Positions 1 to 64,000 of a stretch of 64,000 nt of DNA are shown here, piece after piece (the first letter of the stretch is position 1; every line of letters starts with the position of its first letter). The position numbers and the translations under genes are program-made. The stretch lies in assembly GCF_014696105.1 (NCBI RefSeq), contig NZ_JACJPO010000066.1, positions 248,001 to 312,000 of the forward strand. The letters are read 5' to 3'. This DNA comes from Microcoleus sp. FACHB-1515 (GTDB taxonomy: Bacteria; Cyanobacteriota; Cyanobacteriia; Elainellales; Elainellaceae). The notes beneath the pieces were generated by a model. That model did no database searches and was not told the origin of the DNA. It saw only the letters and a list, made by a program, of their open reading frames with translations.

Positions 1-702
1 CGATATCAAGAAGCCCAAGAACCAATTTTGCGCGGCATTTCTTTTAAGGCGGAACCGGGAATGTTGGTTGGCATTGTCGGCAGAAGCGGGTCAGGAAAAA
101 GTACATTGTCAAAGTTGATTCAACGGCTGTATTCGATCGAATCGGGTCGCATTTTGATCGACGGATTCGATGTCAAAAGCGCCGATCTCGCTTCTCTCAG
201 ACCGCAAATTGCCGTTGTTTTGCAAGACGATTTTCTCTTCAACGGCTCGGTTTTGGAAAATATTACTTTGGGGAATCCTGATGTCACAGCGGAAGAAGTG
301 GTAGAAGCCGCTCGCAACGCCGTCGCGCATGATTTTATCTGCGATCTGACCGATGGCTATGAAACAAATGTCGGTGAACGTGGCACGTCGCTATCCGGCG
401 GACAACGCCAGCGAATCGCCCTCGCTCGGATGTTTCTTTCAACCGCGCCGATTTTGATTTTGGATGAAGCGACCAGTTCGCTGGATGCGGAAACGGAACA
501 GCAAGTCTTAGAAAACATTCAGCGCGTTTCCCAAGATCGCACCGTTTTTCTGATCGCTCACCGTTTCGCTCCGCTGAAAAAAGCCGATTTGATTTTGGCA
601 ATGGAAAAAGGCGTGATTGCCGAACGCGGCACGCACGATTCACTGCTAAAGCAAAAAGGCTTGTACTGGTCGCTCTATCAGCGGCAGCAGGCGGCGATCT
701 AG
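1..702 (+). CDS. ABC transporter ATPase domain, type I secretion-like (5' partial)
   Basis: This is the C-terminal nucleotide-binding domain of an exporter whose permease half lies left of the window; the frame is open from base 1. Visible motifs are Walker A (GRSGSGKST), the Q-loop (VVLQDDFLF), the signature (LSGGQRQR), Walker B (ILILDEATSSLD) and the switch His (IAHRF). The order and spacing match the fused membrane-ATPase exporters of the HlyB/bacteriocin type, where ATP hydrolysis drives export of peptides or proteins across the inner membrane. That subfamily call is inferred from sequence flavour, because the transmembrane part is missing. A TTG at position 28 is not a credible start since the conserved strand before Walker A begins upstream. 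Its stop codon lies in a CTAG shared with the convergent M16 peptidase gene. Confidence 0.85.
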   Translation, partial: RYQEAQEPILRGISFKAEPGMLVGIVGRSGSGKSTLSKLIQRLYSIESGRILIDGFDVKSADLASLRPQIAVVLQDDFLFNGSVLENITLGNPDVTAEEVVEAARNAVAHDFICDLTDGYETNVGERGTSLSGGQRQRIALARMFLSTAPILILDEATSSLDAETEQQVLENIQRVSQDRTVFLIAHRFAPLKKADLILAMEKGVIAERGTHDSLLKQKGLYWSLYQRQQAAI

Positions 703-1997
703 CTTGGCTTCACGATCAGCAAACGGTAAGCATCCGGCGAAAGGTACTGCTGGGCGGCGGCTTGCAAAGCATCCGGGCTGAGTGCCTGAATCCGCGCCGG
801 ATAGTCGATCGCTGGCTTCAAATCGCCCACCACCGACTGATAGTAGCCGTACAGTCCGGCGCGATCGCTGGGCGTTTCGCTGCTGAAGACGTAGCGATTG
901 GCGACGAGGGTGCGAATCCGGGAAATCTCAGTGGGCGTGACGGGTTCGGCTTGCAGGCGGCGGATATGGTCGAGAATCGCGGCTTCGACAGTGGCGAGAT
1001 GTTCGATCGAGAGCTGAGCAGAAATGTGAAACAAGCCTTGGCGCGTGAAGGTCATGTTGCTGGCGGAAATGCCCGTCACCAAATGCCGCTCTTCGCGCAG
1101 ATCGCGCATCAGGCGAGCCGTTCGGCCTTGACCGAGAATGTAAGCCAAAATGTCGATCGCGTCGGTCTGCTGCAAGTCGTCCATGCCGGGAACTCGCCAC
1201 ATCAGCATCATTCGCGCTTGCTGCAAGCTGGGATCGATCAGTTCCTCTCGCTGAATGTCGATAAAGGGCGGTTCGGGACTGAGATCGGGCAGCGTCAGCG
1301 TAGAAGTGGAGCGACTGGAATAGCTCGATTCCGTTCGGGCAAAGCCGTCTACGACGATTTGGATCAGGCGATCGACAGGCAGATTGCCCACCGCAACAGC
1401 GGTCATCGACTGCGGCTGATACCAGGTTTGGTGAAAGTCGCGCATCTGCTCAGCCGTAAGCTGTTCCACGATCGCACTCGTTCCCAAAACCGGACGGCGA
1501 TAGGGCAATCGATCGAACGCTAGCTGCATCGATCGATTGTAGACGCGACGGCGCGGCGTATCTTCGGCGCGGCGAATTTCTTCCAGAATGACCGATCGTT
1601 CGCGATCAAAGGTTTCGTCTGCGATCGAGGCATTGCGGACGATTTCGATCAGCAAGGGCGCAAGATCGGCAAAATCTTGAGGCGCAGTGGTGATGTAGAA
1701 ATGCGTGTAGTCGTGGCTGGTGGCGGCATTGGTGACGGCTCCGCGCTGCTCAATCCGGCGTTCAAATTCGCCGCTTTGCAGGCAAGCCGTGCCCTTGAAA
1801 ATCATGTGTTCTAAAAAGTGCGCCATTCCGTTGATGGCATCGGCTTCGATCGCCGAACCGACACCCAACCACAAGCTGAGGTTCACAGCTTCGATCGGCA
1901 TTTGCTCGGCTACGATCGTCAGACCGTTGGGCAGTCGGTGGAGCGTCGGCGCATTCAGGCGCGGCCCGGCGGCTGACTCAAATAGCGTTGAAGTCAT
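699..1997 (-). CDS. M16 family zinc metallopeptidase (insulinase/PqqL-like)
   Basis: This 432-residue protein has the M16 inverted zinc motif HFLEH near residue 63 with a downstream glutamate in the ILEEIRRAED region. It also has the later conserved R/Y region (SSETPSDRAGLYGYY) typical of the second M16 half. Single-domain M16 proteins of about 420 residues in cyanobacteria usually occur as processing-type or PqqL-type peptidases, some acting as active/inactive pairs. Here the zinc ligands are present, so activity is expected. The product has no obvious signal peptide. Substrate is unknown. The 3' end overlaps the ABC transporter gene by four bases (CTAG) in a convergent arrangement. Confidence 0.85.
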   Translation of the reverse strand: MTSTLFESAAGPRLNAPTLHRLPNGLTIVAEQMPIEAVNLSLWLGVGSAIEADAINGMAHFLEHMIFKGTACLQSGEFERRIEQRGAVTNAATSHDYTHFYITTAPQDFADLAPLLIEIVRNASIADETFDRERSVILEEIRRAEDTPRRRVYNRSMQLAFDRLPYRRPVLGTSAIVEQLTAEQMRDFHQTWYQPQSMTAVAVGNLPVDRLIQIVVDGFARTESSYSSRSTSTLTLPDLSPEPPFIDIQREELIDPSLQQARMMLMWRVPGMDDLQQTDAIDILAYILGQGRTARLMRDLREERHLVTGISASNMTFTRQGLFHISAQLSIEHLATVEAAILDHIRRLQAEPVTPTEISRIRTLVANRYVFSSETPSDRAGLYGYYQSVVGDLKPAIDYPARIQALSPDALQAAAQQYLSPDAYRLLIVKPS

Positions 1998-2285
1998 GGA
2001 AATCTTTCAGGGACTCTTCATTCATCTTAATAGTCACAATCCCAGCGTCGTCATCGATCGCACAGGGCGCTTGATCGAAACGGGCTTTTTGTGATTTTAG
2101 CGGCAGTGTTCGATCGCAACCCGTAAACCTGGATACCTATCAATCAGGAATATTTACGAGTCTGATGACAATGCCGAATTTTAGCTTAGCGAATTCGATC
2201 GCGATCGACAGGCTGTAAGGTCATCGAAACGCAAAATCACCCAGCCGTCGATTATGATCAAAATATTAAGAAATTTAACGAATTT

Positions 2286-3788
2286 ATGGCGGAATCAGCA
2301 AGACAGCCGAGCGTCATCGTCGTGGGAGCCGGAATCGGAGGATTGACAGCCGCCGCCCTGCTTGCCCATCGCGGCTATCGAGTGCAAGTGTTTGACCAGG
2401 CGATCGTCCCCGGCGGCTGCGCTTCGACGTTTCAGCGGCGCGGTTTTACGTTTGACGTGGGTGCAACGCAAGTGGCCGGATTGGAACCCGGAGGCATCCA
2501 CCACCGAATTTTCTCGGAACTGGAAATCGATTTGCCACCTGCGACCTTTTGCGATCCGGCCTGTGCCGTTTATCTGCCCGGAGAAACCGAGCCGATCGCC
2601 GTTTGGCGCGACCCCGATCGCTGGAAAGCCGAACGTGAGCGGCAATTTCCCGGCAGCGAACCGTTCTGGCAACTGATGAACGATCTGTTTCGCTACAGCT
2701 TTGCCTTCCAAGCTCGCGATCCCGTTTTGCCGCCGCGCAGTGCGTGGGACGTGATGCAGGCCGTGAAAGCGCTTCGCCCTGACACGCTGCTGACCGTGCC
2801 GCACACCTTTTCCACTGTTGGGCAAGTGCTGCGCTGGTATGGACTGGGGAACGATCGCCGCCTGAGAACCTTCCTCGATTTGCAGCTTAAGCTGTATTCG
2901 CAGGTGGACGCGGAAGAAACCGCGCTGCTCTATGCCGCAACCGCGCTGGGCGTTTCGCAGGCTCCGCTCGGACTGTATCATCTGCAAGGCAGTATGCAGG
3001 TGTTGAGCGATCGCCTGGTCGAATCGATCGAGCGTGACGGCGGCAGCGTAAAAATGCGCCATGCGATCGAGCAGATCCATCTGGAAAACGGCCAAGCCAA
3101 AGCCGTCACAATTCGCAGTCCCAAAGGCGAAACTTGGACGGAAACCGCCGACCACATCGTTGCCAACGTCACCGTCCAAAACCTCGTGACGCTGCTGGGC
3201 GATCGCGCTCCTGCTGGCTATCGGCAGCGCGTCGATAAACTCCCCGATGCTTCTGGCGCATTCGTGATTTACCTGGGTGTGCGGCAAGATGCGATCCCCG
3301 CTGACTGTCCGCCGCACTTGCAGTTTCTCTATGACTATGACGGTGCGATCGGGGAAAATAACTCGCTATTCGTCTCCGTCAGCCATCCGGGAGACGGACG
3401 CGCCCCAGCCGGACACGCCACCGTGATCGCCTCGTCCTTTACGGATGCGACGATGTGGCAGCAAACGCCCGACTATGAAGCGCTGAAGCAGCAGTACACC
3501 GAAACGGCGATCGCCCGCCTTAGCTCATTTTTCCACCTGACACCCGACACGATCGTTCACCAGGAAGCCGGAACGCCCCGCACCTTTGCTCGCTACACGG
3601 CACGCGATCGCGGCATCGTCGGCGGCATCGGCCAGCGCGTCAGCACCTTTGGCCCCTTCGGATTCGCAACGCGCACACCTGTCTCGAAGCTTTGGCTGGT
3701 CGGCGACTCCACCCATCCGGGTGAAGGCACAGCCGGAGTCAGCTATTCCGCTCTGACCGTCGTTCGCCAAATCGAGCAGGAAAGCTGA
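2286..3788 (+). CDS. crtD: C-3',4' desaturase CrtD (carotenoid biosynthesis)
   Basis: This 500-residue flavoprotein opens with the dinucleotide-binding motif VVGAGIGGLTAAALL and the carotenoid-desaturase strand VFDQAIVPGGCAS. A C-terminal FAD motif (LWLVGDSTHPGEGTAG) closes the family fold. Conserved stretches such as FDVGATQVAGLEPGG and the CDPACAVYLPGE region are those I associate with cyanobacterial CrtD rather than the carotene isomerase CrtH, which has a different N-terminal signature. CrtD introduces the 3',4' double bond during synthesis of myxoxanthophyll (myxol glycoside), acting at the membrane. Start ATG 2286 sits just before the Rossmann strand. The gene stands alone between a 290 bp upstream gap and a palindromic repeat element downstream. 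Confidence 0.85.
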   Translation: MAESARQPSVIVVGAGIGGLTAAALLAHRGYRVQVFDQAIVPGGCASTFQRRGFTFDVGATQVAGLEPGGIHHRIFSELEIDLPPATFCDPACAVYLPGETEPIAVWRDPDRWKAERERQFPGSEPFWQLMNDLFRYSFAFQARDPVLPPRSAWDVMQAVKALRPDTLLTVPHTFSTVGQVLRWYGLGNDRRLRTFLDLQLKLYSQVDAEETALLYAATALGVSQAPLGLYHLQGSMQVLSDRLVESIERDGGSVKMRHAIEQIHLENGQAKAVTIRSPKGETWTETADHIVANVTVQNLVTLLGDRAPAGYRQRVDKLPDASGAFVIYLGVRQDAIPADCPPHLQFLYDYDGAIGENNSLFVSVSHPGDGRAPAGHATVIASSFTDATMWQQTPDYEALKQQYTETAIARLSSFFHLTPDTIVHQEAGTPRTFARYTARDRGIVGGIGQRVSTFGPFGFATRTPVSKLWLVGDSTHPGEGTAGVSYSALTVVRQIEQES

Positions 3789-3825
3789 TCTAGGTCAGTT
3801 GGTGGGCTACATTGCGATCGGACAG

Positions 3826-3968
3826 CCCCCCAAATCCCCCACTGGTGGGGGACTTTGAGGAGGGTTGGCAAGCGATCGCCCAGTGGGGACTTCGCTTTCG
3901 CTGCCGTCATGGTTTAGCGGATCGATTGACTGACCTCAAAGTCCCCCACTCGTGGGGGATTTAGGGGG
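3826..3968. repeat. MITE-like inverted-repeat element, about 143 bp
   Basis: Two near-identical arms of about 35 bp (3826-3860 and 3934-3968) are inverted relative to each other and separated by about 73 bp. Each arm also contains its own small palindrome, CCCCCACTGGTGGGGG on the left and CCCCCACTCGTGGGGG on the right. The element lies between crtD and the convergent S8 peptidase gene and encodes nothing. The form resembles dispersed palindromic elements common in cyanobacterial intergenic regions. Transcribed, it would form a long hairpin and could act as a bidirectional terminator. A short related sequence appears inside the second NRPS gene near 14271-14297. Confidence 0.75.
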
Positions 3969-4010
3969 CGAAACCAGCCGCCAACGCAGCGACCAGAAGT
4001 CAAATACGCC

Positions 4011-5651
4011 TTAGCGATCGGGCACTGTCCACCAGGCCAGCGCATACGGCTGAGTGCGATCGTTGACGCGATCGCGGAAGACGACGCGAATTTTGTAGCG
4101 TCCGGCTTCAGAGACGGGATGGAAGATGTGTTCGACGCTATCGACTTCGCTCACCGATGACCAAATGCTGTCTTCGATGTCGTCATCTTCGGCTCGCATC
4201 AGGTAGATATCGAGGTTGTTGAGGCCGCGATCGGTAAAGGTTTCCTCGGCGTCGTACTGTTCGTTGCCGTTTTCGTCGTTCAGCGTCACCTGCCGATTCC
4301 AAGCCAGTGTTGCAGAAACGAAACTGTTGGCTTCGAGCGGTTCTTGCAGCACATAGTCACGAAATTCTGGCGCTTCACCGCCTTCGCCCACCGTGCGAAA
4401 ATCCCAGCCGACAGGGGGAACCGGAGCCGCATCGCTCCACTGACCCGGACTGAACTGCTGATAGGCGCGGTAGACGTTCAGGTGTCCGGTTCCCATTTCG
4501 TTGTCGATCGGAATGGCGCGATCGACATACGCATCCGACTGAAGCCAATTGCGCTGCCGCTGATCCACCACGTCTCGCGTCATGCCCAAGCGCAATCCGT
4601 CTCCAGCATCGGCCAGCTTGTCCGCTGAATTCATCAGCACGGCTTTCGTCACTTCGCTGCGGCGAGCGTCCAGACTCCAATTCGGCGCGCGGCTGGCGAT
4701 TTGGCGATCGCCATACTGCTGAATCAGCGCCACCGAAGCGGTGACATGTGGCGCGGCAAAGCTCGTTCCGGTTGCCTGTGTCACTGAGCCGTCGGGATTG
4801 AGCATTTCGATGTTCGTTCCCGGTGCGGCGAGGCTAATCGATCGACGCGGACCCACGTTGCTTTCCGAGTCGGGCGGACGACCAATCACGATCGCAGGTT
4901 CGCTGCCCAGGTTGGAGAAATCGACTTTGCGAAAGACGCCGTTCACCTGTCGCGAGTTGGCAATGTTGACGCCGTTGAAATTGTCAGTCGGAATCGGAAT
5001 GCCGCCATTGCCCTGATTTCCAGCAATCACATAGAGGACGTTGTGAACGCTGGCCGACCAGTCGATGCACTGCGTCAACAGCGCATTTCCGTCTAGCGCG
5101 GCATCGGGACGCGGATCGTTCTGGAGCGGTTCGCCAAAGCTGAAGTTGATCGATCGCAGTTCGCCGCCGTTCTGCTGGGCGATCGTCTGTGAAGCGAGAC
5201 ATTCTTCTGCCTGTCCGCCCCGCTCCAAAAAGCCTGCTGCCGAAGAATACAGCATCGCGCCCGGAGCGACGCCGCGCAGTTCTTTGTCCTGGCTGACCAT
5301 GACGCTGGCGACGTTTCCGGCATGACCGTCTACATAGTCATTGGCAGCGGCCAAGGTGTCGCGAAAAAATACGCCCATCAGCCGCACAGCCGGATTGGTT
5401 CCAGCGGCTTTATCCAGTCCAAAAAACGATGGGCGACCAATCTCGACCTGCCCGATCGCAATCTTGCTGCCGTCCAGGTTGTAGGGCGCTTGTTGCAATC
5501 GCAGCGCATCAATTCCATCTGAGCCGATCGACTCTAGCGACGCTAAAACAGGCGTCGCAACCAGCGTTGCCGCAAATCCACTCACCACCCAAGTTAATCG
5601 TTTCCACTGGCGCTGCACGTCGTCCTCCGATCGCAATTCAATTGACATCAA
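4011..5651 (-). CDS. S8 (subtilisin-like) serine peptidase, secreted, with Glu at the catalytic Asp position
   Basis: This 546-residue protein has an N-terminal hydrophobic segment (residues about 21-37, ending PVLAS), consistent with a signal peptide. S8 landmarks follow: His110 in DGHAGNVASV (usually HGTHVAG), Asn212 in YVIAGNQGNGG (oxyanion hole) and Ser297 in GTSFAAPHV. The first acidic residue, expected as D in a V-x-D-T-G type strand, is read as Glu70 in IAIGQVEIG. The region after about residue 330 contains a beta-rich C-terminal domain resembling pre-peptidase or jelly-roll domains, with an acidic repeat-like loop (DENGNEQYDAEETFTD) that could bind calcium. Activity is plausible but uncertain because of the D-to-E change. 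ATG 5651 is chosen; the second Met is adjacent. Confidence 0.8.
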   Translation of the reverse strand: MMSIELRSEDDVQRQWKRLTWVVSGFAATLVATPVLASLESIGSDGIDALRLQQAPYNLDGSKIAIGQVEIGRPSFFGLDKAAGTNPAVRLMGVFFRDTLAAANDYVDGHAGNVASVMVSQDKELRGVAPGAMLYSSAAGFLERGGQAEECLASQTIAQQNGGELRSINFSFGEPLQNDPRPDAALDGNALLTQCIDWSASVHNVLYVIAGNQGNGGIPIPTDNFNGVNIANSRQVNGVFRKVDFSNLGSEPAIVIGRPPDSESNVGPRRSISLAAPGTNIEMLNPDGSVTQATGTSFAAPHVTASVALIQQYGDRQIASRAPNWSLDARRSEVTKAVLMNSADKLADAGDGLRLGMTRDVVDQRQRNWLQSDAYVDRAIPIDNEMGTGHLNVYRAYQQFSPGQWSDAAPVPPVGWDFRTVGEGGEAPEFRDYVLQEPLEANSFVSATLAWNRQVTLNDENGNEQYDAEETFTDRGLNNLDIYLMRAEDDDIEDSIWSSVSEVDSVEHIFHPVSEAGRYKIRVVFRDRVNDRTQPYALAWWTVPDR

Positions 5652-5966
5652 GTTAGCTGCTGAAATTCAATATAGAGCCACAAGACCCGATTCCGCCCGT
5701 TGTGACCGTTGCACACCACTAGAAATTTGATGGAATGCATGAATCGTGAGACGCTGCGTGAATCACTGCGATCGCAGCAATTCATCCTTTTGCTGAGTTG
5801 AATCACGCGATTTCAGTTCAGCATCGACAATCAAAGCAGGCGCAAATGAAATAAATTAATTTCTCCCTTCAAAGAATTGAAATTCAGCAGAAAATCTCGC
5901 TCAAATCGCAACTGCAAAACGCTAATATCCGATATTGTTGTTCGTCGATCGCCACCGGAACGTTTT
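5652..5966. other. Intergenic region, no feature recognised
   Basis: This 315 bp gap lies between two divergent genes: the S8 peptidase and a small membrane protein. It is moderately AT-rich towards the right. It must contain both promoters, but no convincing -35/-10 pair, repeat or RNA structure could be picked out by eye. Confidence 0.5.
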
Positions 5967-6263
5967 ATGAAAGTCTGGCTTGTCACCGTCATCCTCCTAT
6001 TTGGCATCGTCGAACTTTTCCAGTGGGCAAGCGACTCCAACTGGCTCCAGCAAATTGCCCTGCTGCCCACGCCCGTTTTGTTTGCCGCAGGATTTGCGCT
6101 GGCGATCGCCTCCAACGCCAAAAAGCAGTTGCCCTGGCAAACTTGGTCGCAGTCAACTCCTACGCCCAGAGACGAAGCCATCGCGCCTGATGTGCTTCAG
6201 GCACAGCAGTCATCATCGCAGGCCGTTGTGCGATCGAATGCCCATACGAAATCAGAAAAATGA
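5967..6263 (+). CDS. Small two-helix membrane protein, conserved-hypothetical type
   Basis: This 98-residue product has two hydrophobic segments: residues about 2-18 (VWLVTVILLFGIVELFQW) and about 29-50 (IALLPTPVLFAAGFALAIAS). A polar, Gln/Ser-rich tail without predicted structure follows. Small proteins of this form occur in many cyanobacteria, but no function is assigned here. The frame is open further upstream from a TTG at 5877, but ATG 5967 puts the hydrophobic segment directly at the N terminus and is preferred. It precedes the NRPS genes by about 140 bp on the same strand; no functional link is evident. Confidence 0.6.
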   Translation: MKVWLVTVILLFGIVELFQWASDSNWLQQIALLPTPVLFAAGFALAIASNAKKQLPWQTWSQSTPTPRDEAIAPDVLQAQQSSSQAVVRSNAHTKSEK

Positions 6264-6406
6264 TTTTTGATTATTACGATCGATTTTGAGTTGTAAAGAT
6301 ATTCAATCAATTCGCAGCAAAAACTTACATTCGCCTCGCCTCAAATCTACCAAAAAGCATAATTCTTCCGTCGCGTTTCACCTTAGAAATAGATGAAGCT
6401 GAGCGG

Positions 6407-9400
6407 ATGAAGTCGGAAATGATTGCAGGCAAAGAGAATTACGATTCTGCTGAAGAAGTTTATATCTTTCCGGCTTCATTTGCACAGCAGCGATTATGGT
6501 TCATTGAACAGCTTGTTCCCGAAGCAGCGCTTTACACAATTCCGCTTGTCTTTCGGCTGAAGGGTTCACTCGATCGATCGATCCTGGAAGCCAGCCTTCA
6601 GGCAATTATTGCTCGGCACGAAAGTTTGCGAACGACGTTTGAATTTATTGATGGACAGTTGATGCAGACGATCAGCGCCAGCTTACAAATTTCACTACCG
6701 CTGATTGATTTACAAACTCTGCCCGCTACAGCTCGCGAATCGATCGCGCTAACCGAAATTCGACAGGCGATCGAGCAGCCGTTTGATCTGCATCAGGGGC
6801 CATTGTTGCGAGCCAAACTGTGGCAAATTGCCGCTCAAGAACATCTGTTACTAATTCTGCTGCATCACATTATTTTTGATGAATGGTCGAGCGGCGTTTT
6901 GATTCGAGAACTAGGAGCGGTTTATGGTGCAATCGCCAATCAACAATCTGTTTCACTTCCGGAATTGCCGATTCAATATGCCGACTTTTCGCATTGGCAG
7001 CGCGAGTGGCTGCAAGGCGAAGTTTTAGCAACGCAACTTGCCTATTGGCGACAGCAATTAAAGGATATTTCGACGCTCAATCTACCTGCGGCGGCTCCAC
7101 GTCGAGCCGTACAAAGCTATCAGGGCGCAATTCAATTCCTGGAATTGCCGCAATCTTTACTCGATGCGATCGAAGCCCTCAGTCAGCAAGCGGAAACGAC
7201 GCTATTTATGACGCTGCTTGCTGCTTTTCAAACACTCCTGCATCGCTACAGTGGACAAACCAATATCGCCATTGGTTCACCGATCGCCAATCGTCACCGC
7301 AGCGAACTTGAAGGCTTAATCGGCTTTTTAGTGAATAGTTTGGTGCTGCGATCGAATCTGGAAGGCAACCCGACTTTTTTGGAACTGCTCGATCGCGTCC
7401 GTGAGGTGACACTTGCTGCTTATGCTCATCAAGATTTACCGTTTGAAAAGCTGGTTGAAGAACTTCAGCCTGTTCGCAATCTAAGTCAAAATCCGCTGTT
7501 TCAAGTTGTGTTTGCGCTGCAAAATACGCCGATCGAGCAGCTAGAATTACCGGGATTAACGCTAAGTTCGATCGAGTTTGAAACCAAGACCACTCGATTT
7601 GATTTAGAACTTTACGTCTGGAAATGCACCGACAATTTTAGGAACTTGTGGGGCACAGGTTGGCAGCAGACAGACGGCTTGCGCGGCGTGATTGTTTACA
7701 ACACTGATTTGTTTGAGGCGGATGCGATCGCGGCTCTCCGACAGCATTTTCAAACGCTGCTAGAAGGAATTGTAGCAAATCCAAATGCCCGTTTATCGGC
7801 ACTGCCACTACTCACTCAGCAAGCGCAAAAAGCACTGATCGATCGCTGGGAAAATACACAGTCTGAGTATCCTACAAGGCTTTGTATTCATCAGCAGGTT
7901 GAATTGCAGGTTGAACAGCGGCCAGAGTCGATCGCCCTGCAATTTGCCAACCAAAAGTTTACTTATCGATCGCTCAATCAAGGCAGCAATCAGCTTGCTC
8001 GCTATTTGCAAAAGCTGGGTGTTTGTGCAGAAATGCCAGTGGGAATTTGCTTGCAGGATACAGAGGCGATCGCGGCAATGCTAGCCATTTTGAAAGCAGG
8101 TGGTGCGTATGTTCCACTTGATGCCAGCTATCCGATCGATCGTCTGCATTTTATGCTGAAGGACGCCCAAATTTCGATCGTTTTAACTCAGCAGCAGTGG
8201 GCAGATGCATTCAGAATTGATAGCGTCAACGTGATTTGTTTGGAGCAGGAATGGGCAGCGATCGCTCAAGAATCCGAAGCAAATTTATCGATCGATTGTC
8301 AGCCAAATCAGCTTGCATATGTGATGTATACTTCTGGTTCAACGGGCGCTGCTAAAGGCGTGATGATTCCACATCGAGCCGTGATGCGATTAGTTTGCGA
8401 AACAAACTATGTGCAGATCGAATCTGGCGATCGCATTGCCCAAATCGCAAATTTAGCCTTTGATGCCGCTACGTTTGAAATTTGGGGTGCGTTGTTGAAT
8501 GGAGCAACACTGATTGGCATCGATCGAGATACGACGCTTTCACCTGTTGCTTTTGCGACTGCAATTCAACAGCAAAACATCAGCATTTTGTTTCTGACAA
8601 CGGCTTTGCTGAATCAAACAGCCAGCCAAGTTCCCGATGCATTTCGATCGCTCAAAACTTTACTATTCGGTGGCGAACTGGCGAATGTCGATCGCGTCCG
8701 ATCGATTCTTCAGCACGGCAAACCCCAGCGGTTCATTCATGTTTATGGTCCTACAGAAAATACAACCTTTTCAACCTGGTATGAGGTGCAAAACGTTTTA
8801 GAAGATGCCGCGACGATCGCGATTGGTCAAGCCATTTCTAATACTCAAGTTTATGTTTTAGATGCAAGCTTAAATCCGGTTCCTTCCGGTGCAGTGGGTG
8901 AAATTTATTTGGGTGGAGATGGATTGGCGATCGGCTATCTCAACCGTCCGGAACTGACAGTGGAAAAATTTATTTTGAGTCCTTTTGATGATTCGCGGAT
9001 TTACAAAACGGGCGATCGTGCCTTTTACCGCAGCGATGGCAATCTGGAGTTTTTGGGACGAACCGATCATCAGGTGAAGATTCGCGGATTTCGGATTGAG
9101 CTAGGAGAAATTGAAGCAGTTTTGGCACAGCATCCGCAGGTGGAAACGGCGATCGTCACGGTGAGAGAAATCGAAGGCGATCGCCAACTCATTGCTTATT
9201 TTGTGGCAAATCCTGCATCGCCAAGCGATCGAGAACTGCGAGATTTTCTCAAAGTCAAGCTGCCTGCTTATATGCTGCCTGCTGTTTTTATTAAATTGGA
9301 CACTTTACCGCTGACGGTCAATGGAAAAGTCGATCAGCGATCGCTTCCTGCACCTCCAATCACTCCGCTGGAAGCGATTCAAACTGCACCGCAAACCACG

Positions 9401-9688
9401 CTTGAAAAGTCGATCGCGCAAATTTGGACGCAGCTTTTGGGGCGCGAAGTTGGCATTCACGACAACTTTTTTGAACGGGGCGGACATTCGCTGCTGGCAA
9501 CGCAGTTGGTGTCGCGCATTCGCGATCGATTTCAGGTGGAACTGCCGTTACGCAGCATTTTTGCAGCCCCGACGATCGCCCAGCTTGCGAATCAAATTGA
9601 AGCGGTGCGGGCGGTGCAGGCTGCGCCGATGAAGATCGATCGCGCAGCGCAGAGGGAACGGACTCGCCGTGAGGAAGTGGAATTGTGA
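6407..9688 (+). CDS. Non-ribosomal peptide synthetase, module C-A-PCP
   Basis: This 1093-residue single-module NRPS has three domains. Condensation (about 17-440) has active site HHIIFDEW near residue 153. Adenylation (about 470-955) has YTSGSTGAAKG near 641 and the A8 strand FRIELGE. The carrier protein's phosphopantetheine Ser is near 1028 in GGHSLLATQ. Hand alignment of A-domain pocket residues with the GrsA Phe domain gives D-A-F-F-L-G-V-T-F-(K), which resembles codes reported for branched-chain residues (Ile/Val); this is inference. The protein starts directly with a C domain, so it must receive an acyl or peptidyl donor, suggesting N-acylation or an upstream module elsewhere. The charged C-terminal tail (RERTRREEVEL) looks like a short docking motif. 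The 3' end overlaps the next gene by four bases (GTGA). Confidence 0.92.
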   Translation: MKSEMIAGKENYDSAEEVYIFPASFAQQRLWFIEQLVPEAALYTIPLVFRLKGSLDRSILEASLQAIIARHESLRTTFEFIDGQLMQTISASLQISLPLIDLQTLPATARESIALTEIRQAIEQPFDLHQGPLLRAKLWQIAAQEHLLLILLHHIIFDEWSSGVLIRELGAVYGAIANQQSVSLPELPIQYADFSHWQREWLQGEVLATQLAYWRQQLKDISTLNLPAAAPRRAVQSYQGAIQFLELPQSLLDAIEALSQQAETTLFMTLLAAFQTLLHRYSGQTNIAIGSPIANRHRSELEGLIGFLVNSLVLRSNLEGNPTFLELLDRVREVTLAAYAHQDLPFEKLVEELQPVRNLSQNPLFQVVFALQNTPIEQLELPGLTLSSIEFETKTTRFDLELYVWKCTDNFRNLWGTGWQQTDGLRGVIVYNTDLFEADAIAALRQHFQTLLEGIVANPNARLSALPLLTQQAQKALIDRWENTQSEYPTRLCIHQQVELQVEQRPESIALQFANQKFTYRSLNQGSNQLARYLQKLGVCAEMPVGICLQDTEAIAAMLAILKAGGAYVPLDASYPIDRLHFMLKDAQISIVLTQQQWADAFRIDSVNVICLEQEWAAIAQESEANLSIDCQPNQLAYVMYTSGSTGAAKGVMIPHRAVMRLVCETNYVQIESGDRIAQIANLAFDAATFEIWGALLNGATLIGIDRDTTLSPVAFATAIQQQNISILFLTTALLNQTASQVPDAFRSLKTLLFGGELANVDRVRSILQHGKPQRFIHVYGPTENTTFSTWYEVQNVLEDAATIAIGQAISNTQVYVLDASLNPVPSGAVGEIYLGGDGLAIGYLNRPELTVEKFILSPFDDSRIYKTGDRAFYRSDGNLEFLGRTDHQVKIRGFRIELGEIEAVLAQHPQVETAIVTVREIEGDRQLIAYFVANPASPSDRELRDFLKVKLPAYMLPAVFIKLDTLPLTVNGKVDQRSLPAPPITPLEAIQTAPQTTLEKSIAQIWTQLLGREVGIHDNFFERGGHSLLATQLVSRIRDRFQVELPLRSIFAAPTIAQLANQIEAVRAVQAAPMKIDRAAQRERTRREEVEL

Positions 9689-12600
9689 CGAACATTGCGG
9701 AATTTTTGGTGGAGCTACATCGGCTGGATGTGCAGGTGTCGATCGAGGGCGATCGCTTGCGCTGTTCGGCTCCGGAGGGAACGCTGACGGCAGAATTGCA
9801 GCAGCAGTTGCGCGATCGCAAAACTGAACTGCTCGCCCTTTTGCAGGAAGTTCGGTCGCGCTCAGCCGAGGCGATTTTGCCCACTGCGCCAAAGCCGCTG
9901 TATTCGCTGTCGTTTGCTCAGCAGCGCTTGTGGTTTCTCTATCAGCTTGCGCCGGACAATCCGTTCTACAACGTGCCAGCGGCGATTTGGCTGCGCGGCT
10001 CGATCGATGCCTCGGCACTGGAGCGATCGTTCAATGCGATCGTGCAGCGACACACGGCTTTGCGGACGCGCTTTGTGTTGCTCAACGGACAGCCGATGCA
10101 GCAAATTTTGGCGGAAATGCCGATCGCGCTGCCTGTGCTGGACTTGCGATCGATTCCGCCGACCGAACGAGAAGCGGTTGCCCAACAGTTCGCCGCAAAG
10201 GAGGCGGGGCGATCGTTTCGCTTGAGCGATCAGCCGCTGTTGCGCGTCACGCTGCTGCAATTCGATTCAACTGAGGCCATGCTGCTGCTGACGATGCATC
10301 ATATTGTCGCGGATGGCTGGTCGCTGGGTGTGCTGATGCGCGAACTGGCGATCGCTTATGAGGCCATTATCGAGGGGCGATCGCCCGATCTGCCGCCGTT
10401 GCCGATTCAATACACGGACTTCAGCGAGTGGCAGCGCCATCGACTGCAAGGCGAATTGCTGGAAAGTCAGTTGGCCTATTGGCGATCGCAACTGCAAGAC
10501 CTGCCGACGTTGGCGTTGCCGATCGATCGGCCTCGTCCTGCCGTGCAGTCTTACCGGGGTGCAACCGCACCGCTGCACTATCCGCCCGAAATTGCGGACG
10601 GTTTGACAAATTTGAGTCAGCAAGCAGGCGCATCGCTGTTTATGACGCTGCTGGCGGCGTTTTCCGTCCTGCTGCATCGCTACACCGAACAGACGGACAT
10701 TGCGATCGGGTCGCCCATTGCCAACCGCGATCGATCGGAACTCGAAGGCTTGATCGGCTTTTTTGTCAATAGTTTGGTGCTGCGCGTGGATCTCAGCGGC
10801 AATCCAACGTTTCGCGAACTGCTCGATCGCGTCCGGGATGTGGCGATCGCGGCTTACGCGCATCAAGAGTTGCCGTTTGAAAAGCTGGTGGAGGAGCTTG
10901 ATCCCGATCGCGATCTGAGTCGAAATCCGCTGTTTCAGGTGGCGTTTGCCTTGCAAAATGCCCCGATGCAGCCGCTCAAACTGCCCAACTTGACGCTGGA
11001 ACCCGCACCGCTGCAAGCCCAAACGACGCGATTTGATCTGGAAGTTCATCTATGGGAACCATCGCACGGTCTGCATAGCCTGTGGCAGGCGGAAGCGGGC
11101 TTGAGCGGATTCATTTCCTACAGTACCGATTTGTTCGATCGCACCACGATCGATCGCCTGATCGCCCACTTCCAAACGCTCCTAACAGGCATCGTCGCCC
11201 ATCCCGACGCGCCCCTGTTCGATCTGCCGATTTTGACCTCCGCTGAACAGCAGCAGTTCATCTCCTGGAATCAAACGGCAACTGAGGCGATCGATCTCCT
11301 TTTTCACGAAATTTTTGAACGCCACGCGCAGCAGACTCCCGATGCAGTCGCGATCGTCACCGCATCCGCCACGCTCACCTATGCCGAACTGAATCAGCAA
11401 GCCGATCGACTGGCGCAAACGCTGCGGCAAACAGGCGTTCAACCTGATGTTTTGGTGGGGCTGTGCGTCGATCGATCGGTTGAAATGGCGATCGGCATTC
11501 TTGGCATTCTCAAGGCGGGCGGAGCATATGTACCGCTTGATCCGAGCTATCCGATCGATCGACTGGAGTTCATGCTGACGGATACTCAGGTAAAAATTTT
11601 GCTCACGCAGTCTTGGCTGGTGGACAAGTTGCCGCCCTGTGAGGCAGAGATTCTGTGTCTCGATCGCCCTCTGCCTGAAGCGATCTCACAAGCGCGATCG
11701 ATCCCCACACCCGACCATCTGGCCTACGTGATCTACACTTCCGGCTCGACCGGAGTTCCCAAAGGTGTGCTGATTACGCAGCGCGGTTTAAGCAATGTCG
11801 TCACGGCGCAGCGATCGTTTGGGGCGAATCGATCGAGCCGGATTTTGCAGCTAAGTTCGCTCAGCTTTGATGCCTCCGTCTTTGAGATCGCGCTGGCGTT
11901 TGGATCGGGCGGCACACTTTACATTCCGCCCAAAGCCGCCCAACTGCCGGGAACCGCGCTCGTCCAGTTTTTGCAGGAGCAGGCGATTACGCACGCCCTG
12001 ATTACGCCTGCGGTTCTGAGCGTTTTGCCTGCTGCCGATCTGCCTGCTCTGCAAACGCTGATCACTGGAGGCGAAACTTGTCCGCAGTCGGTGATCGATC
12101 GCTGGTCAGTCGATCGCCGCTTCTTCAACGCTTATGGCCCCACCGAAGCGACGATTTGGGCAACAATGGCCGAACTGCATCCGGGCGACTCGCCGCGATC
12201 GATCGGTCAGCCGATCGCGAATACGCAAATTCACCTGCTCGATCGTGCCCTGCGTCCGGTTCCCGTTGGCATCGCCGCCGATCTCTACATTGGCGGGGCG
12301 GGCGTGGCGCGGGGCTACCTCGATCGCCCTGACCTGAGCGCCGATCGCTTTGTGGAAGGATCGGGAAGTCGCCTGTACAAAACCGGGGATCGCGCTCGCT
12401 ATCGGGCAGACGGCTCGATCGAGTTTCTCGGTCGCGTCGATGACCAAATCAAAATTCGCGGCTTTCGGATTGAACTCGGTGAAATTGCCGCGCGACTGCA
12501 ACAGCATCCCGCCGTACAAGAAGCCGCCGTAATTGCCGCAGAGGAACGGCTGATTGCTTATTTCCGGCTCGATCGATCCCAGCTTCACCAGTCCGCCCTG

Positions 12601-15156
12601 CAAACTGAGCAAATCCAATCCTGGCAAGCGCTCTATGACCAAACCTATCAGCCGAACTTGCCCGATTCTGACTTCAACATCACAGGCTGGAATAGCAGCT
12701 ACACAGGCCAACCGATTCCGATCGAGCAGATGCGTGAATGGGCAAGCGATCGCGCCAACCAAATCCTTGCCCTCCAACCGCAGCGAATTCTGGAAATCGG
12801 CTGTGGAACCGGACTATTGCTGTTTCAGCTTGCCCCGCAGACGCAGGAATACTGGGCAACCGATTTTTCCACTGCTGCCTTGCAGTCGATCGAGCGGCAG
12901 TTGAGCGATCGATCGCTGCCACAGGTGAAGCTGCTCAATCGACTGGCAACGGATTTTACGGACATTCCGCCTGCCAGTTTTGACGTGGTGGTTTTGAATT
13001 CGATCGTGCAGTATTTTCCCAGCGCTGACTATCTGATCGAGGTGTTGGCAGGCGCGATCGCCTCACTCGCTCCAAGTGGCGTTTTGTTTCTGGGCGATCT
13101 GCGGAGTTTACCCCTTCTGACGGCGTTTCACGCTTGGGCGCAGTTTGCTCAAGCTGATGCCGACCTGACGCAAATTGAGTTTCGGCAGCGCGTCGATCGA
13201 GCGCGGTTTGAAGATCCGGAACTGGCGATCGATCCTGGATTTTTTCACGTCCTGCGCGATCGATTTCCCCAAATTAAACGAGTGCAAGTTCGTCTCGCTC
13301 GTGGTCGAGCCGAAAACGAAATGACGCAGTTTCGCTATCACGTGCTGCTGCATTTGGGTGACGCAACGCAGTCGAACCACGCAATTGACTGGCAAGACTG
13401 GACACCTGCGATCGATCCGGCCGCTGTTGTCGAACTTTGCCAAACGCAGCCGGAAGCGATTGGCCTCCGCAACGTTCCGAATCGGCGCATTTCCGCCGCG
13501 CTGCAAGTGGCCGACTGGCTGACACAATCTGCACCCAAAACCGTCGGACAACTGCGCGATCGCCTGACGCAAACCGGGATCGATCCCCAAGACTGGTGGG
13601 ATTTGGAAACGCAACTGCCGTATCGCATCGAAATTCGCGGGTCGCAAGCGCGATCGAGCGCTTATGATGTACTGTTCGTTCGGCAAGATCTGGCGATCGA
13701 CTGGCCGGAACCGATCGACTGCCCTGAAGTTCCAACGAACGAACCGCTTCAGGCCGAATTTGCGCGACAGCTTGTTCCCCAGTTGCGGCAATTTCTTGAG
13801 CAAACGCTGCCCGACTACATGCTTCCTGCCGCCTTTGTGCCGATCGAAGCCTTCCCGCTCACGCCCAGCGGCAAGATTGATCACCGCGCTCTGCCTCCGG
13901 TCGATCGCGAAGCGTTCCCGGAACGGTATCGTCCCGTCTCGTCTGCCTCTGCTGCATCCGCAGCGCGATCGCCAACCGAATCGAAGCTGGCCGAAATTTG
14001 GCAGGAACTTTTGCGCCTCAAGCAGGTGGGCATTCACGATCGCTTCTTTGAACTCGGCGGGCATTCGCTGCTGGCAACGCAAATGGCTTCTCGCGTCCGC
14101 GATGCCTTTGGCGTTGAACTGCCGCTGCGGACGGTTTTTGAAGCGCCCACGATCGCCCAGCTTGCCCAGGCGATCGAAAGCCTGCGCCACGCTCCGACTG
14201 CTTCACCACCCGCGATTGTCCGGCTCGATCGATCCGCCCATCGCCGCCCCCGAACTCCGCCTCTTGCCGACCCTCCACCAGTGGAGAATTTAGGAGGCGA
14301 TCCGACCAGCAATTCAACGCCAGTCGAAACTTGGTCGCCGCTCGTCCCAATCACGTTGGGCAGCGGTACGCCGTTTTTCTGCGTTCATCCAATTTTGGGC
14401 GTCGTCTTTCCCTACCTAGAGTTGGCGCATCAGTTGGGCGATCGCAGCTTCTATGGCCTCCAGCCGATCGGCATGGACGGCAAACAAGCGCCCCTGACAC
14501 AGATTGAAGCGATCGCCGCCTGCTACATTCAGGCGATCCAAACCGTTCAGCCGCATGGCCCCTACCTAATTGGCGGCTGGTCGTTTGGTGGACTGGTGGC
14601 TTTTGAAATGGCGCAGCAGCTTGTGCAGGCCAATCAAGAGGTGGCACTTTTGGCAATTTTGGATACGCCCGCCCCGATCGCCACCGCGCAGCCCTCGATC
14701 GTCCAAACCGTCCAATTCTTGGGCAAAACGCTCCGGTCAATTTTGCCGTTTCTGCTCGACTACGGCGCGATCGCCACGACGCTTTCTCGATCGGAGCGCA
14801 AAGGCTGGCTGTCGCTGTGGCAGTGGCTGGCGATCGCGCATTTGCTGCCCCAAGAATCACAACTGCGCTTGCTGGATGAAGGGTCGATCGTACCGCTGCT
14901 GAAAATCTTTTATGCCAATAGCCGAGCAACCTATCAGTATGTGCCGCAAAAATATCCGCACAAGCTGACATTATTCAAAGCCGCCGACCCATCGAATTAC
15001 TTTGGCAAAACGGCGGCATTCGGTTGGGAAAATTTGGCCGATCGAATCCAAATTCACTCGGTTCCCGGCGATCATTTATCGTTATTGAAACCGCCGCACG
15101 TCCAGGTTTTAGGCAAGCAGCTTCAGCAGTGTTTGCACGAGGCGATCGAGGGTTAG
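9685..15156 (+). CDS. Non-ribosomal peptide synthetase, module docking-C-A(nMT)-PCP-TE
   Basis: This 1823-residue terminal NRPS begins at GTG 9685, behind GAGGAAG, and overlaps the upstream NRPS stop. In order: a TubC-like N-terminal docking domain (about 1-55), condensation with HHIVADGW near 205, and adenylation with YTSGSTGVPKG. An N-methyltransferase is inserted after A8 (SAM motif ILEIGCGTG near 1035). The A10 strand SGKIDHRALP follows near 1395, then the carrier Ser near 1458, and a thioesterase with Ser1633 in GGWSFGG, Asp about 1660 and His about 1797. The hand-derived pocket code is D-A-F-L-I-G-A-I-W-(K); I cannot assign an amino acid. The module should add one N-methylated residue and release the product. 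The PCP-TE linker contains a short palindromic sequence resembling the repeat at 3826-3968. Confidence 0.93.
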   Translation: MTNIAEFLVELHRLDVQVSIEGDRLRCSAPEGTLTAELQQQLRDRKTELLALLQEVRSRSAEAILPTAPKPLYSLSFAQQRLWFLYQLAPDNPFYNVPAAIWLRGSIDASALERSFNAIVQRHTALRTRFVLLNGQPMQQILAEMPIALPVLDLRSIPPTEREAVAQQFAAKEAGRSFRLSDQPLLRVTLLQFDSTEAMLLLTMHHIVADGWSLGVLMRELAIAYEAIIEGRSPDLPPLPIQYTDFSEWQRHRLQGELLESQLAYWRSQLQDLPTLALPIDRPRPAVQSYRGATAPLHYPPEIADGLTNLSQQAGASLFMTLLAAFSVLLHRYTEQTDIAIGSPIANRDRSELEGLIGFFVNSLVLRVDLSGNPTFRELLDRVRDVAIAAYAHQELPFEKLVEELDPDRDLSRNPLFQVAFALQNAPMQPLKLPNLTLEPAPLQAQTTRFDLEVHLWEPSHGLHSLWQAEAGLSGFISYSTDLFDRTTIDRLIAHFQTLLTGIVAHPDAPLFDLPILTSAEQQQFISWNQTATEAIDLLFHEIFERHAQQTPDAVAIVTASATLTYAELNQQADRLAQTLRQTGVQPDVLVGLCVDRSVEMAIGILGILKAGGAYVPLDPSYPIDRLEFMLTDTQVKILLTQSWLVDKLPPCEAEILCLDRPLPEAISQARSIPTPDHLAYVIYTSGSTGVPKGVLITQRGLSNVVTAQRSFGANRSSRILQLSSLSFDASVFEIALAFGSGGTLYIPPKAAQLPGTALVQFLQEQAITHALITPAVLSVLPAADLPALQTLITGGETCPQSVIDRWSVDRRFFNAYGPTEATIWATMAELHPGDSPRSIGQPIANTQIHLLDRALRPVPVGIAADLYIGGAGVARGYLDRPDLSADRFVEGSGSRLYKTGDRARYRADGSIEFLGRVDDQIKIRGFRIELGEIAARLQQHPAVQEAAVIAAEERLIAYFRLDRSQLHQSALQTEQIQSWQALYDQTYQPNLPDSDFNITGWNSSYTGQPIPIEQMREWASDRANQILALQPQRILEIGCGTGLLLFQLAPQTQEYWATDFSTAALQSIERQLSDRSLPQVKLLNRLATDFTDIPPASFDVVVLNSIVQYFPSADYLIEVLAGAIASLAPSGVLFLGDLRSLPLLTAFHAWAQFAQADADLTQIEFRQRVDRARFEDPELAIDPGFFHVLRDRFPQIKRVQVRLARGRAENEMTQFRYHVLLHLGDATQSNHAIDWQDWTPAIDPAAVVELCQTQPEAIGLRNVPNRRISAALQVADWLTQSAPKTVGQLRDRLTQTGIDPQDWWDLETQLPYRIEIRGSQARSSAYDVLFVRQDLAIDWPEPIDCPEVPTNEPLQAEFARQLVPQLRQFLEQTLPDYMLPAAFVPIEAFPLTPSGKIDHRALPPVDREAFPERYRPVSSASAASAARSPTESKLAEIWQELLRLKQVGIHDRFFELGGHSLLATQMASRVRDAFGVELPLRTVFEAPTIAQLAQAIESLRHAPTASPPAIVRLDRSAHRRPRTPPLADPPPVENLGGDPTSNSTPVETWSPLVPITLGSGTPFFCVHPILGVVFPYLELAHQLGDRSFYGLQPIGMDGKQAPLTQIEAIAACYIQAIQTVQPHGPYLIGGWSFGGLVAFEMAQQLVQANQEVALLAILDTPAPIATAQPSIVQTVQFLGKTLRSILPFLLDYGAIATTLSRSERKGWLSLWQWLAIAHLLPQESQLRLLDEGSIVPLLKIFYANSRATYQYVPQKYPHKLTLFKAADPSNYFGKTAAFGWENLADRIQIHSVPGDHLSLLKPPHVQVLGKQLQQCLHEAIEG
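14271..14297 (+). repeat. Palindromic repeat-like insert within NRPS linker
   Basis: These 27 bases, containing CTCCACCAGTGGAG followed by AATTTAGGAGG, share layout and sequence with the arms of the intergenic element at 3826-3968 (pyrimidine-rich strand, central CAC-GTG palindrome, then ATTTAGG plus purines). They are read in frame as DPPPVENLGG, in the low-complexity linker between carrier protein and thioesterase. The relationship is inferred by eye and the copies are diverged. Confidence 0.45.
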
Positions 15157-15237
15157 CAATGGCGAATCCCGTCTTAGGGAAGAAGTTTTGAAAGCGGGCG
15201 ATCGCTATCGTGAATCAACCGATTTTGAGCAAAAGCG

Positions 15238-15579
15238 ATGAGCGACAGCAGCGTGATTAAAGTCACTTCCCAAACTTCCCCAACGGGGAAAATGGGACAA
15301 AAATATCTCGCGTCAGGCGTGAAAGTCTCGATGCGCCTGTGGGAAAATGAGCAGCCCGGAGAATCCAAACCACCCGCTAGCCGCGATTATGAAACGGTCG
15401 GCTATGTGATTCAAGGCAAAGCCGAACTGCATCTTGAAGGACAAATGGTGCTGCTTGAACCGGGTAGCTCGTGGGTTGTGCCCAAAGATGCCAGCCACAC
15501 CTACAAAATTCTGGAGCCGTTTACCGCTGTGGAGGCGACCAGCCCGCCCGCTGAAGTCTACAACCGCGACGAACCCTAG
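15238..15579 (+). CDS. Cupin domain protein
   Basis: This 113-residue single-domain cupin has the first motif around GYVIQGKAELHLEGQMVLLE and the second around WVVPKDASHTYKI. The canonical metal-binding His set is reduced: only one His is evident in the second motif, and the first motif has no HxH pair. Metal binding and enzymatic activity are therefore uncertain. It lies 81 bp downstream of the NRPS pair on the same strand, so cotranscription is possible, but nothing in the sequence ties it to peptide synthesis. Small cupins of this type are often stand-alone sensors or isomerase-like proteins. The ORF ends six bases before the convergent pentapeptide-repeat gene ends. Confidence 0.75.
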   Translation: MSDSSVIKVTSQTSPTGKMGQKYLASGVKVSMRLWENEQPGESKPPASRDYETVGYVIQGKAELHLEGQMVLLEPGSSWVVPKDASHTYKILEPFTAVEATSPPAEVYNRDEP

Positions 15580-15584
15580 CGAAA

Positions 15585-16433
15585 CTACTCGTGCATGACG
15601 CCATCCGGCATGATCGCGCTGGTGAGATTGGTGTTGTGAAAGTTGACCTGATTGAGGCTGGCGTTGATCATCATCGCCTCGGTCAGGTCGGCTTCGCTGA
15701 GGTTTGCCCAACTGAGTTTGGCGCGGTAAAGATTGGCGTTCCGCAGATTTGCGCCGCGCAAGGATGTCCAGCTTAGATTGGCGCTGCGGATGTTGGCGCG
15801 ATGCAGATTGGCGTTGATCAAGTTGGCGCTAATTAGCTTGGCGCGGCTGAGGTCGGCACTGCGGAGATCGGCTTCTTCCAAGGTGGCTCCATGTGCGATC
15901 GCATTCACCAAACTGGCCGATTCCAAAATTGCCTCGTTCAGCATAGCGTTGGTCAGATTTGCACCTTCCAGCACAGCTCTGGTGAGATCGGCTCCGAACA
16001 GCTTGGCGCGATGCAGGCAGGCATCGTGTAGCAAAGCTTCGGTGAGGTTGGCCTGCGCCAAATTTGCCTCGCCCAGATTGGCAAACTGCAAGCTCGATCG
16101 CCGCAAATCCGTCTTAAACAATTTTGCGCCGCGCAGTCCGGCTTCGTTCAAGTCCACTTCTTGCAGAACGGCATCGCTGAGGTTAGCGCTAATTAAATTG
16201 ATCTCCATCAGGTTGGACTGGCTCAAGTCTGCACCTGTGAGATTGGCTTCGCGCAGATTCGCTTCGCTTAAATCCACGCCGCGCAAATTGGCTTTGCTGA
16301 GGTTTGCCCGCCGCAAGTTGATCGTCCTTAAATCTCTGCCGCTGAGGTCAGCCCCAGACAAATCGGCTTCGAGAAAATCTTTTACGCCTGCTGAAAATTG
16401 ATTCAGCAGTTCGGCAGCATCCATTGTGATCAT
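15585..16433 (-). CDS. Pentapeptide repeat protein
   Basis: This 282-residue protein consists, from about residue 20 to 278, of roughly fifty tandem A(D/N)LXX-type pentapeptides (for example LSGADLSGRDL and LREANLTGADL). These are expected to fold as a right-handed quadrilateral beta-helix. There is no signal peptide, membrane segment or extra domain. Pentapeptide proteins are abundant in cyanobacteria; a few mimic DNA and bind gyrase, but most have no known role and none is inferred. ATG 16433 is used; a second in-frame ATG three codons later is equally possible. Confidence 0.9.
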   Translation of the reverse strand: MITMDAAELLNQFSAGVKDFLEADLSGADLSGRDLRTINLRRANLSKANLRGVDLSEANLREANLTGADLSQSNLMEINLISANLSDAVLQEVDLNEAGLRGAKLFKTDLRRSSLQFANLGEANLAQANLTEALLHDACLHRAKLFGADLTRAVLEGANLTNAMLNEAILESASLVNAIAHGATLEEADLRSADLSRAKLISANLINANLHRANIRSANLSWTSLRGANLRNANLYRAKLSWANLSEADLTEAMMINASLNQVNFHNTNLTSAIMPDGVMHE

Positions 16434-16757
16434 CCTGGCGGTAAGGTAGCGAAAAACGATAAACGGGAGGCAAAGCTTTTTCGTCTCAGTTCAGATTGCC
16501 CTTGAGGTCTTAGCAATCTTGCGTCTTGCTGAAAAACTCGCCGATCGATCGGCTCAATTCGCAACTCCACTTGCTTATTTTGATTTTTACGAAGTTCAGC
16601 CGTTCTATCCGGTAGATTTACTCATTCTTTACATCTATTTTGCCCAAATAGCAACGATCGCTACACAATCGATCGCTCAGATGTCATCTAGATTTCGATA
16701 GACTTGAAATCTTGACGCTGATTGTGCAAACCGCTACAGGAAACAGGATTGAGAGAT
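16434..16757. other. Intergenic region between divergent pentapeptide gene and ilvD
   Basis: This 324 bp non-coding gap is AT-rich in its right half. It carries the candidate ilvD promoter given separately. No repeat or structured RNA was recognised. Confidence 0.5.
16712..16740 (+). promoter_or_regulatory. Candidate sigma-70-type promoter for ilvD
   Basis: TTGACG at 16712-16717 and TACAGG at 16735-16740 are separated by 17 bp. The -10 box lies 17 bp before ATG 16758, so the leader would be very short. The -35 match is strong and the -10 weak. Confidence 0.35.
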
Positions 16758-18437
16758 ATGCCGGAATTGAGAAGCCGAATCGTCACCCAGGGCGTTCAGC
16801 GAACGCCAAATCGAGCGATGCTGCGGGCAGTTGGATTTGGAGACGACGATTTCACCAAGCCGATCGTCGGCATTGCCAACGGCTACAGCACGATTACGCC
16901 CTGCAACATGGGCATCAACGATTTGGCAAAGCGGGCAGAATCCGGCGCAAAAGTCGCGGGTGGAATGCCGCAGCTCTTCGGCACGATCACGATCAGCGAC
17001 GGCATCTCAATGGGAACTGAGGGGATGAAATATTCGCTCGTCTCCAGAGAAGTAATCGCTGACTCGATCGAAACCGTCTGCAACGGTCAAAGCATGGACG
17101 GCGTCCTCGCGATCGGCGGCTGCGACAAAAACATGCCTGGAGCAATGATTGCGATCGCCCGCATGAACATTCCTGCGATTTTCGTGTACGGCGGCACAAT
17201 CAAGCCCGGACACTACAACGGCAAAGATCTCACGGTCGTTAGCGCGTTCGAGGCGGTTGGCGAGTACAGTGCCGGAAAACTGCCGGAGGCCGATTTGCTT
17301 GAAGTCGAGCGGCGATCGTGTCCCGGTGCGGGGTCGTGCGGCGGCATGTACACAGCGAACACGATGTCATCGGCATTCGAGGCGATGGGCATGAGCCTGA
17401 TGTACTCGTCCACGATGGCGGCAGAAGATGCCGAAAAAGCCGAAAGCGCCGAAAAGTCCGCGCAAACCTTGGTTGAAGCGATTCGTAAGCAAATTCTGCC
17501 CAGACAGATCATTACGCGAGAATCAATCGAAAACGCGATTTCCGTCATCATGGCAGTCGGCGGTTCCACAAATGCCGTACTGCACTTTTTGGCGATCGCC
17601 AACGCCGCCGGAGTTCCACTAACGCTAGATGATTTCGAGACGATTCGCGCCCGCGTTCCCGTTCTGTGCGACCTGAAGCCGTCTGGTCGCTATGTCGCCA
17701 CCGATTTACACCAAGCAGGCGGCATTCCGCAGGTGATGAAAATGCTGCTGGTGAACGGCTTGCTGCATGGTGACTGCTTGACCGTGACCGGACAGACGAT
17801 CGCGGAACTGCTCGCGGAAGTGCCCGACTCGCCGCGCCCTGATCAAGACGTGATCCGCCCTTGGGACAATCCGATCTATCCAGAAGGACATCTGGGGATT
17901 TTGCGCGGCAATTTGGCAACGGAAGGATCGGTGGCGAAACTGACCGGAATCAAGAAGCGATCGATCACGGGTCCTGCTCGCGTATTTGAATCGGAAGAAG
18001 CTTGCCTCAGCGCCATTCTCGCCAAGCAAATTCAAGCGGGCGATGTGCTGGTGATTCGCTACGAAGGTCCCAAGGGTGGCCCTGGAATGCGCGAAATGCT
18101 GGCTCCCACATCCGCGATTATTGGCGCAGGCTTGGGCGATTCAGTCGGTTTGATTACGGATGGACGCTTCTCCGGCGGCACATATGGCATGGTAGTTGGT
18201 CACGTTGCGCCAGAAGCGGCAGTCGGCGGCACGATCGCCCTCGTGCGGGAAGGCGATTCGATTACGATCGATGCTGACGCTCGCCTGCTGCAAGTTCACG
18301 TCTCTGATGAAGAATTGTCGCAGCGACGCGAAGCTTGGCAACCGCCGCAGCCGCGCTACACCAAAGGCGTGTTAGCGAAATATGCGAAGCTAGTTTCTTC
18401 GAGCAGTTTGGGCGCGGTGACGGATCTGAATTTGTAG
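16758..18437 (+). CDS. ilvD: Dihydroxy-acid dehydratase IlvD
   Basis: This 559-residue enzyme dehydrates 2,3-dihydroxy-isovalerate and 2,3-dihydroxy-3-methylvalerate to the keto acids that lead to valine and isoleucine. Iron-sulfur ligands are visible at Cys49 (TPCNMGIN), Cys122 (GGCDKNMPG, with Lys124 the likely carbamylated Mg ligand) and about Cys195 ([14 protein letters not shown]). The C-terminal signature [14 protein letters not shown] is intact. The frame extends upstream to 16722, but ATG 16758 follows the purine-rich AGGATTGAGAGAT and matches the usual family N terminus ([12 protein letters not shown]). It appears monocistronic. A hairpin follows about 40 bp downstream. Confidence 0.95.
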
Positions 18438-18475
18438 TTTGATTGAACTAAAAGATCGATCGGATTAATAGGCTG

Positions 18476-18501
18476 TAGAGGCGGTTTATCAATCGCCTCT
18501 A
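18476..18501 (+). terminator. Hairpin downstream of ilvD
   Basis: TAGAGGCG (18476-18483) pairs with CGCCTCTA (18494-18501) around a 10-base loop. There is no strong T tract after it, so termination is possible but not certain. It also lies in the intergenic space downstream of the convergent glycosyltransferase gene. Confidence 0.4.
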
Positions 18502-18599
18502 TGAGAATCTGCTCTGCTTGCAGCGGAGAATTCGCATTATGAAGGACGAACTTTTACCGCAATCAGCAGCGTGGTAGCCGACTGAATCGATCGACCTGG

Positions 18600-19583
18600 T
18601 TAAAGCAATAAGTCAACAACCAAATGTTTCCAGCCGCGAGAAAATTTTGCATAGCGACCGCTGACCAACTCTTGGTAGAGAATGGGAGGACGAAGAAAGA
18701 AAGGTCGTTGCCGCAGTTGATTTTGTGCCTGTAAGTATGCAATTTTGGCGTCCAGCAGTTTGAGAACATCAGGATTGATAGGATATTTTGTGATTTGCTG
18801 GAGGCGATCGCGCAGTGCTTGATGTTCAAACAGCCAGCGCTCGTACATAACAGTACTTCTAAAAAACTGAAGTTTTCGGTTCAGCGTTTGCACAGTATTG
18901 AAAAAACCCGGTTTTTTCTGTCCGCTGGCCTGCTGCTGATGCTGACGATAATCATTGAGCGGTTCCGGAACCAAGCTAGCTTTTCCCAGCGCAACCGCAA
19001 TCATTCCAAACCACAAATCATGCGGGCAGCCGATCGGTACTGGCAGGCCAATTTCTGCTATCGATCGACGCAGCGCCATCGAGCTTCCACACCAAATGTT
19101 GCCTCGCTGAAGCGTCAGTTCAAATCCTTCAGGGCTGAGCATGAAGGCTTGAGCCGATCGATCGAAGCTGTTTAACTGCCAAAGCGTTTGTCCTAATGAT
19201 TTCAGCTTTTCGTCTACAAGGTGGGCATCGCTCAAAACTGCGATCGCATCATTTCTCTCGAACGCTTGCAGGAATTTATCCACTTTTGATTCATGCCAAA
19301 CATCATCTTGATCTGAAAGAAAGATGATGTCACCTGAAGTCAATGAAATGGTCTGACAAAAGTTTTGACTGTAGCCCAAATTTTTGTCATTACGGTGTAA
19401 ATGAATTGGAATTTTTGCGGTTTTCGCAAAGGCTTGAATTCGCTCGACTGTATTATCTTGAGAACAATCGTCGCAGATGACAATTTCATCGGGCAGGCGC
19501 GTTTGTTGCTCAAAGCTTTGCAGTTGTTCAATGATGTAGCTCGCACCATTGTATGTACAAAGTGCGATCGAAACTTTGGGCAT
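18600..19583 (-). CDS. Glycosyltransferase family 2
   Basis: This 327-residue GT-A enzyme begins VSIALCTYNGASYIIEQL. It has the nucleotide-sugar motif around EIVICDDCSQDNTVERI and the metal-binding D-x-D-like FLSDQDDVW. A later acceptor-side region includes RQHQQ. GT2 enzymes transfer activated sugars to lipid, polysaccharide or protein acceptors; the overall look is of rhamnosyltransferase-like cell-surface enzymes, but donor and acceptor cannot be read. It lies 35 bp downstream of the photolyase gene on the same strand and may be cotranscribed with it, with no evident functional link. Confidence 0.88.
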   Translation of the reverse strand: MPKVSIALCTYNGASYIIEQLQSFEQQTRLPDEIVICDDCSQDNTVERIQAFAKTAKIPIHLHRNDKNLGYSQNFCQTISLTSGDIIFLSDQDDVWHESKVDKFLQAFERNDAIAVLSDAHLVDEKLKSLGQTLWQLNSFDRSAQAFMLSPEGFELTLQRGNIWCGSSMALRRSIAEIGLPVPIGCPHDLWFGMIAVALGKASLVPEPLNDYRQHQQQASGQKKPGFFNTVQTLNRKLQFFRSTVMYERWLFEHQALRDRLQQITKYPINPDVLKLLDAKIAYLQAQNQLRQRPFFLRPPILYQELVSGRYAKFSRGWKHLVVDLLL

Positions 19584-19618
19584 ACCGCAACTCCGTCTAG
19601 GGTTGAAATAATAAACCG

Positions 19619-21097
19619 TTATTCAGCAGGCAGCGGTTCCGCTGTGTCTTCTTCTTGACTACCCAATTTCTCACGCTGCATACTGTAGCGGCGTTTAAAT
19701 TCGGCCTGCTGAACGCGATGATCAACGATTGGAACAGGATAGCCGCAGCGGTCGCGATCGCGTTTCGAGATTTTTCCCATGACTAAATCTTCGGTGTCAA
19801 TGCTACGTAATTCTGGAAGCCAGTTGCGAATATAAGCGGCATCTTCATCAAACTTTTGTGTTTGGCTAGCCGGATTAAAAATCCGCAACGGCTGCGGATC
19901 CATACCGCTCGACGTACACCATTGCCAACCGCCATTGTTAGCAGATTGATCGCCATCATAAAGCCGCTGCATAAAATATTTTTCACCCAGCTGATAGCTA
20001 ACAAATAAATCTTTACACAAGAAGCTGGCCGTGATCATGCGGCAGCGATTGTGCATCCAGCCTAATTCGTTCATCTGACGCATGGCCGCATCTACGATCG
20101 GATAGCCTGTTCGTCCTTCACACCAAGCTTGGAAATAGTCAGGGTTGTTGTCCCAAGGAAAATCTTTCAGCAGCTTGCGATAAACACCTTCGGCCAATTC
20201 GGGAAACCAAAACAGCGCGTGCTGGTAAAATTCGCGCCACGCCAGTTCTTGCCGCCAAGTTCGTAAGCTCGATGCGGCTTCGTCGCTGCGAATATTCTGC
20301 GCTACCTGCTCGGTTGCCGCCCAAACGGTGCGAACGCCGATCGCCCCAAACTTCAAGGCCGCACTGAGATGCGAAGTTCCGTCTTCATTGGCGGGAAAGT
20401 TGCGCTGTTCTTTGTAGTCGGTGAGGGCGCGATCGCAAAATTCTTCTAGCCTTGCTTGTGCCGACGCCGTCCCCGGATTGAGCAGCAGCGGATTATTCCA
20501 ATCAAACCCTAGCTCTTTGGCACTCGGTAGCGGAATCGCACCTGCCTGACGAGCGGCTTCCTGTTCCGCTTCGGCCAGCCCGATCGCCTGCTCCAATGCT
20601 TGAACGGGTTCGGCTTTCGGCTTGCTGCTCCAGTTGCGCCAGTAGGGACTGAAGACGGTGTAAGGCTTGCTGCCTCCTGTCAAAACGTCTTGCGGCGGAT
20701 GCATCAATTGATCCCAGTAGCCTTGCACCTCGATATTGATCTGTTGGAGTGCTTCGGCCACCGACTGATCGCGTTCTCGGCCATAGGGTTCAATGTCGCG
20801 ATTCAGATAAACGGCTTTGGCATTGAGCGCTTTGGCAAGCTTTGGTAAACCTTCGATCGGCGGTTGATGCAAAATGATCAGTTGCGTTCCGGCTTTTTGA
20901 TAGTTTTGCTGCAATTCTTGCAAGCAGCCGATCATGTAGGTGACACGAGTGGCGGCAACATCATCACGACCTAAATAAATCGGGTCGAGACAAAATACGC
21001 CAACGACGCGATCGCTCCGTTTGCGAGCTTCCGCCAGTCCGACGTTATCCACGCTCCGCAAATCGCGGCGATGCCAAAACAAAATTAGATCAGACAT
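19619..21097 (-). CDS. Deoxyribodipyrimidine photolyase (class I cryptochrome/photolyase family)
   Basis: This 492-residue flavoprotein starts LILFWHRRDLRSVDN, the photolyase alpha/beta antenna domain. The FAD domain includes WRQELAWREFYQH, NRCRMITASFLCKDLF and DGDQSANNGGWQWC. These signatures indicate a CPD-repair photolyase that uses blue light to split cyclobutane dimers. The EPYGRERD segment and family distribution suggest a deazaflavin-type antenna, which is inference. The upstream in-frame start is TTG 21112; ATG 21097 gives the canonical N terminus and is preferred. The divergent Uma2 gene begins about 110 bp upstream. Confidence 0.92.
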   Translation of the reverse strand: MSDLILFWHRRDLRSVDNVGLAEARKRSDRVVGVFCLDPIYLGRDDVAATRVTYMIGCLQELQQNYQKAGTQLIILHQPPIEGLPKLAKALNAKAVYLNRDIEPYGRERDQSVAEALQQINIEVQGYWDQLMHPPQDVLTGGSKPYTVFSPYWRNWSSKPKAEPVQALEQAIGLAEAEQEAARQAGAIPLPSAKELGFDWNNPLLLNPGTASAQARLEEFCDRALTDYKEQRNFPANEDGTSHLSAALKFGAIGVRTVWAATEQVAQNIRSDEAASSLRTWRQELAWREFYQHALFWFPELAEGVYRKLLKDFPWDNNPDYFQAWCEGRTGYPIVDAAMRQMNELGWMHNRCRMITASFLCKDLFVSYQLGEKYFMQRLYDGDQSANNGGWQWCTSSGMDPQPLRIFNPASQTQKFDEDAAYIRNWLPELRSIDTEDLVMGKISKRDRDRCGYPVPIVDHRVQQAEFKRRYSMQREKLGSQEEDTAEPLPAE

Positions 21098-21206
21098 TTC
21101 GATCGAGGCCAACAGTTCTTCTGTTCAGGATAATCGAGAGTTGCAATTCAGCGTATCATCCGATCTCAGTAGAATGAGTACAAATGCTTTGGAAGGAGCG
21201 ATCGCA

Positions 21207-21770
21207 ATGGTACAAAATCACACAAAAAATCTGACGCTAGAGGATTTTCTGCAACTGCCAGAAACCAAGCCCGCCAGCGAATACATCGACGGTCAAATCA
21301 TTCAAAAACCCATGCCGCAAGGAAAACACAGCACCATCCAAGGCGAACTGACTGCGGCGATTAATGCTGCACTCAAACCGCGACAAATTGCCAGAGCTTT
21401 TCCTGAGTTGCGCTGTACGTTTGGGGGACGATCGATCGTTCCCGACATTGCTGTTTTTACCTGGGATCGCATTCCCGTTGATGCGAATGGCGAAATTGCT
21501 AATGTGTTTCAAGCTGCTCCAAGCTGGACGATCGAAATTCTTTCACCCGACCAAAATCAAACGAAAGTGACCCGAAATATCCTGCACTGCCTCAAGCACG
21601 AAACGGAACTCGGCTGGCTGATTGATCCGGATGAGCGAATCATTTTGGTTTACTTTGGCGATCGCAGTGATGAATATTTTGAAGATCCAGAAGCAGTAAT
21701 TTCCATCCCACAATTTGCGGCTGATTTGTATTTAACGGCTGGTGATATTTTTAGCTGGCTGGCTCGATAA
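21207..21770 (+). CDS. Uma2 family PD-(D/E)XK-like endonuclease
   Basis: This 187-residue protein has the Uma2 (DUF820) layout: N-terminal TLEDFLQLPETKPASEYIDGQ, a central RSIVPDIAVF strand supplying the catalytic Asp, and WTIEILSPDQN supplying the Glu. The GWLIDP segment is also family-typical. Uma2 proteins are very numerous in cyanobacteria, are predicted restriction-like nucleases, and are mostly uncharacterised. GGAAGGAG at 21191-21198, eight bases before ATG 21207, selects this start over in-frame upstream codons. Confidence 0.88.
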   Translation: MVQNHTKNLTLEDFLQLPETKPASEYIDGQIIQKPMPQGKHSTIQGELTAAINAALKPRQIARAFPELRCTFGGRSIVPDIAVFTWDRIPVDANGEIANVFQAAPSWTIEILSPDQNQTKVTRNILHCLKHETELGWLIDPDERIILVYFGDRSDEYFEDPEAVISIPQFAADLYLTAGDIFSWLAR

Positions 21771-21773
21771 GCT

Positions 21774-21811
21774 TGACTGTAGTATAGTTTTGTAATACAA
21801 CTAGATTACAA
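21774..21811 (+). promoter_or_regulatory. Candidate promoter with overlapping inverted repeat, upstream of exonuclease gene
   Basis: TTGACT (21774-21779) and TACAAC (21796-21801) form a possible -35/-10 pair with a 16 bp spacer. The inverted repeat TTGTAAT (21790-21796) / ATTACAA (21805-21811) covers the -10 region and could be an operator. The spacing does not fit an NtcA site. Confidence 0.3.
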
Positions 21812-21840
21812 TTGTTGATTCGATCGATTTTTAGGAGAAA

Positions 21841-22416
21841 ATGCCGGATTTCAGCTTGTTTGATTATTACTTAGTGCTGGATTTAGAAGCGACCTGTTCC
21901 GATCGCGGCGAACTCGATCGACGGGAAATGGAAATTATTGAAATTGGCGCGGTCATGATTGAGGCAGAAAATTTAACCACTGTGAGTGAATTTCAAACCT
22001 TTGTTAAACCTGTTCGCCATCCGATTTTGACGGAGTTTTGTAAGTCGTTGACTTCGATTACTCAGGCGCAGGTGGATGCGGCTCCGGGATATTTGGAAGC
22101 GATCGCCAATCTCAAAACCTGGCTGTCAAAATATCCGAATTCGCTGTTCGGATCTTGGGGCGATTTTGATTACCGACAGTTCAAGCAGGACAGTGAATTT
22201 CATCGGGTTTCGCCGCCGATCGCCTTTCAGCATGTCAACCTCAAAAAAGCCTTTAGCAAAGTGCAAGGTTTGCCCAAGCGACAAGGCATGAATGAAGCGC
22301 TACAGCTTGCCAACATTCCGCTCGAAGGAACGCATCATCGCGGCATTGATGATGCTCGCAATATTGCCAAATTAATGCCTTACATTGTGGGCAGAAAGCA
22401 GCTAGAAATTCTCTAA
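21841..22416 (+). CDS. DEDDh-type 3'-5' exonuclease (ERI-1/KapD-like)
   Basis: This 191-residue protein carries the DEDDh exonuclease motifs: VLDLEATC (ExoI, Asp and Glu), FGSWGDFDYRQF (ExoII) and HHRGIDDARNIAKL (ExoIII with the general-base His). The arrangement resembles ERI-1/KapD-like RNA or DNA 3'-end exonucleases rather than DNA polymerase proofreading domains. The gene is preceded by TAGGAGAAA directly before the ATG, a good ribosome binding site. It converges on psbO with a shared hairpin. Confidence 0.88.
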   Translation: MPDFSLFDYYLVLDLEATCSDRGELDRREMEIIEIGAVMIEAENLTTVSEFQTFVKPVRHPILTEFCKSLTSITQAQVDAAPGYLEAIANLKTWLSKYPNSLFGSWGDFDYRQFKQDSEFHRVSPPIAFQHVNLKKAFSKVQGLPKRQGMNEALQLANIPLEGTHHRGIDDARNIAKLMPYIVGRKQLEIL

Positions 22417-22431
22417 TCAGGCAACAAAAAA

Positions 22432-22450
22432 GGAGGGAAAATTTCCCTCC
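22432..22450. terminator. Bidirectional hairpin between exonuclease gene and psbO
   Basis: GGAGGGAAA at 22432-22440 and TTTCCCTCC at 22442-22450 form a nine-pair stem. It is flanked by A-rich sequence on the left, which becomes a T tract on the minus strand. It fits a psbO terminator best and may serve both convergent genes. Confidence 0.65.
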
Positions 22451-22477
22451 TCTCAAATCAAATTCGATCGAACCTGA

Positions 22478-23308
22478 TTAAACTTCTGCCGGATCAACGC
22501 GAGCGTAGAACAACCCGCGAATTTTCACATCCAAGGCTGCTTTGCCGCCCATGTCGGTGTCGGAAGGCTGGATGCTCTCGAAGGTTCCGGCAATTTCGCC
22601 GCTGACATTATCGACTTTGGCAACTTGAAGCGAGATGCGGCCTTTGCCCAAGTCGAAGCTCTTGATGTTTTCGCGCTCTAGTTCTTCGCTGTCGCCGCGA
22701 CCCGGAAGCGCAACGGCAGTATCGTAGCCTGCCGTCAAACCGCGACCTTTGGGATCGAGGAAGTTCGAGGTGCGGTAGGACGGAACGCGAAATTCGCCTT
22801 CAAAGTCAGTTGCGGAGTTGATGCTGGTCAGTCCCGGTTGCGATTCGGCAATTAAGCCTTTGATGCTGAACAGGAAGGGGACGCGCTCGCCGCCCGGAAG
22901 CTGAACGGTGATGGCTTGGAAGTCAAAGCCGTCTTCTTCGACAAAGCGAAGACCGCCATCTTTGAGCGGTTGGAGTTTGCCGCTCACCTGATCGATCGAG
23001 GAGGTGTAGCGAGTTAGTTGGCGACCTGCAACATATTGAGCCGATTGCCGTTTATTGGTCGGTTCTTCTTTGATGAAGATGCTGGTCGGCTCCAGACACA
23101 TATCGGTAATTTGGTAGGTTTGGTTGGGATCGATCGGAATTGATCCCCGGCTGGTTTCGCCAAGCTGTGGGCAGGAGTTGGCAAGACCCGTTCCGCGAAT
23201 TTCTTCATAGGTCAAAGGGCCGTTTGCGTCGCTGGCTGCACCACTGCAAGCGGTCAAAAATCCTAAGCACACAGCTAAGAAGGCAACAATTAAAGCGCGA
23301 TACCTCAT
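22478..23308 (-). CDS. psbO: Photosystem II manganese-stabilising protein PsbO
   Basis: This 276-residue extrinsic PSII subunit stabilises the oxygen-evolving Mn cluster on the lumenal side. The N terminus has a hydrophobic segment ending FLTACSGAASD, compatible with a lipoprotein-like or Sec signal. The mature part shows LTYEEIRGTGLANSCPQL and ITDMCLEPTS, whose two cysteines form the conserved disulfide, and the C-terminal LDVKIRGLFYARVDPAE. The frame is open further upstream to 23413, but ATG 23308 starts the signal peptide and is clearly preferable. Confidence 0.97.
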   Translation of the reverse strand: MRYRALIVAFLAVCLGFLTACSGAASDANGPLTYEEIRGTGLANSCPQLGETSRGSIPIDPNQTYQITDMCLEPTSIFIKEEPTNKRQSAQYVAGRQLTRYTSSIDQVSGKLQPLKDGGLRFVEEDGFDFQAITVQLPGGERVPFLFSIKGLIAESQPGLTSINSATDFEGEFRVPSYRTSNFLDPKGRGLTAGYDTAVALPGRGDSEELERENIKSFDLGKGRISLQVAKVDNVSGEIAGTFESIQPSDTDMGGKAALDVKIRGLFYARVDPAEV

Positions 23309-23556
23309 GGTCAACCTCAAAATCAATGTATAAATCCCTGCCAGTCTCGGTTTATCTATGGGCTGGGCAGCTTGGCGAATGCCTTGCCGGGGATGGATGC
23401 GATTCTTCTCCAAGAAGCGAAGCTACCGCTACCAGAACGACTCAACCTGTCAAGATAAGCTAAGTTACAGAAATCAATTGCAACATCGCTTATCACAGGT
23501 CTCATACTGCATTTTACAGGGACTTGTCGCCTTTATTGAAGTCAGGAGGTCGGGGG

Positions 23557-23913
23557 ATGGGATCGGAACATGAGCCGCACAAGTCAAACACGAATGAGCT
23601 TGCGATCGAGCAAGAAGCCATCTCCACCGCAATTCGGATTTTGGCCGAGCGGCATCGGGGCGATGAGCGATCGCTTTTGAAAATCCTCCGCACCCTCGAG
23701 GCGCTGCATCGTGAAATCTGCGAAGGACTGTTTCAAGAAGCACTCCCGACCAATCGCCAAGCGCTCTACAGCTTCCTCAAAGATATTGAGTCAGAAGGCG
23801 GCTGGCCGTATATCAAGCGAATGCGGATTCAAGCCCTCCTCGTCAACTTGCTGGAAGCGGAAAAAGCGCAAGCCGCCAGTTCTGACGGCAATTCGGCGAA
23901 ATCGGTAGAATGA
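23557..23913 (+). CDS. Conserved-type hypothetical protein translationally coupled to clpP
   Basis: This 118-residue, soluble, mostly helical protein has a core around [38 protein letters not shown] and [15 protein letters not shown]. No enzymatic motif is recognised. ATG 23557 is used; TTG 23524 is less likely. The 3' end runs to 23913, overlapping the longest clpP reading frame (ATG 23910) by four bases and lying only 23 bp before the preferred clpP start. This indicates a shared transcript. Its role is unknown. Confidence 0.65.
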
Positions 23914-23936
23914 GAAAAAGCGACGAGAGGCACGAC

Positions 23937-24548
23937 ATGATTCCTACCGTAATTGAGCAGTCGGGGCGCGGCGAACGCGCATTTGACATCTACTCGCGGC
24001 TTCTGCGCGAACGCATTATCTTCCTCGGCCAGCAGGTTGACTCGGACATCGCCAACCTGATCGTGGCGCAAATGCTGTTTCTCGAAGCCGAAGATCCTGA
24101 AAAAGACATTTATCTCTACATCAACTCTCCGGGCGGCTCGGTCTATGCAGGCATGGGCATTTTTGACACCATGACGCACATTCGCCCGGATGTTTGTACG
24201 ATTTGCGTCGGACTCGCCGCCAGCATGGGCGCATTCCTGCTCAGCGCAGGCACGAAAGGCAAGCGGATGAGCCTGCCCCACTCGCGGATTATGATTCACC
24301 AGCCCTTGGGCGGCGCGCAAGGACAAGCGATCGACATCGAAATCCAAGCCAAAGAAATCCTCTACATCAAAGACACGCTCAACCACTATTTGGCTGACCA
24401 CACCGGACAGCCGCTAGAGCGGATTGAGCGCGACACCGATCGCGACTTCTTCATGTCGCCCCAAGAAGCCAAAGACTACGGCCTGATCGATCAGGTGATC
24501 GACAAAACCGCAGTCGGTAGCCGTCCCACCGCTGTTTCTGCTTCCTAG
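23937..24548 (+). CDS. clpP: ATP-dependent Clp protease proteolytic subunit ClpP
   Basis: This 203-residue serine peptidase forms the tetradecameric chamber that degrades substrates fed by Clp ATPases. The catalytic triad is visible as Ser96 (GLAASMGA), His121 (RIMIHQP) and Asp170 (RDTDRDFF). The oxyanion strand [10 protein letters not shown] is intact. The family N terminus [23 protein letters not shown] supports ATG 23937, with GAGAGG seven bases upstream, over the in-frame ATG 23910. Cyanobacteria carry several clpP paralogues; which one this is cannot be settled here. A strong terminator follows. Confidence 0.95.
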
Positions 24549-24575
24549 CAGGCGCGGCTGAAACTGAAATTTGAC

Positions 24576-24614
24576 GGAGGGGTTGTTCACCAGAACCGCC
24601 CCTCCATTTTTTTT
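24576..24614 (+). terminator. Rho-independent terminator of clpP
   Basis: GGAGGGG and CCCCTCC form the outer stem, with GTTC/GAAC pairing inside it. The hairpin spans 24576-24605 and is followed by eight T residues at 24607-24614. This is the clearest intrinsic terminator on the plus strand. Confidence 0.85.
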
Positions 24615-25407
24615 AGAACGGCGATTGTCCAGGAGACGATTGCGATTCAAGGAATTTCAAAAAGTCAAGCAGTTCCGTGTCGGTTAGCTGCTGGCGCGAT
24701 CGCTTTCCATAAGTCTTTTCTAGATGTTCGCGTCCTTTCACGTTCGTCCAGCCCAAGCGCTTCAGTTCCACGCTGGTGCGGGCGATCGCATCCGACATAT
24801 CGATCGGCTCCGGTTCGGAAATCGGCTGCGGTTCCGGTTCCCAAGTCGGAAGGGGAATATCAGGAATGCCTGCTGCAATCGGAACGGGTTCAACCACGCG
24901 CTCCTCGATCGGCTCGACGGCAGGCTTCATCACAGGCAAAGCGGGGCTGAAGTCCGTAGGCAGACTGGCAGGCGGTTCAGCAGGAGCGATCGCAGGTTCA
25001 GGCGCAGTAACGCGCAGTTGCAGATCGTAGCCGGATTGAACTGCGGGTTCAGGACGGGAAAAGGGTTCGATCGGAGCGATCGGCTGGAGCGACAACATTT
25101 CCAGCGCCCGCAGTTTGGCTCGATCTTCGGCCTGCTCAATATCGATTGCTGCCGCCATGCCGCTCGTTAAGGCCGCTCCGCCGATTTGCACCAGTGCCCG
25201 CACGACAAATTGATTTTCGTGCATCGTCAGCAGTTCAGCGACCAGACTGGCGTTGGGATAGCGGGCTTGAAACTGAGTGAGCAGGGCAATCAGCTTGGCA
25301 GAATCGCTGGTTGTGGCAGCAAAGCGATCGTCTCCAAAGCTATAGCTAGCGGCATCCGCACGGGCGAAGCTGGGCGAAACAGAATCTTTGACAGGAAGCT
25401 TGGGCAT
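24613..25407 (-). CDS. Hypothetical protein with conserved ends and a Pro/Glu-rich middle
   Basis: The 264-residue product has a folded N-terminal part (about 25-105) containing YPNASLVAELLTMHENQFVVRAL and a GMAAAIDIEQAEDRAKLRALEML helix. A Pro/Glu-rich linker (about 110-200) follows, then a C-terminal helical segment (TSVELKRLGWTNVKGREHLEKTYG). The N-terminal part is loosely reminiscent of single-strand-annealing or Rad52-like DNA-binding domains, but this is weak. ATG 25407 is chosen because upstream codons read into the TerC promoter region without conserved character. Confidence 0.65.
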   Translation of the reverse strand: MPKLPVKDSVSPSFARADAASYSFGDDRFAATTSDSAKLIALLTQFQARYPNASLVAELLTMHENQFVVRALVQIGGAALTSGMAAAIDIEQAEDRAKLRALEMLSLQPIAPIEPFSRPEPAVQSGYDLQLRVTAPEPAIAPAEPPASLPTDFSPALPVMKPAVEPIEERVVEPVPIAAGIPDIPLPTWEPEPQPISEPEPIDMSDAIARTSVELKRLGWTNVKGREHLEKTYGKRSRQQLTDTELLDFLKFLESQSSPGQSPF

Positions 25408-25606
25408 GGTGTCGGCTGGGAGGTGAGCTTGATGGGCGTATTGGATTTGATATTGTACTGGTCGATCGCACCTTTGGCGCAAAGCTTCACACAAATCAGT
25501 CATTCGATCGCCCAAAGCGTGAAACCTATGGGTGGAATGAGAGATGATAGGAGAACGAGGCGATCGAAATCGATCGAATCCTCGCGGCCATGCTACCGGA
25601 AGATTG

Positions 25607-26362
25607 ATGATAAATTTGCTGGATGCTCCCGATTTGGGACTGAATACGCTGCTGCTGCTGCCCGTTCTGGTTGTGCTAGAAGCCGTGCTCTCTGCGGATA
25701 ACGCCATTGCGCTGGCAGCGATCGCGCAAGGTCTGCACGACCCGAAGCTTCAGCGCAATGCCCTCAACCTCGGATTGGTTGTGGCCTTTGTACTGCGCGT
25801 CGGGCTGATTCTAGCGGCAAGCTGGGTCATTCAATACTGGCAGTTTGAGCTATTGGGAGCCGCATACCTGCTATGGCTTGTCTTTCAGTATTTCACCTCA
25901 AACGAAAGCGAAGGCAAAGAACATCACGGCCCCCGCTTTACCTCCTTGTGGCAAGCAATTCCCGTGATTGCCCTCACCGATCTCGCCTTTTCGCTTGACA
26001 GCGTCACCACTGCGATCGCTGTTTCGAGTGAAACCTGGCTAATTCTGCTCGGTGGCGCGATCGGCGTGGTCACCTTGCGCTTCATGGCCGGACTGTTCAT
26101 CCGCTGGCTGGAAGAATTTGAGCATCTCGAATCCGCAGGCTATCTCACCGTTGCTCTCGTCGGTCTTCGCCTGCTGGTGCGCGTCTTCAACGACAGCCTG
26201 GTTCCCCCTGAATGGCTGATGATTGGCGCGATCGCCATCCTTTTCACCTGGGGCTTCTCCAAGCGCGTCCAACCCGCTACCGAAGTACCCGAAAGCAACA
26301 GCAGCGCGATCGAATTTGAAAATCAACCTGTCAAAGAAACACAAGAAATCTCCGCTGACTAG
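25607..26362 (+). CDS. TerC family integral membrane protein
   Basis: This 251-residue membrane protein has about seven hydrophobic segments and the TerC hallmarks LEAVLSADNAIALAAIAQ and LTDLAFSLDSVTTAIAV, whose acidic residues sit within membrane helices. TerC proteins are implicated in metal (Mn) homeostasis and tellurite resistance in bacteria, and in thylakoid membrane protein insertion in plants. The specific role here is not determined. The start at ATG 25607 follows GGAAG. Residues after about 220 form a polar cytoplasmic tail. Confidence 0.88.
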   Translation: MINLLDAPDLGLNTLLLLPVLVVLEAVLSADNAIALAAIAQGLHDPKLQRNALNLGLVVAFVLRVGLILAASWVIQYWQFELLGAAYLLWLVFQYFTSNESEGKEHHGPRFTSLWQAIPVIALTDLAFSLDSVTTAIAVSSETWLILLGGAIGVVTLRFMAGLFIRWLEEFEHLESAGYLTVALVGLRLLVRVFNDSLVPPEWLMIGAIAILFTWGFSKRVQPATEVPESNSSAIEFENQPVKETQEISAD

Positions 26363-26683
26363 AAAATTTGGGTGTCGGCTGGGGAAAGGGAAACGAAGCA
26401 ACTAGCACGAGGGACGTGAACGGCTCACCGAGACTAATATCACATTGACCTTGCGTAGGGTTCAGGGAAAGGCAATCTCCCTGGAGAGTTGGAGGAGGGG
26501 GATCGATCGCACATCTCCACTCTTTCTGCTTTGACAACCCACTTTGGCTTCCACTGGCTCAGATCAAGGAAGTAGTCTAAACGACAAGTTGTCAATCAAG
26601 GTTGAAGCCGATCGGAGGAAGCAAGTTCCCATTTAGTCTGGGTAAACTAGCAATTTGCGCTCTGGGCATCTGCCAAATCCAGC
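26363..26683. other. Intergenic region, no clear feature
   Basis: These 321 bp lie between terC and the MATE gene on the same strand. The left-centre part is purine-rich with loosely complementary short runs (AGGGAAAGGC, CTCCCTGGAGAG). No repeat, promoter or RNA could be supported. Confidence 0.45.
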
Positions 26684-28084
26684 ATGAACGAAACCTTCGC
26701 TTTTTTGAAGAAAGCCCAACTGCGATCGGAAATCCGCGCCTGCCTTGCCCTCGCCCTTCCCCTGGCCGCCGCCCAACTCGCCCAACAAGCCACTTCATTC
26801 GTCGATACCGTGATGATGGGTTTGCTCGGCAGCGAAGCGATCGCCGCAGGCGGACTCGGCGGCATCAGCTTCGGAACCTTGCTGCTGGTTTGCTCTGGCA
26901 GTCTCTCAGCCACCAGTCCACTCGTTTCAGAAGCATATGGACGCGGCGATCGCCGCCGCATCGAGCAGGTTGCCCAGCAAGGCTTTTGGCTTGCCCTTCT
27001 CATCGCCCTACCCGCCACCCTGCTGCTGTGGAACGCAGGCGCAATTTTGACCCATCTCGGTCAGCAAGAAAGCACGATCGCGCTGGTCGTGAACTATCTA
27101 CGGGCGATCGCCCCTGGACTTTTTCCTGCCTTGGCATTTGCCGTCATGCGTAATGTCGTTTCGGCGTTGTCACGCCCTCGTCCCGTCATGGTAATTACAC
27201 TGTGCGGATTGGTCTTCAACGTCGTCGCCAACTACAGCTTGATGTTTGGCAAGATTCGGCTTGGCGCGATTAGTCTGCCGCCGCTGGGTCTAACGGGAAT
27301 TGGCCTTGCCAGTACGATGTCGTTTTGGGGCGTGTTGATTGCCCTGCTGATCTACATTCGGTTGCAGTCGGATTTGCGGCAGCACCGCATTTTTCCGCCG
27401 CGACCGAAGTTCGATCGCCAAATCCTCAAAGAACTGCTGCAAATTGGCATCCCCATCGGCGTTCTTTACGGCGTTGAAACAGGCTTGTTCACTATCACCG
27501 CCTTCTTAATGGGCTTTTTGGGAACCGTACCGCTCGCCGCCCACCAAATCGCACTGCAAACAGCGGCAATTACGTTTATGGTTCCGGCTGGCATTTCCTA
27601 CGCGACAACCGTGCGCGTCGGACAACTGCTCGGCCAAGAAAATTTACCGCAGGCACGACTGGCAGCGTTCATCAATTTGGCGATCGGCGCAACATTCATG
27701 GCAATCATGGGCATTGCATTTCTCGTTTTTCCGCGATCGATCGTCGCGCTTTACCTGGATGTGAACAATTTGGCGAATGCCGCTGTCGTAGCAATGGCGA
27801 TCGATCTGCTGCGCGTTGCGGCGATGTTTCAGCTTGTTGATGGCATTCAGGTGATTGCCGCTGGCGCACTGCGCGGACTACAAGACACCCGAACGCCAAT
27901 GCTGATTGGGCTGTTTGCCTATTGGGGCATTGGCTTGTCTTGTGGCTACACGCTCGGTTTGCGATCGGGCTGGGGCGGAGTCGGCCTATGGATTGGGCTG
28001 GCGATCGGTCTTGCCGTCGCTTCGATCATTTTCACCTGGCGATTCACGCGATTAATCAATGCCAGAATTCGTTTGAGCGCATGA
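26684..28084 (+). CDS. MATE family multidrug/toxin efflux transporter
   Basis: This 466-residue protein has twelve likely membrane helices in two halves. The MATE N-terminal signature is LALPLAAAQLAQQATSFVDT and the second-half equivalent is ELLQIGIPIGVLYGVETGLF. The family exports cationic or hydroxylated compounds using a Na+ or H+ gradient; no substrate can be read. It is preceded by a 321 bp gap, and its stop overlaps (ATGA) the start of a short GNAT-like remnant. Confidence 0.93.
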   Translation: MNETFAFLKKAQLRSEIRACLALALPLAAAQLAQQATSFVDTVMMGLLGSEAIAAGGLGGISFGTLLLVCSGSLSATSPLVSEAYGRGDRRRIEQVAQQGFWLALLIALPATLLLWNAGAILTHLGQQESTIALVVNYLRAIAPGLFPALAFAVMRNVVSALSRPRPVMVITLCGLVFNVVANYSLMFGKIRLGAISLPPLGLTGIGLASTMSFWGVLIALLIYIRLQSDLRQHRIFPPRPKFDRQILKELLQIGIPIGVLYGVETGLFTITAFLMGFLGTVPLAAHQIALQTAAITFMVPAGISYATTVRVGQLLGQENLPQARLAAFINLAIGATFMAIMGIAFLVFPRSIVALYLDVNNLANAAVVAMAIDLLRVAAMFQLVDGIQVIAAGALRGLQDTRTPMLIGLFAYWGIGLSCGYTLGLRSGWGGVGLWIGLAIGLAVASIIFTWRFTRLINARIRLSA

Positions 28085-28230
28085 ATTTTAAGCGAATGAG
28101 TATTTGCATCAGCAGCGATCGATCCAAACTCGATCTCACCATCATTCACAATTTTCTGCAAACTGCTTACTGGTCAGAAAAGATCGCGATCGACCCGGAA
28201 CTGTATTTGCAAGTGAGTTTTTCGCAATAA
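28081..28230 (+). pseudogene. N-terminal remnant of a GNAT acetyltransferase
   Basis: These 49 codons begin at the ATG overlapping the MATE stop. Residues about 7-34 (ISSDRSKLDLTIIHNFL, then QTAYWSEKIAID) match the N terminus I associate with small cyanobacterial GNAT N-acetyltransferases. The acetyl-CoA-binding core that should follow is absent; the frame stops after QVSFSQ and runs into the terminator hairpin. It could be a degraded gene cut by deletion. The alternative, an unrelated small protein, is less likely given the match. Confidence 0.6.
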
Positions 28231-28258
28231 AAAATCCTGCTCGATCGAGCAGGATTTT
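28231..28258. terminator. Perfect palindromic terminator between MATE/GNAT remnant and rpoC2
   Basis: AAAATCCTGCTCGA pairs perfectly with TCGAGCAGGATTTT. The stem ends in four T residues on either strand, so it can terminate the rpoC2 transcript (minus strand) and readthrough from the plus strand. Confidence 0.8.
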
Positions 28259-28278
28259 CACAGAACTAGCGGTTGAGT

Positions 28279-31200
28279 TTATTCGTCATCGTCGTCGATG
28301 TCATCTTCAAAGTCGTCATCGTCGTCAATGATCGGTGAGAAGCCGTCATCATCGTCGCTGGGTGCGTCGCTCGCGCCAAACCCGAAAGTGGGGCGGGCAG
28401 CTTCGCCGTTGCCGTCGCGAGTGCCGCCGATCATTTCGTTGGCGAACACATCGAAGCCACCTTCAAAGTCGTAAGAGCGAGCGGTGCGATCGTCCAAGAC
28501 AACATCCTTGAGGTCGTCGTCTTCGAGGTAGCCATTGTCGTAGCCAAGTTCGGCTTCGGCGTTCATGCTGTCTTCGTAGGCGTTGAAGCCCGTTCCAGCC
28601 GGAATCAGACGACCGATGATCACGTTTTCCTTCAGGCCGCGCAGCCAGTCGGACTTGCCTTCGATCGCCGCCTCGGTCAAAACGCGAGTGGTTTCCTGGA
28701 ACGAAGCCGCCGAGATGAAGCTGTCGGTATTCAGCGAGGCTTTCGTGATCCCCAGCAGAACCGGAGTGTATTCGGCAGGTGCGCCTCCGGTAATCGACAT
28801 CGTGCTGTTCACCTGTTCGATCTGGTTGAGATCCACCAGTTCTCCCGGCAGCATCGTGGTGTCGCCACCGTCGTCAATCCGCGCTTTCGAGGTCATCTGC
28901 CGCACGATCACTTCGATGTGCTTGTCAGAAATATCGATGCCCTGCGATTGATAAACCGACTGCACCTCGTTCACCAAGAAGGTTTGCACCTTTTCCAAGC
29001 TGATCTGTGCGGCTTCGTGGATGCCCAAGCTTTCGCGGTGCAGCTTGAAGAAGATCTCCAGAATTTCGTGCGGATTGGCCGGACCATCGGTGAGCGGTTC
29101 TGCCGCGCCGACTTCTTGCCCGTCCAGCACCAGCACGTTTTGCGTGGGACCCAGCGGATATTCGGTGACGACGCCATCAGCTTCGATCACTTTGATTTCG
29201 ACCGAATCGTCATCGCCGTACACGACTTGCGCCGTCCCCGGACGCTCCGAGAGGATGCAAGCTTCTTTCGGCTTGCGGGCTTCGAGCAGTTCTTCGATCC
29301 GAGGAAGACCCTGAATGATGTCTCCCGTTTTGGTACGCTCGAACACCAGCAGAACGAGGTTGTCGCCCCGTTGGACAAGGTCGCCATCGTCAATGTGCAG
29401 CACGGCTCCGGCTGAAACGCGGTAAGGACGCGCCGTCCGCAGCGTGATCTTACCGTCGCCCGCCTGCGTCACCTGACCGGAATCGGGCGCGACGATGCCA
29501 GGGGCAACTTCGGCTCCGGCTACGAGCAGATCGCCTTTTTTCGCCGTTGAGGTTTTGCCTGCCAGGTCAATTTCGAGGCGATCGTCCTGCCGCACCACGA
29601 GCAAACGCCGCACCAGTTCATTCCCTTCACGAATGCCGCGAATTTCCCCGGCTTCTTTGCAGAGAATTTCCGTTCGCGCCACGACTGCACCCGGAGCAAT
29701 CTGATCGCCATCCTTAACCAGAATGCGCGTATTTGTGCTGCCCTGGGTTTGATCGGCAGAAACATCGCGGCGGATGACGAGCGATTCGAGAATCACAAGC
29801 TGAAGCCGCATCACTTCCGGATCGGTTTCGTCAGGAATCAATTCGATGTCAGCCGCAAGCTGCGCGTCCTGATCGATTTCCAGAACCAGTTGCGTCCTGA
29901 GCAGTTCCAGCCCTTCAACGGACTTGACGCGATCGCCATCCTTATACGGAATCCGCTGAATGGCGCGGAGGCGAATCGATCGACCCGACTCTTCCGCCGT
30001 CGATTCTTGACTCGGAACTGAGGGTTCATCGGGGACGGTGAACTCGGTCACGGGTCGCAGCAAGAGGGCGGGACCTTCCGGCGATTCGACATATTCGATG
30101 TAGCGAATTTCGTCGATCGTCAGTCCGGGCATCACTTCCTGACCGGGATTTGCCAGTGTTCCGTCTTTGGACAGAACGGCTTCCGGGTTATCGGCCAGGT
30201 GCAGTTCACCGGGCTTGATCACGATTTCGCGCAGAATGTCGTTTTTCTGAGTGACTTCAACCACGCCGCTGCTTTGACAGAAGATGTCTTTGACCACTTC
30301 CGTTCCGGCTTCGACAAACTGACCGTCTTCCACCATGAGCAGCGAAATGTCTTTGTTGACTTCGTGGGCTTCTTCGGGAATCCACAGCAAAGTGCCGCCC
30401 TTGGTGACTTCATAGCCCTGCTTGGCTTTGCCCTTTTTGCCGACTTCCACACCAGAGTATTTGATGATGCCGCCTGTGCTGGTGCGGTAGCGATCGTCAA
30501 TCAGTTCCGCAACGACCTGGTTATTCGTCACCTTGGTTCCGGGCGTGGCGATCAGCGAAAAGCGCTGGTTGTGCTGCGTTTCGATCAAATAGAGTTCGCG
30601 ACCCTGGAAGCTTTCGGCATGAACGCGGGCATCGTCGAGCAGCACGGAAGCCGTAATGATTTCGACTTCGCGGCTGCCTTTGCCTTCGTCTTCCTGCGGG
30701 ATCCGCACCACGCCGCCGTTTTCCGTCACGAGCTTGGTTTCCGCGAGGATGCTGTTGACCTCGACGACATCGCCGTTTTTAACGACGGGTTCGGCTCCGG
30801 GCGGCAGGTTGTAGACTTCACCCGCCAAGATCCAGATCAAGCCGCCGCGCTGGGCGATTCGGGTCGTGTTGCCCTGACGGTCTTTCTTTTCTTCCGGCAC
30901 AACATCCGCGAACATGACTTCGCCTGCCAGGTCGGAAGCTACGTCCATCGTGGCGCGTTCCGTCACTTTGCGGACGCGGCTCGCAGCAGGCATTTCCACG
31001 AGCATTTGGCCGAGCTTGACGCGATCGCCATCGCGCACAAACAAAATTGATCCCGGTGGAATGTTAAAGGTTTCCTTACCCTTTTCGCCTTCCAAAAATA
31101 GATCGACGGGCGACTCCATGATCAAAGCGTCTTCGCCGTGCCGAGTCCGGAATGCCCGCGTTCTCACCCGCGATTTCGACAGCTTGACGCTGCCCGCGAA

Positions 31201-32286
31201 TGGCGCACGAACTTGAGGAGTCACATCGCCTGTGAACGTGCCTCCGGTGTGGAACGTCCGCATGGTTAGCTGCGTTCCGGGTTCCCCGATCGACTGCGCG
31301 GCAATGATCCCGACCGCTTCACCCAAATCCACCTTCGAGGCGTGTGCCAAGCTCCAGCCGTAGCAGGCTTGACACACCGATCGCGTGGCGTTGCAGGTGA
31401 GGGGCGATCGCACGATCACTTCTTCGACTTTGGCCTTGCCGATCAGTTGCGCCACATCGTCCGAGATCGGTTCGTTGCGGGCAATGATCAGTTCGCCCGT
31501 TTCCGGATGCAGCACATCCTTAGCGGGAACGCGACCCAACAAGCGATCTTTGAGCGGAATCAAAACGCGCTCACCGTCGGTCATGGCGCGAGCCGGAATG
31601 CCGCGTTCGGTTTGGCAGTCGAGTTCGCGGATGATCACGTCTTGCGACACGTCTACCAGTCGGCGGGTCAGGTAGCCGGAGTCCGCCGTTCTGAGGGCGG
31701 TATCAACCAGACCCTTACGTGCGCCGTAAGACGAAATGATGTACTCGGTGACGGTCAGACCTTCGCGGAAGTTGGTTTTAATCGGCAAGTCGATGATTTC
31801 GCCTTGCGGATTTGCCATCAGGCCGCGCATTCCGACAAGCTGCCGCACCTGCGAGATGTTTCCCCGTGCGCCGGAAAAGGCCATCATGTAGACGGAGTTG
31901 AGCGGGTCGCTGGATTTGAAGTTGCGAACCACTTCGTCTTTGAGTTCTTCGCTGGTATCGTTCCAGGTGTCGATCACCTTTTGGAAGCGTTCGACTTCCG
32001 TGATGTCGCCGCGAATGTAGCGCGTTTCAGTTTCACGAATTTGTTCTTCAGCCGCTTCCAGCAGTTCGCGCTTGCTCGGTGGAACGACCAGATCGTCAAC
32101 GCTGATCGACACTCCGGCCTTGGTTGCGTACCGGAAGCCGAGATCCTTGAGTTCGTCAGCCATCGTTGCCGTCCGCGCTGTGCCGTAGTGCGTGAACGCC
32201 CAGGCGATCAAGCGGCGCAATTGGCCTTTGTCCACCACTCGGTTGCGAAAAATTGCTTGTTCTGGCTGTTGATTTTGTTCTGCCAT
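28279..32286 (-). CDS. rpoC2: DNA-directed RNA polymerase subunit beta'' (RpoC2)
   Basis: This 1335-residue protein is the C-terminal half of beta', split from RpoC1 in cyanobacteria and plastids. It contains the four-cysteine zinc site ([18 protein letters not shown]), the bridge-helix/trigger-loop region ([20 protein letters not shown]), the large beta-prime insertion of hammerhead-type repeats (about 350-950), and the conserved C-terminal segment [15 protein letters not shown]. The last about 30 residues form a strongly acidic tail rich in Asp, typical of cyanobacterial RpoC2. It is the last gene of the rpsT-tatD-rpoB-rpoC1-rpoC2 cluster, 79 bp after rpoC1, followed by a palindromic terminator. 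Confidence 0.98.
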
Positions 32287-32365
32287 TATGCTGCTTCTTT
32301 GAGTAAATCAATGGTTGGCTGTCGGGTGTTGGCATCTGCCAACAAGCCCGACCCTCGATCGCCCG

Positions 32366-34240
32366 TTAGCTCACAAGCGCGTTCATGATCGTTTTGTTGT
32401 AGATGATGCGCCCCGGTGTGGTGCGGACATACTGCGAGATGATGTTCCCCTCGGCATCTTCGCGGACGCGGCGGGATGCGTAGGTTTTCGTCACGATGCC
32501 ATCATCGCTGCGCTGCTCTTCGATCGGCTCTTGATCCGATCCGTCAGATTCGACCTTGCCGTCAAACCGCACCCAGACGTAAGCGTGCAGATCGACCAAT
32601 CCCTGCTCGTAAGCGATGATCGCGTCATCCAAATTCGCAAAGTAGCGTCCGGCTCCAAGTGTGGCGTTGGGATTTTCGGCTGTCAGGTAGTAGCAGCCCA
32701 ACACCATGTCTTGGCTCGGCGTCACGATCGGACGACCCGTTGCCGGAGACAAGATGTTGTTAGACGCCAGCATCAACAGTCGCGCCTCGGCCTGCGATTC
32801 CAGCGACAAGGGGACGTGAACGGCCATTTGGTCGCCGTCAAAGTCCGCGTTAAAAGCGGGACAGACCAAGGGATGAATCTGAATGGCGCGACCGTCTACC
32901 AAAATCGGCTCGAACGCTTGAATGCCCAAACGGTGCAGCGTGGGAGCGCGGTTGAGCATGACGGGGTGGCCTTCGATCACTTCTTGCAGCACGTCCCACA
33001 CCTGCGGATCGTTGCGCTGAATTAGCTTCTTGGCGGCTTTGATGTTGTTGACCAAGCCCAGACGGATCAAGCGATGGATGACGAAGGGTTGGAACAGTTC
33101 GATCGCCATTTCGCGCGGCAAACCGCACTGGTGGATTTTGAGTTTGGGACCGACCACGATGACCGATCGCCCAGAGTAGTCCACGCGCTTACCCAGCAGG
33201 TTTTGCCGGAAGCGGCCTTGCTTACCCTCAATGATGTCGGAGAGCGACTTGAGCGGGCGATTGTTCGCGCCTACCACTGTCCGACCGCGCCGCCCGTTGT
33301 CGATCAAAGCGTCAACCGCTTCTTGCAGCATCCGCTTTTCGTTGCGGACGATGATTTCCGGTGCAAGGATTTCTTGCAGACGGGCAAGACGGTTGTTGCG
33401 GTTGATGACGCGACGGTATAGATCGTTCAGGTCAGACGTGGCAAAGCGGCCACCATCTAGCTGCACCATCGGACGCAGATCCGGCGGGATGACGGGGATC
33501 ACAGACAGCACCATCCAGTCCGGCTGTGACTGCGTAGCGATGAAGTTGTCGATCACGCGCAGACGCTTGATCAGCTTGGCTCGCTTTTGGCCTTTGGAAG
33601 CGGCGATTTCTTCGCGAAGCTGTTCGGCTTCCGTTTCGAGATTCAGATCTTGCAGCAATCGCTGAAGTGCTTCCGCGCCGATGCCGACTTCCACTCCGGT
33701 AAGCTGCGAATCTTCGCTGTAAAGCTGATCCTCAATTTCGATCCACTGATCTTCAGTCAGCAGTTGCTTGTAGCTGAGGTTGTCCGCATTGCCGGGATTG
33801 AGGACGACATAGGCGTTGAAGTAGACGATCTGTTCAACATCGCGCAATGGCATATCGAGCAGAATCGCCATGTAGCTCGGAATCCCTTTGAGATACCAAA
33901 CATGGGCGACCGGAGCGGCCAGCTTGATGTAGCCCATGCGGTGACGGCGGACTCTGGACTCGGTGACTTCCACGCCGCAGCGTTCGCAGACGATGCCTCT
34001 GTGTCGGACGCGCTTGTATTTGCCGCAGTGACATTCCCAGTCTTTGGCGGGGCCAAAGATGCGCTCGCAAAATAGCCCGTCCATTTCCGGCTTCAATGTC
34101 CGGTAGTTAATCGTTTCGGGCTTGGTGACTTCGCCGACCACCATGCCGTTTGGTAAGGTGCGTTCGCCCCAGACGCGAATCCGCTCTGGCGAGGCCAAAC
34201 CGATCTTTACATAGTCAAACCGCTGTTCTAGCTTCGGCAT
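32366..34240 (-). CDS. rpoC1: DNA-directed RNA polymerase subunit gamma (RpoC1)
   Basis: This 624-residue protein is the N-terminal half of beta'. It shows the zinc-binding clamp motif ([20 protein letters not shown]), the catalytic Mg2+ loop [12 protein letters not shown], and the rudder/lid region ([18 protein letters not shown]). The start ATG 34240 is preceded by GGAAGG at good spacing. It sits 96 bp downstream of rpoB. Confidence 0.98.
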
Positions 34241-34336
34241 TGATTCCTTCCCTTTGAATATGTAGCGGTACTAGACGATCGTTCGCGGTTGGCCGAATCG
34301 AGCTAACCGCGAACAAATTAGAGGGTGCGAGTGGCG

Positions 34337-37300
34337 TTACTCGTCGTCGCTATCCATGTCGCCGCTCGTAATCGATTCATACGTCGGGCGCGACGGGGTG
34401 CGTCGGTTGCCCACATCGGCCATCAAATCGACTTCGGTATCGCGGCTGGTTCCGTCTTCTTTGGTTTCGAGCTTGTGCGCGGCGATGTCAAGGCACAACG
34501 ATTGCAATTCGCGCATCAGCACCTTGAACGATTCGGGCGTTCCCGGTCGGGGGATCGCCTTGCCCTTGACGATCGCATTGAGCGCCTCGTTGCGTCCCTG
34601 CATATCGTCAGACTTCACCGTCAGCAATTCTTGCAGCGTGTAGGCTGCGCCGAAGGCTTCCAACGCCCAGACTTCCATTTCGCCGAAGCGCTGTCCGCCT
34701 TGCTGCGCCTTACCGCCCAAAGGTTGCTGCGTGACGAGCGAGTAGGGACCCGTCGATCGCGCGTGGATCTTGTCGTCAACTAGGTGGACGAGCTTGAGCA
34801 TGTAGGCTTTGCCGATCGTGACAGGGCGATCGAACGGTTCACCCGTGCGGCCATCATAGACCTGAATCTTGCCCGGATTCTGCTGATTGAACACCCAGTT
34901 CTTGCTGGTCGTTTCGCGGGCGTAGTCGAGCTTGCCGTGAACGGTTTCGCGAGACGATTCGCTGCCGTACATTTCATCGAACGGAATCATCTTGAAGCGG
35001 GCGTCAAGCTGTTCGCCTGCCCAGCCGAGCAGACACTCAAACACCTGACCGACGTTCATCCGCGAAGGCACACCCAGCGGATTCAGAACGATATCAACGG
35101 GCGAGCCATCGGGCAGGTAGGGCATATCTTCGGGCGGCAGAATGCGCGAGATGATGCCTTTGTTGCCGTGCCGTCCGGCCATCTTGTCGCCGACCTGGAT
35201 CTTGCGCTTTTGAGCCACATAGACGCGGACGACCATATTGGCTCCGGGCGGCAGTTCGTCGCCTTGCTCGCGGGTGAAGACGCGCACATCCACGACGCGA
35301 CCTTTTTCACCGTTGGGAACGCGCAAGGAGTTGTCGCGCACGTCACGGGCTTTTTCACCGAAGATTGCTCTGAGCAGTTTTTCTTCCGGTGGCTGATCCG
35401 ATTCACCCTTCGGTGTCACTTTGCCGACGAGGATATCGCCCGATTCGACCCAGGCTCCAATCCGAATAATTCCGGTTTCGTCTAGCTGACGCAGCGAATC
35501 TTCGCCAACGTTGGGAATTTCCCGCGTGATTTCTTCAGGTCCCAGCTTAGTTTGACGCGCTTCCAGGTCGTACTTCTCGATGTGAATTGAGGTGTAAACG
35601 TCGTCAATGACGAGCCGTTCGCTGATCAAAATCGCGTCTTCGTAGTTGTAGCCTTCCCAGGGCATGTACGCGACGGTGACGTTTTGACCGAGGGCAATTT
35701 CGCCGCCCTCAGTGGCCGAACCGTCTGCGAGGATCTGTCCGGCAATGACGCGATCGCCCACAAACACGATCGGACGCTGGTTGAGGCAGGTGTCTTGGTT
35801 CGATCGCTGATACTTTTGCAGCGTGTGCGAGATTTCCTTGCCCTGATCGTTGCGGACGCGAATCGTGTTGGCATCCACATAGGTGACTTCGCCATCCGTT
35901 CGGCTGACGATCACCATGCCGGAGTCTCGCGCCGCCTGTGCTTCCAGACCCGTGCCGACGAGCGGACGTTCGGGATGCAACAAGGGAACGGCCTGCCGCT
36001 GCATGTTCGATCCCATCAAAGCGCGGTTGGCGTCGTCATGTTCGATGAAGGGAATCAGCGACGTGGCGACTGAGATAATCTGCACGGGTGAAACCGCCAC
36101 ATAGTCTACTTCAGACGGACTTGCGGTTGTGAAGTCTTGACGGTAGCGGACAGCCACCGATTCTCCGATGATGTAGCCGTTTTCGTCCGTAGCGCAGTCA
36201 CCCGCCGCCACGCGCAGATCGTCTTCTTCATCTGCCGTCATGTAGATTGGGGCGGTGTCTTTGAGGACGCGGCCATTTTCGACCTTAAAGTACGGCGTTT
36301 CGATGAAGCCGTAGGCGTTGACGCGAGCGTGGGTTGCCAGCGAACCAATCAGGCCAGCGTTGGGACCTTCTGGGGTTTCGATCGGGCAGATCCGGCCATA
36401 GTGAGACGGGTGAATGTCGCGCACGGCAAAGCCAGCCCGTTCCCGCGTCAGACCACCGGGGCCAAGAGCGCTGAGACGACGCTTGTGCGTCAGCTCCGCT
36501 AGCGGGTTCGTCTGATCCATGAACTGCGATAGCTGCGAGGAGCCGAAGAATTCCTTAATCGCGGCGACGAGCGGCTTCGGGTTGACGAGCGAAGCGGGCG
36601 TGAGCGAATCAGCATCCGAAACGGTCATGCGTTCGCGGATAATTCGCTCTAGGCGGTTGAGTCCTACGCGGACTTGGTTTTGCAGCAGTTCACCGACCGA
36701 TCGCACCCGTCGATTTCCCAAGTGATCGATATCGTCAATTTGACCGATATCGAATTCCAGGTTGATCAGATAGTCCACAGCCGCCAGAATGTCTTGAGCG
36801 GTGAGGACGCGAGTGGTTTCCGGGACGTTGAGGCGCAGCTTCTTGTTGAGCTTGTAGCGGCCTACTTTGCCCAGGTCGTAGCGCTTGGGATCAAAAAAGC
36901 GCGATTCGAGCAGTTGCGTTCCGCCCGTCACGGTCGGAGGTTCGCCCGGACGCAGCTTGCGATAAAGCTCTAGCAGGGCTTCTTCTTCGCTGAACTGGCC
37001 TTCTTTTTCGATCGTCTTTTGAAAATATTCGGGGTGACGCAGCGCATCAAAAATTTCCGCATCGCTCAAACCCAATGCCTTGAGAAGGACTTGGGCGGAG
37101 AGCTTGCGGGTTTTGTCGATCCGAACCCAGACCAAATCGTTTTTGTCAGTTTCAAACTTCAGCCATGCGCCCCGGTTGGGGATCAAGCTGGCGTTGTAGG
37201 TGCGGCGACCGTTTTTGTCCGTTTCCGACTTGTAGTAGACGCCGGGACTGCGAACGATTTGGTTGACGATGACGCGCTCGGCTCCGTTGATGATGAACGT

Positions 37301-37636
37301 GCCGCGATCGGTCATCAAGGGCAAATCCCCAATGAACACTTCTTGCTCTTTGATTTCGCCCGTTTCTTTATTGATCAGGCGAGTCGGGACGTGCATCTGC
37401 ACGGCGTAAGTGCTGTCTCGACGTTTCGCTTCGTCTACGCCATACTTGGGTCGTCTGAGTTTATAGTCTTTCCCGATAAAGTGGAGTTCAAGCTTGCCAG
37501 TGTAGTCTGTGATGGGGGAGAAGCTGTCTAGCTCCTCGATCAAGCCTTCTTCCAAAAACCAGCGGAAGCTCGCCCGCTGAATTTCGACTAGATCTGGCAG
37601 AGTGAAAACGGGTGCGGTTTGAGTTAGATTAGTCAT
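34337..37636 (-). CDS. rpoB: DNA-directed RNA polymerase subunit beta (RpoB)
   Basis: This 1099-residue beta subunit forms the active-site cleft with RpoC1 and RpoC2. The rifampicin-pocket segment [18 protein letters not shown] and the following [16 protein letters not shown] are typical and unaltered in the residues visible. The C-terminal signature [19 protein letters not shown] is present. The frame is open seven codons further upstream, but ATG 37636 ([19 protein letters not shown]) matches the family N terminus. The gene is separated from tatD by 373 bp, so it may have its own promoter as well as readthrough from rpsT-tatD. Confidence 0.98.
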
Positions 37637-38009
37637 GCGTCTCCTCAGACGAGTCACGCTCCGGGGGGCAAGCCCCAGATTTTACAGTGCTAGCGCTAAA
37701 GATGTCAATGCGAATTCAGACCTTACGATGCAAGGACTGATGAAAAAGAATATTTAGTTCGAGATGGCGGGGGACTTCAGTTGAGCAGGCTCCTGAGCTA
37801 AACAAATTGTTGCAATGTGCGCGGATCGAGCAGAATCAGAACGGAGTGATGTTCAGTGAAAGATGACTTTGCAATCGATGCTGACTTGCCCGTCGCCCCC
37901 TCAAGGCATTGACCCAGCATCCTAGCCAACTTCCACATACCCGCCAACCGCATACCTTCCTTAACATTATGGCGCAGAATTTGCAATCTGTGCACTGACG
38001 GAAACTTTC
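37637..38009. other. rpoB upstream region
   Basis: This 373 bp gap lies within an otherwise tight cluster. A small GGGGC/GCCCC stem-loop lies at 37665-37676 about 30 bp before the rpoB start, and an AT-rich run (AAAGAATATTTAG) lies near 37746-37758. A promoter or leader is expected here, but no -35/-10 pair could be assigned with confidence. Short open frames here show no coding character. Confidence 0.45.
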
Positions 38010-38786
38010 TCAGGCAATTTCTGGAAGGCCAAATAGCTGCCGAGCGTTTGCCGTCGTTTGAGTCGCGATCGCCTCCACGTCTACGCCTCTTAACCGCGCT
38101 AGCTGCTCCGCCACATGAATCACGTTAGCAGGCTGGTTGCGCCGCTCTTTGCGCTTGGGGACGGGCGAAAGAAACGGGCAGTCGGTTTCGATCAAAAGTC
38201 GATCGTCCGGCACCAGCTTGGCCGATTCCTGCACCTCGATCGCATTTTTGAACGTCACGATGCCGCTAAAGCTGATGTAGAAGCCGCGATCGAGAAACCA
38301 GCAAGTCTCCTCAGGTGTGCCGCTCCAGCAGTGCATCACGCCTTTTGAGTCGGGTCGATCGCGCAGCATCTCAATTGCAGTTTGGGCAGCATCGCGGCAG
38401 TGAACGATCACGGGCAGATTTAACTGCTGGGCGATCGCAAGCTGAGCGGCAAAAGCGTTCTGCTGGTCAGCTTGATTTTCAGCCTTGAAGAAATCCAGTC
38501 CGGTTTCACCGATCGCAACGACCTTGGGATCAGACTGCGCCAAAGCCAAAATTTCTGCTGCCGTTGCGTCCGTCCACTGACCCACATCCAGCGGATGCAG
38601 CCCGACCGCAAAGTACAGTTCGGCAAATCGGCGCGACAGCGCTTGAATTTGAGCAAATTCAGGCGGTGTCACGCAGGAATGCACAAGCTGAACCACACCC
38701 GTATCGCGCCAAGACTGGGCGATCGCGTCGAGGTCAAGTTGGAAATCTGGGAAGTTGAGGTGGACGTGCGTATCAATGAGCTGCAT
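38010..38786 (-). CDS. tatD: TatD family metal-dependent hydrolase
   Basis: This 258-residue TIM-barrel hydrolase has metal ligands DTHVHLNF at the N terminus, IGETGLDFF (Glu), PVIVHCRDA (His), VMHCWSG (His) and [11 protein letters not shown] (Asp). The family comprises 3'-5' DNA exonucleases/DNases, with some members acting in quality control; the exact substrate is open. It lies 8 bp after rpsT, and this rpsT-tatD-rpoBC1C2 order is characteristic of cyanobacteria. Confidence 0.93.
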
Positions 38787-38794
38787 TCGATCGA

Positions 38795-39100
38795 CTAGGA
38801 AGCAGTCGTGGTTTGGGCTTCGTGCCGCTTGAGCGCTTTGGCAAGACGCGACTTTTTGCGAGCGCCATTGTTGGCGTGCAGAACTCCGGTTTTCACGGCC
38901 TTGTCAATTTTGCTGTAGGCCGCTGCCATGCGGGTTTGCACGTTCTGGCTGGCTTCGGGCGTCGGGTTGGCGGCATATTCGCTGACGGCGGCGAAGTAGT
39001 TCTTCATCAGCGTTTTGACAGCCGATTTTTGAGATTTGTTGCGGAGACGGTTGCGCTCTGCGATTTTTGCACGCTTCTGTGCGGACTTGATGTTTGCCAC
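38795..39100 (-). CDS. rpsT: Small ribosomal subunit protein bS20
   Basis: This 101-residue basic protein has the S20 signature [23 protein letters not shown] and the C-terminal [19 protein letters not shown]. It binds 16S rRNA helices early in 30S assembly. The start codon is GTG at 39100, which matches the family N terminus exactly. It is the first gene of the minus-strand cluster. Confidence 0.97.
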
Positions 39101-39276
39101 AGCGGGTTCTAGAGAAAAAGAGTTTTCAGCAGCTATTCATTCTAGCGAACGATCGCAAGAAAGCGCTAGACCGATCGAGTAGTTCACGCGATCGCGTCCC
39201 AGGAAGCGGTTTAATTGAAGCGAACCATCTTTTCCTGCGCCGAGAGAGGAAAATCACAAGCGCGAAGGCTTCTAAC

Positions 39277-40108
39277 ATGAGCGATCGAACTACAAAATTT
39301 TGGCTGATCCCAGAATTTCATAACTTGGAATTGTTTCGAGCCAAAGCCATTCACTATCACTATGCTCGGCATTCCCATTCGAGCTATTCGATCGGCGTGA
39401 TTGAAGCAGGAGTCGGAGGAAACAATTACCAGGGCACAACTTATTTAGCACCCCCACAAAGCATTGTCTTGATGAATCCAGACGAGGTACATACAGGCTT
39501 TTCGGCTGAAGAAATGCCGCTCACCTATCGAATGCTCTATCCCAGTGTTGAATTGATTGAGCAAATTGCGATCGAGCTTCAAATCAAACGTTTGCCTTAT
39601 TTCACCAGCGCAGTTGTGCAAAACTTTAGCGCCGCAGATTTTATCGCTTCATGCCGCGCTGGGGCAGTCGATCGAACCAATTGAGCAGCAATCTCGACTG
39701 ATTGAAGTTTTCTCTGCAATTTTGCTGCACTATGCAGATGTTGAAATTCGATCAATTCAGTCAAATCAGGAACACAATGCAGTTCGTTTAGTGAAAGAGT
39801 ATCTTCATGACAACTTTAGCTCTAATGTTTCACTAGACCAGCTTGCAGAGATTACGAGGCTCGATCGCTCCTACTTAACTCGCATCTTTCGACAGGCGGT
39901 TGGAATGCCACCATATACCTATCTCAATCAAATTCGAGTTGAGAAGGCGAAGCAGTTTTTGCAGCAGGGAATGGCGGTTGCGGAGGTGGCGATCGCAGTT
40001 GGCATGTCCGATCAAAGCCATCTCACTCGCCACTTCAAACGAATTTTCGGCATCACGCCAGGACACTATCGCACGATGTCAATATCGTCCAAGACAAACT
40101 TGCCTTAG
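39277..40108 (+). pseudogene. AraC family transcriptional regulator, split by a +1 frameshift
   Basis: The first frame (from ATG 39277) encodes the AraC cupin-like sensor domain (FWLIPEFHNLELFRA, HYHYARHSHSSYSIGVIEAG) and ends TGA at 39684. The second frame, shifted by one, carries the complete double helix-turn-helix (LDQLAEITRLDRSYLTRIF and VAIAVGMSDQSHLTRHFKRI) to 40108. Removing one T from the TTTT run at 39639-39642 restores a continuous protein of about 276 residues (SAADLSLHAALGQ across the junction). It is therefore one gene with a one-base insertion, either a real inactivating lesion or a sequencing error. It probably regulated the downstream DUF3291 gene. Confidence 0.85.
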
Positions 40109-40148
40109 TTTTTGGATACTTCAGGCCATCGCTTTTGAGGCGCAAGCA

Positions 40149-40628
40149 ATGATCTCAACCGAAAATCGATCGAATTTGCAAGATTACTATTTGGCGCAAA
40201 TCAACATTGCTTTGATGAAAGCGCCGCTGGAAGATCCAATCATGGCTGAATTTGCGAATGCGCTAGATGAGGTGAATGCAGTTGCCGATCGCAGTCCGGG
40301 TTTTGTTTGGCGCTTGCAAACTTCAGCAGGAAATGCAACCGAAATTCGCGCTTATTCTGATCCAAAGATGCTGGTGAATTTGTCGGTTTGGCAGAGCGTT
40401 GAGCAGCTAAAAGCTTATGTCTATCAAACGCTGCACGGTGAATTTTTTGTGCGGCGGCGGCAATGGTTTGAGAAATATCCGGGTGAACATTTTGTAATGT
40501 GGTGGATTCCGGCTGGCAAGCTGCCAACAGTGGAAGAGGCGAAAGCCAAACTCGAACATTTAACGCAATATGGCGGTTCGCCTGAAGCATTTACGTTTGC
40601 CAAACCGTTTCCACCAAATCGCTCCTGA
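40149..40628 (+). CDS. DUF3291 domain protein
   Basis: This 159-residue protein has the DUF3291 pattern: YYLAQINIALMKAPLEDPIM, SPGFVWRLQ and LVNLSVWQSVEQLKAYVYQT, ending with HFVMWWIPAGKLPTVEEAKAKL. The fold is probably a dimeric alpha/beta barrel like antibiotic-biosynthesis monooxygenases, but catalytic function is unknown. It starts 40 bp after the AraC-like regulator and precedes a FAD oxidoreductase by about 50 bp on the same strand, a likely small operon. Confidence 0.8.
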   Translation: MISTENRSNLQDYYLAQINIALMKAPLEDPIMAEFANALDEVNAVADRSPGFVWRLQTSAGNATEIRAYSDPKMLVNLSVWQSVEQLKAYVYQTLHGEFFVRRRQWFEKYPGEHFVMWWIPAGKLPTVEEAKAKLEHLTQYGGSPEAFTFAKPFPPNRS

Positions 40629-40678
40629 AAAATTCGCGAATGGTGCGATCGCATCCGACAATACCCGACAATATTGTG

Positions 40679-42412
40679 ATGCAGCATCTTCAAACAGACG
40701 TTCTCGTTGTCGGTGGCGGCGCAGGCGGCACGGCAGCAGCGATTCAGGCGGCACGACGCGGCGCACAAACCATTTTGGTAAGCGAATTCGAGTGGCTGGG
40801 CGGCATGTTGACAGCCGCAGGCGTCAGCGCACCGGATGGCAACGAACTCGCCGCTTTGCAAACGGGAATCTGGGGCACTTTTTTGCGTGAACTCAACCGC
40901 CGTCAGCCTGGAGGACTCGATCACGCCTGGGTGAGCTTTTTCACGTATGAGCCGCGTGTTGGAGCGGAGATTTTTGCCGACTGGGTGCGATCGCTCCCCA
41001 ACCTCCACTGGATTGCCAATCAGGTTCCGCTGGAGGTGAGGCGATCGAGCGCTCGAATTACCGGAGTGCGCTTTGGCGAATATTCGATCGAGGCGCAAAT
41101 CGTTCTCGACGGCACGGAACTGGGGGATTTGCTGGCCTTAGCCGAAATTCCCCACCGCTGGAGTTGGGAATGGCAGTCGGAGACAAACGAACCGAGTGCG
41201 CCCGCTGAGCCGAATGAACTAACGCAGCGCTATTCCGTTCAGTCGCCAACCTGGGTCGTTGTCCTGCAAGAATTTGACTCGAATGCATCAGAAATTCCGG
41301 CTTCGCCGTTGGATGGAAGCGATCGATTTACGCAGGCATGGCGAGGCTATTCGCCCGAAGCGTTCATCAACTACGGTCGTCTGCCGAACAATCGCTTCAT
41401 GATCAACTGGCCGCAGTGCGGAAATGATTACGGCGAAACGATCGATCGCCTGCTCGACCCGATCGATCGGCTGGAGTTTCATCAGGAAGCTTGCTGGCAC
41501 AGTCAGAATTTTGCGCGATTCATTCAAGCTGAATTCGGTCAGCAGTTCGGACTGGCAACTGACACCTTTCCGGCTGCAAAAATCGGCGGTGGCGCGTTTG
41601 CGCTGCATCCTTACTATCGCGAAAGTCGGCGGGTTCAGGGGCTTGTGACGGTGCGCGAACAAGAGATTCTTCCGGCATCCGGTGGACGAGTGGCGGCGTG
41701 GACGGAAGGGGCGATCGCAGTCGGCAACTACGCCAACGATCATCACTATCCCGGTTTTGAGCTGCCGCTTCAGCCCAAATCAATGCGCTGGGGTGGACGC
41801 TGGACAGGAACGCCGTTCGCGCTGCCTTATGGCTGTCTGGTTCCGGCCAGCACGGACGGGCTTTTAGTTTGCGAGAAGAATATTTCGGTGTCGCACATTG
41901 CCAATGGAGCGACGCGCCTCCAGCCGATCGTGCTGAACATCGGACAGGCGGCGGGCATGGCGGCGGCGCTGTGCATCGAGCAAAACTGTCAGCCGCGAGA
42001 GTTGAATGTGCGTTCAGACTCGCGTAGCGACTCGCTTCAGGCCGCTTTGCTGCAAGATGCGATCGCGCCTGCTGCCCTTACTCCTCTACTGAATTTGCCG
42101 CCTCAGCATCCCGACTGGCTGCGCTGGCAGCGTCATTATTTGGATGCGCCGGACGAATATTCGATCGATGGCAATTGCCCCGCCGCGCCGTTTTTGCCGC
42201 CTTCCACCGCTCCAATTGTTGAAGGTGAATTTGAGCCGCAAGGCGAGCAAGATTATCGCCTAATTTTGCCTGATAAAACCGTGCTGCAAGTGGTGACGCT
42301 GCAAGCCGAAATCGATCGCCAGCTTCAAACTTTGGCAGCGGGGCGAGTGCGACTGCAAGGGCGAGTGAACCGATCGGGAAATTGGCTGCTGGTTGAGCAA
42401 ATGGATAGCTAA
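40679..42412 (+). CDS. FAD-dependent oxidoreductase (FAD_oxidored family)
   Basis: This 577-residue protein has an N-terminal Rossmann motif DVLVVGGGAGGTAAAIQAARRG, followed by SEFEWLGGMLTAAGV. A C-terminal FAD motif (RLQPIVLNIGQAAGMAAALC) completes the family of FAD-dependent enzymes that includes proteins annotated as xanthan-lyase-like. Substrate is unknown. The residues after about 520 form a short added beta-rich segment. ATG 40640 is an alternative start, but ATG 40679 places the dinucleotide fold at the usual distance. A short repetitive in-frame stretch (RSDSRSDS, near 42013-42036) is discussed among the findings. Confidence 0.85.
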   Translation: MQHLQTDVLVVGGGAGGTAAAIQAARRGAQTILVSEFEWLGGMLTAAGVSAPDGNELAALQTGIWGTFLRELNRRQPGGLDHAWVSFFTYEPRVGAEIFADWVRSLPNLHWIANQVPLEVRRSSARITGVRFGEYSIEAQIVLDGTELGDLLALAEIPHRWSWEWQSETNEPSAPAEPNELTQRYSVQSPTWVVVLQEFDSNASEIPASPLDGSDRFTQAWRGYSPEAFINYGRLPNNRFMINWPQCGNDYGETIDRLLDPIDRLEFHQEACWHSQNFARFIQAEFGQQFGLATDTFPAAKIGGGAFALHPYYRESRRVQGLVTVREQEILPASGGRVAAWTEGAIAVGNYANDHHYPGFELPLQPKSMRWGGRWTGTPFALPYGCLVPASTDGLLVCEKNISVSHIANGATRLQPIVLNIGQAAGMAAALCIEQNCQPRELNVRSDSRSDSLQAALLQDAIAPAALTPLLNLPPQHPDWLRWQRHYLDAPDEYSIDGNCPAAPFLPPSTAPIVEGEFEPQGEQDYRLILPDKTVLQVVTLQAEIDRQLQTLAAGRVRLQGRVNRSGNWLLVEQMDS

Positions 42413-42417
42413 TTTGC

Positions 42418-42840
42418 TTAGTCAACTAGCCATTGAGCCATCAGGTAAATTAAAAATACAAACCACAGTCCCCAAAACAAACAGAACCCAACGATCGACC
42501 AGACAATCACTTCGGAAATAATCCGCTTGAGGCGAATGCGTGGCTGAAAAATATCAATCAGCGGGTGATGACCGAGCCAGTTTGCGATGCCAAGCAGCGT
42601 CACGTTTGTTGCAAGCAAAGCCGCTAAAATCCCTGCACCAAAAATCCAATTGCTTTCAGTCACACCGGGCAGCACGATCGATCCCGCATTCGCGCTATTC
42701 GGCACAAAACTTCGATCGCGCAAAGGTGAAACGAGATGAACAAAAACGCCGCAAGCGATCGTAGAAATCAGAATGATTTTTAAGCTGATTCGGGCAAAAT
42801 ATCGAACTTGAGACAGTTTGTCGGGTGGACGGCTGATCAT
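42418..42840 (-). CDS. DUF3611-like or unclassified three-helix membrane protein
   Basis: This 140-residue protein has three clear hydrophobic segments: residues about 15-38 (ARISLKIILISTIACGVFV), 65-85 (WIFGAGILAALLATNVTLLG) and 112-138 (VIVWSIVGFCLFWGLWFVFL). The arrangement recalls cyanobacterial DUF3611 proteins, but I am not certain of that. It is convergent with the FAD oxidoreductase gene, five bases apart. The frame continues upstream to a TTG at 42906; ATG 42840 is preferred. Confidence 0.65.
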   Translation of the reverse strand: MISRPPDKLSQVRYFARISLKIILISTIACGVFVHLVSPLRDRSFVPNSANAGSIVLPGVTESNWIFGAGILAALLATNVTLLGIANWLGHHPLIDIFQPRIRLKRIISEVIVWSIVGFCLFWGLWFVFLIYLMAQWLVD

Positions 42841-42922
42841 CGATCGAAAACCTCTTTCACTCAGTTCATTTTGCTCAAATCGAACAATCAGCAACAGTAA
42901 ATCCAAAACTTAATTCTTGTTC

Positions 42923-42967
42923 TACCGCAATTTGTTTTACCGCAGTTTGCTCTACTGCAATTGAGTC
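42923..42967. repeat. Three imperfect 15-bp tandem repeats
   Basis: Units beginning TACCGCAATTTGT, TACCGCAGTTTGC and TACTGCAATTGAG start at 42923, 42938 and 42953. They lie upstream of the small membrane protein gene and downstream of the VOC gene. The period is exactly 15 bases. Function unknown. Confidence 0.55.
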
Positions 42968-43054
42968 ATAGAAACACCGAGCCTTGAGGGGCACGGTGAT
43001 ATCATGCCCCTCCGAAACTCGATCGCTAGACCAATAGAAATGCGGGTTGTTTGA

Positions 43055-43420
43055 CTAAACTGCGCTGGCAACCGGAGCAGGTTCGTAGAGATATTCAAAC
43101 CAGTTGCCTTCAGAGTCGCGACCGTAGAACGAAGCTGTTCCGTCGCGATGTTCGTGCAAATCCGTGATGTGAACGCCTTCGGCCTTGAGTTTTTCGTAGG
43201 CGCGATCGACTTCGGCGCGATCGTCAAACACAAATCCGAAATGTGGCCCCGCCTGCTTGTAGCTCGGACTAAGCAGCGCGAGTCCATCTTCTCCGGCTTT
43301 GAGATACGCCCAATCTGCGTCTTTCCAAACCAGCTTCATTCCCAGATTTTGGTAGAACTCCGCAGCGCGATCGATATCCTGCACACACACCGCAACATGC
43401 CCAATTCGTTTCAAGTTCAT
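43055..43420 (-). CDS. VOC superfamily (glyoxalase-like) protein
   Basis: This 121-residue protein has two beta-alpha-beta-beta-beta units, starting RIGHVAVCVQDIDRAAEFYQNLG and closing FYGRDSEGNWFEYLYEP. A His near residue 8 and the Glu in the C-terminal strand are at the usual metal positions of glyoxalase I/dioxygenase family members. Small VOC proteins include lactoylglutathione lyases, dioxygenases and resistance proteins; a specific reaction cannot be assigned. A hairpin (GAGGGGCA/TGCCCCTC, 42986-43012) lies downstream and may terminate it. Confidence 0.85.
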   Translation of the reverse strand: MNLKRIGHVAVCVQDIDRAAEFYQNLGMKLVWKDADWAYLKAGEDGLALLSPSYKQAGPHFGFVFDDRAEVDRAYEKLKAEGVHITDLHEHRDGTASFYGRDSEGNWFEYLYEPAPVASAV

Positions 43421-43542
43421 CTTGCCTCCAGCTACGTGTAATTTTTACAAATTGCTACAGATTCATTCTATTACGGCGGTTTAGGGCACTAAGAATCTAG
43501 GTTGAAGCTTGGTTTTCTCCTCCACAATCCTTCTTCCGACAG

Positions 43543-44202
43543 ATGATTTTCGACTTTGCAAATTTACCCTACTGGATTTTGCTCGGCAGCGGCGTTCTGC
43601 TGTACCTGTTCGTCATTTTTTCCGGCGGCGGCGGCGACGATGCCGATCTCGATGTGGATGCAGACGTGGATGCTGATGCTGATGTGGATGCAGACGGCGA
43701 TTTTTCGATCGCTTCCACGCTCGGCTGGCTCGGCATCGGCAAAGCACCACTTGTCCTTCTGCTTGCCACTGACTTGAGCTTGTGGGGACTGTTCGGATGG
43801 ATGCTCAACGTGACGGTCGGGACGCCGTCTAACTGGTTGGCGGGCGTGGTGATGGGCGTTGCGGGGGCGGGCGCGATCGCCGCAGGCAGCTTGCTCGCTC
43901 AGCCGATCGGTCAGGTGTTTGCTTCGTTTGGCGAAGATGTGGGTGGCGATCGACTCGTCGGCTGCATCGGTACGGTCAGCACCGCCCGCATTCCGCTCGT
44001 CGGAGAAGGCAAAGTCGGACAGGTGGACGTGCTTGATCCGGCTCGCAATCTCGTTACGGTCAATGCGGTTTTACCGGAATGGGCGATCGCCATGCCCCAG
44101 CGCGGCGACAAGGTGATCGTGATCGAGCGCGCTGCCCAAAGCTACATCGTCATCACTCGCGACAGTCCGGATCAAGACCGCTGGCTATCTCGCAATTCTT
44201 AA
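43543..44202 (+). CDS. NfeD/YqiJ-like membrane protein with Asp-rich loop
   Basis: This 219-residue protein has an N-terminal membrane segment (about 8-26) and a strikingly Asp-rich loop (residues about 31-53, with alternating D-x-D pattern DADVDADADVDADGD). Two to three more hydrophobic helices (about 66-130) and a C-terminal OB-like domain (about 140-210) with IGTVSTARIPLVGEGKVGQV follow. NfeD-like proteins pair with flotillins in bacterial membrane domains, and a flotillin gene starts 27 bp downstream. The Asp-rich loop might bind divalent cations such as Ca2+; this is inference from composition. Confidence 0.75.
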   Translation: MIFDFANLPYWILLGSGVLLYLFVIFSGGGGDDADLDVDADVDADADVDADGDFSIASTLGWLGIGKAPLVLLLATDLSLWGLFGWMLNVTVGTPSNWLAGVVMGVAGAGAIAAGSLLAQPIGQVFASFGEDVGGDRLVGCIGTVSTARIPLVGEGKVGQVDVLDPARNLVTVNAVLPEWAIAMPQRGDKVIVIERAAQSYIVITRDSPDQDRWLSRNS

Positions 44203-44229
44203 TTCACCCTTCTTTGGCAGGTCATTCCT

Positions 44230-46134
44230 ATGCTGTTTTGGCTTACCTTCATTCAATCGTTGCCGATCGCTTCCACATCGCAATTCACCGAGACGAATTT
44301 CACGCAGTCCACACAATCAACTCAAGAATCTGCGCCTCCCGTCACGACTCAGGCAGGCGCGATCGGTGGTTTGACCGTGTTTCCTGTTCTGATTGGAACG
44401 CTGGTTTTGTTGTTGCTGCTTAGCGTCTGGGCATACACGCGAGTCTACGTGATCACACCGAACAACGAAGCATTTGTACGGACGGGCGGCGTGTTTGTGA
44501 AGCGCAAAACCGTGATTTTGAACGGTGGCTGTGTGGTTTTACCTGGATTTCATGAACTGACGCGAGTGCCGTTGCGAGAAATTTCGATCGACGTTGAGCG
44601 GACGGGAAAACTCGCCGTCCGCACCCAAGATTATCTGCGTGCCGATATGCGCGTCACATTCTACGTTTGCATTAGCGCGTCAGAGGAAGATGTGTTGACA
44701 GCAGCAGCACGACTTTCTCAGAACGGCAAAATTACGCCTGATGACATCAAAAACGCTTTAGAAAAACGCGCTGATGATGCGATTCGAGCGGCAGCAAAAA
44801 CGAAAAGCTTGGCCGAAATTGACTCGGATAAACTCGGTTTTGCTCAGGAAGTTTTGAATCTGGTACAGCAAGATCTGGGCAAAGTTGGATTGACGTTGAA
44901 CAACATTGCAATCTCCGAAATTCAAGAAAGCGACACCTACGACACCAACAATTTCTTTGATGCCCAAGGTGTGCGACTGCGGACTGAAACAATTCAGCGA
45001 TCGATTCAGCAAAAGCGCGAAGTTGAACTGAGTACGCAAGTCGCGATCGAACAAAAAGAACTTGATGCCCAAAAGCGATCGCTGCAAATTGAACAGGAAA
45101 AACAAACCGCAAGGCTAGAGCAAAACTTTCAGGTTGAGGCGTTGAAAGCGCAGCGCGATCGCGAAATTCAAGAAGCGAAAGAACGCGAAAGTGCTGCTAC
45201 GCAGCGCACCAAAATTTTGCAGCAAAAATCCGTTGAGGAAGAAGAAATTCGCCGTCAGTTGGGCATTCGCCAAAGCCAAATCGATGCAGATATTGAACTG
45301 GAAGAGCGCAATAAACTTTTGAAAGTTGCCAAAGCTGTGCAGCAGCAAGAAGCCGAAGTTGCCGAAATTGCTCGCCAGCGCACGATCGATTCCAATACGT
45401 TCGACGCGCAAGTGCAAATCGCAGAATCAGAACGACTGGCAAAACTGGCGCAGGAAGATGTCGCGATCGCGATCGCCAACAAACGCCGCGAAAGCTTTCA
45501 GGCCGAAGCTCAACGCGCCAAAGCGGAAGCTTCGGTGAAAACGGCGACTGAGGTGGAAGTTGCAGAGCGCAATCGCTAACTGGCTACGATCGCCGCTCAG
45601 CGCGAAGCCGAGCAGCGTCGCATTGCCGATCAAAACGTTGTTGAAATCGATGTCTTCCGCCGTCGTCGTCAAGCTGAGATCGCCCGCCAAGCCGCTGAAC
45701 TCGAAGCTGAAGCTATCCGCACCTTGGCCGCAGCAAATCGCGACAAAGCACTGGCGGAAGCCGAAGGCATTCAGGCGCAGCTTGATGCCCGCAACGTCAT
45801 CAGTACGCCGAATCTGACCGCAGACGTGATCGGGCAAATCTGGCCGGAACTAGCCGAGCGCCTCCCCGAAATCGTTCAGGCGCTCGCTCCGCAACCGGGC
45901 GTTTTAGGCGATGCTCGCATCTACGCTTTTCCGGGTGCAAACGGTAATGGTAATGGCGTTTCAGATGTGAATAAACTGCTGCTGTCAACCAGTGGTTTAT
46001 CGCTGATTAATACGCTGCTGGAAGATGGCAAATTGGGAACGGCGATCGCGCAAGTCAAACAGCTTTTGCAACCGCCGTCCGCTGATTCTTCGATCGCAGT
46101 TGTGCCAGAAACTCAGCCACCTTTAGAAGATTGA
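44230..46134 (+). pseudogene. Flotillin/SPFH family protein interrupted by an in-frame TAA
   Basis: The open frame from ATG 44230 encodes a membrane segment (residues about 53-75), the SPFH domain (about 75-240, VYVITPNNEAFVRTGGVFV) and a long coiled coil rich in Glu/Ala/Lys. It stops at TAA 45577-45579 (codon 450). The same frame continues without further stops to 46134, giving 185 more codons with uninterrupted coiled coil (REAEQRRIADQNVVEIDVF) and the flotillin C-terminal domain. The context NR-stop-LATIAAQ suggests a CAA (Gln) to TAA change. Either the gene is freshly inactivated, the base is a sequencing error, or a truncated protein is made. Flotillins scaffold membrane microdomains with NfeD partners. 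Confidence 0.85.
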
Positions 46135-46145
46135 GGCTGCAAACA

Positions 46146-46168
46146 AGGGCATCTGCAACAGATGCCCT
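46146..46168 (+). terminator. Hairpin after the flotillin frame
   Basis: AGGGCATCTG and CAGATGCCCT form a perfect ten-pair stem with a CAA loop, directly after the flotillin frame. It is followed by weakly T-rich sequence. It is a plausible terminator, or a processing site before the next small gene 22 bp later. Confidence 0.55.
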
Positions 46169-46190
46169 CATTCGCTTAGGGGTTATTTTC

Positions 46191-46457
46191 ATGAACACAA
46201 ACGATCGCATCTTTAACTGCAATTTCAGCTACAAATGTCCGAAACTTTGGGAGGCTTTAGAAGCAACTGACGAACCGGATCAGCGCTTTTGTCACAGTTG
46301 CAATCGTCGTGTGCATTTCATTCGCACCAAAGCGGATTTAGAACAAGCATATGCTGACAATCTTTGCGTCGCGTTGACAACCATTGCACCCAAGCAAGAC
46401 CGAGTGTTGCTGATGGGAATAGTGGCGCGACCTCAACCTTCAGCGGAAAGGGAATGA
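46191..46457 (+). CDS. Small cysteine-containing protein, possible zinc ribbon
   Basis: This 88-residue protein has cysteines at positions about 10 and 16 (FNCNFSYKCPKLWEAL) and a CxxC (RFCHSCNRRVHFI) at about 34-37. They are arranged like a small zinc-binding fold. Short proteins with the W-x2-L...RFC-x2-C pattern occur in cyanobacteria without assigned function. ATG 46191 follows the hairpin; no strong ribosome binding site is seen. Confidence 0.6.
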   Translation: MNTNDRIFNCNFSYKCPKLWEALEATDEPDQRFCHSCNRRVHFIRTKADLEQAYADNLCVALTTIAPKQDRVLLMGIVARPQPSAERE

Positions 46458-46543
46458 TTCGCGACAAGGCAGAAATCGGACTGTCACAAAATTGTCATAT
46501 TTTCACTTCACAATAGAAGTGTAGAAACTGGTGCAACCCTCAC

Positions 46544-46990
46544 ATGCTTTATCCTGCTTCGCTGTCTCGAACTGTGGCTCAAGCTTCGTTGTGGATGGGT
46601 GCGATCGCAGGCAGTCTGTTCACCCTCTCCTTTCATCCCGTCTCGGCCACGCCAGAAACTCAATCGTCTATTCATCAATCTGCTGAAGTGAATCGCGAGG
46701 CAGTCCTGGCGATCGCACTCGGCGGCAGTGCGGCGATCGGCATTGGCCTCAGTGCGGCGGTGAATCGCAATGGCAACCGCAAACCGTCAGCCCAGCCCGA
46801 TCGATTTGCGGCTGTGAGCTTCGATCGCGTCAGTCGGCCTTTGCAGCAAAAGCTGGTTCGCGCTCTGCATGGCGATCGCCCCGCTGCTCAACGTCTGTTC
46901 ACACAGGCGTCGTTCAAGACTCCCGGTAAATCTTCGGACTGGTACGCCGAGAAAGTGATTTACGATTTGGAGCGCGATCGCGGCAAATAA
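46544..46990 (+). CDS. Hypothetical protein with N-terminal signal or anchor
   Basis: This 148-residue protein starts with a hydrophobic stretch and a plausible cleavage site (FHPVSATPE, near residue 35). A second hydrophobic Gly/Ala-rich segment (about 54-70, LAIALGGSAAIGIGLSAAV) follows, and then a basic, soluble C-terminal part ending KSSDWYAEKVIYDLERDRGK. No family is recognised. It ends two bases before the convergent alpha/beta hydrolase gene ends. Confidence 0.55.
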   Translation: MLYPASLSRTVAQASLWMGAIAGSLFTLSFHPVSATPETQSSIHQSAEVNREAVLAIALGGSAAIGIGLSAAVNRNGNRKPSAQPDRFAAVSFDRVSRPLQQKLVRALHGDRPAAQRLFTQASFKTPGKSSDWYAEKVIYDLERDRGK

Positions 46991-46991
46991 C

Positions 46992-47873
46992 TTAAGCGTG
47001 CTGAGCAATCCAGCCTTGTAAAATCGGGTTGACCTGTTCCGGGCGTTCGTCTTGCGGACAGTGACCCGCGCCCGAAATTTCGATGAACTCTTCAACACAG
47101 GGGAATCGAGCGAAGTTGCGACCGAGGGCGATCGGTTCCCAAGGATCTTCGGTTCCCCAGAGTAAAAGAGCCGGACAGGGCAACACTTCCAGCAAATCTT
47201 CGGGCAGTGGCCCTTGCGAGTAGCGCGTGAAGGCAAGAAATACGTCAGCGGCTCCGGGATCTTCAGCAGCGGCCATCAGCAAATCCACGAGTTCGTCTGT
47301 AACGGCTTCGGGATGTGCGTAAGCCTTCATCAAAATTTTGCGAACCGTATTGCGCTTGGCAATTTGACGAAAGAAAGTGTGACCGATCGCCCGTACCGAC
47401 AAAATTCGCTGCAACAGCGGCGCACCGATGCGCTTAAACCAAGGTTGCGTAGCGCGATGGCGATCGTGCAGCAGTCTCAGCGAGCAGTTCAACATCGCCA
47501 CAGCCCGCACCAAGTCGGGATGATCGACAGCGGTTTGCATCGCCACAATGCAGCCGACCGAGTTGCCCACGAGAAAGACTTGATCCTGCACGACTTCACG
47601 GCAAAAATCCGCCACCTGTGCGCCCCAAGTCTCGAAGGTGTAGGCCATTTCGCGATCGGGTTCGGGCTTGGCAGACGCGCCAAAACCGATTAGATCGATC
47701 GCAAACACGCGACAGTTTTCCGCCAAAACCGGAATATTCTTGCGCCAGTGTCCCCAAGATGCGCCAAAGCCGTGAATCAAAACGACAGCCGCGCCCGTTT
47801 CGCCTGCGGACTGATAGGCGATCGGATAGCCGCGCCAGTTCCAGGTTTTTGCTGTTGCCTGTTGAGAAATCAT
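46992..47873 (-). CDS. Alpha/beta fold hydrolase
   Basis: This 293-residue protein has the oxyanion strand VVLIHGFGASWGHWRKN and the nucleophile elbow GNSVG. The acid is in LLWGTEDPWEP and the catalytic His in ISGAGHCPQDERPEQVN, a complete catalytic triad. Related cyanobacterial hydrolases include proteins linked to chlorophyll or pheophytin side-chain turnover as well as general esterases; no substrate can be assigned. It is on the same strand as the pst operon, 74 bp downstream of pstB. Confidence 0.85.
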   Translation of the reverse strand: MISQQATAKTWNWRGYPIAYQSAGETGAAVVLIHGFGASWGHWRKNIPVLAENCRVFAIDLIGFGASAKPEPDREMAYTFETWGAQVADFCREVVQDQVFLVGNSVGCIVAMQTAVDHPDLVRAVAMLNCSLRLLHDRHRATQPWFKRIGAPLLQRILSVRAIGHTFFRQIAKRNTVRKILMKAYAHPEAVTDELVDLLMAAAEDPGAADVFLAFTRYSQGPLPEDLLEVLPCPALLLWGTEDPWEPIALGRNFARFPCVEEFIEISGAGHCPQDERPEQVNPILQGWIAQHA

Positions 47874-47947
47874 GCCGCTCGATCGAGATACAAATCTTTA
47901 CTTCATTGTAAAACGCGATCGCTGGGGCAGAATTCAAGGCAGCGAAT

Positions 47948-48757
47948 TTAGCCGAAACGACCGCTGACGTAATCTTGCGTTGCGGTTTGCTTGGGATTGT
48001 TGAAAATTTCCTGGGTCGGAGCAAATTCAACCAGGTAGCCAAACTTCGCGCCATGATCGCCCGCTTCCGCATTGTAAAAAGCGGTCATGTCTGAGGCGCG
48101 AGCGGCCTGCTGCATGTTGTGCGTCACGATCACGATCGTATATTGCTGCTTGAGTTCGTGAATGAGTTCTTCGACGCGCAACGTTGAGATTGGGTCGAGG
48201 GCAGAGCAAGGTTCGTCCATCAGCAGAACTTCCGGTTCGATCGCCAACGCCCGCGCAATGCAAAGCCGCTGCTGCTGTCCACCCGAAAGGGCGAGGCCGC
48301 TTTGCTTGAGCTTGTCTTTCACTTCGTCCCAGATGGCCGCTTGACGGAGCGATCGCTCCACAAGCTCATCCATATTGCCTCGGTAGCCGTTGATTCTGGC
48401 TCCAAAGGCGATATTTTCGTAGATCGATTTGGGGAACGGGTTCGGCTTTTGGAACACCATGCCGACGCGCCGCCGCACCTCGACCGGATCAACGCGCTTG
48501 TCGTACAAATCCACATCGTTGAACGTGATGCGGCCTTTGACCTGACAGCTTGGAATCAAATCGTTCATCCGGTTGAAGCAGCGCAGGACGGTTGATTTGC
48601 CGCATCCCGACGGACCAATGAACGCCGTCACCTGATTGGTGGGAATGTCGAGGTTGACATGCCGCACCGCCTCAAACGAACCGTAGAAGACCGACAGGTT
48701 TTCGACATTGAAAACCGTCATATCTCGTTGCGTCGCCGTCGAAGAATTCGTTTGCAT
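47948..48757 (-). CDS. pstB: Phosphate ABC transporter ATP-binding protein PstB
   Basis: This 269-residue ATPase has Walker A ([10 protein letters not shown]), Q-loop ([16 protein letters not shown], highly PstB-specific), signature (LSGGQQQR), Walker B ([13 protein letters not shown]) and switch His ([12 protein letters not shown]). It powers high-affinity phosphate import with PstS, PstC and PstA. It is the last gene of the pstSCAB operon, 85 bp after pstA. An internal ATG at codon 13 is an alternative start. Confidence 0.96.
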
Positions 48758-48842
48758 AACTGGTTTTGGGGTTTAACTGCTACTAAAGATCGTAGTCGAA
48801 AGCAGAGGTGAGCATGAGAGGCATCTACCGATCGACAGAGTT

Positions 48843-49772
48843 CTAGCGTCTGCCTGCGCCCTGGAAGCGGTTGCGGAGATAGACGGCGATCGAATTCATG
48901 GTCAGCAAAACGACCATCAGGACGATGATTCCGGCTGCGGCATTGGCGTGAAAGTCCGCTTGCGGGCGTGATGTCCAGTTGAAGATCAAGATCGGCAAGG
49001 CGGTAAATTGTGATTGCAATCCATCCGGCAGGAAGGTCACAAAGGTCAATGCCCCGATCACGATTAGGGTTGCGGTGTCTCCGATCGCTCGCGACAGCGC
49101 CAAAATTGTGCCTGTCAAAATGCCCGGAAGGGCGAGCGGCAAAATATGTTCGCGCACCGTTTGCCATTTGGTTGCGCCCAAGGCGAATCCGGCTTGTCGG
49201 AGGCTGTCGGGCACGGCTCTGAGCGCTTCTCGCGTTGCCACGATGATCACGGGCAAAACGAGCAAAGCCAGCGTCAAACCACCCGCCAAAACGCTGCGGC
49301 CTCCGGTGATCGGCTGCATCAGGCGGACAAACACCTGAAGGCCAAGCAGACCGTAGATCAGTGAGGGAACCGCAGCCAAATTGTTGATGTTGACTTCGAT
49401 CGCTTGAGTCAGCCAGGATTTTCTCGATGCAAATTCTTCTAGATAGATGCCTGCTCCCACGCCGACTGGAAACGCCACCGCCGTTGTGATCAGCAGCAGC
49501 CAGATCGTTCCGGCCAAGGCAGACAGCGCTCCGGCGCGTTCGGCACGGCGCGAAGGATAGCTAGTGAGAAACTGCCAGTTCAAGCGCGGCAGTCCGTCCG
49601 ACAACACATCAAACAGCAGCAGCGCCAGTACCAGCAGTCCGGTCAGCGTCGCCGCTAAACAGGCAATCTGAAAAATCCGATCGAGCCGATAGCGCTGTTG
49701 AATCGAAGCTTGAAAGCGGCCAGCAGCAGGTGAACTTCGCTCTAGGCGAGCATTGGGGTCGATCGGAGTCAT
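48843..49772 (-). CDS. pstA: Phosphate ABC transporter permease PstA
   Basis: This 309-residue inner-membrane permease has six or so helices and the ABC EAA-like loop ATREALRAVPDSLRQAGFALGATKWQTV. It pairs with PstC to form the phosphate channel. Its start codon overlaps the pstC stop by one base (TAATG on the minus strand), indicating translational coupling. Confidence 0.95.
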   Translation of the reverse strand: MTPIDPNARLERSSPAAGRFQASIQQRYRLDRIFQIACLAATLTGLLVLALLLFDVLSDGLPRLNWQFLTSYPSRRAERAGALSALAGTIWLLLITTAVAFPVGVGAGIYLEEFASRKSWLTQAIEVNINNLAAVPSLIYGLLGLQVFVRLMQPITGGRSVLAGGLTLALLVLPVIIVATREALRAVPDSLRQAGFALGATKWQTVREHILPLALPGILTGTILALSRAIGDTATLIVIGALTFVTFLPDGLQSQFTALPILIFNWTSRPQADFHANAAAGIIVLMVVLLTMNSIAVYLRNRFQGAGRR

Positions 49773-50710
49773 TATTCGTACTTCTCCTGGAAGCGACGGA
49801 CAAACCAGAAGCTAAACAGATTTAGCACCAGCGTAATCAAAAACAGCGTTGTGCCAACGGCAAACAGCGTGTCATACTTCAGCGAACCTGTGGGCACGTC
49901 GCCGCCCGCCACCTGTGCGATAAACGAAGTCATCGTCATGATCGACACGCGCGGATCAAGCGTCAGGCGCGGATTTTGTCCGGCGGCCAAGGTCACGATC
50001 ATCGTTTCACCGACCGCTCGCGACATCGCCAGAATGAACGAGGCGACAATCCCAGAGAGTGCAGCCGGAACGACGACACTGGTAATCGTTTCGCGCTTGG
50101 TGGTTCCCAGCGCGTAAGATCCTTGCCGCAAACTGCTCGGCACGGCATAGATCGCATCTTCGCTCAACGAGGCAACAGTGGGCAAAATTGCAAAGCCCAT
50201 GATTACACCCGCGCTGAGGCCGTTGAAGCTCTCTAAGCCCGGAATGAAATTTTTCAAAATTGGCGTCACAAACAGCAGCGCAAAATAGCCGAACACCACA
50301 GTCGGAACGCCCGCCAGCACTTCCAGCGCAGGCTTGAGCCAGCTCCGAACTTTCGGAGAAGCGTATTCGCTCATGTAGATGGCGGCGAGCAGACCCAGCG
50401 GTAGCGCGACGAGCAGGGCGATCGCCGTCGTCAAAAATGTCGCACCAATCAATACAAAAATGCCATATTGCGGATCAGCAAACAGCGGTGTCCACTGGCG
50501 ATCGGTGAGGAAGCGCCAAACCGGAACCTGACTAAAAAATCGAATCGTCTCAAAAATCAGCGTCAGAATGATGCCCAGCGTAGTCAAAACCGAGACGAGT
50601 GCGAAAAAGCCAAAGATCAGCTTGATCGCCTGTTCGCTCAGCTTGCTGGCAGAACGATTCGGTTGCCACCGAGCTTCATCCGCATGATTAGAAGGAAGCG
50701 TTTGTGCCAT
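49772..50710 (-). CDS. pstC: Phosphate ABC transporter permease PstC
   Basis: This 312-residue permease has about six membrane helices and the coupling loop SEDAIYAVPSSLRQGSYALGTTKRE, which contacts PstB. It follows pstS after 104 bp containing a hairpin that may set the PstS-to-permease expression ratio. The C terminus overlaps pstA by one base. Confidence 0.95.
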   Translation of the reverse strand: MAQTLPSNHADEARWQPNRSASKLSEQAIKLIFGFFALVSVLTTLGIILTLIFETIRFFSQVPVWRFLTDRQWTPLFADPQYGIFVLIGATFLTTAIALLVALPLGLLAAIYMSEYASPKVRSWLKPALEVLAGVPTVVFGYFALLFVTPILKNFIPGLESFNGLSAGVIMGFAILPTVASLSEDAIYAVPSSLRQGSYALGTTKRETITSVVVPAALSGIVASFILAMSRAVGETMIVTLAAGQNPRLTLDPRVSIMTMTSFIAQVAGGDVPTGSLKYDTLFAVGTTLFLITLVLNLFSFWFVRRFQEKYE

Positions 50711-50746
50711 AAACTCATTTCACCGAGGCGACAGGGGGGAACAGGG

Positions 50747-50774
50747 GCAGGCCAATCGCGAACAACTGGCCTGC
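50747..50774 (-). promoter_or_regulatory. Intercistronic hairpin between pstS and pstC
   Basis: GCAGGCCA (50747-50754) and TGGCCTGC (50767-50774) form an eight-pair stem with a 12-base loop. It lies just after the pstS stop in transcription order and could stabilise pstS mRNA or attenuate readthrough into pstCAB. Role inferred from position only. Confidence 0.45.
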
Positions 50775-50814
50775 ATCAAACGGTCAGGCGGCGATCGCCA
50801 GAACCAGCCTCAAC

Positions 50815-51882
50815 CTAAAGCAGTTCTTCGATGTTTGCGCCTTCTTCAATGCCTTCCTTGAAGATGGTTCCGGTTGTGCCTGCATCCAGACGTGCTTTGG
50901 CTTTTGTCACGATCGCATCCGACAAGGGCACATAGCCTGCTTCTTCAACCAAGCCCTTGTTGGCTGCATCCAGATAGAAATCCATAAACGCTTTCACTTC
51001 CGGACGCTCCAGCGCTTGCTTGCTGACGTAAACAAACAAGGGGCGTGTCAGCGGTCGATAAGTACCGTCCAGCACGGTTTCCGGGGTGGGAGCGACACAC
51101 TGACCGTTGCCGCTGTCAATTTGAACCGACTTGATGCGATCGCGGTTTTCGGAATAGAAGGCGTAACCAAAGTAACCCAGGGCGTTGCGGTTGCCCGCGA
51201 CACCCTGCACGAGGACATTATCATCTTCGCTGGCCGTGTAGTCGCCTCGGCTTGCGCCTTCTTCGCCGTTGATCACATCCGTGAAGTAGTCAAACGTACC
51301 GGAGTCGGTTCCGGGTCCAAACAGGGCGAGCGGCGCATCGGGAAAGCCATCGCGAACTTGGCTCCAGTTGGAGATTTGGCCTTGGGCGCTCGGCTGCCAA
51401 ATTGTCTTCAGTTCTTCAACCGTCAAGCATTCTGCCCAGTCGTTTTCGGGGTTGACCACGACCGAAAGCGCGTCAAACGCAACGGGCACTTCGACAAATT
51501 CAACGCCCTTTTGCTGACAGGCGGCAATTTCGTCCGCTTCGATTGGGCGCGAGGCGTTAGAAACTTGCGTTTCACCGTTGCAGAACTTCTCGAAGCCGCC
51601 GCCCGTTCCCGATGTTCCCACCGTGACTTGAACGCCAGAGTTGGCGGTTTGGAATTCTTCGGCCATTGCTTCGGTGACGGGGAAAACCGTACTCGATCCG
51701 TCGGCAGCGATCGATCCGCTCAGGTTGCTCGCCGCCGGAGCTTCGGTTGTCGTGCCACCGCCAGCGGCAGGGGATTCCGTCGTTGTGGTGTTGTTTCCGC
51801 CACCGCAGGCAATCAGGGAAAAAGTCAAAAAGGCCAAAATTGCTGCGCGAGTCAGCCGCTTGAAACGAAATTTGAACAGCAT
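50815..51882 (-). CDS. pstS: Phosphate-binding protein PstS (lipoprotein)
   Basis: This 355-residue periplasmic binding protein has a lipobox LIACGGG near residue 26 and a Thr/Ala-rich linker, then the binding domain. Phosphate-contacting segments include [30 protein letters not shown] and [14 protein letters not shown]. It delivers phosphate to PstCA. It is the first gene of pstSCAB; a candidate Pho box lies 55-84 bp upstream. Confidence 0.96.
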
Positions 51883-51936
51883 GAGATTATTGGGTGCGAT
51901 ACAAGTTGGCTAAACGCCTCACATGTTATCGCCCCC

Positions 51937-51966
51937 AAGTAAAGGAAAGGTTAAGTACACCTTGAA
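51937..51966 (-). promoter_or_regulatory. Candidate Pho box upstream of pstS
   Basis: Read on the minus strand, the eight-base elements TTCAAGGT, CTTAACCT and CTTTACTT occur in tandem with exact 3-base spacers (11-base period). The cyanobacterial Pho box is two to three CTTAACCT-like repeats with 3 bp spacers. The central repeat is perfect, one neighbour matches 6 of 8, and the other only 4 of 8. Confidence 0.6.
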
Positions 51967-52164
51967 TCTACCGAAAAGCAGTAGAAATTTTCAAGCTGAT
52001 TTTTCGATGTCGCATTCAACACAATTGCTGGTCAAGTCAAGCGCGATCGCTTCCTCATCTCTCAAAACAACCAACCTCAACATCGATAAGCCCCTATCAT
52101 TCACAACTGCACTTTTGGCTGAATAAAATAAGGGTAATTACTGAAGCGCATTTCTTTCCTATTT

Positions 52165-52584
52165 ATGACTTACTACGTTATTTACGACGGCAACTGTAAT
52201 CTCTGTAGCAATTTGGTTCAGGCACTGGAGCAAATCGATCGCGGCGATCGCTTCTCCTACATGCCCATGCAGGACACAGCAGAACTGGCAAAATTCAACA
52301 TCACGCCCGAAGATTGCGAACTTGGCGTCATCTTGATCAATGCCGAAAATCCGTCGCAGCGCTGGCAGGGAGCAGTGGCCTCTGAAGAGATTGCTCAACT
52401 GTTGCCGATCGCGGCTCCGATCGTTTCCGCCTATCGCGCCATTCCCGGATTGAAAGCAGTGGGCGATCGCGTCTATGAACAGGTGCGCGACAATCGCTAT
52501 GCGCTGTTTGGCAAGCGCGAAACGACCTATCGATCGAGCTATCCAGCTTGCACAGAGGGCTGTACGCCCTTTCCCGCTGAATAG
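52165..52584 (+). CDS. DCC family thiol-disulfide oxidoreductase (DUF393)
   Basis: This 139-residue protein opens with the family-defining YVIYDGNCNLCSNLVQALEQID, a CxxC thioredoxin-like redox motif. The later elements (RWQGAVASEEIAQLLP and the terminal YRSSYPACTEGC) are also consistent with the DCC family. It presumably acts as a small disulfide exchange protein in the cytoplasm, partner unknown. It is separate from the divergent pstS gene by about 280 bp. Confidence 0.85.
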   Translation: MTYYVIYDGNCNLCSNLVQALEQIDRGDRFSYMPMQDTAELAKFNITPEDCELGVILINAENPSQRWQGAVASEEIAQLLPIAAPIVSAYRAIPGLKAVGDRVYEQVRDNRYALFGKRETTYRSSYPACTEGCTPFPAE

Positions 52585-52680
52585 TTTGAAGTTGAGCAAT
52601 CAGGCTTCGGCTGAGGCAGACGCAACTTCGATCGCCCAATCCGACCTACGCTAAAGTAATGGCGTTGCACGAGAAGCCTT

Positions 52681-53439
52681 ATGTCTCTACTGCAAAATGC
52701 TTGGATTGTGGCAATCGCCCTCAACTCGATTCTGCTGGCGATCGCGGTCATTGCTCCTAAAAAATTGCTGACGCCTGCCGGACTGATTCACGCTGGAATT
52801 TTGGGCGTGCTGCTGTGGGGAACGCTGGGCTGGTCGGGATACGTTGTGATGATGGTTTACTTTTTGGTCGGGTCGGGCGTGACGCGCATCGGCATGGCGG
52901 AAAAGGAAGCGGCGGGCATTGCCGAAAAGCGATCGGGCGCACGAGGGCCAGAAAACGTTTGGGGTTCGGCTTTGACTGGAACGATCTGCGCGATCGCCGC
53001 CTACCTCCTCACGCCAACGCAACCCCAACTCGTTCCTTTTCTGCTGCTGGGCTATGTGGCAAGCATCAGCACCAAGCTTTCGGACACTTGCGCCAGCGAA
53101 GTCGGCAAAGCCTACGGCAAACGAACATTTTTGATTACGACGCTGCAAGCGGTCGATCGCGGGACGGAAGGCGCAGTGAGTTTGGAGGGCACGATCGCAG
53201 GCATAGTCGGTTCCTTAGTGATTGCGATCGTCGGCTGGGCAGTCGGCCTAATCGACCTGACGGGAATTGCAATTTGTCTCGTTGCCGCTTTTGTCGCCAC
53301 CAATCTTGAAAGCGTGATCGGCGCAACTTTACAAAATCAGTTCGACTGGTTAACGAATGAACTGGTGAACATCCTCAATACGCTGATTGGAGCGAGTGTC
53401 GCGATCGCGATCGCCCTGTTGTTTTACAGGCTGACATAG
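52681..53439 (+). CDS. DUF92/TIGR00297 membrane protein, VTE6-like (phytyl-phosphate kinase)
   Basis: This 252-residue integral membrane protein has about six helices and the DUF92 signature region SISTKLSDTCASEVGKAYGKR. Cyanobacterial and plant members (VTE6) phosphorylate phytyl-phosphate to phytyl-diphosphate for tocopherol and phylloquinone synthesis from recycled phytol. That role is likely here by family, but not shown by a unique residue. The last 16 bases overlap the convergent SDR gene. Confidence 0.82.
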   Translation: MSLLQNAWIVAIALNSILLAIAVIAPKKLLTPAGLIHAGILGVLLWGTLGWSGYVVMMVYFLVGSGVTRIGMAEKEAAGIAEKRSGARGPENVWGSALTGTICAIAAYLLTPTQPQLVPFLLLGYVASISTKLSDTCASEVGKAYGKRTFLITTLQAVDRGTEGAVSLEGTIAGIVGSLVIAIVGWAVGLIDLTGIAICLVAAFVATNLESVIGATLQNQFDWLTNELVNILNTLIGASVAIAIALLFYRLT

Positions 53440-54308
53440 CGCCGCAGAAAAGTCTCAAGCGTTTCCAGCCGCATTTCATAAATTTGCTCTAGGCGCTGCA
53501 CTTCAGCGGGCGTGATGTAGAACTCGTTGGCAAGCAGTGTGCGAAAGGTTCCCAAGCTGCGCTGCGCTTCTGGGTTGAGGAAGCCAACCAAGGTGCGGAT
53601 GCCGTCGATCGCCACCAACGGCGCATTGATCACGATCGGTTCCGTGTTGAAAATGCGGCCAAAAATCTTGGGAATGTCGCGCCGCTGGAGAATTTCGGGA
53701 CCACCGACCGCGATCGCTTGGTTTTTAGCTCCAGGGGCAGAAACCGACTTGACGGCAATCTCGGCAAGGTCGTCGGTGCTGACGATCGAAGTGCGCGTCT
53801 CGGCATCACCAACCAGCAGATAAATTCCTGTTTGCCGAAACCTTTCGGCCAGGGGAATTAGATTGGCTGCAAAGCCCGAAGGCCGCAAAATCGTATAGTT
53901 CAAACCGCTATTTTGCAGATAGATTTCAACGGCACGTTTGGCCTTGAAGACCGGAGCATCTTCATAGCCGCGATCGACGCCCAAGACCGAGATCAGCACA
54001 AAATGCTCAACGCCATTTGCTTTGGCAGCATCAATCAGGTCAATGTTGGCGCGATAGTCCAATTCTTGAGCACTGCCGCTGGCTTCGTTGGAACCGTGAG
54101 CGCTGATGATGTATTGCACACCCTGACAAGCTTTGGTGATGTCGCGCTCTTGCCGCAAATCGCCAATCAATATTTCGGCTCCTCGCTGCTCTAATTCTGA
54201 ATAGCGAGACGACAACCGCACAAATGCCCGCACTGAAGCAGATTGCTCGCACAAAACGCGCACAATTCGTCGCCCCAAAGTTCCAGTTGCGCCTGTCACC
54301 AAAAACAT
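53424..54308 (-). CDS. NmrA-like/atypical SDR NAD(P)-binding protein
   Basis: This 294-residue Rossmann protein begins MFLVTGATGTLGRRIVRVL, with GATGTLG as the nucleotide-binding loop. It has the mid-region VEHFVLISVLGVDRGYEDAPVFKAKRA and YTILRPSGFAANLIP typical of atypical SDRs. It resembles, but does not match closely, the Ycf39/HCF244 proteins that assist PSII assembly; other relatives are quinone or isoflavone reductases. No Tyr-x3-Lys catalytic pair is seen, so a regulatory or chaperone role is possible. Confidence 0.85.
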   Translation of the reverse strand: MFLVTGATGTLGRRIVRVLCEQSASVRAFVRLSSRYSELEQRGAEILIGDLRQERDITKACQGVQYIISAHGSNEASGSAQELDYRANIDLIDAAKANGVEHFVLISVLGVDRGYEDAPVFKAKRAVEIYLQNSGLNYTILRPSGFAANLIPLAERFRQTGIYLLVGDAETRTSIVSTDDLAEIAVKSVSAPGAKNQAIAVGGPEILQRRDIPKIFGRIFNTEPIVINAPLVAIDGIRTLVGFLNPEAQRSLGTFRTLLANEFYITPAEVQRLEQIYEMRLETLETFLRRYVSL

Positions 54309-54570
54309 TGTGTTTTACCTCTTGAGGTGTAGCCGATCGAGCTTCAACTGGCGATCGAGTCGATTTTTCAAACCTAAGTTGATCAAAATTCGCTGCTTGC
54401 AAACCAATCTTCAAATTAAAACATAAAGCTGATTCAAATAATTTAATCGATCGCTAGTGATCTCAGATCTACTGAAAGCAGTAGCAGTCAAGCTCTGTCC
54501 TGAGAGCGATTTGACTGACACACGCAATGCAGTAGGAATAGAGTTGCTAAACCTCAAGGGATTTCATCCT

Positions 54571-54978
54571 ATGAAACTTCATTATTTTACTAAGCCGCTT
54601 TCAACGGTAGGACGCTGGATCGCAAACGCAATGCTTTGCTTGGCCGCGATCGTCCTCCTGTGGCAAGGCGCACTCCCCGCAATGGCCGCAGACAACCCGG
54701 TCGATGCAGCCAACGATAAATATCAGCAAGAAGCAGGTCGCTCTAAAGGCTTCATTGAAGATACCAAAGACTTCGTTCAGCAAGCTGCTAGAGACAATGC
54801 GGCCAAAGTCGATAACGCCACCGATGACGACAGCGCGATCGCTGGCAAAGCCAAGCGTGATGCGGCTCGCATCCAAAAGCGGGCAGAAGAAGATGCCGAT
54901 CGCACTCAAAACGCAGTGGATAGCGCCAGAAATGCCGTTCAGCGCACGGTGGACAGCATCAAAGACGCTTTGGACTAG
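54571..54978 (+). CDS. Secreted small helical protein (CsbD/LEA-like composition)
   Basis: This 135-residue protein has a signal peptide (hydrophobic residues 18-36, cleavage near AMAADN at about 40) and a mature part of alternating charged, Ala-rich amphipathic helices (DFVQQAARDNAAKVDNATDDD, IAGKAKRDAARIQKRAEED). Such composition is seen in stress-related CsbD/LEA-like proteins. Function unknown. ATG 54571 is chosen over the upstream open frame (from TTG 54457) because it starts the signal sequence. A strong terminator follows. Confidence 0.7.
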   Translation: MKLHYFTKPLSTVGRWIANAMLCLAAIVLLWQGALPAMAADNPVDAANDKYQQEAGRSKGFIEDTKDFVQQAARDNAAKVDNATDDDSAIAGKAKRDAARIQKRAEEDADRTQNAVDSARNAVQRTVDSIKDALD

Positions 54979-55006
54979 GTAATTGCCTGACAACAGGTTA
55001 GTTTAG

Positions 55007-55047
55007 TAAGCGCCAGATTGGATGTATTCCAGTCTGGCGCTTATTTT
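55007..55047 (+). terminator. Rho-independent terminator after the CsbD/LEA-like gene
   Basis: TAAGCGCCAGA and TCTGGCGCTTA (55007-55017 and 55033-55043) form an eleven-pair stem followed by TTTT. It also lies downstream of the minus-strand initiator-like gene and could work in both directions. Confidence 0.75.
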
Positions 55048-55108
55048 AAGCAGAGGTCGATCGCCTAACTGCGGCTTTCAGCAAAACAATTACAGCCTAA
55101 AGAAGCTT

Positions 55109-56239
55109 CTACGAATTTTTGGGGATTCGATGTCGCTCTGGAATACCGCGATCGCTGGTGTGGCTTTGCATCTTTTCCAGGTTGAGCTGAAACTGAATCG
55201 TGGCAATGCGCTTCTTTCCAGGCAGTTCTTGAGCAGAAATAACGTATCCTTCCTGCTGCAATTCATCGACCGTCCGCCAAAAAATCTGATTGTTTCGAGA
55301 AGAATTACTTCCCAATAGGTCAAGATTCTTGAACAGATATTGTTTTGAAATGTGCAGATATCCACCGTCCTGCATTGCATCCCACTTCATTCGACTTGCT
55401 AAATAAATTAGCAGTTTGGTTTTGTAGTCGCTCTTTGCATTGCTTCCCAGTTTCTGTGTGATGTCGATGCTGTTGGCAAATAAAACATAATCGCCTGTGC
55501 GTCCCGGCCCTTCAAAAAACTCCAGTGAAACTGTGTAAGCATCTGCAAGTTCATAGGTGTAATCTGCGGCTTTTGCCAGATCGAAATCGCGAGGAACGTT
55601 GTCAATTTCGTAGTCTTTAATTCGCAAAACGCTTTTGATCATCACTTTTGCACCGACACTGTTTCCCTTACGCAACGATTGAGCCAAAACAAGCTCGGTA
55701 CGGTGCAAAGCAACTAGATCGCGATTAAGTTGCGATCGCAATTTCGATGCAAATCCTCCATCTTTCGTGCGCGTGTAGCCCAAACTTTCGAGCAGATCGT
55801 TCGATCGAAAAGAGACGATCGCCCCGTTTCCCTGCTGTGCAGCGAGTCGGTAGAGAAATAGAACGATCGACACCTGGCGCGGATTGAGAAACGTCAGCAA
55901 GGCCATGAAGAGACGCTGTATGCGTCGGTCTTGAATTTTCTCTAGTCCTTTGCTGACGCCTTGATCAGTGCAGGACTGGAAGTCAAGGTCAGCATATTGG
56001 CGCTTGAGTTCTTCCCATTCTTCGGCTGAGAGATTTTCCAGCGGAACGCGCCGCGTCACGGCTACCTCGCTGGGATTGCCCGGATCGGCCTCGACCCGCA
56101 TTTCCAGATAGTAGCCGTCCTCGTCCGATCGCAAAATCGGCAGTTGGACATCCGGATTTTTTAGCGAGGCTCCGGCTCTGGGCAACACCATCAGGAGTTG
56201 GCCGTCAACGGGAAACGTCGGTTCTTCGTGGTTGCTCAC
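55109..56239 (-). CDS. Putative replication initiator-like protein (winged-helix type)
   Basis: This 376-residue soluble protein has two regions that look like winged helices. The first is about 135-215 (RQVSIVLFLYRLAAQQ, FRSNDLLESLGYTRTKDGG, LRSQLNRDLVALHR). The second is about 255-360 (ANSIDITQKLGSNAKSDYK, LASRMKWD, KNLDLLGSNSSRNNQIFWRTVDELQQEGYV). Two tandem winged helices are the layout of plasmid initiators that bind iterons. Directly upstream lie at least seven copies of an 18-base repeat. The call is from architecture and context, not from a recognised family motif; a transcriptional regulator binding the same repeats is the main alternative. Confidence 0.6.
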   Translation of the reverse strand: MSNHEEPTFPVDGQLLMVLPRAGASLKNPDVQLPILRSDEDGYYLEMRVEADPGNPSEVAVTRRVPLENLSAEEWEELKRQYADLDFQSCTDQGVSKGLEKIQDRRIQRLFMALLTFLNPRQVSIVLFLYRLAAQQGNGAIVSFRSNDLLESLGYTRTKDGGFASKLRSQLNRDLVALHRTELVLAQSLRKGNSVGAKVMIKSVLRIKDYEIDNVPRDFDLAKAADYTYELADAYTVSLEFFEGPGRTGDYVLFANSIDITQKLGSNAKSDYKTKLLIYLASRMKWDAMQDGGYLHISKQYLFKNLDLLGSNSSRNNQIFWRTVDELQQEGYVISAQELPGKKRIATIQFQLNLEKMQSHTSDRGIPERHRIPKNS

Positions 56240-56920
56240 AGGACAAAACTCTCGATCGAGCAGATGGGTAGGAGGAATTGTACCGCTAGATGCCCCAGAT
56301 CGATCCGATCTAGCTGCGCTATCTATAGCGTCTTATTAAGCCTGTAATTTTCAAAACGCTATATCTGGAAGTCCTGACTATAACTCCCGCGTATGTTTTT
56401 GCCAAGATCGCCTGTAACTTTGGCGTCGGATTTGCCCTGTAACTCCCGCGTATGAACAGACGATCGCGCTGTAACTCCCGCGTATGCTTTTGGGCAGATT
56501 TTTCGATCGCTCGATCGTTCGCTAGTGATAGATCAGTCCTGTAACTCCCGCGTATGGTTTGCAGGTTTGGCTGTAACTCCCGCGTACAGATTTGTCCTGT
56601 AACTCCCGCGTATGGTCTAGCTATAACTCCGGCGGATCTGTCGATCGACCCCCATTGAACCTGCCAAACATTGGTGCTAACTTCTGTGCATCAAAGGTTC
56701 GGTTACAAGTTTCGGTTACGTCGATTACCGCTCAAATCAAACAGCCCAATAAAAAACCCCGCCGCCTCCCTACCACAGTCAGCGAAAGGGTTTGAGTCCA
56801 TCACATTGCCCCAGCATCAGCCGGGGAACGGATTTTTATGCACAAAAAGTTTAGCATCGATCGCGGCGTTGCGTCGCCCAATTTCTGCTGTCGTCCGCAC
56901 TTCTGCTTGGAGGCAAATCC
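56240..56920. other. Putative origin/regulatory region between initiator-like and primase genes
   Basis: These 681 bp lie between divergent genes. They contain the repeat array (given separately). On the initiator side, minus-strand AT-rich sequence (TTGAAA at 56355-56350, TATAGA further down) could be the initiator promoter. A short inverted pair AGCG/CGCT brackets it (56327-56359). The right part (56640-56920) has runs such as CAATAAAAAACCCCGCCGCC near 56748-56767. No DnaA-box consensus was noticed. Confidence 0.5.
56378..56638 (+). repeat. Iteron-like array, seven clear copies of an 18-bp repeat
   Basis: Consensus CTGTAACTCCCGCGTATG. Copies start at 56378 (CTATAAC variant), 56437, 56469, 56539, 56571 (ends CGTACA), 56597 and 56621 (CTATAACTCCGGCGGATC). 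A degenerate copy starts at 56412 (CTGTAACTTTGGCGTCGG). All are on the plus strand. Start-to-start spacing is 34, 25, 32, 70, 32, 26 and 24 bases. Arrays of this kind next to an initiator gene are the hallmark of plasmid origins; they could also be a multi-site operator. Confidence 0.85.
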
Positions 56921-58243
56921 ATGATTTGTCTTCCATCTCCCCCCCTTCGCTTCGTCGAGGAATCTGACGAATTTCTTGCTTTATTTCCGCAACGTTTCGA
57001 TTTTATTTACGCCGATCATTCGCAGCCTGACTGTAAACCCAACTGGCGAACTGAAAGCCGCTATCCGCTCAGCGATCGCCAGATTCAGCAGGGAAACTTG
57101 CTTTATGGTGTCCGCTTCGGCTCCACGACGCGCTACTGCCTGCTGGATATTGACATCGCCAGCCACTACCATCCGCGCCAAGACCCGTTTGCGATCGGAC
57201 GAATTATGGCGGCACTAGAGCGAATTGGTTTGGTGAGTGCGATCGCCTGCACGTCTAGCTATAGCGGCGGCATTCACCTGTATTTACCGTTTGCAAACGA
57301 GCAGCGATCGTGGCAGGTGGCGATCGTGCTGTCGAGTCTGCTAGAAGCAGCGGGCTTCCGGCTCAGGGCTGGACAGCTTGAGGTTTTTCCCAATCGCCGT
57401 CCCTACACTACCGATAGCGTTCCACGCCTGTATCACGCGCATCGTTTACCGCTACAGGTCGGCTCCAATTTACTGAATTCGGATTTGCAGCCGATTTGGA
57501 GCGACCGCGCCAGCTTCGTTCGCCAGTGGCGATGTGCCGAACAGCGCAATGAAATTGATGTGTGCCTGTTCGATCAGCTGATGCAGAAAAACCGCCAGAA
57601 GCGCTATCGCGTTTCGCGGCGGGCAGAGCAGTTTTTGCAAGACCTCAACACCGAAATTGATCCGGGCTGGACAGATAGCGGACAAACGAATCATTTACTC
57701 GGCAGAATTGCCATGCGGAGCTATATTTTTAATCACGTTTTGTCAGGTGGTGAACCGCTGATCGGGCAAGCGCTGATCGATAACATTGTGGCGACGGCGC
57801 GATCGCTTCCCGGTTTCGCGCAGTGGTGTCAGCATCAGCATGAAATTGGCGATCGTGCCGCAGAGTGGGCAAGATGCATCGAAAACAGTCCGTACTACCA
57901 CTACGGTTTGCCCAAGCAGCCGAAAGCGGAAGAGGCAGCAGACGGAATGGTTGTGCAGCCCAATCCTCGCGAAGTCAAGCGAGACACTTGGAACCGCAAG
58001 CAGTCTAAAGACGCTCAAGCTCGCATTCAAAATGCAATGACCGATTTGATTGCAAAGAACGCTCTGCCCAATGCAATTACTGCTCGCTTTCAAGCCTTAA
58101 CGCAATACGGCATCAGCGGCAGTTCACTTTATCGCTATCGGCAGCTTTGGCATCCTGATCATCAGGAACAAGCCGCTCCATCAAGCCTTGTCGTTCTAAA
58201 ATCTGGCGAATCCGCTGACTTGCCGACTCGAAATGTCAGCTAG
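56921..58243 (+). CDS. Archaeo-eukaryotic-type primase (AEP) domain protein
   Basis: This 440-residue protein has an AEP active-site triad readable by eye: CLLDIDIASHYHP with Asp76/Asp78, SYSGGIHLYLPF with His119, and GQLEVFPNRR with Glu154. This order (hDhD, SxH-like, E/D-x-FP) is shared by AEP primase-polymerases of mobile elements and the TOTE type. Residues after about 220 contain helical and basic segments (QKNRQKRYRVSRRAEQFL, then KRDTWNRKQSKDAQARIQNAM), probably DNA binding. It would make primers or extend DNA. It diverges from the initiator-like gene across the iteron-like array, suggesting a shared replication role. I consider the AEP fold well supported and the cellular role inferred. 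Confidence 0.75.
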   Translation: MICLPSPPLRFVEESDEFLALFPQRFDFIYADHSQPDCKPNWRTESRYPLSDRQIQQGNLLYGVRFGSTTRYCLLDIDIASHYHPRQDPFAIGRIMAALERIGLVSAIACTSSYSGGIHLYLPFANEQRSWQVAIVLSSLLEAAGFRLRAGQLEVFPNRRPYTTDSVPRLYHAHRLPLQVGSNLLNSDLQPIWSDRASFVRQWRCAEQRNEIDVCLFDQLMQKNRQKRYRVSRRAEQFLQDLNTEIDPGWTDSGQTNHLLGRIAMRSYIFNHVLSGGEPLIGQALIDNIVATARSLPGFAQWCQHQHEIGDRAAEWARCIENSPYYHYGLPKQPKAEEAADGMVVQPNPREVKRDTWNRKQSKDAQARIQNAMTDLIAKNALPNAITARFQALTQYGISGSSLYRYRQLWHPDHQEQAAPSSLVVLKSGESADLPTRNVS

Positions 58244-58368
58244 AAAATTTATTGCAGCATGGTTCAAGAGCAGTTCAATTGCTTTGAACGTGGAGCAGTT
58301 CAACGAATGAAAACGCTGTTTTTGCCGTTTCATTGGAGATACGATCGCAACTATGCAGAAGCTTTTTA

Positions 58369-58707
58369 ATGGGGGTCAGCCATGCAAAACACTTGTTGCT
58401 GTGGCTACTGACTGGCTTGCTGTTTATCGGCTTGAGTCTTCCACTAATTCTGAAGAAAGTGCCGCCCAATCGCTGGTATGGATTTCGAGTTGCCAAGACT
58501 TTTTCAAGCGAATTGATTTGGTATGCTGCAAATCGAGCCGCAGGCTATGGCCTGCTGGGAGTGGGCGTTGCGATCGCCCTAACTGCTGCTGCCACAAACC
58601 AGCTTACGCATTCAGCCGAAGCAGCGAATGCAATTAACCTGACGGTTTTTGGTGTTGCTTTGACGATCGCGGTCATCCACAGCTTCTCGACGCTCAAGCG
58701 GCTCTAG
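58369..58707 (+). CDS. SdpI-like/DUF membrane protein
   Basis: This 112-residue protein has three hydrophobic segments (about 7-27, 54-75 and 83-104). The soluble loop VPPNRWYGFRVAKTFSSELIWYAANRAAG is the conserved feature of SdpI/YhfL-like membrane proteins, some of which act in immunity to SDP-type toxins in Firmicutes; in cyanobacteria the function is unknown. ATG 58369 is chosen over an in-frame upstream start. Confidence 0.75.
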   Translation: MGVSHAKHLLLWLLTGLLFIGLSLPLILKKVPPNRWYGFRVAKTFSSELIWYAANRAAGYGLLGVGVAIALTAAATNQLTHSAEAANAINLTVFGVALTIAVIHSFSTLKRL

Positions 58708-58721
58708 AAAGATTGAATGCG

Positions 58722-59081
58722 CTAGCTTGCCATCGTGCGCGGCACGCCTTCGAGTGCTTCTTCCTCAGTGTCAAAGATTTCAAAGACGGAATCCATCATC
58801 GTCACTTCAAATACCAAGCGCGATTCTGGATGAATATTGCAGATGCGAAAGCTGCCTTTTACCTTATCTGCATCTCGCATTCCAGCCACCAGCGAAGTCA
58901 AGCCAGAGCTATCGATGAACGGCACTTCCTTTAGGTTGACGATGATGTGGGGGCTAACCTTGGAAATGCACTCTTGCAGCTTCAGCCGAAACTGCCATGC
59001 GGTTGTAATGTCCAGCCGTCCGGTCGGGGTTAAAACGATGACCGTTTTGCCGTCTGGGGTGAGATGTGTCGTTTGCTCCAT
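58722..59081 (-). CDS. STAS domain protein (anti-sigma factor antagonist type)
   Basis: This 119-residue single STAS domain has the phosphorylatable loop VPFIDSSGLTSLVAGMRDAD, with Ser in the DSSGL motif, as in SpoIIAA/RsbV antagonists. The usual start strand VIVLTPTGRLDITTAWQF is present. Such proteins relay partner-switching signals through serine kinases and phosphatases; the partner is not in this window. ATG 59081 is preferred over the longer open frame. Confidence 0.9.
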   Translation of the reverse strand: MEQTTHLTPDGKTVIVLTPTGRLDITTAWQFRLKLQECISKVSPHIIVNLKEVPFIDSSGLTSLVAGMRDADKVKGSFRICNIHPESRLVFEVTMMDSVFEIFDTEEEALEGVPRTMAS

Positions 59082-59253
59082 GATGGTTGGTTCCCTGTGG
59101 GGGTTACAAAATTCTGAAAGCACCCAGCTAGACGATGAAACCTTGAAACTTTTTGTACCTACCGATCGCCATTTTGTCACATCCATCTTTGATGTGCCAC
59201 TCTTCAGGACGAATGCCATACCACGATCGCTTACGGACGATCGGTTTGAGGTT

Positions 59254-59289
59254 GAAAAAACAGCGACGGTGCAGCTACACCATCGCTGT
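59254..59289 (-). terminator. Rho-independent terminator of hemF
   Basis: On the minus strand ACAGCGATGGTG pairs with CACCGTCGCTGT, with one G-T wobble. The hairpin is immediately followed by six T residues (59260-59255). It lies about 50 bp beyond the hemF stop. Confidence 0.8.
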
Positions 59290-59341
59290 CAACATTCAAT
59301 ATGCCCAGCTTTTCACAAGAGCTAACGCCGATCGACTGGAT

Positions 59342-60367
59342 CTAAGCCGTCCAGTTTGCCCAATCTTGGGGCTTCAAGAAAGTGGTGTAGAGTTCAGCTT
59401 CGGGAGAGCCGGGTTCCGGTTCAAAGCTGTATTCCCAGCGCACCAAAGGTGGCAGCGACATCAAAATGGATTCTGTCCGTCCATTGGTTTGCAGTCCGAA
59501 AATCGTGCCGCGATCGTACACCAGATTAAATTCCACATAGCGACCGCGCCGATAAAGCTGAAAGTCGCGCTGGCGATCGCCATATTCCATGTCGCCACGC
59601 CGCTCTACGATCGGCACGTAGGCGGGCAAAAACGAATTGCCGCAGTCTTGCACGAATGCAAACAAGTCTTCCCAGGAACGCGCCCCAACATCGCCGACGC
59701 GATCGCTGTACTGCTGTGCTTCGCCGTTCACATTGGAGCCGTGATAAAGCTGGCCGCGACCATCTTGATAGTCGAAGAAAATGCCGCCGACCCCGCGTGT
59801 TTCTTGACGATGCTTGAGATGGAAATACTCATCGCACCAGCGTTTGAAGGCCGGATAGTATTCGCGGTGATGGCGATCGCAAGCTTGCTGAATGGTGCGG
59901 TGGAAGTGACAGGCATCTTCGGCAAACGGATAATAAGGTGTCAGGTCAATGCCGCCACCAAACCACCAGACAGGTCCTGCTTCAAAGTAGCGATAGTTGA
60001 GGTGAACGGTGGGAACGTAAGGATTGCGCGGATGCAGCACCATCGAGGTTCCGGTTGCGTACCAAGGGTGGCCCGCCGCTTCGGGACGCTGCACCAGAAT
60101 GGACGGCGGAAGATCTTTGCCCATCACTTCCGAGAAGTTGACGCCGCCCTGCTCAAAAACGCGACCGGATTTCATCACGCGCGATCGCCCACCGCCGCCT
60201 TCTTCACGCACCCAGCTATCTTCTTGAAACTTCGCTTCGCCGTCGAGGAGTTCAAGCCGCTGGCAAATTTGGTCTTGTAAAGTTTTGAGAAAACTGCTCA
60301 CCCGCTGGCGCGAATCTTCGGGCGGAACAGCCGAGAAAGTAAGGGTAGGAGTCGAAGATTGGGTCAT
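59342..60367 (-). CDS. hemF: Oxygen-dependent coproporphyrinogen III oxidase HemF
   Basis: This 341-residue enzyme oxidatively decarboxylates coproporphyrinogen III to protoporphyrinogen IX in heme and chlorophyll synthesis. Family motifs are [48 protein letters not shown] and [10 protein letters not shown], with a C-terminal [25 protein letters not shown]. Full length; ATG 60367 fits the family. A strong terminator follows. Confidence 0.97.
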
Positions 60368-60775
60368 GGAATCGGTGAAAACTGCGAACTGAGCTTGCGG
60401 CCACGCATCGCCACAGTTATTACTACTACTGTGTTTCCGGCAGCGGTATGACGATCGCTTTACAAAAATTGAACTGCGCGAGTGCGAGTTATTAACTTTT
60501 TGATCTTACCGAAACAGAACGCCAAGGCGATCGCTGCTATGCCAAAAGATGGATGGGCGATCGTTCAAACTCAGAACTATGCTGGATCTTGCCTTGAGCA
60601 CGCTGCTGACAATTTGGCTGCGGCAGAGCGATCCCAAACGGATTAGCTTCGCTGTCCGCGATTTTGTGGCTCGATCGACTTCGACTACAATAGGGGGTCT
60701 AGCCGCCTTAAAGTCGTTGCTGTCATAGCCAAGCGGTGGTGGGCGGGTGCGATCGCTTCTTGGTGGGAGGGGCTA
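60368..60775. other. Intergenic region upstream of hemF and the SRPBCC gene
   Basis: These 408 bp between divergent genes include a 49-codon open frame (60579-60728, plus strand) with no recognisable family, and the candidate promoter given separately. No structured RNA or repeat was seen. Confidence 0.5.
60664..60691 (+). promoter_or_regulatory. Candidate promoter for the SRPBCC gene
   Basis: TTGTGG (60664-60669) and TACAAT (60686-60691) are spaced by 16 bp, about 85 bp before ATG 60776. The -10 box is good and the -35 moderate. Confidence 0.35.
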
Positions 60776-61327
60776 ATGCAAAACGGTTGGTCTCGGTTCA
60801 TTCAATCGTATTTCAGCGGATTTCGCCCGCTTGCAATCACTTATCAGGTGTTAAGTTCTGCTTCGGTAGATGAACTGTGGCGAACAGTAGTAAATTTGGC
60901 CGACGTTTCCTGGCATCCGCTGCTCGCTCGCACCAATGCCCCAAACGGTCTGCTGCCCAAACCTGGATTGATTTATCGCGCTGTAACGCGCCTGATTCCA
61001 ATTCCGATTCAGATTTTTGTCGAGAATGTTTCGCCTCACGAACTGCTCAGCATTCGTCTGTTTGCGCTTCCGGGCGTTGAAGAGCGCGTCACGTATCGCG
61101 TTGAGTCAACCTTGTGCGGCACGAGAGTTTCCTATTCAGTGACGCTGCGCGGCTGGCTGTCGCCCTTGGTCTGGTCAGTTATTCGCCCGTTTGCTGAGCG
61201 AGTTGCCAGCGAACTAGCTCATGCTGCCGAACAAGCGCATCAGAAAAGCGATCGCCCCTCGCAAATGCGCGACCTGCTTGGAGCCGTGCTGCTCGTATTT
61301 CTGATGTCGCGATCGACGACCTGCTAA
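60776..61327 (+). CDS. SRPBCC/polyketide cyclase-like protein
   Basis: This 183-residue protein has the START-like helix-grip pattern: SSASVDELWRTVVNLADVSWHPLLAR, VTRLIPIPIQIFVENVSP, ERVTYRVESTLCGTRVSYSV, and a long C-terminal helix RPFAERVASELAHAAEQ. Such proteins bind hydrophobic ligands; none can be named. It may have a short C-terminal hydrophobic segment (LLGAVLLVFLM). Confidence 0.75.
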   Translation: MQNGWSRFIQSYFSGFRPLAITYQVLSSASVDELWRTVVNLADVSWHPLLARTNAPNGLLPKPGLIYRAVTRLIPIPIQIFVENVSPHELLSIRLFALPGVEERVTYRVESTLCGTRVSYSVTLRGWLSPLVWSVIRPFAERVASELAHAAEQAHQKSDRPSQMRDLLGAVLLVFLMSRSTTC

Positions 61328-61445
61328 TCCAATTGCAACGATTGAAAATCTACACGACTGACTTGGCGAGTCGCGATCGAGCGGAGCGGTAAGATCAAAC
61401 TAGATGCAGATGCGCTCTCCTAGACTGAAGCTGGACTGAATAAAC

Positions 61446-62519
61446 ATGATCTCAAAAACGCTTGATGCTGCCGCAGTGCTTGAGGTGCTGCGTCCTGTCG
61501 AAGATCCCGAACTCCGGCGGAGCTTGGTAGAACTGAATATGATTCGCAACGTGGCGATCGCAAACGGAAACGTGCGCTTCACGCTGGTTTTGACTACGCC
61601 CGCTTGCCCGCTGCGTCAGTTCATCGTTGAGGAGTGCGAACGCGCTGTCAAAACGCTGCCCGGAGTCGAAACAGTGACGGTAGACGTGACGGCAGAAACC
61701 CCGCAGCAAAAAGGCTTGCCCGATCGTACCGGAATTGCAGGCGTCAAGAATATTCTGGCAATTTCGAGCGGTAAGGGGGGTGTCGGAAAGAGTACGATCG
61801 CCGTCAACACCGCTGTCGCCCTCGCCCAAGCAGGCGCAAAAGTCGGCCTGCTCGACGCGGATATTTACGGTCCCAACACGCCGACGATGCTGGGATTGAG
61901 CAACGCACCCGTCATGGTGCAAAATACGCCGCAAGGTGAACTGCTCGAACCCGCCTTCAACTACGGCGTCAAGCTGGTTTCGATGGGCTTTTTGATCAAT
62001 CCCGATCAGCCTGTTTCGTGGCGAGGTCCGATGCTCGACGCTCGTATCCGCCAGTTTCTCTACAAGGTGATGTGGGGCGAACTGGATTATCTCTTGGTCG
62101 ATATGCCGCCCGGAACCGGAGATGCTCAGCTTACCCTCATCCAAGCCGTACCGCTGGCGGGTGCAGTAATTGTGACCACACCGCAAACCGTCGCCTTGCA
62201 AGATGCCCGTCGCGGCCTGCGGATGTTCCAAAATATGCATGTTCCGGTCTTGGGCATTGTTGAAAACATGAGCTACTTTGTGCCGCCGGACATGCCCGAT
62301 CGCCAGTACGACATTTTTGGCTCTGGTGGTGGCGAACGCACTTCCAAGGAACTCGGTTTGCCGCTGCTGGGTCGTGTCCCGATCGAAATGGCATTGCGCG
62401 AAGGCGGCGACGCTGGAATTCCCGTTCTTCTCGATCAGCCCGATTCGGCTTCGGCCAAAGCCCTGACCGCAGTTGCTCAACAGATCGCCGCTCGTGTCTC
62501 GGTCTCCGCACTCATCTAA
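61446..62519 (+). CDS. mrp: Mrp/NBP35-type iron-sulfur cluster carrier P-loop ATPase
   Basis: This 357-residue protein has an N-terminal DUF59/MIP18 domain (about 1-90) followed by a P-loop ATPase with the deviant Walker A SSGKGGVGKST. It also has GLLDADIYGPNTPTML and the late motif DYLLVDMPPGTGDAQLTL. The family binds and transfers iron-sulfur clusters and is implicated in maturation of Fe-S proteins. The start ATG 61446 fits the DUF59 N terminus. It lies 124 bp upstream of rodA on the same strand. Confidence 0.93.
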   Translation: MISKTLDAAAVLEVLRPVEDPELRRSLVELNMIRNVAIANGNVRFTLVLTTPACPLRQFIVEECERAVKTLPGVETVTVDVTAETPQQKGLPDRTGIAGVKNILAISSGKGGVGKSTIAVNTAVALAQAGAKVGLLDADIYGPNTPTMLGLSNAPVMVQNTPQGELLEPAFNYGVKLVSMGFLINPDQPVSWRGPMLDARIRQFLYKVMWGELDYLLVDMPPGTGDAQLTLIQAVPLAGAVIVTTPQTVALQDARRGLRMFQNMHVPVLGIVENMSYFVPPDMPDRQYDIFGSGGGERTSKELGLPLLGRVPIEMALREGGDAGIPVLLDQPDSASAKALTAVAQQIAARVSVSALI

Positions 62520-62558
62520 GGCGGCTCGCGCTGACTGTCAACATTCCAAACGGATGCA

Positions 62559-62595
62559 GCTTCGCGATACCGTACCGGAGGCGCTACGCGATCGC
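62559..62595. repeat. Short dispersed-repeat-like palindromic segment
   Basis: A 37 bp GC-rich segment contains CTTCGCGATACCGTACCGG and AGGCGCTACGCGATCGC, a form I associate with short dispersed repeats in filamentous cyanobacteria. It lies between mrp and rodA. Only one copy is in this window, so family membership is inferred. Confidence 0.4.
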
Positions 62596-62643
62596 CGTAA
62601 ATCCAGTTAGGATGAAAAACGATTTACTTCAACACTGGACTTC

Positions 62644-63900
62644 ATGCTGAACAAGTCGCTCGTTCGCTTCAACTGGAAGTCACTATTTGCACCCTGGCAA
62701 GAGATCGACCCCTGGCTGTTTTTGCTGCCCGTTTTGCTCACCGTCATGGGCAGCGTGGCAATTCGCAGCACACAGCTACATGGTGGCCTGGTCGATTACT
62801 GGTGGCAGCATTTGACAATGGGCGCGATCGGGCTGGTGATTGCAATCGCTTTGTCGCGCTGGCGCTATGAATTGCTGATTCAGTGGCGCTGGCTTGTGTA
62901 TGCAATCACGAATATTTCGCTGCTGGTTGTGATCTTCTTGGGGACGAGCGCAAACGGAGCGCAAAGCTGGCTGACGATCGGCGGCTTCAACGTGCAGCCT
63001 TCGGAATTTGCCAAAGTCGGATTAATTGTGACGCTGGCAAGCATTTTGCAAGAGCGGACGGCTTCTACCCTGCTCGATCTGCTCAGAACCTTGGCGATCG
63101 CTGCTGTTCCCTGGGCACTCGTATTTCTACAGCCAGACTTGGGCACGTCGCTGGTTTTTGGCGCGATCGTTTTGGGAATGCTTTATTGGGCGAATGCAAA
63201 TCCGGGCTGGCTGCTGCTGCTGATTTCGCCATTGGTTTCTGCGATCGTGTTTAACGTTTACCTGCCTGCCTGGTTCGCCTGGGTTGCGCTGATGATTTTT
63301 ATCGGCTGGCGATCGCTGCCCTGGCCGATCTACGGAGCGCTTGGGGCAGCCGTTGTCAACTTGGTGTCAGGCAAGCTCGGTCAAATCGCTTGGGGATTTC
63401 TCAAGGACTATCAAAAAGACCGCCTGCTGCTGTTTTTGAATCCGGATAAAGACCCGCTGGGCGGCGGCTATCACCTGATTCAGTCGCGGATTGCGATCGG
63501 GGCGGGTGGCTTGTGGGGACGCGGCATCAACAACGGCACGCAAACGCAACTCAGCTTCATTCCCGAACAGCACACCGACTTTATCTTTTCTGCGATCGGC
63601 GAAGAACTCGGCTTTGTCGGAACATTTGCCGTCTTGATTGCGTTTTGGCTGATCTGTTTGCGGCTGGTGATTATTGCTCAGAATGCGAAAGATAATTTTG
63701 GTTCGCTGCTGGCGATCGGCGTGTTGACAATGATTGTGTTTCAAGTTCTGGTCAACATTGGCATGACGATCGGCCTTGCTCCGATTACCGGAATTCCGCT
63801 GCCCTGGCTGAGCTATGGGCGATCGGCTCTCTTGACTAATTTCGTGGCGATCGGGCTGGTTGAATCGGTCTACAACTATCGTCAACGCCTGAAATTCTAA
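62644..63900 (+). CDS. rodA: Rod shape-determining peptidoglycan polymerase RodA
   Basis: This 418-residue SEDS-family protein has about ten membrane helices. The active-site region RLLLFLNPDKDPLGGGYHLIQSRIAIGAGGLWGRG and FIPEQHTDFIFSAIGEELGF (with the catalytic Asp position) are intact, as is the C-terminal GIPLPWLSYGRSALL. RodA polymerises glycan strands with a class B PBP for side-wall growth; FtsW is the related septal enzyme, and the sequence fits RodA better. A dispersed-repeat-like segment precedes it. Confidence 0.93.
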   Translation: MLNKSLVRFNWKSLFAPWQEIDPWLFLLPVLLTVMGSVAIRSTQLHGGLVDYWWQHLTMGAIGLVIAIALSRWRYELLIQWRWLVYAITNISLLVVIFLGTSANGAQSWLTIGGFNVQPSEFAKVGLIVTLASILQERTASTLLDLLRTLAIAAVPWALVFLQPDLGTSLVFGAIVLGMLYWANANPGWLLLLISPLVSAIVFNVYLPAWFAWVALMIFIGWRSLPWPIYGALGAAVVNLVSGKLGQIAWGFLKDYQKDRLLLFLNPDKDPLGGGYHLIQSRIAIGAGGLWGRGINNGTQTQLSFIPEQHTDFIFSAIGEELGFVGTFAVLIAFWLICLRLVIIAQNAKDNFGSLLAIGVLTMIVFQVLVNIGMTIGLAPITGIPLPWLSYGRSALLTNFVAIGLVESVYNYRQRLKF

Positions 63901-63958
63901 TCGCTCTCCGCTTGGGAATGCTCTAAGCTAAAAAACAAACTCTAACCGTAAAATCACC

Positions 63959-64000
63959 ATGATTCTTCCCGGTGCTGCCGTTCGTGTGACGGACGTAAAC
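63959..64000 (+). CDS. ndhS: Probable NAD(P)H dehydrogenase subunit NdhS (3' partial)
   Basis: Only 14 codons are present, reading MILPGAAVRVTDVN. This matches the N terminus I associate with cyanobacterial NdhS (ferredoxin-binding SH3-like subunit of NDH-1). The gene continues beyond the window. It starts 58 bp after rodA on the same strand. The call rests on a short match. Confidence 0.55.
   Translation, partial: MILPGAAVRVTDVN

Follow-up and report, generated by a model that had tools for sequence, protein, structure and literature searches.

A putative plasmid-type iteron replicon residing among core chromosomal genes of the cyanobacterium Microcoleus sp. FACHB-1515

Introduction

Several replication systems resemble the locus described here. 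RctB drives Vibrio chromosome 2, a replicon with core genes, whereas RepE of mini-F and pi of R6K are plasmid initiators with tandem winged helices and a direct-repeat array beside their genes; iteron initiators usually autoregulate. RepB' of RSF1010 and the primase of pRN1, both of the AEP superfamily, mediate plasmid priming. CyRepA1 and CyRepA2 are plasmid Reps of cyanobacteria, and the CyRepA2 region is reported to give autonomous replication (PMC10079941); the terms 'winged' and 'iteron' are absent from the main text of that paper and of PMC10899382. In S. elongatus without dnaA, chromosome replication is stated to have come to initiate at an integrated plasmid's origin (PMC7198777, citing Ohbayashi 2016).

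The locus analysed here lies in a 64-kb stretch of the Microcoleus genome (the window) and comprises a tandem winged-helix protein (WH), an iteron array and an AEP partner. A probability of about 0.77 is assigned to the reading that this locus represents an undescribed cyanobacterial family of plasmid-type iteron replicons, residing here among core chromosomal genes and kept by selection. RctB has the closest PDB fold to WH, but WH differs from it in location and in having a priming partner beside it, and the two share about 13% identity. RepE and pi have the same tandem domains and adjacent direct repeats; unlike these, WH has no Pfam match, has a divergent priming partner and has no DnaA-box cluster at its array. 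The S. elongatus cases are laboratory mutants, whereas the present module occurs in two species and the window genome retains dnaA. A literature search by titles and abstract openings found no description of the module among the matches listed.

Organization of the locus

The features are as follows, in window coordinates:

54457..54978, plus strand: hypothetical protein of 173 aa, adjoining WH here and in a congener; no Pfam match
55109..56239, minus strand: WH, tandem winged-helix protein of 376 aa with a GTG start, putative replication initiator (ORF and AlphaFold2 model)
56240..56920, no strand: putative origin region of 681 bp between the divergent genes (ORF calls and iteron scan)
56378..56396, plus strand: iteron 1 of the family grid (this and the following iterons by consensus scan)
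56412..56430, plus strand: iteron 2, degenerate, with 5 mismatches to the family consensus
56437..56455, plus strand: iteron 3
56469..56487, plus strand: iteron 4
56539..56557, plus strand: iteron 7 of the grid
56571..56589, plus strand: iteron 8 of the grid
56597..56615, plus strand: iteron 9 of the grid
56621..56639, plus strand: iteron 10 of the grid, with 4 mismatches to the consensus
56673..56681, plus strand: conserved GGTGCTAAC element downstream of the array (alignment of 34 AEP-partner gaps)
56921..58243, plus strand: AEP primase/PrimPol-like partner of 440 aa (alignment and predicted fold)
58333-58707: SdpI gene, located between AEP and STAS; neither congener contig has it

The divergent arrangement and the intervening repeat array described in an earlier note on this DNA are both confirmed. 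Within the 681-bp gap, TAACTCCCGCGTA occurs in six exact copies; when the gap was shuffled 1000 times with dinucleotides preserved, the highest count for any 13-mer was one in 997 shuffles and two in the other three. A search of the whole genome (5.79 Mb in 96 contigs) placed the exact array 13-mer at six positions, all inside the gap, with two one-mismatch places elsewhere, fewer than the 12 given by a reversed control pattern at up to one mismatch. Calling with the family consensus, at up to 6 of 19 mismatches, yields eight 19-nt iterons on a single strand, against 0.13 expected in shuffles. Iterons 5 and 6 of the grid are missing after iteron 4, where the spacing is 70 instead of about 125, suggesting a deletion of about 56 bp common to the window and the congener. 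The GGTGCTAAC element may be an AEP promoter or perhaps a half-iteron, and the 173-aa protein is listed as a neighbour of WH.

The AlphaFold2 model of WH (pLDDT 83.9, pTM 0.85) contains two winged-helix domains in the predicted arrangement of initiators, bearing out an assignment first made by eye. Foldseek matched the model to RctB domains 2-3 (E 2.3e-6, TM 0.42/0.56), and VIA aligned WH with RctB at Z 13.2 and rmsd 5.1 over 251 residues; the predicted structure scored Z about 10-11 against RepE and 10.0 against pi, over about 200 residues. No curated family in Pfam, NCBIfam or PHROGs accommodates WH. Because nothing exceeded the cut-offs of Pfam and NCBIfam, WH is filed as having the same fold as Rep_3/RctB initiators, not as a curated Rep-family member. 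PDB sequence searches with the WH and AEP alignments gave nothing convincing for either protein.

The AEP assignment, also first made by eye, is likewise upheld by the predicted structure (pTM 0.55), which matches CAPP Prim-Pol (E 3.2e-8), the RepB' primase (E 4.1e-5) and, weakly, pRN1 (E 0.007). Across 30 aligned rows D76 and D78 are nearly invariant and H119 is invariant, corresponding to what we take to be the catalytic D-x-D and H motifs. The aligned core is complete in the window, without the variable C-terminal tail of relatives. Pfam and NCBIfam gave no match above cut-off, including none to CyRepA1/DUF3854 (NCBIfam PrimPol_Msp, at E 0.04, fell far below it), and PHROGs gave a single weak primase match (E 0.00089). 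AEP relatives occur on 66 plasmid records and, in the same genome, on contig C88, where one adjoins a second putative initiator that has a repeat array of another kind. No relatives of AEP were found in the phage records searched, nor of WH in phage records and viral contigs.

Distribution and partner exchange

WH belongs to an unlisted, undescribed cyanobacterial family. In a synteny survey of the kind that the earlier note had proposed, WH is divergent from a priming-type partner in 56 of 61 relatives, the partner being an AEP protein, as in the window, in 37 and a CyRepA1-cluster protein in its place in 19 (the CyRepA1 model was run on 2 of these 19, both far above cut-off). At least five iterons are present in all 37 AEP loci, fewer than four consensus iterons in 8 of the 19 CyRepA1 loci, and one locus (L076) has neither partner nor iterons. 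Consensus iterons across the 61 loci number 442 forward and 0 reverse, often on one spacing grid, and the full ten-site grid recurs in 19 of 59 gaps (14 AEP, three CyRepA1, two cut).

On the WH tree, two changes of iteron type are seen over 57 counted rows, the types coming from a scan with the GTAAC consensus and these two changes forming the whole basis for judging, while partner type changes at least 10 times over 62 rows. Since iteron type follows the WH tree and partner type changes often, WH probably reads the iterons and the priming partners are exchanged. Two genomes (G000 and G314) each carry two module copies of differing iteron types, GTAAC and ATCAC. Nodosilinea sp. LEGE 06152 carries two loci (L077 and L106) with one iteron type and identical WH; these may represent two replicons, or the assembly may be duplicated or split there.

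Relatives carry WH on plasmids or plasmid-like contigs. WH was found on 6 of 72,556 plasmid records (PLSDB), four at 66-79% identity; three of these four (L138, L139 and L140) show the divergent layout with 9, 6 and 10 consensus iterons, respectively, while L141 and L143 have none and L142 has one. In a phylum sample, profile and single-protein searches recovered the same 6 of 292 genomes, the present one included. Within this genome, contig C75 is likely a plasmid; no end overlap was found for C63, C75, C88, C6 or C58, which therefore gives no evidence on circularity.

Chromosomal setting and selection

The module sits with core genes on a 396-kb contig (C63). Among the core neighbours named earlier, the Pfam domains expected of hemF, mrp, rodA and a PstS-like binding protein are present, while the other pst genes were named by eye from the ORF list. 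The module also adjoins core chromosomal genes in the congener, a low-coverage metagenome-assembled genome (82% complete, coverage 1.67), where sequences corresponding to C63 and C32 are joined in an arrangement that fits one inversion; one inversion explains most of the junctions in the two species. A translocation between two replicons would give the same joining. At the other breakpoint of the inversion there is a tRNA-His, found in 0 of 22 dnaB or hemF stretches of relatives. The 64-kb window contains no tRNA, arguing against tRNA-linked integration, no integrase was found among the ten neighbours scanned, and module composition is ordinary, with 57% of composition windows deviating as much or more. 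The earlier reading of an integrated replicon is well supported by the initiator fold, the agreement of iteron type with the WH tree, the modules on plasmid records and the core genes beside the module in two species.

The module looks preserved by purifying selection, as judged from comparison with the congener. WH dN/dS is 0.046, or 0.018 without 22 codons apparently frameshifted in the congener, over a dS of about 0.75, as low as for dnaB (0.024) and mrp (0.018); hemF gives 0.065 and the first part of AEP 0.042. All eight iteron positions and spacings are identical in the two species, and in this one species pair iterons are better conserved than array spacers (122/128 vs 138/162 identical positions, p 0.006).

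Proposed mechanism and alternative explanations

In the proposed mechanism, WH would bind the iteron array, much as RepE, pi and RctB do at their own repeats, and open nearby DNA; AEP (replaced in relatives by a CyRepA1 or DUF3987 protein) would lay down primers, and host DnaB and DNA polymerase III would then elongate. That the module fires in the chromosome, as an origin auxiliary to dnaA-oriC or used conditionally, is judged less likely than not. It is doubtful that the module works as a second origin for the main chromosome, with an RctB-like initiator and an AEP primase acting independently of DnaA in a lineage that keeps dnaA-oriC; if so, it would be a naturally occurring intermediate between cyanobacterial chromosomes that depend on DnaA and those that do not.

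The suggestion that the module is the sole, DnaA-independent chromosomal origin is not supported: dnaA is present (contig C58), five DnaA boxes lie beside dnaN (contig C3) and the skew does not shift at the module. The array has no DnaA-box cluster, the gap containing one exact TTWTNCACA (56836, also in the congener). GC skew on the 396-kb contig shows no inflection at the module, in a draft genome and in a phylum in which most skews are described as irregular (PMC7198777); the skew difference there is not unusual, being as large at 72/356, 114/296 and 105/216 positions (20, 50 and 90 kb). The gap also has no strong A+T-rich melting region (50-bp windows, 38-66% A+T).

An unlikely alternative is a chromosomal incompatibility device, which would act through its array and initiator to titrate or handcuff any incoming plasmid sharing its iteron type. 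Such a device would retain WH and iterons without any need for firing, and the differing iteron types of the paired copies in G000 and G314 are in keeping with it, although ordinary plasmid compatibility alone can explain that difference. AEP would be superfluous to such a device, but selection acts on the first part of AEP, and the same-type loci with identical WH in Nodosilinea run counter to this explanation.

It is improbable that the module is a decaying, functionless remnant of an integrated plasmid. Two of the ten grid iterons are deleted and two degenerate, the AEP tail is missing, the gap has no A+T-rich stretch, and AEP in the congener draft reads in three frames, through either sequencing error or decay. 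However, the low dN/dS of WH and of the first part of AEP, and the preferential retention of iterons at shared positions, argue against decay.

Very little probability attaches to a domesticated transcription regulator whose iterons are only operators of the divergent promoters: the array does lie between two divergent genes, and the autoregulation usual among iteron initiators was counted in its favour, but the ten-site grid recurs with both partner types, the same arrangement occurs on plasmids L138-L140 and the predicted fold of WH is that of initiators. Least probable is that C63 is a secondary chromosome (chromid) with the module as its own origin, as RctB serves Vibrio chromosome 2: RctB is the best fold match, dnaN and the cluster of DnaA boxes are on a contig other than C63, and C63 cannot be placed because the genome is a draft, but another genome (G294) has hemF-mrp-rodA and dnaB on one 5.8-Mb contig, and the congener joining fits one inversion, if equally a translocation.

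Implications

The way in which chromosome replication begins independently of DnaA in several cyanobacteria, and whether from one or many sites, is described as an open question (PMC7198777). A complete plasmid-type start site among core genes of a filamentous cyanobacterium looks selected; therefore, these bacteria may carry a second way to start chromosome copying. The replicon favoured here, a plasmid-type origin apparently under selection beside an apparently intact dnaA-oriC, provides a concrete candidate route, in which a plasmid origin would be captured first and DnaA dependence lost later. A further outcome is the definition of an unlisted initiator family whose ten-site array is regular and whose priming partners are exchangeable; in filamentous cyanobacteria it would be of use in typing replicons and in building vectors.

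Structure and predicted folds of the putative replication module

The draft genome of Microcoleus sp. FACHB-1515 (5.79 Mb, 96 contigs) carries two divergent ORFs in the window, which spans C63:248001-312000, with a gap of 681 bp between them:

55109-56239, minus strand, tandem winged-helix protein (WH; putative replication initiator), 376-aa ORF
56921-58243, plus strand, primase/PrimPol-like partner (AEP), 440-aa ORF

The gap holds a direct-repeat array in which one 13-mer occurs in six exact copies, as against a maximum of two copies of any 13-mer in 1000 shuffles of the gap, and a search of all 96 contigs recovered this exact 13-mer nowhere outside the gap. The family consensus described below places eight iterons here. 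Genes for hemF, mrp, rodA and a PstS-like protein are among the neighbours, and the repeat array, divergent arrangement and closeness to core genes reported in the earlier note are all confirmed. A further 13-bp tandem repeat (AAGGTTCGGTTAC / AAGTTTCGGTTAC; 56694-56719) lies between the array and AEP and shows no conservation in an alignment of 34 gaps.

Neither protein matches a Pfam or NCBIfam family above cut-off. The WH model, built on a 35-sequence alignment (pLDDT 83.9, pTM 0.85), gave three Foldseek matches with E up to 0.001, all to domains 2-3 of RctB, the initiator of Vibrio chromosome 2, at modest TM-scores (0.41-0.42 of the query). By VIA-align, which rescored the candidates that Foldseek had supplied, the predicted fold is closest to RctB (Z 13.2 and 12.2) and similar to the plasmid iteron initiators RepE (about 10-11) and pi (10.0), with dimeric RepE at 7.0 and unrelated chains starting at 6.3. 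In structure searches the AEP model (pLDDT 82, pTM 0.55) matches, among others, a CRISPR-associated Prim-Pol and the RepB' primase of RSF1010, and D76, D78 and H119 are retained in the alignment. Likeness between predicted folds does not prove the function of either protein.

Iterons and exchangeable partners in the WH family

A scan of genome contigs identified 61 loci with WH relatives, and their ORFs form one cluster of 63 with those of the window and a second copy in the same genome. Across the phylum sample, 6 of 292 genomes carry WH, as do 20 of 40 near relatives (this genome included in both) and, within the host's own taxonomic family, 18 of 24 further genomes. The divergent partner is AEP at 37 of the 61 loci and a protein of the CyRepA1 cluster (cyanobacterial plasmid Rep) at 19, two of which were tested and match NF042913 and DUF3854; among the five loci with no visible partner, four meet a contig end at that place and one (L076) has none. 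On plasmids, the partner is a DUF3987 protein in Chroococcidiopsis sp. CCNUC1, Allocoleopsis and C. thermalis, and a CyRepA1 protein in Chondrocystis. One DUF3987 partner alone, on a Chroococcidiopsis plasmid (L138 2155-5010), carries the N-terminal domain of a DnaB-like helicase as a fusion, and a distant relative of WH, also plasmid-borne in Chroococcidiopsis, has an IscB gene next to it (L142 4588-5862).

Among the 59 gaps that are 300 bp or longer, iterons number at least four in 50 and at least two in 56, with one each in L099 and L107 and zero in L076; consensus and grid were picked after viewing the 61 loci, and absolute counts are therefore biased towards them. Across the 61 loci, 442 matches face one way and none the opposite way, and shuffled gaps average 0 to 0.17 consensus iterons. 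Spacings group at 24, 25-26, 31-32, 34 and 73-75, and a ten-site grid (34-25-31-25-74-25-31-25-24) is complete within 1.6 bp in 19 of 59 gaps; sites 5 and 6 are missing from the arrays of the window and its congener.

On a quick WH tree of 66 rows, parts of which are left unsure by the long branches of L141, L142, L143 and L104, iteron types were assigned as GTAAC (48 rows), ATCAC (7) and GCAAC (2); GTAAC is contained in the scan consensus and may be over-called in rows with one to three matches. Iteron type requires two changes, with ATCAC and GCAAC each forming one clade (support 100), and partner type at least 10, a comparison that turns on just two type changes and leaves aside nine rows of other or no iteron type in the first count and four lacking a seen partner in the second. 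Because iteron type changes so much less often than partner type, the simplest reading of the sequences is that WH would read the iterons and the priming partner would be exchanged.

A second WH-iteron-AEP module of the ATCAC type is present in the Microcoleus genome (L109; C75:25461-28708), on a contig that is probably a plasmid and that encodes a further AEP at 34021. On contig C88 (L111 1850-6207), three elements follow one another in one direction: a gene for a different, 544-aa protein that by eye looks XRE-like at its C-terminal end, a different repeat (TTGTACTCA..AATAGCTTTTACC) present 9-11 times, and an AEP relative; this looks like a second initiator class sharing the primase family. 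In one Nodosilinea sp. LEGE 06152 draft, two loci (L077 and L106) encode identical WH proteins and share their iteron type; they are either two replicons or an assembly duplicate.

Linkage to core genes and selection

The window's grouping of hemF, mrp and rodA recurs in 10 of 19 hemF stretches taken from other genera, and none of the 19 contains WH or AEP. In the sole congener compared, a metagenome-assembled genome, the module and the 173-aa hypothetical gene beside WH connect to rplI-dnaB. The FACHB-1515 counterpart of rplI-dnaB lies on C32 beside a tRNA-His gene; the STAS gene, on the AEP side in the window, is joined in the congener to that same tRNA-His side. Having two such reciprocal junctions makes contig chimerism less likely, and both are explained by a single inversion that broke after AEP and after dnaB; the inversion leaves unaccounted for the SdpI gene, found in the window only, and the other side of the congener module, which runs into material on C9 of FACHB-1515. 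The module is thus joined to core genes in two independent drafts, in keeping with the embedding among chromosomal genes and the integrated replicon proposed in the earlier note.

Between the two species, dN/dS of WH is 0.046 and falls to 0.018 when 22 codons apparently frameshifted in the congener are left out, alongside 0.024 for dnaB, 0.018 for mrp, 0.048 for rplI, 0.065 for hemF, 0.09 for p183 and 0.185 for the 173-aa gene. AEP, excluding a middle piece where the congener is broken, gives 0.042 (first part; 158 codons) and 0.131 (second part; 200 codons). The iterons (16 nt each) are identical at 122 of 128 sites, and are better kept than the spacers within the array (138/162; p 0.006) or the rest of the gap (345/391, where 15 gapped sites are scored as differences; p 0.018).

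Probable plasmid location of most relatives

Among 72,556 plasmid records, WH was found on six and AEP on 66. One of these relatives of AEP is on a 13-kb L. boryana plasmid, whose incomplete gene table otherwise lists ParA, ParB, three transposase-related proteins and one hypothetical protein; no repeats were found upstream of the AEP relative there. ParA or ParB relatives occur at 8 of the 61 WH loci (tblastn). ORFs flanking the modules were compared at 60% identity or more with a chromosomal reference (C63, the contig of the window, with part of C32, C58 and C9). None of 211 matched in 19 relatives (L188-L206; two module genes removed per locus), compared with 8 of 113 control ORFs, counted by hand, near hemF and dnaB of relatives, anchors excluded (p 0.0002); the difference persists without one dnaB-adjoining control ORF (7/112; p 0.0005) and with control matches limited to C63 and C58 (6/113; p 0.0016). 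In a wider set (L048-L107), 7 of 624 ORFs matched (7/504 without module genes), again below the control (p 0.002). Given so few chromosomal orthologs, most relatives' copies look plasmid-borne, a conclusion that is statistical and not proved by assembly; some of the copies may sit on chromosomes. One genome, G314, has two copies. The first lies on a contig of 292 kb, where 1 of 226 ORFs matched, and the second on a 1.55-Mb contig (0/50 near the module, 1/11 at the contig start, 2/284 elsewhere). The larger contig, with a ParB relative near the module and few main-chromosome orthologs, is a candidate megaplasmid or chromid with a WH-family replicon.

Origin signals and overall interpretation

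The other proposal of the earlier note, a DnaA-independent chromosomal origin, is not supported as the sole origin; the module may be an auxiliary or conditional one. The genome has one Bac_DnaA match, five TTWTCCACA boxes just before dnaN (assigned by Pfam; starts C3:6204-6381) and paired DnaA boxes at five places genome-wide against none for a reversed control, from which the usual initiation kit seems to be present. Counted among the pairs is a second tandem cluster of four boxes (L303 9894-9976; C30:95894-95976), which follows a GMP synthase gene and has an ORF of 1049 aa on its other side. At the module no GC skew shift was seen, in a group whose skews are mostly irregular, exact DnaA-like boxes in the gap number one, and A+T of 50-bp windows there spans 38-66%, with no marked A+T-rich stretch. 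According to PMC7198777, dnaA can be dispensable in cyanobacteria that carry it, and in S. elongatus mutants lacking dnaA initiation shifted to an integrated plasmid.

CyRepX and CyRepA are described in PMC10899382 and PMC10079941, respectively, and a term search of the main texts of both returned neither 'winged' nor 'iteron'. The literature searched, mostly outside subscription papers and preprints, gave no account of this module. The module is read, at a probability of roughly 0.77, as a replicon of plasmid type whose family is unlisted, which adjoins core genes in both species and whose initiator is kept by purifying selection; this confidence is tempered by the weaker flank test in the wider set and the lack of a marked A+T-rich stretch in the gap. 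The evidence supports the module being more than a dead relic, and it may fire as an origin.
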